Assembly: GCA_947624515.1 (NCBI GenBank)
Contig: CANQKN010000004.1
Location: forward strand, 1 to 42,211
DNA from: an uncultured Bacilli bacterium
GTDB lineage: Bacteria; Bacillota_I; Bacilli_A; RF39; UBA660
Length of the DNA stretch: 42,211 bases
Direction of reading: 5' to 3'
Shown here piece by piece: positions 1-42,211 of the stretch. Each line of letters opens with the position of its first letter. The stretch's first letter is position 1. A model generated the notes under the pieces. It was not told where the DNA came from. It was given only the letters and a program-made list of their open reading frames with translations, and did no database searches. The position numbers and the translations under genes are program-made.

Positions 1-35
1 TTTATAAATTTTAGAAAAAAAATTTATATATACGA

Positions 36-61
36 AAACCCTTAGAAAAAACTAAGGGTTT
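36..61 (-). terminator. Second hairpin of a tandem terminator after ddl
   Basis: A 10-bp perfect stem with the arms ACCCTTAG/CTAAGGGT at its core and a 6-nt A loop on the plus strand. Read on the minus strand it is followed by a short T run (TTTT, then CG). It lies just beyond the hairpin that overlaps the ddl stop codon, so the two look like a tandem terminator for the hydrolase-murF-ddl operon. The short T run makes it a modest intrinsic terminator on its own. Positions 1-35 are AT-rich with nothing recognisable. Confidence 0.55.
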
Positions 62-74
62 GTCTACACTCTGA

Positions 75-105
75 AAAGCTAAGATAAATACATTATCTTA
101 GCTTT
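75..105 (-). terminator. Terminator hairpin overlapping the ddl stop codon
   Basis: A perfect 13-bp inverted repeat (AAAGCTAAGATAA and its complement) with a 5-nt loop. The last codons of ddl (Lys-Leu-Arg) and its TAA stop at 93-95 form the 5' arm on the minus strand. A short T run follows the 3' arm. Function as a terminator is inferred from structure and position. Confidence 0.65.
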
Positions 106-1313
106 CCTTTCATACCTTTCATTCCTTTTAATCCACCAAGTTCTGTAAATCCTTTTAAGATGTTCGTATCAAACGAATGAGTTTTTGCTACTCTTTTCTT
201 ATAATCTCTTATTCCAATATTTATCATATCATCTAAAAGTTCAGTATATTCTTTTCCAGTTGGCTCCCATAAATAGAAAGATAAAGATCCTGGAATATTA
301 TTTACTTCATTAATATAAATTTTATTAGCTTTGGTATCTACTAAGAAATCAATTCGAACAACACCGCTAGATCCTAATGCTTTAAAAGCATTTACAGCAA
401 CTGTTTCTATTTCTTCTTTCATATCTTCTTTTAATGGTGCTGGAATCACACGATTCGCTGATACCATTCCTTTGGAAGTTTTAAACTTACCACCATATAA
501 TTTTCCTTTGGCTTTTCCACCACCTATATATTTATCTTCATAGGTTAAGAAATCTTTGGTTGGTATTACTTGTTCAATCGCACTAACCTGTTGATTTTCA
601 TAATTACCTAGTACACTAATATTTACTTCCATTAAATCTTCTACTAGTTTTTCTATTATAATTTTATGATCATATTTAATGGCATCATCGATAGCTATTT
701 TTACTTCTTCTTGATCATGAGCTGTTTTGATACCAACACTACTACCTAAAGTTGCTGGTTTGACAATAACAGGATATCCTAATTTTTTAATACTTGCAAA
801 AATAGAATTAGGGTCTTCTTCATATTCGGTATCATAGAACCATGTATATTTACAAATTGGTAATTTCTGAGATTCAAATATTTCCTTCATAAATACTTTA
901 TCTTGACCTACTACGGATGCATAAACATCTCCTCCTACAAAAGGAATTCCAATTGATTGAAGGTATCCCTGTAATACACCATCTTCTACATTCGTTCCAT
1001 GTACAATTGGGAAGACAATATCTAATTCTTTGACAATACTTTTGAATCCTTTTTTATTTTGTAACACAAATCTTCCATTCTTTTCATATAAAACAACATT
1101 TTTTGCATATTTTTTAATTAACGATAAATCGCTATAAGTTTCAATATCCTTTAACATTTCACCAGTATACCACTGTCTATCTTTCGTAATATAGATAGGG
1201 ATAATTTCATATTTTTCACTATCCATTTTATTCATTGCTTGAATAGCTGAAATAATACTAACCTCATGTTCTACACTTTCTCCACCAAAAATTACACCTA
1301 ATTTAATTTTCAT
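93..1313 (-). CDS. ddl: D-alanine--D-alanine ligase (divergent subfamily)
   Basis: Joins two D-alanines with ATP to make the dipeptide that MurF adds to UDP-MurNAc-tripeptide; cytoplasmic. Seen: N-terminal GVIFGGESVEHEVS; FPIVHGTNVEDGVLQG; the ATP-grasp segment VIVKPATLGSSVG; and the metal-binding INEVNNIPG near the C-terminus. The omega-loop Lys-Tyr typical of D-Ala-D-Ala ligases is kept (YEDKY), but about 20 extra Gly/Lys-rich residues follow it. The usual HSL segment for the second alanine reads SFYLWEP. Length 406 aa, longer than the usual 300-370. An upstream in-frame GTG at 1322 lies inside the SD (AGGAG), so ATG 1313 with 8-nt spacing is preferred. It is 11 nt after murF, the last gene of the operon. 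Family assignment is secure; exact substrate preference is inferred. Confidence 0.9.
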   Translation of the reverse strand: MKIKLGVIFGGESVEHEVSIISAIQAMNKMDSEKYEIIPIYITKDRQWYTGEMLKDIETYSDLSLIKKYAKNVVLYEKNGRFVLQNKKGFKSIVKELDIVFPIVHGTNVEDGVLQGYLQSIGIPFVGGDVYASVVGQDKVFMKEIFESQKLPICKYTWFYDTEYEEDPNSIFASIKKLGYPVIVKPATLGSSVGIKTAHDQEEVKIAIDDAIKYDHKIIIEKLVEDLMEVNISVLGNYENQQVSAIEQVIPTKDFLTYEDKYIGGGKAKGKLYGGKFKTSKGMVSANRVIPAPLKEDMKEEIETVAVNAFKALGSSGVVRIDFLVDTKANKIYINEVNNIPGSLSFYLWEPTGKEYTELLDDMINIGIRDYKKRVAKTHSFDTNILKGFTELGGLKGMKGMKGKLR

Positions 1314-1324
1314 AACATTCACTC

Positions 1325-2920
1325 CTATTCATTATAAGTATCTGGTAAATCATTTTCAAATAAAGCATACATATCTTCTTTTTTCTTTAGTGTTTTTAAT
1401 AAATCATATGCTTGATATACACTATTTACAATAAACAACTTATCCTTATCAAAACCACTTTCATTGATTCCTTCAAAGATAGGTCTGGTTTTCTTTTCTC
1501 CTACTAAAATCACATAATCAGCAACATTTGCTATCTGGGTACCAAAAATATGATTTAGTTCCTCTTCTTTTTCACCTAATTCTGTCATACCAGGAGTAAC
1601 TACTACTTTCATACCAGGCATCATATCTAATACTTCTAACGCTGATTTTGCACCAACTGGATTAGAATTATAAGCATCATTGATTTGGTACATATAACCA
1701 AAGTCTTTTAATTCTAATCGACTTTCTACTGGTCTTACTTTTCTAACTCCATTTTGAAGTTCTTTCATACTAATACCTAATTCTTTTCCCAAAGCAATTC
1801 CTGCTAGTATATTATAAATATTATGGTTTCCTAATAATTTTGTTTCAAAAGGATATTTGGTTTTATCACCTTTAAACATGACATGAAATTTACTACCTTT
1901 ATAATCACATTGAATATCACAAGCTATTACATCGGCATCTTGTTCTTCAATACCAATCCAAACTTTTTTACATTTACTTTGTATTTGATAAGAAACTTGT
2001 TTTGGATCATCTTTATTCAATATCGCAATTCCATCATCTGGTAAGCTTTCTATTAATTCAAATTTTGTTTTAATAATATTTTCTGGGCTACCAAAAGTTT
2101 CTAAATGCGCAAGACCAATTCTTGTTAAAATACCATATTTTGGATGAACCATATCACATAATTTTTTTATTTCGCCTTTTTTATATGCACCCATTTCCGC
2201 AATAAAAATATCATCGAACTTATCTAAATGATTATTGATAGTAATCATTAACCCATATTCCGTATTTAAATTTCTAGGAGTTGGGCGAGAGATAAATTTA
2301 ATATTTAAGATATCATTTAAAATATTTTTACTACTCGTTTTCCCATAACTTCCGGTAATTCCTATTACTTTTAAATTTGTCATACTTTTTAATTTATTTT
2401 TAGCTTTGGTTTCATAATATTTATATACAAATTTTTCAGCAGGTGTATTTATGATTTTAGCAAAGAAAACAATAATATAACTAAAATAAGTAACAATAGA
2501 TTCTATTAATAGTAACAATAAACCATGGTTACGATTAGCAAGATAAATGATAATTGGTAATACCATTAAGATAGTGATCGTAAAAATTAATCTTTTTACT
2601 CTTGAAGTAATTACTAAAGGCTTCTTTACTTGTTCTATTTTTCTTAAATTTAGAATTCTAGCCATTTCTAATAGATAAAAAATATCAGCAATGATGATTA
2701 ATATCATCGATAAAGTATTATCTAACCAATAAGCAATTCCTAATATTATCAAAGAAATGAAATCTAGAGTTACAAAAACAGTTTTGATATTCTTTTTGAT
2801 CCATTTTAGATAACGATTATTTTCGTTATATAGATTTTGCTGTAACATATGCAGACTTTTCTTATTCTTGATTACATTAAATACAAGAATTAGAATAAAA
2901 CTAACTGTATAAATATTCAT
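1325..2920 (-). CDS. murF: Membrane-anchored Mur ligase, MurF-type (D-Ala-D-Ala adding)
   Basis: Probable UDP-MurNAc-tripeptide:D-Ala-D-Ala ligase, supplying the last cytoplasmic step of the peptidoglycan precursor. Seen: about five hydrophobic segments in residues 1-155, then a Mur-ligase core with P-loop GITGSYGKTSSKN (about residue 187), NTEYGLMITIN, the AEMGA and IGLAHLETFGS region, and DAYNSNP, which matches the MurF C-terminal signature. 531 aa against about 450 for ordinary MurF. The usual N-terminal UDP-sugar-binding domain seems to be replaced by the membrane domain. ATG 2920 has GGAGG at 5-nt spacing. It sits between the alpha/beta hydrolase and ddl with gaps of about 10 nt, so the three are surely co-transcribed. 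Ordinary MurF lacks transmembrane segments, so membrane placement is the odd point; another Mur-ligase substrate cannot be excluded. Confidence 0.85.
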   Translation of the reverse strand: MNIYTVSFILILVFNVIKNKKSLHMLQQNLYNENNRYLKWIKKNIKTVFVTLDFISLIILGIAYWLDNTLSMILIIIADIFYLLEMARILNLRKIEQVKKPLVITSRVKRLIFTITILMVLPIIIYLANRNHGLLLLLIESIVTYFSYIIVFFAKIINTPAEKFVYKYYETKAKNKLKSMTNLKVIGITGSYGKTSSKNILNDILNIKFISRPTPRNLNTEYGLMITINNHLDKFDDIFIAEMGAYKKGEIKKLCDMVHPKYGILTRIGLAHLETFGSPENIIKTKFELIESLPDDGIAILNKDDPKQVSYQIQSKCKKVWIGIEEQDADVIACDIQCDYKGSKFHVMFKGDKTKYPFETKLLGNHNIYNILAGIALGKELGISMKELQNGVRKVRPVESRLELKDFGYMYQINDAYNSNPVGAKSALEVLDMMPGMKVVVTPGMTELGEKEEELNHIFGTQIANVADYVILVGEKKTRPIFEGINESGFDKDKLFIVNSVYQAYDLLKTLKKKEDMYALFENDLPDTYNE

Positions 2921-2929
2921 AATTACCTC

Positions 2930-3652
2930 CTATAAAAAATTGCGCAATATATTCACTACTTGTGGTAATGCTTCTAAATAAGCATAATGGGTATATCCTG
3001 GTAATTCTACTAACCCACCATCTACTAATAGTTGTTCTAATTTTTTAGCATCTTCAATAGGAGATTCGGTATCTAAAGTTCCCCAGATTAGTAAAGTTGG
3101 ACACTGTATTTTTTTAGCCGCATTACTTAAATCTTCATTGATCACATTGACTAGAGTTTCTCGCATAATGGGAGAAGCATTGCGATAATCAGTAGATCCT
3201 ATATATTTTTTCGCAAATTCACCGATTTTATTCATACCAGGCAATTTCTTTAGAGATTTTAAAATTTGTTCTTTGGTTGATTTTCGATTTTCCCTTACAC
3301 AAGGACTAGCAAATAAAACTAATTTTAAAACTGGATTTCTAGATGCATAGAGAATAGCTATTCTTCCTCCAAAGGAATGCCCTATTAAAACTGGTTTATG
3401 GATGTTAAGGCTTTCTAATAATTCCTCTAATATTTCTACATAATCATAGATGGTTAGGCTAGTAGTTGGAGAACTACTTTCTCCAAAACCAGGAAAATCT
3501 AATATCGTAATATGATAATCCTGGAATTCATTTCCTAAAGGTACCATCATTTCTATATTTTGACCCCAACCATGTAATAGTACGATTTCCTTACCAGTTT
3601 CGCTACCATATTGTATGTAATGAACATCCATATTTCTAATGTTTTTTTTCAT
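2930..3652 (-). CDS. Alpha/beta hydrolase
   Basis: Serine hydrolase of the alpha/beta fold, cytoplasmic (no signal peptide). Seen: oxyanion region LLHGWGQ, FPGFGESS, nucleophile elbow GHSFGG (about residue 92), and a late His in GYTHYAYLE; an acid residue is likely in the LIWGTLDTESP loop. 240 aa, a normal size. Two adjacent ATGs (3655 and 3652) follow GGTGG; the second has the better spacing and is chosen. It is the first gene of the operon with murF and ddl, ending 10 nt before murF, with its own extended -10 promoter. The substrate is unknown. A role linked to cell-wall precursors or lipids is only suggested by the neighbours. Confidence 0.8.
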   Translation of the reverse strand: MKKNIRNMDVHYIQYGSETGKEIVLLHGWGQNIEMMVPLGNEFQDYHITILDFPGFGESSSPTTSLTIYDYVEILEELLESLNIHKPVLIGHSFGGRIAILYASRNPVLKLVLFASPCVRENRKSTKEQILKSLKKLPGMNKIGEFAKKYIGSTDYRNASPIMRETLVNVINEDLSNAAKKIQCPTLLIWGTLDTESPIEDAKKLEQLLVDGGLVELPGYTHYAYLEALPQVVNILRNFL

Positions 3653-3667
3653 CATACCACCAAAATT

Positions 3668-3696
3668 AGTATATCATTAAATGCATTGCAGTACAA
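3668..3696 (-). promoter_or_regulatory. Promoter of the hydrolase-murF-ddl operon
   Basis: Extended -10 TGATATACT (3668-3676) with a poor -35 (TTGTAC, 3691-3696) at 17-bp spacing. The predicted start lies about 10 nt before the SD of the hydrolase gene. Confidence 0.55.
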
Positions 3697-3722
3697 ATAA
3701 AACAAGGTTTTTACTGTAAAAA

Positions 3723-3741
3723 AAAGTAAAAAAATTACTTT
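3723..3741 (-). terminator. Weak terminator overlapping the murI stop
   Basis: 7-bp A/T-rich stem (AAAGTAA/TTACTTT) with a 5-nt loop and a run of at least five more Ts on the minus strand. The murI TAA stop (3735-3737) is the end of the 5' arm. The stem has only one G-C pair in each arm, so strength is doubtful, but the T run is long. Confidence 0.45.
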
Positions 3742-4472
3742 AATAATTCAAAAAATCTTTTTTCTTTTATTGAATTAGAAGAAGAATCGTAAAAAGAAAG
3801 ATTTCCTAAAGTAGAATTCGTTAATAAATTCTTTTCTGCTAATAGATTTTTTAATCTTAAAGCTACTCCTTTTCCTCCATCATAAAAAAGAACTTTTCCT
3901 AATATTTTTTCAATTTGTTTCGTTATTAATGGATAGTGTGTACATCCTAAAACGACAACTTCAATTTTTTCTTTTGGTAATACCTCTTTTAAATATTTTT
4001 CTATTTTTTGATTTTCTCCTTGTTCAATGTAAGTAGCTAAATTAGGACATGGAAGTAAGATGGTATTACCATTATCATATTGATGAAAAAGGTGCATAAA
4101 TTTTTCACTATGAATGGTTGCGGGAGTTGCCATAACTAATGTTTTTTTACAACTGGCATAATCGTAGACCATTTTATAAGCAGGTTCGATTCCTACAATC
4201 ATTACTTGGGGATATTTTTTTCTTATATCTTGGATTGCTAAAGCTGTAGCAGTATTGCAAGCAAAAACAATTGCTTTACAGTTTTTTTCTAAAAAGAATT
4301 GGACAATAGCATCAACATATTTGAATATTTCATCTTTTCTTTTATCACCATAGGGATTATGAAGAGAATCACTGTAATAAATATAATTTTCATGAGGAAG
4401 TAATTTTAAAATTTCTTTTAAAACGGTTACTCCGCCAATTCCTGAATCTAAAATTCCAATAGGTCTATCCAT
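3735..4472 (-). CDS. murI: Glutamate racemase
   Basis: Interconverts L- and D-glutamate, giving D-Glu for MurD in peptidoglycan synthesis; cytoplasmic. Seen: N-terminal PIGILDSGIGGVTVL with the conserved Asp-Ser, the first catalytic cysteine in FACNTATA, and the second in VLGCTHYPL, each followed by Thr as in the family. 245 aa, slightly short for MurI (about 265). ATG 4472 follows GGTGATAAG. Monocistronic by layout: its own extended -10 promoter upstream and a weak hairpin over the stop. It stands beside the murF-ddl operon, with which it shares a pathway. Confidence 0.93.
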   Translation of the reverse strand: MDRPIGILDSGIGGVTVLKEILKLLPHENYIYYSDSLHNPYGDKRKDEIFKYVDAIVQFFLEKNCKAIVFACNTATALAIQDIRKKYPQVMIVGIEPAYKMVYDYASCKKTLVMATPATIHSEKFMHLFHQYDNGNTILLPCPNLATYIEQGENQKIEKYLKEVLPKEKIEVVVLGCTHYPLITKQIEKILGKVLFYDGGKGVALRLKNLLAEKNLLTNSTLGNLSFYDSSSNSIKEKRFFELLK

Positions 4473-4495
4473 CTTATCACCAACATTCTAATATC

Positions 4496-4504
4496 ATTCT
4501 AACA
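4496..4504 (-). promoter_or_regulatory. murI: Extended -10 promoter of murI
   Basis: TGTTAGAAT with TG upstream of a TAGAAT hexamer; no good -35 at 17 bp. An alternative reading is TTGGCA (4512-4517) with GATATT 16 bp downstream. Either gives a short leader before the GGTGAT SD. Confidence 0.4.
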
Positions 4505-4523
4505 CAATTTATGCCAAAAAGAA

Positions 4524-4544
4524 AAAAGTGTTTCAAATACTTTT
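4524..4544 (-). terminator. Possible terminator of the polC operon
   Basis: Stem of AAAAGT/ACTTTT with one mismatch and three further A-T pairs, followed on the minus strand by T-rich sequence (TT, C, TTTTT). It lies about 110 nt after the polC stop. The stretch 4545-4654 between them holds no ORF I can support. Confidence 0.4.
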
Positions 4545-4654
4545 CGTTATCTCAATAGAGATTTTATACATTTTCTCTACTTTCTTCTGTTATTTCAACT
4601 GTAGTTTTAGAAGTAGAAGATTTTTAGAATCATAATTTTGATTTCATAAAGGAT

Positions 4655-7600
4655 CTAAAACAATGTCATTTGACTAGATTCTGGTAAATCTTTTAAAATT
4701 CCCATCAGTCTCATTTTATCAATTAAAGTTTGTGATACTTTGGCACGCTTTTGTAAATCCTCAACACTTAAGAATGGTTTTATTTTTCTTTCAGATACAA
4801 TGTTTTGGGCAACCGTATCGCCTAAACCATCTATGGCTCTAAATGGTGGAATTAATGTTTTTCCATCTTCAGCAATTAAGAAATTTTTACTATCACTTTT
4901 TTCAATATCAATAGGTGCAAAATTAATATTTCTAGCAGTAGACTCTAACGCAATTTTTAAAGTTTCTAAAACACTTGTTTCTTTATTGCTTGCTTCAAAT
5001 CCTTTTTCTGTTAAATCATCTATTTTTTTACGAATGGCATTATATCCTTGAATCATAGTTTCAATATCAAAATCAGTAATACGAACAGAAAAATAAGAAG
5101 CATAATACCAAATAGGATGATACACTTTGAACCAAGCAATTCTAAGAGCTGACATAACATAAGCAACAGCATGAGCTTTCGGAAACATATATTTAATCTT
5201 ACGGCAAGATTCAATATACCATTCGGGAACATTTACTTCTCTCATTTCCTCTGCCATACCCTTCCATGTTTCTGGATCTTTTGATGCTTTTCCTTTACGA
5301 ACAAATTCCATAATTTTAAATGCTCGAATTGGTTTCATACCCCAGTTCATTAAGTTTACCATAATATCATCACGACAACCAATTACTTGTTTAAATGGAC
5401 AAATATTATTTTTTATTAATTCACTAGCATTTCCAGCCCAGACATCAGTACCATGTGATAAACCAGATATTTTGACAATTTCTGAAAAAGTACTAGGTTT
5501 GGTTTCCACTAACATGTTAATAACAAATTTAGTTCCCATCTCGGGTACTCCTAAAGTACCTGTTGGACATAAAATTTGTTCTTCCGTTACTCCTAAAGCA
5601 GCAGGAGATGCTAATAAACTTAATACTTTTTGATCATCCATAGGAATCTTTGTTACATCAATTTTCGATAAGTCCTGTAACATTCTAAGTACCGTTGGAT
5701 CATCGTGACCTAGAATATCTAGTTTTAATACATCTTGATCAATTGCATGGTAATCAAAATGAGTAGTTCGCCATTCACTTTCTGGATCATCTGCTGGATA
5801 TTGGAAAGGGGTAAAATCAAAGACATCCATATATTGAGGAATTACAACAATACCTCCTGGATGTTGACCGGTTGTTCTTTTGACACCAGTACAACCTAAA
5901 GCAATTCTTTCAATTTCAGCATTACGCATATTTGTAATTCCTTTATCCTCTAAATATCCTTTTACAAATCCAAATGCTGTTTTATCAGCAACAGTACCAA
6001 TGGTACCAGCACGATATACATTATCTTCTCCGAACAGTACTTTGGTATAAGCATGAGCACTTGCTTGATTATCTCCTGAAAAGTTAAGATCAATATCAGG
6101 AACTTTATCTGCATTAAATCCTAAGAAAGTAGCAAATGGCATATCCTGTCCTTCTTTTCCTAAAGGATTGCCACACTTTGGACATATTTTATCTGGTAAA
6201 TCATAGCCACTAGAGTATTCTTTTCCATATGGTTCGTTTTCTTCGTTATTAAATTCTGAATATTTACATTTTGGATTTCGGCATAGATAGTGAGCAGGTA
6301 ATGCATTTACTTCGGTAATTCCCATCATAGTAGCAACGAAACTAGAACCAACAGAACCACGGGATCCAACCAAATATCCTTCATCATTAGAGTGTTTTAC
6401 CAATCTTTGAGCAATTAAGTAAATAGGATCGAATCCACCACCAATAATACCACCTAGTTCTTTTTTTACTTTTTTTTCTAAAGTATCGGGATTACATTCT
6501 CCTTCTTCTTCCTGATTCCATTTTTCTTGAAAGTGATTTCTTAATAATTCTTTAACAGCATCAAATCCTTGAATAATGGTATTGTGTAAGTGAGTAAATA
6601 TATATTCATTTTGTTGAGAATCATTAAATTCAGGATGTTCTTCTTTAACTTTTTCACAATAGATTTTTCTTGCAATATCTCCATATAACTCAGTTGCAAT
6701 TCTTTCTTCAATATTATAAGGAAGAGGATTTCCATACCAAGACTCTGCTTTTGTATATACTAAATTCGTAACAACACTTGGACAATCCAAATAACCACTA
6801 CCATCATCACTTGCTACTTTTGGAGAGAATGGAATTCCACCCGTATCAATAATAACCTCAATATCTTCTACCATATCCACAATTTTATTAGGATTCGTGA
6901 TTACGATTTCTTCTTTCAAATTCTTATCGAGAAAATTAAAATCTTCTAGCATTTCATCTGTTGTACGTAAATGTTGACTAGGAATACTTGTAATGTCATT
7001 TTTGGCAAGAGGATGTCTACCTCCGCCAGGTACTTTTTGATTCACAATGATTTCACGATAAATTTTATCTTCTCTTAATATATGATGAACATCTCCCGTT
7101 GCTACGATTAATTTACCACTTTCTTTTGTAACTCGAATAATTTTAGAAATACTATCTAGTAATTCTTCACGAGATGCAAAATCACCCATCTGTAATACAT
7201 GATCATATACTTCTGGAGGTTGTACTTCCACATAATCATAGAAATTGATAATATTTGTTAACTCTTCATCACTTTTACTTCTTGCTTCTTTAAAGACTTC
7301 ACTTTCGTAGCAACCACTACCTACTAATAATCCTTCTCTTAATTTACTAATTTCACTACGAAGGATTCTAGGTGTTTTATATAAGTATTTTGTATTGGCA
7401 AGACTAATTAATTTAAACATATTTTTAAGCCCTGTTTTATTTTTGGCAATTAAATTAACATGATAACTTCTACCATATTTATGAATTTCATCTTGACTAA
7501 CTAAATTATTTAAATCATTAATCGTTTCAAAGTTTCTATCAGATAATTTCTTTAACATTTTATAAAATACTAAAGCAGTTCCTTCAGCATCATAATCACC

Positions 7601-9313
7601 TCTGTGATGCGATTCTTCATCCCAAGGAACATCATATCTTTTCACTAGGGCACTTAAACTATGTCTTGCATAATTAGTATCTAACGCACGGGATAATTCT
7701 AATGTATCAATGACTGGATTTTGAAAGGTTCCTAAGTTATATTTTTGATAAGCCATTTCTAGAAAGGAAGTATCAAATTTCGCATTATGAGCAACCATTG
7801 GTAAATCGCCAAACCATTCAATAAATCGTTTGACAGCATTTTCTTCATTATCTTTTCCTATTAACATAGCATCGGTAATCGCTGTTAATTCTGTAATTTT
7901 TGGATTTAATAATTTTCCAGGATTAATTAATTCATCATAACGATCAATAATTTCCCCGTTACAAATTTTAACAGCACCTATTTCAATAATAGAATCTTCT
8001 CCACCGGCATTGAATCCTGTTGTTTCAAAGTCAAAAACAACATAAGTACTATCCATGATTTTACTATCGGTTCCACGAACAACAATATTGATACTATCAT
8101 CAATTAATGTTAATTCTGTACCAAATAGAGCATGAAACTGATCCTGTTTTTCTTTTCCTTTGTTATAGTCGCGTACAAAATTATAAACATGGGGAAAGGC
8201 TTGACAGCCATTATGATCAGTAATTGCGATTGCTCTATGGCCAAATTTTATAGCCTGTTTTACAAGGTTTATTTCATCTGCTACACCATCCATTTGACTC
8301 ATCATGGTATGAGCATGTAATTCTACTCTTTTATTAGGTGCAGTATCTTTGATTTCACTATCTTCTTTTTCTAAAATATTGATATCCCTAGCATTTAAAA
8401 CAAGTTCTTTAGAAAATTGATCATTTTTCGTATAGCCACGAATTAAAAACCATTTTCCCTCTTTTAAGATTTTTTTCTTTTCATTAAAATCGTCTTCTCC
8501 ACGGCAAAAAATTTTACAGTAAATGCTATCGGAATAATCAGTAATTTTTAATGTAATAATTTTAAAATCAGTCTTACTAGATTCAAAATAGTCAACACCA
8601 AATACATATCCTTCTACAGTGATAGGATCCGTTTCACCAATAATATTTTTGATTTGAACGGGAACATCATGAATCATCTTTCCTACTATAACATTAGGAT
8701 CATTTTCTTTTTTTTCTCGGTCATAATTATGATTTTGCTTATTATAAAAAGTTGGTTTATTTTCTTTGGGTTCTATTACTGGAGGAATTTCTTTGGTTAC
8801 ACTTTCTAAATCTTTCGAAATTCGTTCTTTGACAGAATTTTCTTTTTCTAGATTTAAAGATATTTCTAAAGGGGTATCAAATCCATATAAAGATAATAAA
8901 TAATTCAATTTTGGAAGAATCTGCTTCACTTGTTTTTCTTCTTCTAAATTCGTAACTTCAATTTTTAATTCTTCTTCTATTAAATTATCCTGAAATATAC
9001 TAGAAAACATAAGAATATCTTTTACATTTTCTAAAGCATAGCTATAGTATTCTTTTAATTTGGTCAATGATTTTATTGTTGGAAGAATTTGTAAATAAAC
9101 TTTTTTTATATTTTTAAAAGCACAATTTGCAAGTTGTTCTAATCTTTGATAATCCTCTAATTCTAATATTTCAGGATTACTAAGTACAAAAGTCCAACTA
9201 CCATTTTTCTCATTTACTTTTACCTTTTCCAATTGCATTTCACTTAAACGATTTCTAGTATCTATATCTAAATTAATTTGGTCAAATAATATTTTTATCT
9301 TGTTCTCTTGCAT
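4655..9313 (-). CDS. polC: DNA polymerase III alpha subunit, PolC type
   Basis: Gram-positive replicative polymerase with built-in 3'-5' proofreading. Seen in order: N-terminal domain (1-200); OB fold (about 226-312); PHP domain starting at ELHAHTMMSQMDG; DEDD exonuclease starting at FDFETTG (about 428) inside the PHP; zinc cysteines around 1011-1047 (CRNPKC and CPKCG); catalytic PDIDLNFSG (about 1072-1080); PGGIVVIP region; C-terminus ending MTLF. 1552 aa against about 1440 in Bacillus. Some of the excess is roughly 75 residues inserted between YGNPLP and GGGFDPIY. Start ATG 9313 has AGGAG at 5-nt spacing; the longer in-frame start at 9340 has none. It follows the unknown gene at 9351 by 37 nt and is probably co-transcribed with it. 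Confidence 0.97.
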   Translation of the reverse strand: MQENKIKILFDQINLDIDTRNRLSEMQLEKVKVNEKNGSWTFVLSNPEILELEDYQRLEQLANCAFKNIKKVYLQILPTIKSLTKLKEYYSYALENVKDILMFSSIFQDNLIEEELKIEVTNLEEEKQVKQILPKLNYLLSLYGFDTPLEISLNLEKENSVKERISKDLESVTKEIPPVIEPKENKPTFYNKQNHNYDREKKENDPNVIVGKMIHDVPVQIKNIIGETDPITVEGYVFGVDYFESSKTDFKIITLKITDYSDSIYCKIFCRGEDDFNEKKKILKEGKWFLIRGYTKNDQFSKELVLNARDINILEKEDSEIKDTAPNKRVELHAHTMMSQMDGVADEINLVKQAIKFGHRAIAITDHNGCQAFPHVYNFVRDYNKGKEKQDQFHALFGTELTLIDDSINIVVRGTDSKIMDSTYVVFDFETTGFNAGGEDSIIEIGAVKICNGEIIDRYDELINPGKLLNPKITELTAITDAMLIGKDNEENAVKRFIEWFGDLPMVAHNAKFDTSFLEMAYQKYNLGTFQNPVIDTLELSRALDTNYARHSLSALVKRYDVPWDEESHHRGDYDAEGTALVFYKMLKKLSDRNFETINDLNNLVSQDEIHKYGRSYHVNLIAKNKTGLKNMFKLISLANTKYLYKTPRILRSEISKLREGLLVGSGCYESEVFKEARSKSDEELTNIINFYDYVEVQPPEVYDHVLQMGDFASREELLDSISKIIRVTKESGKLIVATGDVHHILREDKIYREIIVNQKVPGGGRHPLAKNDITSIPSQHLRTTDEMLEDFNFLDKNLKEEIVITNPNKIVDMVEDIEVIIDTGGIPFSPKVASDDGSGYLDCPSVVTNLVYTKAESWYGNPLPYNIEERIATELYGDIARKIYCEKVKEEHPEFNDSQQNEYIFTHLHNTIIQGFDAVKELLRNHFQEKWNQEEEGECNPDTLEKKVKKELGGIIGGGFDPIYLIAQRLVKHSNDEGYLVGSRGSVGSSFVATMMGITEVNALPAHYLCRNPKCKYSEFNNEENEPYGKEYSSGYDLPDKICPKCGNPLGKEGQDMPFATFLGFNADKVPDIDLNFSGDNQASAHAYTKVLFGEDNVYRAGTIGTVADKTAFGFVKGYLEDKGITNMRNAEIERIALGCTGVKRTTGQHPGGIVVIPQYMDVFDFTPFQYPADDPESEWRTTHFDYHAIDQDVLKLDILGHDDPTVLRMLQDLSKIDVTKIPMDDQKVLSLLASPAALGVTEEQILCPTGTLGVPEMGTKFVINMLVETKPSTFSEIVKISGLSHGTDVWAGNASELIKNNICPFKQVIGCRDDIMVNLMNWGMKPIRAFKIMEFVRKGKASKDPETWKGMAEEMREVNVPEWYIESCRKIKYMFPKAHAVAYVMSALRIAWFKVYHPIWYYASYFSVRITDFDIETMIQGYNAIRKKIDDLTEKGFEASNKETSVLETLKIALESTARNINFAPIDIEKSDSKNFLIAEDGKTLIPPFRAIDGLGDTVAQNIVSERKIKPFLSVEDLQKRAKVSQTLIDKMRLMGILKDLPESSQMTLF

Positions 9314-9350
9314 ACTAACTCCTAATAAAAGAGATTTCAAAAATTGAAAT

Positions 9351-10181
9351 CTACACTAGTTCTAATTCGCTAATACGAATAATCTTTTTTTGATTACGAA
9401 TACAATATTCAATAAATTCATAAAGATTCATCTTTTTAAGTTCCTTATCAAGAATATAACGATCGATTTCAAAGACGATACCGTCTCGCATCATATATCT
9501 TGGAAAATCTTCTTTTTCACATCCTAAATACATTAACCAATAAGGATAAATCTGTCTTTTTAAAAGAGAAGATTTTTCATTTTTTTGTACATAATTACTA
9601 CTTCCACTAATCTCTGTATATAGTTCATTTTTAATTGCCAGTTCTAATATCGTATCTACTATTTCCTGAAATTTTTTTTCAACGGGACCAATTTCGTTTT
9701 TTACTATGTAGTACATGATATTCACAATAGTAAGAACGGGGTTCTTTAAATCTTTACGATTTCCCCAACCAATACTAGTAGAATTCGGTGTGATTAAGAC
9801 AGAATCCATGATTGGGTGTAGAGCTAATACTGTGTATTCTTCTTTTAATGGAAATTTTAAAATTTCTTTAATGGATTCATTGATTGGTTTTTTATATTGA
9901 TCCCAGATTTTTAATAATGCCATACGATGTTTTTCCGTATCCTCTTTTAATTTTGAAAAAAGATTTGATTCGAATACTAGATTATATAAAGTATCATCAT
10001 CTGGAATAAAGTTCTTAATATCTAACAGCATTTCATCTTTATCTTTAGCAAGGTTATTATATTGTTTGCGATGAGTTAGATATAATTTTTGTTTAAACTC
10101 GTGTACAACTTCTGAAAAAGAAGTACCATACAATAAGTTCCATGTAAGTAAATAATCATTAATTGAAAAATTGAGTCTCAT
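9351..10181 (-). CDS. Unknown protein between polC and dnaE
   Basis: 276 aa, not recognised. No signal peptide, clear transmembrane segment, zinc motif or nucleotide-binding loop is visible. It is rich in charged residues and aromatic residues; the most distinctive stretch is around residues 121-141 (ALHPIMDSV ... SIGWGNRKDL). The protein is probably soluble and alpha-helical. It has an extended -10 promoter 27 nt upstream and runs into polC after 37 nt, so it is expressed with the polymerase. A link to replication is suggested only by this position. ATG 10181 is preceded by AAAGG at somewhat long spacing. Confidence 0.8.
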   Translation of the reverse strand: MRLNFSINDYLLTWNLLYGTSFSEVVHEFKQKLYLTHRKQYNNLAKDKDEMLLDIKNFIPDDDTLYNLVFESNLFSKLKEDTEKHRMALLKIWDQYKKPINESIKEILKFPLKEEYTVLALHPIMDSVLITPNSTSIGWGNRKDLKNPVLTIVNIMYYIVKNEIGPVEKKFQEIVDTILELAIKNELYTEISGSSNYVQKNEKSSLLKRQIYPYWLMYLGCEKEDFPRYMMRDGIVFEIDRYILDKELKKMNLYEFIEYCIRNQKKIIRISELELV

Positions 10182-10207
10182 CTTATCACTACCTTTGCTC
10201 CAATATA

Positions 10208-10216
10208 ACTATATCA
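10208..10216 (-). promoter_or_regulatory. Extended -10 promoter of the unknown gene-polC operon
   Basis: TGATATAGT, identical to the extended -10 of the T-box promoter; no good -35. Upstream, between here and the dnaE stop, a GGAAAC/GTTTCC hairpin lacks a T run and was not called as a terminator. Confidence 0.5.
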
Positions 10217-10311
10217 TAAAACAAACTTCTAGGAAACCTTTTTTCTTTTGTTTCCAAGAATTTTCTTTCCAAAAAACTGTTTTTTTCTCATATTGGAAAT
10301 GATTACCATTT

Positions 10312-13245
10312 TTATATTTTTTCAACTTTACTAACAATAATTTGAAAAGTATCGTATCTTCTTTCAACACGACCTTCTAATTTTAAAATATCCCCAACTT
10401 TAATAAACGGATATTTTTGATAAATTTTAGGAAATAATGTAAAATCGATTTTGTTGTATTCATCACTACCATCAAAAAACATCATTTCTTCTCCTTTTTT
10501 TGTCGCAATCACTTTTACTTTTTCCACTAACACAATGGTGGTAATGATTTGATTAAAATAATGAGAAATTCTATCTAGTGAAACTATTTTAGGAAACTTA
10601 GCTTTGTATGAAGTAACGGGATGATTACTTAAATAAAGTCCAAATAAATCTTTTTCCATTGCAATTAGTTCTTGATCTATGTATTCTTCCTTTATTTCTA
10701 GTTCTGGTTTTAATACAAATTCTTTTGCCAAGGTAGAAACTAATTCTGCATAGTTTAAAATGGCATCTAAATTTTCAATATAGGTTTTTCTCGTAATTCC
10801 AAATGAATCAAAGCATCCTGCTTGGATAAGAGATTCTAATACTTTTCGATTGATTCCTTTTACTTTGGCTAAAAAGTCAAAAATATCTACATAATATTCT
10901 TCACGACTTGCTACGATTTCATTACAAGTAATACTACCTACATTACGAATTCCAGAAAGTGGATAATAGATTCCTTCTTTGGTTACTTCATAACTACAAC
11001 TACTATGATTAATATCTGGTTTTAATATTGAAATTCCTAATGCTTTTACTTCACGAATATATTCTTTTGTTTTGGCTTCACTACCAATTACGGAAGATAA
11101 TAAACTAGCATAAAAATATTTCGGAAAATAACATTTTAAATAAGCCATTTTATAAGCGACTATTGAGTAAGCAACTGAATGACTGCGATTAAATCCAAAA
11201 TTGGCAAAATTTAAAATTAAGTCAAATATCTTTTTACTAGTTTCATATGAATAACCGTTATCTACACTTTTATGGATAAATTTTTCTTCTTCAGATTTTA
11301 AAATATCCATTTTCTTCTTACTCATAGCACGTCTTAAAATATCTGCTTCTCCTAATGTATACCCTGCTAATACATGAGCAATTTGCATAATTTGTTCCTG
11401 ATAAATAATAATTCCATATGTGCTTTTTAAAATTGGTTCTAAGCTAGGATCAAGATATTCTATTTTTTCTTCTTGGTGCTTTCTACGGATATATGAATCA
11501 ATATTTTGACTAGGACCAGGTCTAAATAAAGCAATGGCAGCAAAGATATCTTCCAAAGAATTTGGTTTTAATTTATATAGAAAATTCTTCATACCTTCAC
11601 TTTCAAATTGAAAAATACCAGTAGTATCTGCTTTAGCAAATAATTCTAATACTTTAGGATCATCTAAAGGAATCGTATTAAAATCAACTTTCTTATTTTC
11701 TTTTTGTTCAATATTAGCAATGATATTCATAATGGTAGTTAAAGTCTTGAGTCCTAAAAAGTCCATTTTTAATAGACCTAACTCTTCTAAATACTCCATT
11801 GTATAACCAGTTAAATACATCCCATCAGAGGATGTTAAAGGAATGACTTCATCTAAATCAATTTTACTCATCACGATACCAGCAGCATGACAAGAAATAT
11901 GTCTTGGATAACCTTCTATAAAAGATGCAATCTGATACATTTTCATTAATTTTTGATCTTGTTCAATCATTTTTTTAAGTTCCAAGTCTTGCATAGATAG
12001 ATCTTTTAATTTTAACTTGGTAACAGGTGGAATTTTTTTAGTAATTAAGTCAATTTGGTATGTTGGAATATTTAAAATACGACCAACATCTCTTAGGGCT
12101 TGTTTCGCTGCTAAAGTTCCAAATGTCACAATTCCACTTACTCTTTTTTTACCATATTTTTGAACTACATAATCAATTACTTGATCTCGATAGATATCAG
12201 GAAAGTCTGTATCGATATCAGGCATCGTTACTCTTTCTGGATTTAAAAATCTTTCAAATAACAAATTGTATTTTAAGGGATCAATATCGGTAATCCCCAA
12301 CGAATAGCACACTAATGAGCCAGCCCCACTACCACGACCTGGTCCTACTAAAATTTGATTTTTTTTCGCATAACGAATAAAATCATAAACTACTAAAAAA
12401 TAATTAGAAAATCCCATTTTGTCGATTATATCTAATTCATAGTTTAGTCGTTTTAAATAACTTTCTCTTACTTTTCCTTCACATCTTTTTTTTAGACCAA
12501 AGCTAGCTAATTCTTTTAAATATTCATGACTGGATAAGCCATTTGTCTCTTGATAAATAGGAAGTAATAATTCTGCTTTTGGAAATTCTAAATTGCATAA
12601 ATCAGCAATTCTGTTTGTAGTAAATAAGTTTTCATTACTAGTATAATCATAAATATCAGGAGTCTCTAAGGCATTATTTTCTATTACATAATGGGTATCA
12701 TCTAAAACTGTTTTCCCATCACGAATCATATATAAATATTTTAAATATTCTTTTTCTTTTTCATAAAGATATAAATTCTTTCTCACATAAACAACATTTT
12801 TCGTAATTAGAAGTGCTTTAAGTTCTTCTTGTTTCGTAGAATATCCAAGATATAAATCGCTAATTACTGGTTTTAATTTTGTGTAAGTATTTTCAAATTT
12901 TAAAGGTACAATGCCAATTACAGAATGATGAAATTTTTCTAAATCTTGCCATTCTATTTTTCTAGTGGATTGAATGGTAGATAACTTAACTAGTGTTTGA
13001 TATCCTTGATAATCTTTGGCATATAATAAAACGATATCGTTATCTAATAAAATTTCTAATCCAATAATTGGTTTAATTCCTACTTTTTTACATTTTTTAT
13101 AAAATTCCATCGTACCAAACATGTTATAGTCTGTTATGGCGGCAGAAGAAAAATGATTTTGTTGCAAGTAATCGATTAAGTGATCTATTGTGATGGTGCT
13201 AGATAGTAACGAATAAACTGTTTTAATATAAAGTGGCGTATACAT
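10312..13245 (-). CDS. dnaE: DNA polymerase III alpha subunit, DnaE type
   Basis: Second replicative polymerase, in Firmicutes thought to extend primers on the lagging strand before handing over to PolC. Seen: N-terminal PHP-like region whose usual HxH reads YIKTVYSLL, so the metal site is eroded; GPGRGSGAGSLVCY; catalytic MPDIDTDFPD (about residues 341-350); the third Asp region KMDFLGLKTL; ISCHAAGIVMS; helix-hairpin-helix near 780-810; and a C-terminal OB fold ending IVSKVEKI. 977 aa, about 130 shorter than B. subtilis DnaE. Three starts are close together; ATG 13245 has AGGAGG at 7 nt, better than ATG 13251 at 1 nt. Divergent from the plus-strand gene at 13336. Confidence 0.96.
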   Translation of the reverse strand: MYTPLYIKTVYSLLSSTITIDHLIDYLQQNHFSSAAITDYNMFGTMEFYKKCKKVGIKPIIGLEILLDNDIVLLYAKDYQGYQTLVKLSTIQSTRKIEWQDLEKFHHSVIGIVPLKFENTYTKLKPVISDLYLGYSTKQEELKALLITKNVVYVRKNLYLYEKEKEYLKYLYMIRDGKTVLDDTHYVIENNALETPDIYDYTSNENLFTTNRIADLCNLEFPKAELLLPIYQETNGLSSHEYLKELASFGLKKRCEGKVRESYLKRLNYELDIIDKMGFSNYFLVVYDFIRYAKKNQILVGPGRGSGAGSLVCYSLGITDIDPLKYNLLFERFLNPERVTMPDIDTDFPDIYRDQVIDYVVQKYGKKRVSGIVTFGTLAAKQALRDVGRILNIPTYQIDLITKKIPPVTKLKLKDLSMQDLELKKMIEQDQKLMKMYQIASFIEGYPRHISCHAAGIVMSKIDLDEVIPLTSSDGMYLTGYTMEYLEELGLLKMDFLGLKTLTTIMNIIANIEQKENKKVDFNTIPLDDPKVLELFAKADTTGIFQFESEGMKNFLYKLKPNSLEDIFAAIALFRPGPSQNIDSYIRRKHQEEKIEYLDPSLEPILKSTYGIIIYQEQIMQIAHVLAGYTLGEADILRRAMSKKKMDILKSEEEKFIHKSVDNGYSYETSKKIFDLILNFANFGFNRSHSVAYSIVAYKMAYLKCYFPKYFYASLLSSVIGSEAKTKEYIREVKALGISILKPDINHSSCSYEVTKEGIYYPLSGIRNVGSITCNEIVASREEYYVDIFDFLAKVKGINRKVLESLIQAGCFDSFGITRKTYIENLDAILNYAELVSTLAKEFVLKPELEIKEEYIDQELIAMEKDLFGLYLSNHPVTSYKAKFPKIVSLDRISHYFNQIITTIVLVEKVKVIATKKGEEMMFFDGSDEYNKIDFTLFPKIYQKYPFIKVGDILKLEGRVERRYDTFQIIVSKVEKI

Positions 13246-13284
13246 AATCATTCCTCCTCTTAATAATATCTTACCACAAAACTT

Positions 13285-13313
13285 TTGACTTTACTTAAAG
13301 AAAATGTTAGAAT
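13285..13313 (+). promoter_or_regulatory. Strong promoter of the plus-strand unknown gene
   Basis: TTGACT (-35, 13285-13290), 17-bp spacer, extended -10 TGTTAGAAT (TAGAAT at 13308-13313). The predicted start is near 13320, just ahead of the SD. An in-frame TTG at 13285 is part of the -35 itself and so cannot be the translation start. Confidence 0.75.
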
Positions 13314-13335
13314 GACTAGAGAAAGAGGAAATTTT

Positions 13336-14076
13336 ATGTATCTAGATTTATCACAAAGTTTAACAAAACAAGTTCCTGTTGTCGATTTTGATCGCATCAT
13401 GAGATATGATACGGAAAGAAATCTTTATTTTATATGGGATGGTACCATCTATTATGCAAAAAGACCTAATTTAAATGAATTACTCGGAGAAGAATTAGCA
13501 AAAGAGATTTATCTTGATACTGTTTCTTTTGAATTCTTTCAGAGTAAAAATGGAGAATTTTGGATGGCATCTAAATGTTTTAGAAAAGAAACTTGCAGTT
13601 ATTATAGTCCAATTGAAATTAGTTCAGACTTTTCTGAAAATACTTTATATTTATGGAAAGATATTTGCTTAGATTCGAAAAATAAAGATTGTTTTTTAGA
13701 ACATGTTTTTAAAATGTTTGCTATCGATATTTATATGAAACAACAAGATAGAGTCAGTAATGTAAAAATAGAAAAATTTGATACAGGTTATATTGATTTA
13801 GCCACTCTTTATGATTTTAGTAATAGTAGTTGGAATCAATTTATTGGATACTCTAATGGTTTTTATACTTTTTCTAGTTTAAGTGACTATCAGAAAATGT
13901 TTATTTGTTATCCACAGTTTTTAGATATTTTAAAACAAATTCAAGCTAAAAATATGAAATTTATTTTAGAAAAGATTGAAGAAAAAAAAGACATTGTTCT
14001 TTCCCCTACTATTAAAGATATTTATCTAAAAAGAGAAGAAATTTCTCAAAAAAAACTACAAAAAATTATAAATTAG
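13336..14076 (+). CDS. Unknown cytoplasmic protein
   Basis: 246 aa, not recognised. No signal peptide or membrane segment. It opens with MYLDLSQSLTKQVPVVDFDRI, is rich in aromatic and acidic residues, has four to five scattered cysteines, and ends in a Lys-rich helix (about residues 205-246). Looks like a single alpha/beta domain with a helical tail. ATG 13336 is preceded by AGAGGA at 6-nt spacing and by a near-consensus promoter. One of only two plus-strand genes here, head-to-head with dnaE and followed by rpmB with its own promoter. Base composition does not differ from the neighbours, so no sign of recent transfer. Confidence 0.75.
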   Translation: MYLDLSQSLTKQVPVVDFDRIMRYDTERNLYFIWDGTIYYAKRPNLNELLGEELAKEIYLDTVSFEFFQSKNGEFWMASKCFRKETCSYYSPIEISSDFSENTLYLWKDICLDSKNKDCFLEHVFKMFAIDIYMKQQDRVSNVKIEKFDTGYIDLATLYDFSNSSWNQFIGYSNGFYTFSSLSDYQKMFICYPQFLDILKQIQAKNMKFILEKIEEKKDIVLSPTIKDIYLKREEISQKKLQKIIN

Positions 14077-14087
14077 GAAATATTTAT

Positions 14088-14116
14088 TTGACTAAAAGGA
14101 AAATATATGATAAAGT
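14088..14116 (+). promoter_or_regulatory. rpmB: Promoter of rpmB
   Basis: TTGACT (14088-14093), 17-bp spacer, extended -10 TGATAAAGT (TAAAGT at 14111-14116). Start expected near 14123, about 20 nt before the SD AAGGAGG. Confidence 0.7.
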
Positions 14117-14158
14117 TATAAAGCAAGTTAATTTATGTATCAAAAGGAGGAATTAGAT

Positions 14159-14350
14159 ATGGCAGTTAAAATTACCAGTAAAAAGCCTTTATTCGGAAAT
14201 AAACGTTCTCATGCTTTAAATGCTACTCGTAAAAAACAAGGTGTAAATCTTCAAGTAGTTAGATTAGAAGATGGAACTAGAGTGAGAGTGAGTGCTAGAG
14301 AATTAAGAACAGCAAGAAAAGATGAAAAAGTTGAAGAAGTAAATGAGTAA
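14159..14350 (+). CDS. rpmB: 50S ribosomal protein L28
   Basis: Ribosomal large-subunit protein L28. Seen: [21 protein letters not shown], matching the family N-terminal motif (KKPxxGNxRSHA), then a basic core with [11 protein letters not shown] and the C-terminal ARELRTARK. It has no cysteines, so it is the zinc-free form. 63 aa, the normal length. An upstream in-frame ATG at 14135 adds eight residues but lacks an SD; ATG 14159 has AAGGAGG at 8-nt spacing. Its place next to rpe-rsgA-prkC matches the Bacillus gene order, although here it faces them tail-to-tail. Confidence 0.95.
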
Positions 14351-14413
14351 AATTACTTCTTTTTTGTTGATAAATACTATTATCATTTATTTTATTTCAA
14401 GTCTAGAAAAAAG

Positions 14414-14452
14414 AAAAAGTAATCTAAAATCCAGATCGTTAGATTACTTTTT
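14414..14452. terminator. Bidirectional terminator between rpmB and rpe
   Basis: 14-bp stem (AAAAAGTAATCTAA and its complement) with an 11-nt loop. Both directions end in T-rich tracts, so it can stop rpmB (+) and the priA-to-rpe operon (-). The rpe TAA stop abuts the stem. Confidence 0.85.
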
Positions 14453-15082
14453 TTATCTTAAACTATTAATACTTTCCTGAAAGTTATTGCTTGTTGTAAT
14501 ATAGGATCCTGATACAACCATATCTATATATGGTTTTACTTTTTTGATGGTTTCTTGATTCATTCCCCCATCGATACTAATGACAATAGCATTTTCTCTT
14601 TTGGTAATATATTCATGTAAGGACTTTACTTTCTTTACCGTTTCTTTGATAAATTCCTGGCCTCCATAACCTGGTTCTACTGCCATTACTAATACCATAT
14701 CAATCATATCTAAGTATGGTTCTAATTTTTTAAAATCCGTATTAGGATTAATTGCTAACCCACATTTAATTCCATAGCTATGAATCAAGTCGATATATTT
14801 TTCAATATTTTTATCAATTTCTAAATGGAATGTTATATATTCGCAATCTAATTGTGAGAACTTTTTAATATATTTTTTTAATCGTTTTGTCATCAGATGA
14901 ACATCTAATCTTTTTCTACTATATTTTCCAATTTGTTTTAATTTACGAAAAGGTATCTTTTTTCCTTTTACAAAACTTCCATCAATAAAATCAACATGGA
15001 TATAATCAATATCAGTTGCGGATAATTTGCTAACAACAGGAATCATTGTTTTACAAGATAAAAATGATGCAGATACTTTCAT
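14453..15082 (-). CDS. rpe: Ribulose-phosphate 3-epimerase
   Basis: Interconverts ribulose 5-phosphate and xylulose 5-phosphate in the pentose phosphate pathway. Seen: TIM-barrel signatures SASFLSC, YIHVDFIDGSF (metal-binding His and catalytic Asp), LDVHLM (metal His), AVEPGYGGQ (phosphate loop; usually VNPGFGGQ), and VISIDGGMN with the second catalytic Asp. 209 aa, near the usual 215-220. ATG 15082 has AGGTG at 5-nt spacing, and the SD overlaps the end of rsgA. Last gene of the operon; thiN, which often follows in Bacilli, is absent. The N-terminal SASFLSC differs a little from the usual APSILSAD, but the active-site residues are present. Confidence 0.9.
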   Translation of the reverse strand: MKVSASFLSCKTMIPVVSKLSATDIDYIHVDFIDGSFVKGKKIPFRKLKQIGKYSRKRLDVHLMTKRLKKYIKKFSQLDCEYITFHLEIDKNIEKYIDLIHSYGIKCGLAINPNTDFKKLEPYLDMIDMVLVMAVEPGYGGQEFIKETVKKVKSLHEYITKRENAIVISIDGGMNQETIKKVKPYIDMVVSGSYITTSNNFQESINSLR

Positions 15083-15090
15083 AGTAACAC

Positions 15091-15927
15091 CTACTTTCTG
15101 TTATGATCAGAAATTATCTTTTGATAGTTTTCATATCGGCTATTTAAAATTTTATGGTTATTTACAGCAGCTAATACTTTACATTCTTTTTCCTTTAAAT
15201 GCATACAATCTTGATAAGGACAATGATAATTTTTAAATTCAATAAAGCCATTACGAATATCTTCTTTTTCTAAAGCATCAAAATCAATGGAAGAAAATCC
15301 TGGAGTATCTAAAACTTTTCCCTTCCATAATTCTATTAATTCTACATGACGAGTGGTATGTTTTCCCCTACCTAATGCTTTTGAAATTTCTCCTGTTTCT
15401 AGATGTAAGTCTTTATTTAAATGATTTAATAATGTACTTTTACCGGCACCTGTTTGTCCTGTAAATACAGTAGTTTTTCCTTTCAATAAGTGTTTTATCT
15501 TCCATAAATTGGTATTCCATAATACCAAATAACCTATACTTTGGTAATATTTTTTTATTTTTTTAATTTCATTTTTTTCCGTTTTTGTTAATAAGTCTTG
15601 TTTGGTAAGACATATAATTGGCTTAATGTGATGGAATTCTAATAATACTAATAATTTATCTAATAAATTCGTAGAAAAATCAGGGCTTTTACAACTAGTT
15701 ACAATCAAAGCCTGATCGATATTACTAACAAGAGGGCGAATTAAAGTATTTTTGCGTGGTAAAATTTCTAGAATATACTGATTTTTTTCATCGAATTTTA
15801 CATAATCACCAACCGTTGGAGTAATATTATCATTTCGAAATTTTCCTCTAGAATGGCATTCATAAACCTTACCATTACTATTTACAAAATATAAATTACT
15901 GAGTATCTTAACAATTTGTCCTTTCAT
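15091..15927 (-). CDS. rsgA: Ribosome small-subunit biogenesis GTPase RsgA
   Basis: Circularly permuted GTPase that helps mature the 30S subunit. Seen: N-terminal OB fold (about 1-65); G4 CLTKQDL coming before G1 GQTGAGKST (about 157-165), which proves the permutation; G3 DTPGFSS; and the C-terminal zinc knuckle with C-x4-C-x-H-x5-C spacing (CPYQDCMHLKEKEC). 278 aa, normal. ATG 15927 has AAAGGTG at 5 nt, 20 nt after prkC. Same operon as prkC and rpe, as in Bacillus. Confidence 0.95.
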   Translation of the reverse strand: MKGQIVKILSNLYFVNSNGKVYECHSRGKFRNDNITPTVGDYVKFDEKNQYILEILPRKNTLIRPLVSNIDQALIVTSCKSPDFSTNLLDKLLVLLEFHHIKPIICLTKQDLLTKTEKNEIKKIKKYYQSIGYLVLWNTNLWKIKHLLKGKTTVFTGQTGAGKSTLLNHLNKDLHLETGEISKALGRGKHTTRHVELIELWKGKVLDTPGFSSIDFDALEKEDIRNGFIEFKNYHCPYQDCMHLKEKECKVLAAVNNHKILNSRYENYQKIISDHNRK

Positions 15928-15947
15928 TTTTTCACCTTTAGTATCAT

Positions 15948-17747
15948 TTATTCTGTTTTGGAATTCTCTTCTTTATTTTCATTTTCCTGTTCAGCATTTG
16001 GATCATTTGGAGTTGGTTGAGGCTCAATTTCTGGTTTTTTAGCTAATACGATTCTCAAATCAGAATGTGATATAATTGGTGTTTTTGGAGAACGCGATTG
16101 ACTAATTAAAGTTCCTTCATCAAATTGAGATGTTTCTTCATAATCGATTTTTAGATCAATTTCATACTTTTGACAAAAAGCTTCTATATCTTCTAAAGTC
16201 CAGCCTTCTTCTACCATGTCTGGATAAGATTCTACAATATTAGGAATATATAGCGTAATAGCATCTCCTTTTCCTAATTTCATACCTGCAGGAACACTTT
16301 GTTCAATGATTTCTTGTTCCTCATAGTCGCTATTCATATCCACATCTTTAGATTTAATGGTAACTTTCAGACCATAGACATCTTTTAATAAAGTTTCAAT
16401 TCGAATATAATTTTCACCAGTATAATCTTCTACTGTGTAGATTTCTTCTCCTAAAGATTCATACAAAGTAATGGTGCTTCCTTTTTTAATCGTTCTACCT
16501 GCTTGAGGATCTGTTTTGATAACATTTCCCTTTTCTACTTTATCATTTTCTTCTTTTATAGTTTCTAAAGCAACTTCAAATCCTTGTTCCTTTAGCTTAG
16601 ATTCAGCTTCTATAATAGATAATCCACTAACATCCGGTATTTTAATATCTGGTATTTTGGTAAAATAAGGTACTATAAAGAATAAAGTAAGTAAGATCAC
16701 TACGATTACGATAAAAATAGAAGCCAAAATTAATATAATTTTATTCGTTCTTTTAATCGTTTTATTTTCTTTTAAGAAAGAATCATCTAAATCTTCTTCT
16801 TTATCTTCAGATGGATTATTTAATTTTTCATCCGTTTTCTTTTTTACTGTCGAAATAGCTTTGGTATTTTCATCTACTTCATGTTCCGGATATTTAAAAA
16901 TTACTCTTTCTTCATTCATTCGTTCATCATTTAATACAGTTAATAAATCGGCATGCATTTCTTTGCTATCTGCATAGCGATTTTTAGGATTCTTAGCTGT
17001 TGCTTTTAAAATAACATTTTCTACACTTTGAGGAATCGCAGGATTCTTTTTACGGACACTAGGGATTTCTTCTCGCATTTGTTTTAATGCAATCTCAACT
17101 GCATTTTCCCCTTTAAATGGTAGACTTCCTGTTAAAATTTCATAGAATAAAATTCCCATAGAATATACATCACTACGAATTGTAGAACCTTTGCCACTTG
17201 CTTGTTCTGGTGGTAAATAATGTACACTTCCCATGACAGAATTTGTTTGGGTAAGTTGGGTAGAATTTAAAGCCATGGCAATTCCAAAATCAGTGATTTT
17301 GATTGCTCCATCTTCTTTAATCATAATATTTTGAGGCTTTAAATCTCTGTGAATAATATAACTATCATGAGCTTGGCTAATTCCATCTGTAATTTGAAGC
17401 ATAATATCAATTGCTTCACTAAGGGTAAGAGCTCCTCTTTTTTTGATTAATTGTTTTAATGTTTTTCCCTCAATATATTCCATGACAATATAATAAATTC
17501 CATTGTCTTCCCCAACATCATACATTTCTACAATGTTAGGATGGGAAAGGCTTGAAGCAGATAAGGCTTCTCTTTGAAATCTTCTTACAAACTTTTCATC
17601 ATTCGATAAATCGCCTCTTAATATTTTAATTGCTACTCTTCTATCTAAAATCGTATCATAGGCTAAATAAACATTAGCCATTCCACCTTCGCCAATACTT
17701 TTAATAATCTCATAACGATCATTAATTTTTTGCCCCTTTTCTACCAT
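15948..17747 (-). CDS. prkC: PASTA-domain Ser/Thr protein kinase
   Basis: Membrane sensor kinase that reads peptidoglycan fragments or lipid II through PASTA domains and phosphorylates cell-wall and division proteins. Seen: G-loop GEGGMANV (19-26), Lys41, catalytic HRDLKPQN (133-140), DFG (153-155), PPE; acidic linker 285-330; one membrane segment about 336-361; three PASTA repeats (about 366-432, 433-500, 501-572); Pro/Glu/Asn-rich tail. 599 aa, a typical size. Its ATG overlaps the prpC stop by 7 nt, so kinase and phosphatase are translationally coupled. Confidence 0.96.
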   Translation of the reverse strand: MVEKGQKINDRYEIIKSIGEGGMANVYLAYDTILDRRVAIKILRGDLSNDEKFVRRFQREALSASSLSHPNIVEMYDVGEDNGIYYIVMEYIEGKTLKQLIKKRGALTLSEAIDIMLQITDGISQAHDSYIIHRDLKPQNIMIKEDGAIKITDFGIAMALNSTQLTQTNSVMGSVHYLPPEQASGKGSTIRSDVYSMGILFYEILTGSLPFKGENAVEIALKQMREEIPSVRKKNPAIPQSVENVILKATAKNPKNRYADSKEMHADLLTVLNDERMNEERVIFKYPEHEVDENTKAISTVKKKTDEKLNNPSEDKEEDLDDSFLKENKTIKRTNKIILILASIFIVIVVILLTLFFIVPYFTKIPDIKIPDVSGLSIIEAESKLKEQGFEVALETIKEENDKVEKGNVIKTDPQAGRTIKKGSTITLYESLGEEIYTVEDYTGENYIRIETLLKDVYGLKVTIKSKDVDMNSDYEEQEIIEQSVPAGMKLGKGDAITLYIPNIVESYPDMVEEGWTLEDIEAFCQKYEIDLKIDYEETSQFDEGTLISQSRSPKTPIISHSDLRIVLAKKPEIEPQPTPNDPNAEQENENKEENSKTE

Positions 17748-18502
17748 GATTCTTCACCTTCTTTTTTTTCTCTTGGTATTCTTTCTAAATAAGCAATACT
17801 AATATTATCTGTTCCTCCACGATTCATTGCTTTTTTCATTAAACGAATTACTTTATCTTCCACTTCAAAATCACTTAGTAACACTCGTTCAATATTTTCA
17901 ATATCTAACATATTAGTAAGACCATCGCTGCAAAGAAGAATATCTGTTACTTCTTTATCACAATCAAAAATATCGACCTCAATAGGATTATTTGCTCCCA
18001 ATGCTTTCATTAGCACATTTCTTTTTGGATGATCCTTTGCCTGTTCTTCTGTCAATTCTCCAGCTGTTACTAATAAATTCACTAAAGTATGATCATATGT
18101 TACTTTATATAGGTGATTTTCTTTCATGGCAAAGCCACTAGAATCACCAATATTTCCAAATAAAACATAATCTTTACTACTGATTGCTAATACTAGGGTA
18201 GTTCCCATACCTTTACTTTCTGAATGTTGATCTACATAATTAAAAATTAGATCATTAATTTCTTTTACAGCATCCCGAATCCATTCAATCGCATCTTCTT
18301 TTTTCATATTACGAAAAGTATCTTGGAAATGTTTTCCTAAATAACTAATTGCAATCGAAGAAGCTACTTCTCCAGCACGGTGTCCTCCCATTCCATCAGC
18401 AACAGCTAATAGATAATCATCTTCTTGGTTTCTGACAATAATTACACTATCTTCATTATGACTTCTAACTTTACCAGCATCGGTTAAATAAAATGATTTC
18501 AT
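17741..18502 (-). CDS. prpC: PP2C-family Ser/Thr phosphatase
   Basis: Removes phosphates placed by PrkC; cytoplasmic, needs Mn/Mg. Seen: TDAGKVRSHNEDS near the start, ADGMGGHRAGEVAS (metal Asp and conserved Gly-Gly-His), GDSSG, LLCSDGLTNML, and the C-terminal GGTDNISIAYL. 253 aa, normal for PrpC/Stp. ATG 18502 fits the family N-terminus (MKSFYLTD); AAGGAGG lies 12 nt upstream inside the rlmN end, longer than ideal. A longer in-frame start at 18565 would overlap rlmN and has no SD. Overlaps prkC by 7 nt. Confidence 0.95.
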   Translation of the reverse strand: MKSFYLTDAGKVRSHNEDSVIIVRNQEDDYLLAVADGMGGHRAGEVASSIAISYLGKHFQDTFRNMKKEDAIEWIRDAVKEINDLIFNYVDQHSESKGMGTTLVLAISSKDYVLFGNIGDSSGFAMKENHLYKVTYDHTLVNLLVTAGELTEEQAKDHPKRNVLMKALGANNPIEVDIFDCDKEVTDILLCSDGLTNMLDIENIERVLLSDFEVEDKVIRLMKKAMNRGGTDNISIAYLERIPREKKEGEESW

Positions 18503-18509
18503 ACTTATG

Positions 18510-19529
18510 CTAGTCCTCCTTCTTACTTCTAAGTTGTCCACAAGCAGCACTGATTTTACTACCATATTCTCTTCTTATGGTAACATTGATTCTATTCTTT
18601 TTAAGTATATCATAAAATTTAGAAATGTTTAATGGTTTTGTTCGTTTATAAGAAATATTATTTGTTTCATTATAAGGAATTAAATTAATGTAACAGTTCA
18701 TTTCTTTTACTAAATTAGCTAACTCTATGGCACATTCACTTGTATCATTTATCCCATCTAATAAAATGTATTCAAAAGTTACCCGACGATTAGTCTTTTT
18801 TATATATTCTTTGAGAGTAGTCATTAGTATTTCGATAGGATAAACTTTATTGATTGGCATAATTTGATTTCTAATTTCATTATTTGGTGCATGTAAGCTA
18901 ACTGCTAGATTTACTTGGTATGGTAGATTCATAAACTCTTTTATTTTTGGAACAACACCACAAGTAGAGACTGTAATATGACGACTACCTAATTCTATTC
19001 CTTTGGGATGATTAATAATCTCAATAAATTTTATTAAATTATCATAATTATCAAAAGGTTCCCCAATTCCCATGACAACTACATGGCTAATTCTTTTTCC
19101 ACATTCTTCCTCTACTAATAAAATCTGTTCAATCATTTCATGAGTTTCTAAGTTTCTTACTTTTTTAAGTCGACCACTCTCACAGAATTTACATCCCATG
19201 TTACATCCTACTTGAGTTGAAATACATAAGCTGTTTCCATATAAATGATCCATTAAAACTGCTTCTACTTTTTCATGATCCGATAACGCAAATAAATATT
19301 TATTGACATCAATATCTCTTTCTACTTTTGTAATGGAAAGAGTTCTCATGGTAAATTCTTTTTTTAAAGAATCAATTACTTCTTTTTTTAGATTCGTCAT
19401 CTCATCAAAAGAAACAACTCTTTTTCGATATAACCAATCAAATACTTGCTGTCCTTTATATTTTTTTTCATTTTGACCTACAAAATAATTTTCTAAATCT
19501 GTTAATGTAAGATTATAAATATTATCCAT
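18510..19529 (-). CDS. rlmN: Dual-specificity RNA methyltransferase RlmN
   Basis: Radical-SAM enzyme that methylates C2 of A2503 in 23S rRNA and A37 of some tRNAs. Seen: CNMGCKFC with Cys109, 113 and 116 for the 4Fe-4S cluster; VVMGIGEPFDNYDN; STCGVVPKI; and the C-terminal mechanistic Cys in SAACGQL. 339 aa, normal. The in-frame GTG at 19541 lies within the SD region (GGGTGAG), so ATG 19529 is chosen. First gene of the rlmN-prpC-prkC-rsgA-rpe operon, with its own extended -10 promoter. Confidence 0.95.
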   Translation of the reverse strand: MDNIYNLTLTDLENYFVGQNEKKYKGQQVFDWLYRKRVVSFDEMTNLKKEVIDSLKKEFTMRTLSITKVERDIDVNKYLFALSDHEKVEAVLMDHLYGNSLCISTQVGCNMGCKFCESGRLKKVRNLETHEMIEQILLVEEECGKRISHVVVMGIGEPFDNYDNLIKFIEIINHPKGIELGSRHITVSTCGVVPKIKEFMNLPYQVNLAVSLHAPNNEIRNQIMPINKVYPIEILMTTLKEYIKKTNRRVTFEYILLDGINDTSECAIELANLVKEMNCYINLIPYNETNNISYKRTKPLNISKFYDILKKNRINVTIRREYGSKISAACGQLRSKKED

Positions 19530-19554
19530 AGTCTCACCCACTTATACATAATAA

Positions 19555-19563
19555 ATTATATCA
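19555..19563 (-). promoter_or_regulatory. Extended -10 promoter of the rlmN-rpe operon
   Basis: A perfect TGATATAAT with no clear -35. A second candidate with a perfect TTGACA (19621-19626) and TACATT 17 bp downstream lies further up. One or both may be used; the first gives a leader of about 20 nt. Confidence 0.6.
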
Positions 19564-19693
19564 TGAAAAAAGATTTCTAATGGAAATATTCTTATAAAAT
19601 GTAAAATAATGTAAAAAATCTGTCAAATTATTTTTTGTTTCTTATTGTAAAAAGACCCATTGAGGAATCACTTTATCTTAAATTTATTAAAAA

Positions 19694-19714
19694 AAAGATA
19701 GAAATTCTATCTTT
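19694..19714 (-). terminator. Terminator overlapping the stop of the unknown membrane gene
   Basis: 8-bp stem (AAAGATAG/CTATCTTT) with a 5-nt loop and about eight Ts on the minus strand. The TAG stop (19707-19709) is inside the stem. It ends the priA-fmt transcript and separates it from rlmN. Confidence 0.75.
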
Positions 19715-20474
19715 CCTGTAATGGAATCTCAAAATCTTCGGTTGTACCTATATCTACAAATTCCATATGAATGGTTACGGTAGTGGATTCACCTTTGATT
19801 GCCGAAATATAATTACTGATATCTAAATCGATATATTTTAGATTTTGATCTACTAAAGATAATTGAATACTATTATTTTGTTCATTATCAACTAGAAGAG
19901 TATCATGAAATATTACAGATAATTCTTTATTAGAAACTTGATATTTTATAGTTTCTTGGTTTTGAGTAGGGATAGCATTTTCTATTGCTAATAAGATTGC
20001 TTCCACATCACAATATTTAAAAAATTCACTTGGATTATTGGTAATATGATAACTATTATTTTCTAAAATCAAATAATTATCATCCAAAATAGCATAGTTA
20101 GTAGTACCACCATCTTTTATTAAAGTAAATTTTTCTTTGTTATCTACTTTTTTACCAAGATAAACTTCACTTGTTCCATTATATAAAATAGTATAAGAAT
20201 AGCTATAGTTGATATCATTTCCCACGATATCTTGAGAGGATGAACTTGGCTCTTGTTGCTCGTTAGGTAAAGATGGACTTGTTAATTTGGAATCATTTGC
20301 ATCTGGAGTATTGGTACTATCATTATTCGAAGGGGTACCTGCTACTCGAATCATAATTATAATAACAAGAATAAAAATGCCATAAAGGATTAGCATTGCG
20401 ATAGCATGGTAACGGTCATCCTTTTGTTTTCCAAAACATTTTTTTAATAATTCCATTTTTTCATTCTTTTTCAT
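19707..20474 (-). CDS. Unknown membrane-anchored extracellular protein
   Basis: 255 aa, not recognised. Seen: basic N-terminus, one membrane segment (about residues 24-44), a Ser/Asn/Pro/Asp-rich linker (about 47-80), then a beta-rich domain of about 170 residues. With a charged N-terminus and a single anchor it is predicted N-in/C-out. ATG 20474 has AGGAG at 5 nt, 9 nt after fmt, so it is co-expressed with fmt and priA. In many Firmicutes rsmB sits here. Function unknown; the build resembles lineage-specific surface lipodomain or Ig-like proteins but I see no family motif. Confidence 0.75.
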   Translation of the reverse strand: MKKNEKMELLKKCFGKQKDDRYHAIAMLILYGIFILVIIIMIRVAGTPSNNDSTNTPDANDSKLTSPSLPNEQQEPSSSSQDIVGNDINYSYSYTILYNGTSEVYLGKKVDNKEKFTLIKDGGTTNYAILDDNYLILENNSYHITNNPSEFFKYCDVEAILLAIENAIPTQNQETIKYQVSNKELSVIFHDTLLVDNEQNNSIQLSLVDQNLKYIDLDISNYISAIKGESTTVTIHMEFVDIGTTEDFEIPLQER

Positions 20475-20482
20475 AGATACTC

Positions 20483-21421
20483 CTATTCAAATACTTTTCC
20501 AATTAAATCTTCTTTTTGTACTCCGTTTAAATATTCTCTAGCACTCATTTTCCTTTTACCAGCAAATTGAAGCTTTGTAATAATAATTTCACCATCTTTG
20601 GTACTAACACCAATTCCATCATCATAAATTTTTCCAATCTCACCATTTTTTCTAGTAGTAAAAAAACTATCACTAATTCTAGCAGCATAAATTTTTACTA
20701 TATTTTGATCTAAAATAGCATAGGCACCTGGCCAAGGACTTAATCCTCGAATTCGGTTATAGATATCAATCGTTGACTGATTAAAATCAATTTTTTCTTC
20801 TTCACGGGTAATATTCCAAGCATAAGTTACTTCTTCTTCTTTTTGTCTAATAGGATGGATATTTCCAGAAATAATGTTTGGTATGGTTTCCAATAATAAT
20901 TTTGTTCCCATAATACTTAAGCGATCATGTAAAGTACCAACATTATCTTCCGGTAAAATTGGAGTATCTACTTGAGAAATGATATCTCCAGCATCCATTT
21001 TTTCAACCATGTACATAATAGTAACTCCAGTTCTAGAATAGTTATCAATAATCGCCTTATGAATAGGAGCCCCTCCTCTTAATTTAGGTAATAAAGAGGC
21101 ATGTACATTGATGCAGCCATATTTTGGAAAATCCAATAATTCTTTCGGAATGATTTGTCCGTATGCACAAGTAACAATTAAATCTACTGGATGTCTTAAT
21201 AATTCTTCATATTCTTTTTTAATATGTTCCGGTTGATAAACTCTAATTTCATGTTCGATTGCTAATTCTTTTACTGGGGAAAATTTAATTTCGTGTTTTC
21301 TTCCTACTTCTTTATCAGGTTGCGTAACTACCCCTACTACATGATAATTTTCAATCAATCCTTGTAAGACATTGACACTAAACTCTGGAGTTCCCATAAA
21401 TAAAATTTTAATGCTATCCAT
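20483..21421 (-). CDS. fmt: Methionyl-tRNA formyltransferase
   Basis: Formylates initiator Met-tRNA with 10-formyl-THF. Seen: N-terminal KILFMGTPEFSV, the VVTQPDK loop, catalytic region NVHASLLPKLRGGAPI (Asn, His), MDAGDI, then the C-terminal beta-barrel with LSPWPGAYA. 312 aa, normal. The ATG shares a base with the stop of the upstream gene (TAATG), with AGGAG 8 nt before it, so translation is coupled. It sits below priA as in Bacillus; def, which normally lies between them, is missing here. Confidence 0.96.
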   Translation of the reverse strand: MDSIKILFMGTPEFSVNVLQGLIENYHVVGVVTQPDKEVGRKHEIKFSPVKELAIEHEIRVYQPEHIKKEYEELLRHPVDLIVTCAYGQIIPKELLDFPKYGCINVHASLLPKLRGGAPIHKAIIDNYSRTGVTIMYMVEKMDAGDIISQVDTPILPEDNVGTLHDRLSIMGTKLLLETIPNIISGNIHPIRQKEEEVTYAWNITREEEKIDFNQSTIDIYNRIRGLSPWPGAYAILDQNIVKIYAARISDSFFTTRKNGEIGKIYDDGIGVSTKDGEIIITKLQFAGKRKMSAREYLNGVQKEDLIGKVFE

Positions 21422-21999
21422 TATCTCATCTCCTCTATGAAATTTTGATAAATACCAGTTAGTTCTTGTTTTTCTAATTCATTCATTCCTAAATAAGGAT
21501 TATGATAACTATCTACAGTACCTAAGTGATGACCAATGATTTTACCATCTTTGATAAAATAAACATCTGGTACTGCCAATCCTTTTTTGCCTTCTTCATC
21601 GGTTTCTAAATAATCGTCTAATAAAGTAAATAATTCTTCTCTGATCGAAGATAAATCTGTTTTATGAATGTCTACATAATAAAGAGTATCGATATGATTA
21701 TCTTTTATGGTATCAATTAAAATTGGTACGATATTTCGGCACCATGGGCAAGTATTATATCCAAAATATACGATTCCTGTTTTTTCTTTCAAGAATGGTA
21801 TAATTTCTTCTTTCTTTAAATATTTCACACCATTTTTCCAAGGAATATTTACTTTGATTTTTTTACCATTATTATATTCTACTTGGTTAATATATTCATA
21901 CGATAATTTAAAACGAATAGAATCGTTTGAATAAAGAAAAATACCAAGTAAAATACATATCATTCCAATGATTACTATCATCATTATTTTCTTTTTCAT
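21421..21999 (-). CDS. Membrane-anchored thioredoxin-like protein
   Basis: Probable extracytoplasmic thiol-disulfide protein. Seen: N-terminal membrane anchor (about residues 5-23), then a thioredoxin fold with GYNTCPWCRNIVPIL (CPWC active site about residue 92) and the VPDVYFIKDG segment with the cis-Pro region. 192 aa. Three ATGs are close (22008, 22005, 21999); the last has the best spacing to AGGA. It lies between priA and fmt in the same operon, overlapping the fmt start by one base. Target proteins unknown. Confidence 0.8.
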   Translation of the reverse strand: MKKKIMMIVIIGMICILLGIFLYSNDSIRFKLSYEYINQVEYNNGKKIKVNIPWKNGVKYLKKEEIIPFLKEKTGIVYFGYNTCPWCRNIVPILIDTIKDNHIDTLYYVDIHKTDLSSIREELFTLLDDYLETDEEGKKGLAVPDVYFIKDGKIIGHHLGTVDSYHNPYLGMNELEKQELTGIYQNFIEEMR

Positions 22000-22040
22000 T
22001 TTCATCATCCTATATCAGTATAACACAGAAATAGTTCATT

Positions 22041-24218
22041 TTATATATGAATTGGATTTTTATCAATATCTATTTTTACTTTTGAATTCGTTTTATAGTG
22101 TTCTATTAATTGATTTAAAATAGGATCTATTTCTTCTTCCTTTTTATATTTTAAAACTATTTGAAAGCGATAGATATTGTTGATACGAAATATATTTGCA
22201 ACGCTTGGTCCTAAAATAGTTGCATTAGGTAAAGTTTTATGAAAATATTCTCCTATTTTATTGCTGGTTATTTTTGCATCATCATAAGATTTACTTAACA
22301 CTCTTACTACTGTCAAATAATAGTAAGGTGGATATCCTAACTTATGTCTAATTGACATTTCCATTGTAAAGAAACCTAAATAATCATGTGTTTGTGCATA
22401 ATGAATTGCATAATGATCAGGATTAAAGGTCTGAATTATAACTTTTCCTTTTTTCTCACCTCTACCGCTTCTACCTGCCACTTGGCATAATAATTGGAAG
22501 GTTGTTTCACTACTGCGAAAATCCGGAATATTTAAACTAGTATCAGCATTAATCACTCCTACTAAAGTAACATTAGGAAAATCTAATCCTTTAGCGATCA
22601 TTTGGGTACCGAGTAAAATATCATACTCTTCTTGTGCAAAGCTTTTGATAATTCGGTCATGACTTCCCTTTTTACTAGTAGTATCAAAATCCATACGAAT
22701 TACTCTTTTATTAGGAAAAAGTTTATGAAGTTCCTCTTCTATTTTTTCGGTACCTGTTCCTAATGTAGAAAGAGCTTTTTCTCCACATTCGGGACAATAT
22801 TCATTTAATTTTGTTCCATAGCCACAATAATGACAACGGAGAGTATTACTACTCTTATGATAAGTAAGGCTAATATCACAGTTGGGACATTTTTCTGTAT
22901 ATCCACAATTCTTACAAGATACAAAGGAAGAATAACCACGACGATTTAATAGTAATATGATCTGCTCATTTTTATCTAAAGTCTCCTGCATGGCATCTAT
23001 TAATGGCTGGGAAAAACTTCCAACCGTTTTTTTTCTTTCCTGGTTCATATCAATTATTTTAATTTCTGGTAAGGCTTGTTGATTTACTCTTTGATTTAAT
23101 TCAATCAGTTGATATCGATTTTTTTTGGCTCTTGCATAAGTTTCTAAAGTAGGTGTAGCACTACCAAGCACTACAGGACAATGATGATATTTTCCTCGCC
23201 ATTTGGCGATATCTAAAGCATGATATTTGGGATTACAACTATCTTGTTTATAACTATCCGTATGCTCTTCGTCAATAATAATTACTCCAATATTTTTTAA
23301 AGGGGCAAAAATAGCACTTCTAGCACCTATTACAATTTTGACTTCTCCCCTAGCTATCTTTCGCCATTCATCATATTTTTCACCATCGCTTAAGCGACTA
23401 TGTAAAATAGCGATACTATCTGTAAAACGCGTTTGAAACCGAGCAACAATTTGTTCTGTTAAAGAAATTTCTGGTACTAAAACAATGCTTTCTTTTCCAA
23501 GTTGTAACAGTTTTTCAATAATTTCCATATAGATTTCTGTTTTTCCACTACCTGTTACTCCATGAATGAGAAAAACAGTATCGGTATCTTTCTGATCTAA
23601 AATAGTATTCACAGCATTCTGTTGTAGTTTGGTTAAAGGATATTTTTCTTTTAAATTCGATTCGTGATGAAGTCGATAAACTTCCTCTTCTATTTCGGTA
23701 ATGAATCCTTTTCTTAACAGTGTTTTTACACTACTGGAAGAAATTAAATTGGCTTCCTTTTTCAGTAATTTTCCTTTATCTTTTATTTGATCTAATATTT
23801 CTTTTTGCGAATTTGTCAATTTACCTGCAAGTTCATTTTTTAAAATCAAATAATGTTCCATTTTTTTAGGTACCATTATTCCTTGTTTTGCTTTTAAAGC
23901 TTTAGGAAGCATAGTTTGATAAGCAGAAATGAGCGTAGATAATGTCGTAGCTGCAATGTATTTACCCAACTCCAATAATTCTTCATTTAAAACAATATCA
24001 GCATCTACAATATTTATAATTTCCTTTAATTCAAATTCACTATTTTTATCATTATCATTTATGATTTCCAATAGGAATCCTTCTAGTATTTGATGAGCAA
24101 ATGGTACTGTTACACGAATTCCAACTTGAATCTTATTTTCTAATTCTTTCGGAACTAAATAATCAAATGTTTTATCAATATTTTTATTTGATAGTTCTAC
24201 TAATACTTTGGCAATCAA
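22041..24218 (-). CDS. priA: Primosomal protein N' (replication restart helicase)
   Basis: Superfamily 2 helicase that reloads the replisome at stalled forks. Seen: N-terminal 3'-DNA-binding domain; Walker A GVTGSGKTEIY; Walker B DEEH; eight zinc cysteines in the CKNCGY ... CPNC ... CHYCGY ... CPECG block; GTQMIAKGLDFPNVTLV; and VAGRSGRG. 725 aa, normal. Start is TTG 24218 with AAAGGAGG at 7 nt. The in-frame ATG at 24263 falls within the -10 element of the promoter and so cannot be translated from this transcript. First gene of priA-trx-fmt-unknown. Confidence 0.95.
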   Translation of the reverse strand: MIAKVLVELSNKNIDKTFDYLVPKELENKIQVGIRVTVPFAHQILEGFLLEIINDNDKNSEFELKEIINIVDADIVLNEELLELGKYIAATTLSTLISAYQTMLPKALKAKQGIMVPKKMEHYLILKNELAGKLTNSQKEILDQIKDKGKLLKKEANLISSSSVKTLLRKGFITEIEEEVYRLHHESNLKEKYPLTKLQQNAVNTILDQKDTDTVFLIHGVTGSGKTEIYMEIIEKLLQLGKESIVLVPEISLTEQIVARFQTRFTDSIAILHSRLSDGEKYDEWRKIARGEVKIVIGARSAIFAPLKNIGVIIIDEEHTDSYKQDSCNPKYHALDIAKWRGKYHHCPVVLGSATPTLETYARAKKNRYQLIELNQRVNQQALPEIKIIDMNQERKKTVGSFSQPLIDAMQETLDKNEQIILLLNRRGYSSFVSCKNCGYTEKCPNCDISLTYHKSSNTLRCHYCGYGTKLNEYCPECGEKALSTLGTGTEKIEEELHKLFPNKRVIRMDFDTTSKKGSHDRIIKSFAQEEYDILLGTQMIAKGLDFPNVTLVGVINADTSLNIPDFRSSETTFQLLCQVAGRSGRGEKKGKVIIQTFNPDHYAIHYAQTHDYLGFFTMEMSIRHKLGYPPYYYLTVVRVLSKSYDDAKITSNKIGEYFHKTLPNATILGPSVANIFRINNIYRFQIVLKYKKEEEIDPILNQLIEHYKTNSKVKIDIDKNPIHI

Positions 24219-24261
24219 CCTAATTCCTCCTTTCTTTTTGATTCCTTTTTTACTTATATTC

Positions 24262-24270
24262 ATTATATCA
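24262..24270 (-). promoter_or_regulatory. priA: Extended -10 promoter of the priA operon
   Basis: Perfect TGATATAAT; upstream TTTTCA at 17 bp is a weak -35. Its position settles the priA start in favour of TTG 24218. Confidence 0.6.
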
Positions 24271-24318
24271 AAAGAAAAATCATGTGAAAATAGCTTATTT
24301 TAGATATCAAAATAAAAA

Positions 24319-24370
24319 GAAACAGACAAAATCTTTTTTTCTTCATTTGAAAAATTGATTTTCCTGTTTC
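24319..24370 (-). terminator. Terminator of the antiporter-ileS operon
   Basis: Two-part stem: outer GAAACAG/CTGTTTC and inner AAAATC/GATTTT, with a T-rich tract after the 3' arm on the minus strand. It lies just past the ileS stop and before the priA promoter. Confidence 0.7.
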
Positions 24371-24391
24371 CTATTATTTAAAAATATTATT

Positions 24392-27300
24392 TTAATTATT
24401 TTTGTTTTTTTCTACATCAAATTGAATATCAATTCCATTTAAATTAGTCGTTTCAACCTTTAATTCTTTCTTGACTAATTCTAAAGCAAGAGTTTCTTTT
24501 TTGATAAGTTCAATATAATTAGAAATAGCATTTTCAAATTCATTGTTTTCAGAATAATAAATTGTAATTCGATCTGTAATTTCAAAATCTTTAGCTTTTC
24601 TTAAATTTTGTACTTTACTAATAAATTCACGTACTATTCCTTCATGAATTAGTTCTTCGGTTAAAGTAGTATTTAAAACCATAAAATGATTTCCCTCATG
24701 ACTTGCATTAAATCCTTCTTTAGAAGAGACCCTAATTTCAACCATTTCAGCAACTACTTCTACTTCTTCATTATCAATTTCTAATTTAATTGTTCCATTA
24801 TTTTCTAAAGTAGCAATATCATCTTCTGATAATTGTGTTAACTTATCTTGGAATTCTTTCATATGTGGTCCAAACATCTTACCACAAATCTTAAAGTTAG
24901 GTTTTACTTCAAAATTCATATATTCAGATAAATTAGAAGCAAAGATTACTTTTTTTACATTTAGCTCTTCTTTTATTAAATCTACTAAATCAGAAATAAG
25001 TTCTTCATTTTTACCATCAATAATAGCTTCGCTAATTGGTTGTCTAACTTTAATTTTAGCTTCTTCTCTAGCATTTCTTCCTAATGAAATTAAATCTCTA
25101 ACCAAATCCATACGGCGTTCAATTTTTTCATTAATTTTATCTTCCTCATAAGTAGGATATGATGCTAAGTGAACTGATTCTTCATTGGTTAAGTTCGTAT
25201 AAATCTCATCTGAAATAAATGGCACAATAGGAGCAATTAATCGACATACACCTTCCAATACTTGATAAGTCGTCTGATAAACAGCTTTTTTACTAGTATC
25301 TAAGGTACTACCCCAGAATCTTCTACGGTTTCTTCTAATATACCAATTTGATAAATCTTCATTGACAAAATTATTTACTAGTTTTACAGCTTTATTTAAG
25401 TCATATTCTTCCATAGCGGCAGTCATATATTTTACTAATTTATTATATTTAGAAAGTAACCATTTATCAATTTCTTCTAATTCTGGATAAGATACTTCAA
25501 ATGTTTTAGGATCAATATTATCGGTATTTGCATACATTTGGAAGAAAGTATAAGTATTCTTTAAAGTGTTAAAGAATTTAGATTGTACTTCTTTGATTCC
25601 TTCTTCATCAAACTTAAGTGGTGTCCAAACTGGAGAAGTATATAGCATATAAAATCTAGTAGGATCTGCACCATATGTATCTAAAATACTAAATGGTTCA
25701 ACAGCATTTCCCTTTGATTTATGCATTTTTTGTCCAAACTTATCTAAAAGTAAGTCGTTAACAAGTACATTTTTGTAAGGACTACATCCCATCACAAAAG
25801 TAGAAATAACAAGTAAGGAATAGAACCAACCACGAGTCTGATCAATTCCTTCACTAATAAAATCAGCTGGGAATTGTTTCTCAAATAATTCTTTATTTTC
25901 AAATGGATAATGATATTGAGCAAAAGGCATAGCTCCACTATCAAACCAACAATCCATTACTTCTTTTACACGAGTCATTTCTTTGCCACACTCTGGACAC
26001 TTAATATGAATTTCATCTACATATGGTCGATGAAGTTCAATGGTCTCATCGATATCTTCGATTGCTTTTTCAACTAATTCTTTACGAGAACCAATCATCT
26101 CATCATGACCACAACTACATCTCCATAAAGGAATAGGAGTACCCCAATAACGATTTCTAGAAATAGCCCAATCATTCATATTTTCAAGCCAGTTTCCGAA
26201 ACGTTTTTCTCCTACATAATCTGGATACCAATGAACGGTATTATTTGCTTCTATAATTTTATCTTTAAAAGCAGTGGTTTTAATATATAAACTAGGTTTA
26301 GAGTAATAAACAAGTGGATAATTATGTTCCATTTTCTGTTTTTTAAATAATTTATCTTCACTAGCTAGATATTTAATGATTTCTAATTCCAATTCTGAAT
26401 CTACAACAAGTCTACCTTTCCAAGGTCCTTCTGTATAGCATCCATTTTCATCGACTGGATTTAACATTGGTAAATCATATTTTAATCCTACTTCATAATC
26501 ATCTTGTCCAAAAGCAGGGGCAATATGAACAATACCAGTTCCATCTTCCATCGTTACATAATCTGCACAAGTAATATAGAAAGCTTTTTTATTAACCTTT
26601 AAGAATGGTAAAAATTGTTCATACTCTCGATATTCTAAATCTTTACCAAGATATTCTGAAACAACTTCAAAGTCATCTCCTAATACTTTATGAGCAAGTT
26701 TTTCAGCAACAATAAAGTTGTAGCCTTTTGATAGACATTTTACATATTTTTCATTGGGATTGACACAAGCAGCAACATTTGACATTAAAGTCCAAGGAGT
26801 AGTTGTCCAAATCAAAAGATAAGTATTCTCTTCATCTTTTAATTTAAAAGGAACTGTTACAGTATTTACACTAATTTCTTTATATCCTTGAGCAACCTCA
26901 TGACTAGCAAGACCTGTTCCACATCTAGGACAATATGGTAAAATCTTTAATCCATCATAAATTAATCCTTCTTCAAAGAACTTCTTTAAAATCCACCATT
27001 CGGTTTCAATATAGTTGTTATCGTAAGTAATATAAGGATGTTCTAGATCAATAAATTGACCCATTTTATTCGTAAAATCACGAAAAGCTTTTTCATTTTT
27101 CCATACACTTTCACGACATTTTTCATTGAACTCTTTAATCCCATATTTTTCGATATCATTTTTTCCTGAAAATCCAAGTTCTTTTTCTACTTGTACTTCA
27201 ACTGGTAATCCATGAGTATCCCAACCTACTTTACGAATAACTTTATATCCTTGCATCGTTTTATATTTACAAAAACAATCTTTTAATAATTTAGCAAGCA

Positions 27301-27466
27301 TATGATGAATTCCAGGCATACCATTAGCAGTAGCTGGACCATCAAAAAATACAAAGTAATCCTTTCCTTTTTCAATTGATTTATTTAGAATATCATCTTT
27401 TAAAAAATGATTCATTCTTTTTTCTTCTAAAACACTATTTTTTTCTTTTTCTAATTCTTTAAACAT
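24392..27466 (-). CDS. ileS: Isoleucyl-tRNA synthetase, type 2 (IleRS2) with GXHH motif
   Basis: Charges tRNA-Ile. Seen: first class I signature as GIHH (residues 52-55, in ANGMPGIHHML) instead of HXGH; GWDTHGLPVEV; editing domain with the WTTTPWTL segment; cysteine pairs CPRCG, CSCGH and CPECG; KMHKSKGN as the second signature; anticodon-binding domain after about 650. 1024 aa. Sequence style is type 2 (eukaryote-like), which is intrinsically less sensitive to mupirocin. ATG 27475 abuts the SD; ATG 27466 has AGAGG at 8 nt and is chosen. Downstream of an Ile T-box and an antiporter gene. Confidence 0.96.
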   Translation of the reverse strand: MFKELEKEKNSVLEEKRMNHFLKDDILNKSIEKGKDYFVFFDGPATANGMPGIHHMLAKLLKDCFCKYKTMQGYKVIRKVGWDTHGLPVEVQVEKELGFSGKNDIEKYGIKEFNEKCRESVWKNEKAFRDFTNKMGQFIDLEHPYITYDNNYIETEWWILKKFFEEGLIYDGLKILPYCPRCGTGLASHEVAQGYKEISVNTVTVPFKLKDEENTYLLIWTTTPWTLMSNVAACVNPNEKYVKCLSKGYNFIVAEKLAHKVLGDDFEVVSEYLGKDLEYREYEQFLPFLKVNKKAFYITCADYVTMEDGTGIVHIAPAFGQDDYEVGLKYDLPMLNPVDENGCYTEGPWKGRLVVDSELELEIIKYLASEDKLFKKQKMEHNYPLVYYSKPSLYIKTTAFKDKIIEANNTVHWYPDYVGEKRFGNWLENMNDWAISRNRYWGTPIPLWRCSCGHDEMIGSRKELVEKAIEDIDETIELHRPYVDEIHIKCPECGKEMTRVKEVMDCWFDSGAMPFAQYHYPFENKELFEKQFPADFISEGIDQTRGWFYSLLVISTFVMGCSPYKNVLVNDLLLDKFGQKMHKSKGNAVEPFSILDTYGADPTRFYMLYTSPVWTPLKFDEEGIKEVQSKFFNTLKNTYTFFQMYANTDNIDPKTFEVSYPELEEIDKWLLSKYNKLVKYMTAAMEEYDLNKAVKLVNNFVNEDLSNWYIRRNRRRFWGSTLDTSKKAVYQTTYQVLEGVCRLIAPIVPFISDEIYTNLTNEESVHLASYPTYEEDKINEKIERRMDLVRDLISLGRNAREEAKIKVRQPISEAIIDGKNEELISDLVDLIKEELNVKKVIFASNLSEYMNFEVKPNFKICGKMFGPHMKEFQDKLTQLSEDDIATLENNGTIKLEIDNEEVEVVAEMVEIRVSSKEGFNASHEGNHFMVLNTTLTEELIHEGIVREFISKVQNLRKAKDFEITDRITIYYSENNEFENAISNYIELIKKETLALELVKKELKVETTNLNGIDIQFDVEKNKNN

Positions 27467-27505
27467 TGTTAACATCCTCTCTTCTTATTTTCTATTTTTA
27501 TGAAT

Positions 27506-28453
27506 TTAAATTAAAATCATTGTGTAATAAATTAGAAACATTAGTAGTAGACATATTCCTTCATATTTTCTAATTTTATAATCATTTGCTGAAAAAGCAA
27601 ATAGTACAAATGCTGATGCAAATAAAAATCCTAAATCAATAACACTAAAAGTGCCTACTGGTATCTTTCCAAATAAAGCTATGGGAATTCCTAAAACAAT
27701 TCCTATATTAAAGATATTACTTCCTACAACATTTCCTATCGCAATATCATATTCTCCTTTTTTGGTTGCAACTACACTAGTTACTAATTCCGGTAAAGAA
27801 GTACCTAAAGCAATAATCGTTAAACCGATAATTCTTTCACTTACTCCTATTTTTGAAGCAATTGAAGTAGCACTATTAACTACTAAATTACTACTAACTA
27901 TAATCGCAATAATTCCGCCTATCGTATAAAGAATCGATTTCCATAAGGGATAAATTGTTTCATCTTCTTCAATTTCATTTGTTTTATTTCGCATCATGGA
28001 AATTAGATAATAGATAAATACTAGGAAAAATAGTAGTAAGGTAATCCCATCACCGCGTGTTAAAATATTTTCTTGATGATTAATAAATTGGTCACTCATT
28101 AAAACAATTAATAAACTAGTCAGCAATAAAGTAATAGGTAGTTCTTTTTTTACTGTATTATTTTTTACTTTTAAATCGTGAACCAAACTAGCACAGCCTA
28201 GAATCAATAAAATATTTAAAATATTGCTTCCTACAACATTTCCAACCACTATTTCGCCACTACCAGCTAAAATTGATTGAATACTAACAGCAAATTCAGG
28301 AGCACTGGTACCAAAGGAAACAATAGTGAGCCCTATTAACATTTTAGAAATTTTAAAATTTCTGGCTAAATGACTAGCACCATCTACAAAGACATCAGCA
28401 CCTTTTATTAATACCACAAAGCCAATGATTAATAACAGTATTTGTATAATCAT
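27506..28453 (-). CDS. CaCA-family cation antiporter (YrbG-like)
   Basis: Na+/Ca2+ or K+/Ca2+-type exchanger in the cytoplasmic membrane. Seen: two homologous alpha repeats, GTSAPEFAVS with GNVVGSNILNILLILG in the first half and GTSLPELVTS with GNVVGSNIFNIGIVLG in the second. The acidic residues in these repeats bind the cation. About ten membrane segments in 315 aa, a normal size for YrbG. ATG 28453 has AAAGGA at 7 nt. It is the first gene after the Ile T-box terminator and lies 30 nt before the ileS coding region with no terminator between, so T-box control should cover both. The ion is not determined by the sequence. Confidence 0.9.
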   Translation of the reverse strand: MIIQILLLIIGFVVLIKGADVFVDGASHLARNFKISKMLIGLTIVSFGTSAPEFAVSIQSILAGSGEIVVGNVVGSNILNILLILGCASLVHDLKVKNNTVKKELPITLLLTSLLIVLMSDQFINHQENILTRGDGITLLLFFLVFIYYLISMMRNKTNEIEEDETIYPLWKSILYTIGGIIAIIVSSNLVVNSATSIASKIGVSERIIGLTIIALGTSLPELVTSVVATKKGEYDIAIGNVVGSNIFNIGIVLGIPIALFGKIPVGTFSVIDLGFLFASAFVLFAFSANDYKIRKYEGICLLLMFLIYYTMILI

Positions 28454-28470
28454 ATTCCCATCCTTTCATA

Positions 28471-28691
28471 AAAAAAAGACCATTCGTATAAGGACGAATG
28501 ATCGCGGTACCACCTTAATTGATAGAAAATCTATCCACTCATAATTGATAACGGAATTTTCCGACTTTATCTTATCCATAAAGCACAAACTTGAAAGTGA
28601 TCTAAATAATTTCCAATGGATTCTTTTTTCACCAAATTAAGAACTCTCTAACCATTTTTCCTTATTCCGTCTTTCGCACTTGTTTTTACTA
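28471..28691 (-). promoter_or_regulatory. T-box riboswitch, isoleucine (AUC) specifier
   Basis: Leader RNA of about 220 nt that senses uncharged tRNA. Seen: the AGAGAGU and GGUG motifs of Stem I (rc near 28648 and 28633); a specifier AUC at 28599-28601 in GAUCACUUUCAAG; the invariant T-box AAGGTGGTACCGCG at 28503-28516; and a terminator of 10 bp (28478-28487 with 28494-28503, one G-U) followed by seven Ts. The T-box bases overlap the terminator arm, as expected for antitermination. The AUC reading agrees with ileS as the second gene downstream. Confidence 0.9.
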
Positions 28692-28697
28692 GATATT

Positions 28698-28726
28698 ACT
28701 ATATCATAGAAAAATTAGAATTTCAA
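28698..28726 (-). promoter_or_regulatory. Promoter of the T-box transcript
   Basis: TTGAAA (28721-28726), 17-bp spacer, extended -10 TGATATAGT (TATAGT at 28698-28703). Starts about 10 nt downstream of the ABC gene stop. Confidence 0.75.
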
Positions 28727-28735
28727 CAAATAAAT

Positions 28736-30421
28736 TTATAGTTCATTAAAATATTTCTGATAAGATTCATTTTTTAAAAGCATCACTTCATGCTTACCTG
28801 ATATGGTAACACTACCTTTTTCCATAAAAATAACTTGATCTGCCTCTTCGATTACATGTTTTTCTTTTGAAATGATAATAACATTATGTTTACCTTTCGT
28901 TTTTCTAAAATAATCCATCAGTTTTAAATCCACTTCTTTTGGAAAAGCATTTAAGGTCTCATCAAATAATAAAATTTTAGGGTTTTTTAAGATAACTCGA
29001 ACAATGGATAATAAATATTTAATATCGTTCGTAATATTAGAAGCACTTTCTGAAATGATCGTATCATAACCATTTATTAGTTTCATAATATCATCATGCA
29101 CTCCTATTTCTTGACACACAGAAACAATTTTTTCAAAATCTGGTTCCAATATTTCTAAATTATCACGAATTGACATATGAAAAAAACTAGGATTTTTTCG
29201 AACAGCAGCTACATTAGCAAAATAGATATCATCAGCATACTCATTGATATCGACTTTATCAATCGTAATAGTTCCTTCATGTTGTTTATTTAATTTAAGT
29301 AGCAAATCGATAACACCTGTCTTGCCTGCACCAGTAGGTCCTGTAATCACCGTAATACTATGGCTATTGATATGAGCAGTAAAATCATTTAAAATAGGGT
29401 CTTCACGATTTCCATATAAAATATGATCAAAGTCTATAATTCCTCTACCAATTACTTTAAGGTTTTCTTTCATTTCGTCTTCGTGAGAAAATTCTTTTAA
29501 CTTAGAAAATCTTATCGTTGCTACTACTGAATTTTGATATTGATTATTGAAGTCTAACAGTCCTGTAAAACAAGTAGTTAATTTTTCAAAATAGCTATAT
29601 ACCATTAAAATCACAGCTAATGACATTTTATTTTGATAAGCTAAAGTAAATCCATAAAATAAAAATAACACTTTTGAAAGGTCTACAATAGCTAATGCAC
29701 CATATTTTACAATTACTTTAAATAAACCATACCTAGTATACCAATTTAAATAAGTTTCATAACTTTTATGGATACGTTGATTAATAGAATGAAATAAACG
29801 AAATCCTTTAACTTCCTTCATTCCTAAAAAATATTCCTGCAAAATTCCTAATCTTTGATCATGACTAGCTTTATTTTGAACATTAATATCATTTACTTTT
29901 CGATTTCCAAAGTAAAGAGTGATTAATACTACTAATGATATGATGAAAGAAAGAATTCCTACAATTGTATTAACAGAAAAGAAATAGTAAAAAATAAAAC
30001 TTAATTCTATAACTCTAGCTATTGCCATAGGAATGGATGCATAACAGTCAGCAATTACATTAATATCATCAGTCAGCATACTATTATATTGACCAAGTGG
30101 AATTCTTGATAAACTATGAATAGAGTTATTTTCTGTAATTTTTAATCCAATTTTAGTAAGTCCCATATATATTTTATAATATAATTTTTCGTAGGCATAA
30201 TCATTTAACATTTCTGAAAGATAATAGATTGCTGTTACAATAAATAAAAAAAGGACTAATAGACAGGCTTGATTTAAGTTACCATTCGTGATTGCTTCTA
30301 CTGCATAACTGTAGAAAAAAGGAATAATTAATAAAGAACCTCTTAATACAATAGAGATTAAAAACTTCATAGCAAATAAAAATTTACTGTTTTTAACAAC
30401 CCTTCTAATTTCACCTTTCAC
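28736..30421 (-). CDS. ABC exporter-type half transporter with degenerate ATPase motifs
   Basis: Fused type IV membrane domain (about five to six segments in residues 1-310) and nucleotide-binding domain. Seen: Walker A GPTGAGKT (361-368) and Walker B ILLFDE (483-488) are intact. The signature reads ITNDI (463-467) instead of LSGGQ, the Q-loop Gln is Lys409, the D-loop is NAFP and the switch His is Lys519. 561 aa. GTG 30421 has AGGAG at 7 nt. Third gene after sepF and divIVA; no partner half-transporter is in the window. It may be one half of a heterodimer encoded elsewhere, or no longer a transporter. Substrate unknown. Confidence 0.85.
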   Translation of the reverse strand: MKGEIRRVVKNSKFLFAMKFLISIVLRGSLLIIPFFYSYAVEAITNGNLNQACLLVLFLFIVTAIYYLSEMLNDYAYEKLYYKIYMGLTKIGLKITENNSIHSLSRIPLGQYNSMLTDDINVIADCYASIPMAIARVIELSFIFYYFFSVNTIVGILSFIISLVVLITLYFGNRKVNDINVQNKASHDQRLGILQEYFLGMKEVKGFRLFHSINQRIHKSYETYLNWYTRYGLFKVIVKYGALAIVDLSKVLFLFYGFTLAYQNKMSLAVILMVYSYFEKLTTCFTGLLDFNNQYQNSVVATIRFSKLKEFSHEDEMKENLKVIGRGIIDFDHILYGNREDPILNDFTAHINSHSITVITGPTGAGKTGVIDLLLKLNKQHEGTITIDKVDINEYADDIYFANVAAVRKNPSFFHMSIRDNLEILEPDFEKIVSVCQEIGVHDDIMKLINGYDTIISESASNITNDIKYLLSIVRVILKNPKILLFDETLNAFPKEVDLKLMDYFRKTKGKHNVIIISKEKHVIEEADQVIFMEKGSVTISGKHEVMLLKNESYQKYFNEL

Positions 30422-30471
30422 ACTACCACTCCTATTTCATAAAAAAGAAATGAGAATAAATCAAAAGTGAT

Positions 30472-30906
30472 TTATTCTTCTACTTCTAATATTTCAATCT
30501 CCTCAACTACTTCTAATTGTTGTTCAACAATTGCACGAAGTTTCTTTTTAAAGATTCTTAAGTTTCGTTCCATTGTCTGATTTTTTAGTTCTATTTTTTC
30601 ATTTCGAATTAAAGCATCGTTCACAATTCGATTTGCATTTCTAGTTGCTTCTTCTACAATCATTTTAGCTTCATTTTTGGCCATTTTACGAATATCTTCG
30701 CCAACTTCTTGAGCATGATTTAAAGCTAAGTTTAAGCTTCTTTCTATATCTTGATAATGGATAATTTGGGATTTTAAAGAAGTAATTTCTGCTTGTTGTT
30801 GTTCTAATCTCTGTAATACTTTTTCTGTTTGTGTAATTACATCATTTAGAAAATCATTTACTTCTTGTTTATTATAACCATTAAACTCCTTACTAAACTT
30901 TTTCAT
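30472..30906 (-). CDS. divIVA: DivIVA-like cell-division protein
   Basis: Coiled-coil protein that marks curved membranes at septa and poles. Seen: N-terminal FSKEFNGYNKQEVNDFLNDV, the lipid-binding DivIVA motif, then almost unbroken heptad-type helix to the end with an acidic tail. 144 aa, normal to short. A TTG at 30918 is inside the SD; ATG 30906 has GAGG at 6 nt. Follows sepF by 25 nt, as in the conserved sepF-ylmG-ylmH-divIVA-ileS order, with ylmG and ylmH absent. Confidence 0.92.
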   Translation of the reverse strand: MKKFSKEFNGYNKQEVNDFLNDVITQTEKVLQRLEQQQAEITSLKSQIIHYQDIERSLNLALNHAQEVGEDIRKMAKNEAKMIVEEATRNANRIVNDALIRNEKIELKNQTMERNLRIFKKKLRAIVEQQLEVVEEIEILEVEE

Positions 30907-30931
30907 TATCCACCTCAATTAAATCATAATA

Positions 30932-31360
30932 CTACCAGTTAAATTCTTCTTCTTCCTTATCTTCTCTTTTTCCTTTTACTGATTTATTAGTATCATCGGT
31001 AATTTTTCCTTCAATATTTACATTATTAGGAGCACATAAGAAAATTCCTCCTCCTAATTTTTGTAGATTTCCATTCATTGCATATAAACTTCCCGTTAAA
31101 AAATCAATAATTCTCTTTGCTTGATCTGGGGTTACTCTTTTTAAATTAACAACTACTGTATTTCTCTTTTTTAAATAATCTGTAATTTGTGTACTTTCGG
31201 AATAAGCACGAGGTTCAAATAAAATCATTTTATTGCTACCTAATTCTGCATTTTCTTTTGCTTCTTCTTTTGTTACACTATAAAATTCTTCCTCTTGATT
31301 TACGGATGGAGTACTTTCTTCTTCTACTCCAAAAAATTTTTTCATTCCATCAAATGCCAT
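30932..31360 (-). CDS. sepF: Cell-division protein SepF
   Basis: Membrane-tethered FtsZ partner at the division ring. Seen: N-terminal MAFDGMKKFFG amphipathic helix, acidic linker, then the SepF domain with PRAYSESTQITDYL, VVVNLKRV, RIIDFLTGSLYAMNG and IFLCAPNNV. 142 aa, normal. A longer frame from 31444 has no SD; ATG 31360 has GGAGG at 6 nt. First gene of the sepF-divIVA-ABC operon. Confidence 0.95.
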   Translation of the reverse strand: MAFDGMKKFFGVEEESTPSVNQEEEFYSVTKEEAKENAELGSNKMILFEPRAYSESTQITDYLKKRNTVVVNLKRVTPDQAKRIIDFLTGSLYAMNGNLQKLGGGIFLCAPNNVNIEGKITDDTNKSVKGKREDKEEEEFNW

Positions 31361-31391
31361 ATTTTTCCTCCATATTCTTATACTATAGTTA

Positions 31392-31400
31392 ATTGTATCA
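31392..31400 (-). promoter_or_regulatory. sepF: Extended -10 promoter of sepF
   Basis: TGATACAAT with a weak -35. Leader of about 25 nt to ATG 31360; the upstream terminator at 31439-31460 isolates it. Confidence 0.5.
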
Positions 31401-31438
31401 CAGAAGTTAAAAAAATAAAATAGATTTTCCAATAAAAA

Positions 31439-31460
31439 AGGCAAGTTTTTAAACTCGCCT
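31439..31460 (-). terminator. Terminator after the Ig-like membrane protein gene
   Basis: 10-bp stem AGGCGAGTTT/AAACTTGCCT (minus strand, one G-U) followed by six Ts. The strongest G+C stem in the window. Confidence 0.85.
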
Positions 31461-31485
31461 CAAAAATTTATGCTTCGATAATCAA

Positions 31486-32814
31486 TTAATCATTAGTATC
31501 CATCGAGCTAATATAAAATTCTAAATGGATTTCATCGACTCCATCAGTAATCGTAAAATGATAATATCCATCTTCTGTAAGTACTGTATTATTTTCATAT
31601 GTTTTACTATTTGTTTCATCATTTAGAGTATATGTAATATTTGCTTGACCTTCTACATAAACTTTAATCTCGCCATCATTTCGGTTCAAATTCCTACTTT
31701 GTGTTATTTCATTATTTTGTAAAATATAGGCATGAATAATATTTATTTGATCTACCGTTACCGATACTGTATTTTGATTTCCAGCTAAATCGATAAAGGT
31801 TACTTCTTCTTCCTGATTCTCTGAATAGATTTTTGTTAATACCTTTTGATCTTCAGAAAGTTCCCAACCTGGAATTGGTAAAATTGCTTCATTGAAAGTA
31901 ATGGTTACTAAAACTGTATGATCTTGATTTTGTTGATAAGTAATTGTTTCTATCTCTGGATTTGTATAATCAATGGTTACTACAAATTCTGTATAATTAC
32001 CACTTCTATCATAAGCACGAATATGATATTCTCCCTCTTCGCTAAGATTAAATTCAGTAAGATCTTCTATAATATTGACAGTTGGCATTGCCTCTTGTTC
32101 AATTGTATCTCCTTCAATAATATTTTCTAATTTAGCATTATAATATTCTGCATAAACTACTTCATCATTATCTGAAAAAGAAAGACTAATACTTTGATTA
32201 ATGAAACTTCCACTACTTACAGAAATATATTTTGTTACATCTTCAATCTCATCGTAGCTTGTAATCATTCCATCAATCATTGGTGATACATCATCAACAA
32301 TATCTACATAGATATCCATTTCACTGATATAGTGTTTTTCATTTTCTACATGATAAGTAATTTGATAAGTACCGATACGATCTGTTGAAAAATCTAAAGT
32401 AGGTACAAATTCAGTACTACCTAATGTTCGAAACTTATAAGTAATGGATACAGTCAATGGATTTCCATTTTGATCAAATTTAGAAATTTCTGGTAATTGA
32501 AATTCTTCTCCTAAGGAAACCATAAAGTAATTAATATCTAGATCAATTTCTGGATAGATATCTTCCTCTATTTCTTCTATTGTATCTTCGACAACTGGTG
32601 TACTCATTACATATTGATTTGTATTTTCTTCTGGTTCTACACTTTCTTCTGGTTGTGGTTCATCTGGTTCTACAATTGGTGTATCTGGTTCTGATGGATT
32701 ATTTTCTTCTAATTGTTTCTGATCATATCCACGAATTAAAATGAAAATTCCTAATATTACAGCAATGCCAATGATGATCCATAGCATATTTTTTTTATCA
32801 TTTTTATTTAGCAC
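31486..32814 (-). CDS. Membrane-anchored protein with Ig-like beta domains
   Basis: 442 aa, exact family not recognised. Seen: one N-terminal membrane segment (about 10-27), a Pro/Glu/Thr-rich stalk (about 35-85) with a PEEN/PEPDE style repeat, then three to four beta-rich modules of the kind seen in bacterial surface Ig-like proteins, with the phrases IGTYQITYHV, EGEYHIRAYDRSGN and FIDLAGNQNTVSV marking the domain ends. Likely N-in/C-out, wall- or surface-exposed. GTG 32814 follows GGGGG at about 8 nt. Monocistronic with its own promoter and terminator. Could bind wall polymers or other surface ligands; nothing catalytic seen. Confidence 0.8.
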   Translation of the reverse strand: MLNKNDKKNMLWIIIGIAVILGIFILIRGYDQKQLEENNPSEPDTPIVEPDEPQPEESVEPEENTNQYVMSTPVVEDTIEEIEEDIYPEIDLDINYFMVSLGEEFQLPEISKFDQNGNPLTVSITYKFRTLGSTEFVPTLDFSTDRIGTYQITYHVENEKHYISEMDIYVDIVDDVSPMIDGMITSYDEIEDVTKYISVSSGSFINQSISLSFSDNDEVVYAEYYNAKLENIIEGDTIEQEAMPTVNIIEDLTEFNLSEEGEYHIRAYDRSGNYTEFVVTIDYTNPEIETITYQQNQDHTVLVTITFNEAILPIPGWELSEDQKVLTKIYSENQEEEVTFIDLAGNQNTVSVTVDQINIIHAYILQNNEITQSRNLNRNDGEIKVYVEGQANITYTLNDETNSKTYENNTVLTEDGYYHFTITDGVDEIHLEFYISSMDTND

Positions 32815-32856
32815 TTCTAAATCCCCCTATCTGTGTAATATTACCTTACATTTTTT

Positions 32857-32885
32857 ATTTTAAGAGGGATTTAAAAAGGCGTCAA
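32857..32885 (-). promoter_or_regulatory. Promoter of the Ig-like protein gene
   Basis: TTGACG (32880-32885), 17-bp spacer, TAAAAT (32857-32862). Its -35 is also the 3' arm of the preceding terminator hairpin. Confidence 0.65.
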
Positions 32886-32897
32886 TTTTTTTGACAC
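32879..32897 (-). terminator. Terminator of the radC-spoIVFB operon, overlapping the next promoter
   Basis: 7-bp stem GTGTCAA/TTGACGC (one G-U), 5-nt A loop, then C and five Ts on the minus strand. It begins 3 nt after the spoIVFB stop. Confidence 0.5.
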
Positions 32898-32899
32898 AA

Positions 32900-33664
32900 T
32901 TATACAATTTGTCTATTTAAAAAATAATCATTTAACACTTTCTTTTCACTGTAAAGATCCTGATGATATACAAAATAATGATAATAATCTCTTTTCATTT
33001 GTTTGAAAGAAGAAATAGTTTTTATCTTATGAAAAGGATAATTATTAAAATATCGTTCTATTAAAAATTTCTGAAAATAATAATCTGCTAATCCTATTTC
33101 TTTATATATTTTCGTTCCTAATAAAATTATAATGAAAAAGTAAAGTAAATTCCAATGAAATATCAAAATAGAAAAGGAAATTATACTATAACTTAAAATA
33201 CTAAAATATAAAATGACTTTCAGACTTTGATAATATGAAAAGATAGAAGCTAATAATAAATTTACTAATCTACCACCATCTAATGGATAAATAGGTAACA
33301 GATTAAATATTAAAATAAACATATGATAGTGATAGAAATAAAGAGGAACATCTATCTTTTCTAACCATACTATAAGTGTAAATATACATTGTGTTAAAGG
33401 ACCCATAATTAATACTAGCCATTCTTTCCAAAGAAAAATATTAATATCATATTTTAATTTGCTACATCCACCATATGGATAAATTTCTATTTTTTCTACT
33501 TGAAGATGAAGTATTTTGGCAGTAATAAAATGACCAAACTCATGAACTATAATTAATAAAGTAAAATAAAATAAATTTCTAAAATGACCCGTAAAAAAAC
33601 TAAGAAAAGCTAAAACATAAAATAAAGGATGGATATAAACTTTAGCTAAGATATTCTTGATAAT
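32900..33664 (-). CDS. spoIVFB: SpoIVFB-like M50 intramembrane metalloprotease, AUU start
   Basis: Site-2-protease family; in Bacillus it cleaves pro-sigma-K. From the only plausible start the protein has 254 aa: KVYIHPLFYVLAFLSFFTGH matches the B. subtilis N-terminus; HEFGH is at 41-45 (43-47 in B. subtilis), and NLLPIYPLDGG at 121-131 gives the third metal ligand Asp129. Between the upstream TAG (33665-33667) and Met87 (33404-33406) there is no ATG, GTG or TTG. ATT 33662-33664 has AGGAG at 9 nt, inside the end of spoIVFA. A call from Met87 would lose HEXXH. Overlaps spoIVFA by 23 nt. Start codon inferred. Confidence 0.75.
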   Translation of the reverse strand: MIKNILAKVYIHPLFYVLAFLSFFTGHFRNLFYFTLLIIVHEFGHFITAKILHLQVEKIEIYPYGGCSKLKYDINIFLWKEWLVLIMGPLTQCIFTLIVWLEKIDVPLYFYHYHMFILIFNLLPIYPLDGGRLVNLLLASIFSYYQSLKVILYFSILSYSIISFSILIFHWNLLYFFIIILLGTKIYKEIGLADYYFQKFLIERYFNNYPFHKIKTISSFKQMKRDYYHYFVYHQDLYSEKKVLNDYFLNRQIV

Positions 33665-34241
33665 CTAAAAACTCTCCTGCTTTTTGATAGTATAAATACA
33701 TTTCCCCACTAGTAGCTTCTCCTAACAAACTCCCCTTTTCTATATAATCATAAATTTTGATATTACTATTTTCTACACCTACATACCATAAATCAATACC
33801 ATTTACTTGTTGAATAATAATCGTTTTGCCATAGTTATCTTTATCTCCGATAAATACTACAATGCCACTTTCTAACACAGGGACCAAGTAATTTGGTCCT
33901 ACTGTTAGTTTTACTCCTTCTTTATAAGATTCTTTACTATCATAAATTAATTGTTCATCAAAAACAGGAATGGTATTTGTATTTAATTGCGAAAGAGGAA
34001 AAATACTACCAAAATATTTTTCATAGACATTGTTTATTTTTGCAAAAGAAAGATTGGTATGATATACATTTTTATGAATCCATTCTTTAAAACTAGGATT
34101 TATTTTCATAACACTTAAGCAACCTAATAATAAAACAATTGATAATAATAATTTATTTAGAATAGTAATTGCTGTTTTATGAATTGACGGTTTGTGCTTT
34201 GTCTTTGCTAAATATTTTTGTATTGACTTATATTCTTCCAT
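33642..34241 (-). CDS. spoIVFA: SpoIVFA-like membrane protein with degenerate M23/LytM domain
   Basis: Likely regulator or scaffold of the SpoIVFB-like protease. Seen: basic N-terminus with Lys-rich segment, one membrane helix (about residues 27-45), linker, and a C-terminal LytM-like beta domain (about 110-195). M23 metal ligands are gone: the GKTIIIQQVNGIDLWYVG strand has Gln for the first His, and the usual HLHFE is MYLYYQ. B. subtilis SpoIVFA has the same build. 199 aa from ATG 34241 (AGGTG at 8 nt; ATG 34247 is also possible). The gene order mreC-mreD-spoIVFA-spoIVFB supports the name. Confidence 0.75.
   Translation of the reverse strand: MEEYKSIQKYLAKTKHKPSIHKTAITILNKLLLSIVLLLGCLSVMKINPSFKEWIHKNVYHTNLSFAKINNVYEKYFGSIFPLSQLNTNTIPVFDEQLIYDSKESYKEGVKLTVGPNYLVPVLESGIVVFIGDKDNYGKTIIIQQVNGIDLWYVGVENSNIKIYDYIEKGSLLGEATSGEMYLYYQKAGEFLDYQEYLS
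33662..33678 (-). promoter_or_regulatory. spoIVFB: SD and AUU start site of spoIVFB
   Basis: AGGAG at 33674-33678, 9-nt spacer containing an in-frame TAG, then ATT at 33662-33664. It is embedded in the last codons of spoIVFA. The stop just before ATT rules out a start further upstream in this frame. Confidence 0.6.
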
Positions 34242-34265
34242 TTTCATATCACCTAGTAATTTTTA

Positions 34266-34745
34266 TTATGTTTTTCTGATCTTTATTCCTAAAAAAGAAT
34301 AGAAAATAATACCATATAAAATATTTAGTGACAAATGATGTAAAATTTCTGTAATTAAGAAAGAAAAAGAAAGATTAGAATAATGAATTCCTGTAATAAT
34401 TAAGTATTTTAGAAAAAGAAAAAGAAGAAGATTCAAAATAAATAAAAATAGATCGACGATCGCATATGTATTTACTTTCTTCTTAATCAAATAAATTTCT
34501 AAATAAAGGAAAAGAATGATAAATGTATTTAAGAAGGGAATGGTACCAAATAAAATGTCATAACAAATACTACTTCCTAATATCAAATAAAGTTTTTTCT
34601 TTTCTTTATAATAGTATAAAAGATAAATAATTATACTACTTATGAATAATAATGGTTGAAAGTATAAAAAAGAAGATGGCAGAAAAGGAAAATAGTATGC
34701 AATCATATGATCGAAATAGAATGTTATTAAAAAAACAATAATCAA
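34266..34745 (-). CDS. mreD: Rod shape-determining protein MreD
   Basis: Integral membrane partner of MreC in the elongation machinery. Seen: 159 very hydrophobic residues with about five to six membrane segments, and the DILFG motif (CYDILFGTIPFLN) typical of MreD. TTG 34745 has AGGAGG at 7 nt; the SD overlaps the mreC stop. Family assignment rests on that motif, length, topology and position after mreC. Confidence 0.85.
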   Translation of the reverse strand: MIIVFLITFYFDHMIAYYFPFLPSSFLYFQPLLFISSIIIYLLYYYKEKKKLYLILGSSICYDILFGTIPFLNTFIILFLYLEIYLIKKKVNTYAIVDLFLFILNLLLFLFLKYLIITGIHYSNLSFSFLITEILHHLSLNILYGIIFYSFLGIKIRKT

Positions 34746-34749
34746 TTAG

Positions 34750-35502
34750 CTACCTCCTATCTACAACACTAACATATCTTAATTTCTCATAAGAAACATC
34801 AGCCTTTACTTTAGCAACTTTACTTAATCCTAAACTATCATAAGTAATTTCCGCTACAGTTCCAATATAAATTCCCGTTGGATAAATACCCCCAAGTCCA
34901 TTCGTATATACAGAATCACCAACTTCAATATTATAATTTTTACTAATATTACTTACTTGAATGAAATTTTCATCAATCAGATAACCATCTATTATTCCAT
35001 GAATCGTTTCCGTTTTATTTTTAATATCTACAGCTACTTTCATATTACTCTGATTTGCACTTAATAATTTCACAACACTTGAATGAGCTGTAGTCTTTAT
35101 AACTTTTCCAATTAGACCATGATTAGAAATCACTGCCATATCTATCGCGATCCCATCTTTTTCTCCTTTATTAATAGTAATTTCCTGATACCAATCTATT
35201 TCTCTTTTTATTACTGTTGCATAAATTAACTGATATTCAGGAAATTTTATTTCTAACATCTCTGATAGTTCTTTGTTTTCTTCTTCTAATTCACGATTAA
35301 TTCCTATCATTAATTCTTCATCATAAGGAGATAGTTTAGGAATCATAAAATTTTCGATTTCGTTTCCCAAATCTTTCCAATACTTTTCTATTTTTCCATA
35401 ATTTTCTTTTTGGTTCAAAAATATAAAAATAACTATAAAAAAAAGAAAAAATAGAATGGTGAATAAAATATATTTTTTCTTTTTCTGTTTATGTCTTTTC
35501 AA
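34750..35502 (-). CDS. mreC: Rod shape-determining protein MreC
   Basis: Bitopic protein that activates the RodA/PBP2 elongasome. Seen: basic N-terminus, one membrane helix (about 11-30), a coiled coil (about 65-85), then the MreC beta domain with ATVIKREIDWYQEITINKG, GLIGKVIKT, SSVVKLLSANQS and GDSVYTNGLGGIYPTGIYIG. 250 aa, a little short. No mreB in the window, although it normally precedes mreC. Confidence 0.93.
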   Translation of the reverse strand: MKRHKQKKKKYILFTILFFLFFIVIFIFLNQKENYGKIEKYWKDLGNEIENFMIPKLSPYDEELMIGINRELEEENKELSEMLEIKFPEYQLIYATVIKREIDWYQEITINKGEKDGIAIDMAVISNHGLIGKVIKTTAHSSVVKLLSANQSNMKVAVDIKNKTETIHGIIDGYLIDENFIQVSNISKNYNIEVGDSVYTNGLGGIYPTGIYIGTVAEITYDSLGLSKVAKVKADVSYEKLRYVSVVDRR

Positions 35503-35519
35503 TATTATTCACCATCCTA

Positions 35520-36206
35520 CTATAAATTAATAATTTTCCCTTCTTCATAAAAACTATAATAATTATGATCTCCTATAATAATATGGTCAATAATAGGAAT
35601 TCCATTCATACTTCCTAATTCTACCAATGAATTAGTAAGTCGAATATCCTCTTTACTTGGTAATACATCTCCACTAGGATGATTATGAATACAAACGATT
35701 CCTGACGCACTACATAAATAAGCATGTTTGAATACTTCTCTTGGATGGACAACACTACGATTTACTGTTCCCATAAATAAAAGTTTCCTTTCTATTAATT
35801 CTTTTTTTGCATTTACATATAAGCAATAAAAATATTCTTGTTTTTTTCCAAGTAATTGGTATTTCATATACTGATAAATTGCATCAGATGTATTTAATAT
35901 GATTTTTTCTTTGATCACTGAATCTACAAAAATTCTTTTTCCTAGTTCAATCACACTTAATATAGTAAGAGCTTGTGCTAAACCAATGCCCTTTATTTTT
36001 TGCAGTTGTTCTTTCGTAGCATCCTTAAAAGAATTCAATTCTTTAAATTCATTTAATAAGTCTAAACTAATTTCTTTTACAGATTTTTTACCATTTCCTG
36101 TCTTTAAAATAATTGATAATAATTCTTCATTTGATAAATTTTCTGCTCCATATTGTATTAATCTTTCTCTAGGTCTTTCTCTTGGTGGTATATCTTTTAC
36201 TTTCAT
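35520..36206 (-). CDS. radC: RadC/JAB-domain protein
   Basis: UPF0758 family; biological role is unsettled. Seen: N-terminal helix-hairpin-helix (LQKIKGIGLAQA) and a C-terminal JAMM metalloprotease-like site with HNHPSGDVLPSKED, plus the upstream Glu. 228 aa, normal. ATG 36206 has GGTGAT at 3-4 nt, the longer in-frame TTG at 36221 does not. It lies 17 nt before mreC and follows the SPOR gene by 41 nt, as in the Bacillus order. Confidence 0.93.
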   Translation of the reverse strand: MKVKDIPPRERPRERLIQYGAENLSNEELLSIILKTGNGKKSVKEISLDLLNEFKELNSFKDATKEQLQKIKGIGLAQALTILSVIELGKRIFVDSVIKEKIILNTSDAIYQYMKYQLLGKKQEYFYCLYVNAKKELIERKLLFMGTVNRSVVHPREVFKHAYLCSASGIVCIHNHPSGDVLPSKEDIRLTNSLVELGSMNGIPIIDHIIIGDHNYYSFYEEGKIINL

Positions 36207-36247
36207 CTTATCACCCACCAATATTATCTGTAATATTATTTGAATTA

Positions 36248-36700
36248 CTAGGAATTTAATACAATTTCATCATAAGTAGCTAGTACTGTTTTTAATACAG
36301 AATTGATTTCTTCTAATGTATCACTACTTTCCAATAAAACATCATATTGTGTTAATTCATTTAAAAAATCTTCATTTTCTAAATGAATTTCTTTAATATA
36401 AATATCAATTCCTTTTTTTTCATATAAAGATTTAATTGTTTCTGCAATTTTTAAATTGCTAGTCATACCAATATAGGAATAGTATTTATTTCCTTCTTTC
36501 ATGGTTATCTTTTCTTCAATACCATCTATTGGTTGATTACTTGCATCCAATGTGCTATAAGCACCACATTGTAAAAAATAGATATCCCCTTTTTCTTGAA
36601 AGACTAGACTTGCTACTCCATACTGGTTAAAAATAAAGGAGGCACATAAGTATCCTAATAATACTGCACAAATAATAGGAATTAAGAGATTTATTTTCAT
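36248..36700 (-). CDS. SPOR-like membrane protein, SpoIIB position
   Basis: Small bitopic protein of 150 aa. Seen: one membrane helix (about 4-24), then a domain with DIYFLQCGAYSTLDASN followed by YYSYIGMTSNLKIAETIKSLYEKKG, which matches the SPOR pattern (FxQxGA...A..L...G). SPOR domains bind denuded glycan at septa. It sits directly upstream of radC, where B. subtilis has spoIIB. ATG 36700 has GGTGAT 5 nt upstream; a longer frame from 36766 has none. The SPOR assignment is by pattern, not certain; naming it SpoIIB is inference from synteny. Confidence 0.65.
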   Translation of the reverse strand: MKINLLIPIICAVLLGYLCASFIFNQYGVASLVFQEKGDIYFLQCGAYSTLDASNQPIDGIEEKITMKEGNKYYSYIGMTSNLKIAETIKSLYEKKGIDIYIKEIHLENEDFLNELTQYDVLLESSDTLEEINSVLKTVLATYDEIVLNS

Positions 36701-36791
36701 ATGATCACCAGTATTATCGTATAACTTGTTATCTGAAAAAAATGTCGAATAAAAGGTAACTTTCACTAAATTTACACATTTTTAACAAAAA

Positions 36792-36821
36792 AAAATTACT
36801 TAAGTCTTCTTAAGTAATTTT
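36792..36821 (-). terminator. Terminator overlapping the HerA-like gene stop
   Basis: 13-bp perfect stem with TTACTTAAG core and TCTT loop, then about nine Ts on the minus strand. The TAA stop (36820-36822) overlaps the 5' arm. Confidence 0.85.
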
Positions 36822-38601
36822 AATTTTCTTTTTTAACTTCTAAAAACCAAGCTTGACTAATATTACAGCTATTACTATTAGGTGCAGGATTTGGCATATC
36901 TAATTGAATCATAATAGGCATTTTAAATGCTGTTCCAAAAGCAATACAATGGCCAGGTGGTAAAATTTTAAAATTATTGACAATTTCATGAGTAATATTA
37001 GGAATCATTTTATAAATATACTCGATATCATCAGGATATATGATTTTAAAAATAATAAAATTACTACACTGTGATAAACAAGTATTCGATAATTCATTCG
37101 GTCTTTGACTAATTAATCCTAATAAAACACCATATTTTCTACCTTCCTTAGTAATACGCTCAAAAATATTATATCCTAATAGATAAGAATCATTATCATT
37201 TTGAACATAACGATGTGCTTCTTCCAAAATAATATGAAAAGAAATACTGGCACGATTTATTAAGGATTTTGCATAATCAAACAATAATTTAGAATAAATT
37301 TTCGTAATTACTTTAGCAAAATTATCATCCACATAGTTAATGTTAAAATTAATAATTTGTGCTTTTCTTCCTGATGAAGTAGTCAATAATCGTTTTATAT
37401 ATTCTTCTTTCGATACATAATTTGGATATTTAAAGAATTCACCATTATCACTATGAATCAAGGTATGCAAGCGAACTTTTAATAAATTATTTTCGTCATA
37501 GATCTTATCACTTTTTAAAATTCCTTCGCTAATTAAAGCAAAATCAAGAGCTTTTTCTAAATCTTCTAATGTATAAGCAAAGTTTCCTTTTGGCATACTT
37601 AACTCTAAACTATCATCTAAAAATGTTTGAATTAAATTCATGATTACTTCCATTTCTCTAATTTTTCCTGTAGAATCAATCATTAAACATTGTTTTAAAG
37701 TTCTTGTATATCCTGGTTGGACAATTTCCGTTTCTAAATTTAATTGAGTTGTATGATAAGTAGATAAAATAGAAATAATTTGATCTCTGATTTGTGGAGA
37801 AGATCTACCACTACTTAAAATATCTAAGATAGCTCTAGCAATAATATCATTTTTATGTTTTATAACTTCTTCTTCTACTCTAGCAAATACATTTACAAGT
37901 TTCATTGCTTTTTCTAGAATGGGAAGTTGAGAATGTTTTTCTACTCCTAATAATAAAGCTAATTCATCTACTCCTAACAACCAAACTGGAATTCTAATGA
38001 TTTCACTATTAGCTTGATTTAAATTAGTGGTATAAGCTTTAAAAGAAATATTAGGATTGATAGTCGAGATAGATTGAAAAGCATTATGATATTCTCCATA
38101 AGCATCAAAAAGAAAAATATTAGCATTGTATGCAACATAATTTCTGATACTAAAAAGATTTTGAATAATTCTAGCAAAGCCACTACTTTTTCCACTTCCA
38201 CTAGAACCTAAAATACAGAAATGGTTACTAAAAAAATTATTGATATTAGTACCAATCTTAACATTTTTATAAATAGGACTTGTTCCAATATATAATTCTT
38301 TATTATTAGATTCTTGTTGCATTCCAACAATAATAGATGTTGCTTCTTCTGTCAATAAATAAACATTAGCAGCTAAAGAAGGTTTTGTGATTAAACCAAA
38401 TACAAATTGCTGATTAACAATTTCTCCTAATAAATTAATAGATACCATATTTACTTTCATATTGACAATTTCACCAATGATTCTATGATTTTCATCATCA
38501 ATCATTACATATTTATTAATAATATTACTTTTATTATCAAAATCACTGGATAGTTCAAGTAAAATTGAATTTTCTAAAATCTCTTTAATTTTTCCTAGCA
38601 C
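36820..38601 (-). CDS. HerA/DUF87-type ATPase
   Basis: Hexameric FtsK/HerA-superfamily ATPase, probably a DNA translocase. Seen: N-terminal beta-barrel (about 1-100), Walker A GSSGSGKSSG (132-141), FLFDAYGEY, Walker B IILEEAHR (457-464), and the downstream GLISQRPNELSNTCLSQCSN sensor region. 593 aa. GTG 38601 has AGGAGG at 7 nt. It lacks the usual nuclease partner NurA and is not next to a SIR2 or DUF4297 gene, so it is not one of the known HerA defence pairs. Lies between proS and the SPOR gene. Function unknown; DNA repair or segregation is possible. Confidence 0.85.
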   Translation of the reverse strand: MLGKIKEILENSILLELSSDFDNKSNIINKYVMIDDENHRIIGEIVNMKVNMVSINLLGEIVNQQFVFGLITKPSLAANVYLLTEEATSIIVGMQQESNNKELYIGTSPIYKNVKIGTNINNFFSNHFCILGSSGSGKSSGFARIIQNLFSIRNYVAYNANIFLFDAYGEYHNAFQSISTINPNISFKAYTTNLNQANSEIIRIPVWLLGVDELALLLGVEKHSQLPILEKAMKLVNVFARVEEEVIKHKNDIIARAILDILSSGRSSPQIRDQIISILSTYHTTQLNLETEIVQPGYTRTLKQCLMIDSTGKIREMEVIMNLIQTFLDDSLELSMPKGNFAYTLEDLEKALDFALISEGILKSDKIYDENNLLKVRLHTLIHSDNGEFFKYPNYVSKEEYIKRLLTTSSGRKAQIINFNINYVDDNFAKVITKIYSKLLFDYAKSLINRASISFHIILEEAHRYVQNDNDSYLLGYNIFERITKEGRKYGVLLGLISQRPNELSNTCLSQCSNFIIFKIIYPDDIEYIYKMIPNITHEIVNNFKILPPGHCIAFGTAFKMPIMIQLDMPNPAPNSNSCNISQAWFLEVKKEN

Positions 38602-38651
38602 AGGTACCCCTCCTATTTTATATTTATTATATCTTTTTTTTTATAGAAAAA

Positions 38652-38673
38652 AAAGACCTAATTTTAGATCTTT
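38652..38673 (-). terminator. Terminator overlapping the proS stop
   Basis: 10-bp stem AAAGATCTAA/TTAGGTCTTT (one G-U) and about five further Ts. The TAA stop (38672-38674) overlaps the 5' arm. Confidence 0.7.
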
Positions 38674-40105
38674 AATATTGTTTTCCCCAATATACTAGAT
38701 GTTGTGCACTTTCTCCACAAACGCAACATTTTCCATCTTTGTTATCTTCTTGGAAAGGAATACAACGGGAAGTTATTCCTGTTTCTTGTTTAATTTTTTC
38801 TTCACATTCCTGTTTACCACACCAATAAGCTTTTATAAAGCCATTTTCTTTTTCTGATAAAGCTTTCATTTCCTCTAATGTCAAAACAGATTTTGTCATA
38901 TCATCTCTTCGTATCTTTGCTTTTATATACATACTATTTTGAATTTCTAACAGTAATTTAATTACTCCTTCTACTACTTGATCTAAAGAAATTTCTATTT
39001 TTTCTAAGGTATCTCGTCTTACTAAAATACAGGTATTATTTTCTAAATCTCTTGGACCAAATTCAATACGAATAGGTATTCCTCTCATTTCACTTTCTGC
39101 AAATCGGTATCCAGGTGATTTATCACTATCATCAATGTTACAAGTAATACCTTCTAATTTTAAACTACGTGCTATATCATAACTTTTTTCAAGAACTTCA
39201 GTATTATTTTTACCAATTGGGATAATATTTACTTTTATTGGTGCAATGTTAGGAGGTAAAACTAATCCATGATCATCACTATGTGTCATAATTAAAGCTC
39301 CAATAATACGTGTTGACATTCCCCAAGAAGTTTGATACATATACTTTTCTTGATTATCTTTATCCACAAATGTCATATGAAAAGCTTTTGCAAAATTATT
39401 TCCAAAATAATGACTAGTTCCTGATTGAAGCGCAATTCCATTATACATTAACGCTTCAATTGTATAAGTATTTTCAGCTCCTGCAAATTTTTCTTTTGGA
39501 GTTTTTTCGCCTTTAATTACAGGAATTGCTAGTACTTCTTCACAAAAATCAGCATAGATATTTAACATTTTTAGAGTTTCTTCTTTTGCTTCTTCACTTG
39601 TTGCATGAACGGTATGACCTTCCTGCCATAAAAATTCTCGACTCCTTAAAAAAGGACGAGTTGTTTTTTCCCAACGTACTACACTACACCATTGATTATA
39701 TAATTTTGGCAAATCACGATAACTCTTTACAATATTTGCATAATGCTCACAAAATAAAGTTTCACTAGTAGGACGAACACATAACCTTTCTGGTAATTCT
39801 TCTTCTCCACCATGAGTAACCCAAGCTACTTCTGGAGCAAAGCCTTGTACATGATCTTTTTCTTTTTGTAGTAATGATTCAGAAATAAATAAAGGCATAG
39901 CAACATTTTGATGTCCAGTTTCTTTAAATCTTTTATCTAATTCCTTTTGAATATTTTCCCAAATTGCATATCCATAAGGCCTAATAATCATACATCCTTT
40001 AATACTTGAGTAATCAATTAATTCTGCTTTTTTACAGATATCTGTATACCACTGTGCAAAATCTACATCCCGTGAAGTTATCTCTCTTAATTCTTTTCCG
40101 TCCAT
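38672..40105 (-). CDS. proS: Prolyl-tRNA synthetase, archaeal/eukaryotic type
   Basis: Charges tRNA-Pro. Seen: class II core with RPYGYAIWENIQ (motif 1), VRPTSETLFCEHYANIV (motif 2 region), FLRSREFLWQEGHT, and TSWGMSTRIIGALIMTHSDDHGLVLPP (motif 3); anticodon domain; C-terminal zinc domain with CGKQEC and CCVCGES; and the C-terminal Tyr. 477 aa with no editing insertion, which marks the eukaryote-like form found also in mycoplasmas. ATG 40105 has AGGAAG at about 7 nt. Monocistronic by flanking terminators. Confidence 0.97.
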   Translation of the reverse strand: MDGKELREITSRDVDFAQWYTDICKKAELIDYSSIKGCMIIRPYGYAIWENIQKELDKRFKETGHQNVAMPLFISESLLQKEKDHVQGFAPEVAWVTHGGEEELPERLCVRPTSETLFCEHYANIVKSYRDLPKLYNQWCSVVRWEKTTRPFLRSREFLWQEGHTVHATSEEAKEETLKMLNIYADFCEEVLAIPVIKGEKTPKEKFAGAENTYTIEALMYNGIALQSGTSHYFGNNFAKAFHMTFVDKDNQEKYMYQTSWGMSTRIIGALIMTHSDDHGLVLPPNIAPIKVNIIPIGKNNTEVLEKSYDIARSLKLEGITCNIDDSDKSPGYRFAESEMRGIPIRIEFGPRDLENNTCILVRRDTLEKIEISLDQVVEGVIKLLLEIQNSMYIKAKIRRDDMTKSVLTLEEMKALSEKENGFIKAYWCGKQECEEKIKQETGITSRCIPFQEDNKDGKCCVCGESAQHLVYWGKQY

Positions 40106-40124
40106 AATATCACTTCCTAGTAAG

Positions 40125-40130
40125 ATTATA
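40125..40130 (-). promoter_or_regulatory. proS: Candidate -10 of proS promoter
   Basis: Perfect TATAAT preceded directly by TG (no spacer base); no clear -35. It would give a leader of only about 13 nt starting at the SD. No T-box or other leader is seen ahead of proS. Confidence 0.35.
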
Positions 40131-40159
40131 CAGTAAAACGATTAAAATTAAAACAAAAA

Positions 40160-40180
40160 AAGATAATTTTATTTTATCTT
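40160..40180 (-). terminator. Second hairpin downstream of the Rpn gene
   Basis: 7-bp AAGATAA/TTATCTT stem, 7-nt loop, five Ts. Probably a backup to the hairpin at 40204-40236. Confidence 0.45.
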
Positions 40181-40203
40181 CATAACTAATTTACTTATAT
40201 AAA

Positions 40204-40236
40204 AACTCGTTTCATTTTTATCCAAGAAACGGGGTT
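40204..40236 (-). terminator. Terminator of the Rpn-type nuclease gene
   Basis: CGTTTC/GAAACG stem extended by three pairs past a small internal loop, 12-nt loop, then five Ts on the minus strand. Confidence 0.6.
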
Positions 40237-40267
40237 CATAACAGTTGAATATATTTTTTATTCTAAT

Positions 40268-41131
40268 CTATAAATTTTTAATTTTTTCCATAGATAAACC
40301 AGTACATTCCGATATCGTTTTATAATCCATATTCTTTTTTAACATAATTCTCGCTATTTCTATTTGTTTCTTTTTCTCTCCTTGTATCATTCCTTTTTCT
40401 ATTCCATTTTTCTCACCTTCATCATATCCGGTTTCTCTCATATCTTCTAAATCCCATTTATGAGCTTCTTCTCTATCATAGTATCCTATAAAGTTTGGAT
40501 CTTTTGATAAATCCTCTACTTTTCTAATTGCTGCCATATATCTCTCATCTCCTTTAAACTCTCTTTTCATTTCTTCTATCGTTCTCATTTTTAATAATCG
40601 AATAAACTTCTCAATTTCATTATCTATATTATACTTTTTGTTAACTATATTTTCAAGTATTAAATGTATCGATTGATAGATATCTGTTTCGATATTTCCT
40701 TCCTCATCTCTTAATTTAAAGGTTATTACTTCTTCTTTTGTTTGAAATCTATTAAAATTATCAAAATTTATTAAGATAATATGAGGATATCTTTTGACAC
40801 TAATTGGTATACTTTCTGATATTACTGAAAAGGCATAACTTGTATTCTTTTCAAAAAGATTCTTACTTCGATATTGATTCATCTCTAATATTAATTGATT
40901 ATGATTTCCTATCTTAATGATTAAATCCGATTCTTTTTTCTTTTCTTTTAGATTTTTCTTTACTAATTCTCCTCCTTGATAATCTGCATTTTTTAATAAT
41001 TCTTCATCGATATTTGTTAATTGATGTAAGAAAGACACTATGATTTCTCTAACTTCAATACTTCGACATAATGATTTAAACATAGCATCGTTTAACATAT
41101 TAATTTCTTTTTGTTTAGTTTTTTCTTCCAT
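40268..41131 (-). CDS. Rpn-family PD-(D/E)XK nuclease (putative transposase relative)
   Basis: Recombination-promoting nuclease family protein. Seen: N-terminal LNDAMFKSLC, ESDLIIKIGNHNQLILEMNQYR (Asp then Glu-x-Asn in place of the more common Glu-x-Gln), then helices, and a charged C-terminus rich in Glu-Lys-Gly (GYDEGEKNGIEKGMIQGEKKK), all typical. 287 aa. ATG 41131 has GGAGG at 6 nt; an in-frame start at 41161 lacks one. Such genes are often multicopy and mobile by DNA exchange, and a possible 3' relic lies at 41503-41532. No inverted repeats or target duplication seen. Confidence 0.85.
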   Translation of the reverse strand: MEEKTKQKEINMLNDAMFKSLCRSIEVREIIVSFLHQLTNIDEELLKNADYQGGELVKKNLKEKKKESDLIIKIGNHNQLILEMNQYRSKNLFEKNTSYAFSVISESIPISVKRYPHIILINFDNFNRFQTKEEVITFKLRDEEGNIETDIYQSIHLILENIVNKKYNIDNEIEKFIRLLKMRTIEEMKREFKGDERYMAAIRKVEDLSKDPNFIGYYDREEAHKWDLEDMRETGYDEGEKNGIEKGMIQGEKKKQIEIARIMLKKNMDYKTISECTGLSMEKIKNL

Positions 41132-41465
41132 TATATTCCTCCAGTTTCTAAAAAAATCCATTAAATTGCACTTACTTTAACAAAAAGAAATCAATCTGTA
41201 AAATGAAAGATTTCTTAAATTCAACCACTAAAAAAAGAGGAATTTTTTATTTTCCCTTATAAAAATATTAAATTCATCTTTTATCAACTATTCAATTATT
41301 TAATTTATATATTTTTATTTTGTAATTATTAGAAGATAAGAAAAAATCTATTGTAAAGGAAGCCATAATTAATAGTCAAATATACAAATAAACCATACTT
41401 AGGATTATTGTATTGGTAAATTTAAAGTAGACAATGAGAGAGGATACGAAAAACGAACATAACAA

Positions 41466-41494
41466 AAGAGATATGTTCTTGTATCATATCTCTT
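41466..41494 (-). terminator. Terminator of the surface-protein gene
   Basis: Perfect 10-bp stem AAGAGATATG/CATATCTCTT with a 9-nt loop, followed on the minus strand by four Ts. It lies about 40 nt past the stop. Confidence 0.6.
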
Positions 41495-41502
41495 ACATAA
41501 TT

Positions 41503-41532
41503 CTATAAATTCTTAATTTTTCTATATAATTT
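41503..41532 (-). pseudogene. Possible 3' relic of a second Rpn gene
   Basis: The minus strand reads KLYRKIKNL then TAG; the intact Rpn gene ends MEKIKNL then TAG. The last 19 nt are nearly identical (one A/G change). It sits right against the stop of the surface-protein gene. Short and AT-rich, so chance is possible. Confidence 0.3.
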
Positions 41533-41533
41533 A

Positions 41534-42211
41534 TCAATTATTATTTGGTGCTAGAACGATGCGGAAAGAAGTATTGATATCTATTCCACCATTCATATCA
41601 TTGAAAGCAAAGGTACCAGCAGCTGTACCCTGTGCCCAACGACCACCACGACAAAACCAAGGCCAAGAAGGTAGACTCATGAAGTTTGAATAATCATTAT
41701 ACCAACTACCAATATCTTCTAATTTATTTGCAAAAGGGCCCATTTCTCCTGTTGCATCTCCTAAAATACGATTATTATAATCTGTATAAGTCCCTGACGA
41801 ATAGGTATCATAATATCTTTTCCACTGACTATCTGTAAAAAATTTTGGATATAAGGTAGTAATACCACTTTCTCCTCCTTCTTTTGAAGTATTGGTGGTA
41901 TATCCCATTACAAATTCCCATGCCCCACCACTCATATCATAAACTCCTGTCTTATTTCCTGTCGTGGATGCTACATCTGCAGCACTATTTTTATAATTTA
42001 CTGTATAGGTTCCATCTGCTCCTAATACAGTTGGTTCATGTAGATTTCCTTCTATACTAGTAGCACTAGACCCTTTTGTTGGTGCTACTATTGCTGCATA
42101 TCCAGTGATAAAAGCTTCATTATTATTGATTCTTATCTCACTACAATTTCCATTAGTACAGGTTCCATACTTGGAATGACTTAAATATGCTACTGCTCCC
42201 CATTCGGTATT
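41534..42211 (-). CDS. Surface protein, C-terminal part (FGE/C-type-lectin-like fold), truncated by window edge
   Basis: The last 225 residues are visible; the start lies beyond 42211. Seen: NTEWGAVAYLSHSKYG, a Cys pair CTNGNC, GYAAIV, TGNKTGVYDMSGGAWEFVMG (similar to the NVWEWV region of sulfatase-modifying-factor-like domains), then WFCRGGRWAQGTAAGTFAF and TSFRIVLAP at the end. Such ends are common in large secreted proteins of gut Firmicutes, and also in variable proteins of diversity-generating retroelements. Stop is TGA, directly followed by TAA, the only TGA stop in the window. No reverse transcriptase is nearby. The C-terminus is near-complete and in frame to the window edge. Confidence 0.75.
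   Translation of the reverse strand, partial: NTEWGAVAYLSHSKYGTCTNGNCSEIRINNNEAFITGYAAIVAPTKGSSATSIEGNLHEPTVLGADGTYTVNYKNSAADVASTTGNKTGVYDMSGGAWEFVMGYTTNTSKEGGESGITTLYPKFFTDSQWKRYYDTYSSGTYTDYNNRILGDATGEMGPFANKLEDIGSWYNDYSNFMSLPSWPWFCRGGRWAQGTAAGTFAFNDMNGGIDINTSFRIVLAPNNN

What the first reader, a model, noticed from the sequence alone, without database searches (positions are those of the whole stretch)
33404..33678. spoIVFB appears to start at AUU; its HEXXH half is hidden from gene callers
Seen: from the TAG at 33665-33667 to Met87 (33404-33406) the frame has no ATG, GTG or TTG, yet it encodes the full SpoIVFB N-terminus including HEFGH. ATT 33662-33664 has an AGGAG SD at 9 nt. The first metal ligand is at residue 41 from this start, against 43 in B. 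subtilis. Known: AUU starts occur in infC and pcnB of E. coli, where IF3 discriminates against them. Inference: a low-level, tightly controlled start, or a +1 shift from spoIVFA at its CTT AGC TAA end (CUU to UUA slip).
Basis: partly seen in the sequence, partly recalled or inferred. Interest (0 to 1): 0.7.

Follow-up and report, generated by a model that had tools for sequence, protein, structure and literature searches.

The report
Spore protease gene lacking normal start
A gene for a spore-making protease in an uncultured bacterium, and the same gene in dozens of its relatives, has no normal start codon and most likely begins at a rare one (AUC, AUA or AUU), so gene-finding programs would miss the half that carries its active site.

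Summary
In the window, spoIVFB has no ATG, GTG or TTG between the in-frame TAG (33667-33665) and Met87. The hidden stretch carries HEFGH, is under purifying selection and aligns with solved B. subtilis SpoIVFB. The same junction lacks a standard start in 13 of 15 genomes of the genus that carry the gene, and in 57 of 182 loci surveyed in the family; 21 of those 57 have none anywhere before HExxH. In the window that codon is ATC (33661-33659); elsewhere it is ATA, ATC, ATT or (one genus) ACG. It changes because the overlapping end of spoIVFA changes from Tyr-Glu to Tyr-Lys/Gln. Best reading: near-cognate AUH initiation with an SD inside spoIVFA, probably coupled to spoIVFA translation; AUC at the ancestral ATG position is somewhat likelier than the AUU before it. 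A +1 frameshift has no conserved slippery site and conflicts with membrane topology. infC in the same genus also appears to start at AUA or AUC. This is a new, family-wide member of a known kind; translation itself is unmeasured.

The parts
33642..34247 (-). spoIVFA (M23/LytM-like domain); its 3' end overlaps the start of spoIVFB in another frame and carries the SD; TAA stop at 33644-33642
   Evidence: ORF; Peptidase_M23 E 8e-9; conserved C-terminal motif in relatives
33674..33678 (-). Shine-Dalgarno-like AGGAG inside spoIVFA, 9 nt before ATT and 12 nt before ATC
   Evidence: sequence; AGGAG or AGGGG in nearly all genus members; pairing energy
33665..33667 (-). in-frame TAG that closes the spoIVFB frame upstream
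33662..33664 (-).
   Evidence: ATT in 46 of 57 start-less loci, ACT, GTT or AAT in the rest
33659..33661 (-). ATC at the position where relatives have ATG: preferred start codon
   Evidence: ATG 57 and TTG 9 in loci with a normal start here; ATA 39, ATC 14, ATT 1, ACG 3 in start-less loci; ATC in 13 of 13 start-less genus members
32900..33664 (-). spoIVFB, 253-254 aa intramembrane metalloprotease, stop included
   Evidence: Peptidase_M50 E 1.8e-16; PDB 8vjl E 1.1e-22
33530..33544 (-). HEFGH zinc-binding motif, upstream of the first standard start
   Evidence: HExxH in 57 of 57 start-less loci
33404..33406 (-). Met87, first ATG/GTG/TTG of the frame; a standard caller would start here and lose HEFGH
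   Evidence: 168 aa ORF

Best explanation
Full-length SpoIVFB is made by initiation at a near-cognate AUH codon inside the 3' end of spoIVFA, most likely AUC 33661-33659 (the ancestral ATG position) and otherwise AUU 33664-33662. An SD (AGGAG) inside spoIVFA positions the ribosome, and ribosomes finishing spoIVFA about 20 nt downstream probably initiate or reinitiate there. The AUG was lost because a spoIVFA codon whose first base is the third base of the spoIVFB start codon changed (Tyr-Glu to Tyr-Lys or Tyr-Gln). The SpoIVFB frame stayed under selection, so a weak start was kept instead of the gene being lost. Shown: absence of standard starts, recurrence, position of the ATG in relatives, purifying selection, intact catalytic motif. 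Inferred: initiation at AUC or AUU, coupling to spoIVFA, low yield, IF3 sensitivity.
For: No standard start before HEFGH. Same state in 13 of 15 genus members and 57 of 182 family loci, 21 with none before HExxH. ATG or TTG at the ATC position in 66 relatives; all 20 loci from other families of the class have a standard start near the N-terminus. Codons 10-86 under purifying selection (dN 0.03, dS 0.28 for L031/L032; dN 0.25, dS 1.9 for window/L134). SD in spoIVFA, predicted pairing stronger in start-less loci. infC of the same genus apparently starts at ATA (10) or ATC (3) after GGAGGTG. AUU and AUA starts are established in S. aureus (PMC13009471).
Against: No ribosome profiling, peptide or reporter data. 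The recurrent nucleotides are also explained by the spoIVFA protein motif, so they are not independent evidence of a start. The test for constraint on the codon's middle base is borderline (p 0.05) and the SD difference is not significant on independent pairs. AUC is 12 nt from the SD, longer than usual. One genus has ACG at this codon. Anti-SD assumed, since no 16S gene is in the assembly.
Confidence: 0.85

Rival explanations
1. Start at AUU 33664-33662, rather than AUC 33661-33659; otherwise the same mechanism.
For: 9 nt from AGGAG, the more usual distance; ATT in 46 of 57 start-less loci and in 13 of 13 start-less genus members; the ACG genus keeps ATT.
Against: ACT, GTT or AAT in 11 of 57 start-less loci; ATG or TTG of relatives sits one codon downstream at the same SD distance.
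Confidence: 0.35
2. Programmed +1 frameshift near the end of spoIVFA makes a SpoIVFA-SpoIVFB fusion.
For: The genes overlap and spoIVFB is in the +1 frame of spoIVFA.
Against: No shared slippery site: the last spoIVFA codons and the stop position vary between relatives, and CTT AGC TAA of the window is not conserved; the window has CAA where other start-less loci have AAA, so even an AAA-G slip is not shared. The junction RNA folds no better than shuffles (z 0.03 and 1.84). SpoIVFA's C-terminal domain lies in the intermembrane space (cleaved there), while the SpoIVFB N-terminus is cytoplasmic (own knowledge).
Confidence: 0.05
3. spoIVFB is decaying or truncated: only the Met87 product without HExxH is made, the gene is a pseudogene, or an assembly error removed the start.
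For: First standard start is Met87; the genome is a small draft assembly of 1.02 Mb.
Against: Purifying selection upstream of Met87 and HExxH kept in 57 of 57 start-less loci; same junction in independent genomes and in a second collection (L031, L032); substrate and regulator genes present.
Confidence: 0.04

Closest known systems
Bacillus subtilis SpoIVFB (PDB 8vjl, 8vjm; PMC11486902)
   Same: Protein family, HExxH, neighbour spoIVFA, pro-sigma-K partner encoded in the genome
   Different: The window protein is shorter (about 254 aa against 314 aa of the 8vjl chain) and its gene lacks a standard start codon
S. aureus infC (AUA), cvfC1 (AUU) and ccpN (AUA) starts (PMC13009471)
   Same: Near-cognate AUH start with an SD, conserved between species, in Bacilli
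   Different: Those were mapped by profiling and reporters and have extended SDs at normal spacing; here the start lies inside an overlapping upstream gene, the codon varies between species and nothing is measured
E. coli infC and pcnB AUU starts (PMC9410913)
   Same: AUU-type start expected to be weak and sensitive to IF3
   Different: Different genes; no overlapping-gene cause and no intramembrane protease
Streptomyces sigR GTC start (PMC5472188)
   Same: Non-canonical start conserved across a genus in a sigma-factor pathway, with a strong RBS
   Different: GTC or GTT rather than AUH; acts on the sigma factor itself, and IF3 repression was shown

Membership tests
SpoIVFB (site-2 protease, M50) | HExxH plus a downstream Asp motif in an M50 domain | tested here: met
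   HEFGH at 41-45 and PLDGG in the translation; Pfam M50 60.6 bits against a cut-off of 27.2
SpoIVFB (site-2 protease, M50) | Sequence relation to solved SpoIVFB | tested here: met
   8vjl E 1.1e-22 over residues 5-217
SpoIVFB (site-2 protease, M50) | Next to spoIVFA, with pro-sigma-K and SpoIVB in the genome | tested here: met
   BofA only as a weak candidate
SpoIVFB (site-2 protease, M50) | Cleaves pro-sigma-K | not testable with these tools
   needs an assay
Genes with near-cognate start codons | Conserved coding frame without ATG, GTG or TTG at its N-terminus | tested here: met
Genes with near-cognate start codons | SD at usable distance from the proposed codon | tested here: met
   AGGAG 9 nt from ATT and 12 nt from ATC; energies
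Genes with near-cognate start codons | Initiation shown at that codon | not testable with these tools
   no profiling or peptides available
Genes with near-cognate start codons | Output reduced relative to AUG and responsive to IF3 | not testable with these tools
   needs reporters
Programmed +1 frameshifting | Conserved slippery site at the shift point | tested here: not met
Programmed +1 frameshifting | Stimulatory RNA structure | tested here: not met
   z-scores 0.03 and 1.84 in the window; relatives not folded

The most novel reading that the evidence does not exclude
In a large family of uncultured Bacilli, the sigma-K checkpoint protease SpoIVFB has repeatedly lost its AUG through changes in the overlapping gene for its own inhibitor SpoIVFA and is kept at a near-cognate start. 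SpoIVFB would then be made only by rare, IF3-sensitive initiation on an mRNA being translated for its inhibitor, which would hard-wire an excess of inhibitor over protease and link sigma-K activation to the IF3 level.
Probability: 0.3. Interest if true: 0.7.

Novelty: new member of a known kind. Interest (0 to 1): 0.5.

Why it matters
It adds a developmental gene, start-less in many genera, to the short list of bacterial genes that appear to begin at near-cognate codons, and shows how an overlapping gene can remove an AUG without killing the downstream gene. Gene callers limited to ATG, GTG and TTG would report this protease as truncated or without its active site, which could bias surveys of sporulation genes in uncultured Bacilli (such as PMC10868615; whether its calls are affected was not tested).

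Tried and rejected
Base error or assembly artefact: rejected by recurrence in independent genomes. Start downstream of the overlap: rejected, the first later standard starts are scattered and 21 of 57 start-less loci have none before HExxH. Upstream ATG with stop read-through (ATG GGA AGT ATT TAG in some relatives): rejected, that codon is CAG in the window and AAG in others. +1 frameshift: rejected (topology). Synonymous-site test of start-codon constraint: p 0.011 at first, 0.05 with more genomes, so only suggestive. SD compensation: clear without phylogenetic correction, not significant on independent pairs. 16S for the true anti-SD: none in the assembly. Rfam match upstream of infC: none. 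Papers on the spoIVFB start codon or a non-AUG start: nothing relevant found.

Full report
What is there. The minus strand carries spoIVFA (34247-33642) and, overlapping its end in another frame, spoIVFB. Counting from ATT 33664-33662, SpoIVFB has 254 residues and its stop ends at 32900. Between the in-frame TAG (33667-33665) and Met87 (33406-33404) there is no ATG, GTG or TTG. A standard ORF search sees only the 168-aa C-terminal part. The hidden part holds HEFGH at residues 41-45. The whole frame matches Peptidase_M50 (E 1.8e-16), and residues 5-217 align with the solved B. subtilis SpoIVFB (8vjl, E 1.1e-22), whose zinc ligands are H43, H47 and D137 (PMC11486902). SpoIVFA carries the M23/LytM-like domain.

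Is it more than chance? One 40-codon stretch without a standard start has a probability of about 0.24 at this codon make-up, so the window alone proves little. Recurrence does. Of 15 genomes of the genus with the gene, 13 have the same junction (a GGAG- or GGGG-type SD, stop, ATT ATC) with no standard start near it. Among 182 loci of the family, 57 have none at or before codon -29 from HExxH, and 21 have none at all before HExxH. Two caveats: loci were fetched roughly in order of similarity to the window, so 31% is not an unbiased rate, and L133 duplicates L032. All 20 loci from other families of the class have a standard start near the N-terminus. On the tree the start-less state is clustered but needs at least 10 changes on well supported branches (16 in all; 14 on the earlier tree). 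It was therefore gained and/or lost several times, and it is kept through a large clade that includes the window.

Is the hidden part translated? Between the close relatives L031 and L032, codons 10-86 show dN 0.03 and dS 0.28; between the window and L134, dN is 0.25 and dS 1.9. That is at least as constrained as codons 87-254. HExxH is present in 57 of 57 start-less loci. The genome also encodes sigma-K with an apparent pro-sequence, aligning from residue 7 with the pro-sigma-K chain of 8vjl, SpoIVB above cut-off and a weak BofA candidate. The pathway in which SpoIVFB acts is therefore encoded.

Where does translation start? In start-less loci the same codon is ATA (39), ATC (14), ATT (1) or ACG (3, all one genus). 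The change follows from spoIVFA: its C-terminus typically reads L-N/D-Y-E-x-Y in ATG loci and L-D/N-Y-K/Q-x-Y in start-less ones, and the third base of the spoIVFB start codon is the first base of that Glu, Lys or Gln codon. The simplest family-wide reading is that the ancestral AUG position is still used; in the window that is AUC 33661-33659. AUU 33664-33662 remains possible: its distance from AGGAG (9 nt) is more usual than that of AUC (12 nt), and the ACG genus may need it. Other relatives that lost the ATG have a different standard start nearby (ATG at -45, TTG at -41 or -42, ATG at -38).

How it probably works. The SD lies inside spoIVFA and the spoIVFA stop lies about 20 nt downstream of the start, so ribosomes finishing spoIVFA could initiate or reinitiate there (inference). 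Predicted SD pairing is stronger in start-less loci than in loci with ATG or TTG at this codon (mean -7.5 against -5.4 kcal/mol, p 8e-6). That comparison ignores relatedness and is not significant on independent pairs, and a generic Bacilli anti-SD was assumed because no 16S gene was found in the assembly. Constraint on the start codon's middle base is only suggestive (p 0.05). Support from the same genus: infC has GGAGGTG, 6 nt, then ATA in 10 genomes and ATC in 3, although an ATG or TTG overlapping that SD cannot be fully excluded as its start. infC starts at AUA in S. aureus by profiling, where AUU and AUA starts give about 10-30% of AUG (PMC13009471). In E. coli infC and pcnB start at AUU (PMC9410913), and in Streptomyces a conserved GTC start of sigR is repressed by IF3 (PMC5472188).

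Rivals. A +1 frameshift would need a shared slippery site near the spoIVFA stop. The last codons and the stop position vary, the window's clade has CAA where others have AAA, and the RNA folds no better than shuffles. A fusion would also join SpoIVFA's C-terminal domain, cleaved in the intermembrane space, to a SpoIVFB N-terminus that is cytoplasmic (own knowledge). Pseudogene, truncation and base error are contradicted by selection and recurrence.

Verdict. This is a new member of a known kind, notable for its taxonomic breadth and its cause in an overlapping gene. No translation data exist, so initiation, coupling, yield and IF3 control are inferences.

Noticed in passing
L150:779-830 (G000 contig C38) and L224-L235: infC of this genus appears to start at ATA (10 genomes) or ATC (3 genomes) after a conserved GGAGGTG, another AUH start in the same lineage. 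An ATG or TTG overlapping the SD is also present in frame.
   Followed up: partly
L007, L048, L052, L101, L107 and other relatives: Several relatives that lost the spoIVFB ATG have a different in-frame start inside spoIVFA (ATG at -45, TTG at -41 or -42 from HExxH), giving longer N-termini: a second evolutionary route round the same loss.
   Followed up: partly
L045, L186, L194 (genus g71): Three species of one genus have ACG at the start position, preceded by ATT, with no standard start nearby.
   Followed up: no
L151: sigK encodes a short hydrophobic N-terminus before YSNNVFPEPL, resembling the cleaved pro-sequence of B. subtilis pro-sigma-K.
   Followed up: partly
G123, G034, G135, G112, G170, G007 and others: Some family members show an in-frame stop inside the spoIVFB match, possibly decay or match overrun past the gene end.
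   Followed up: no
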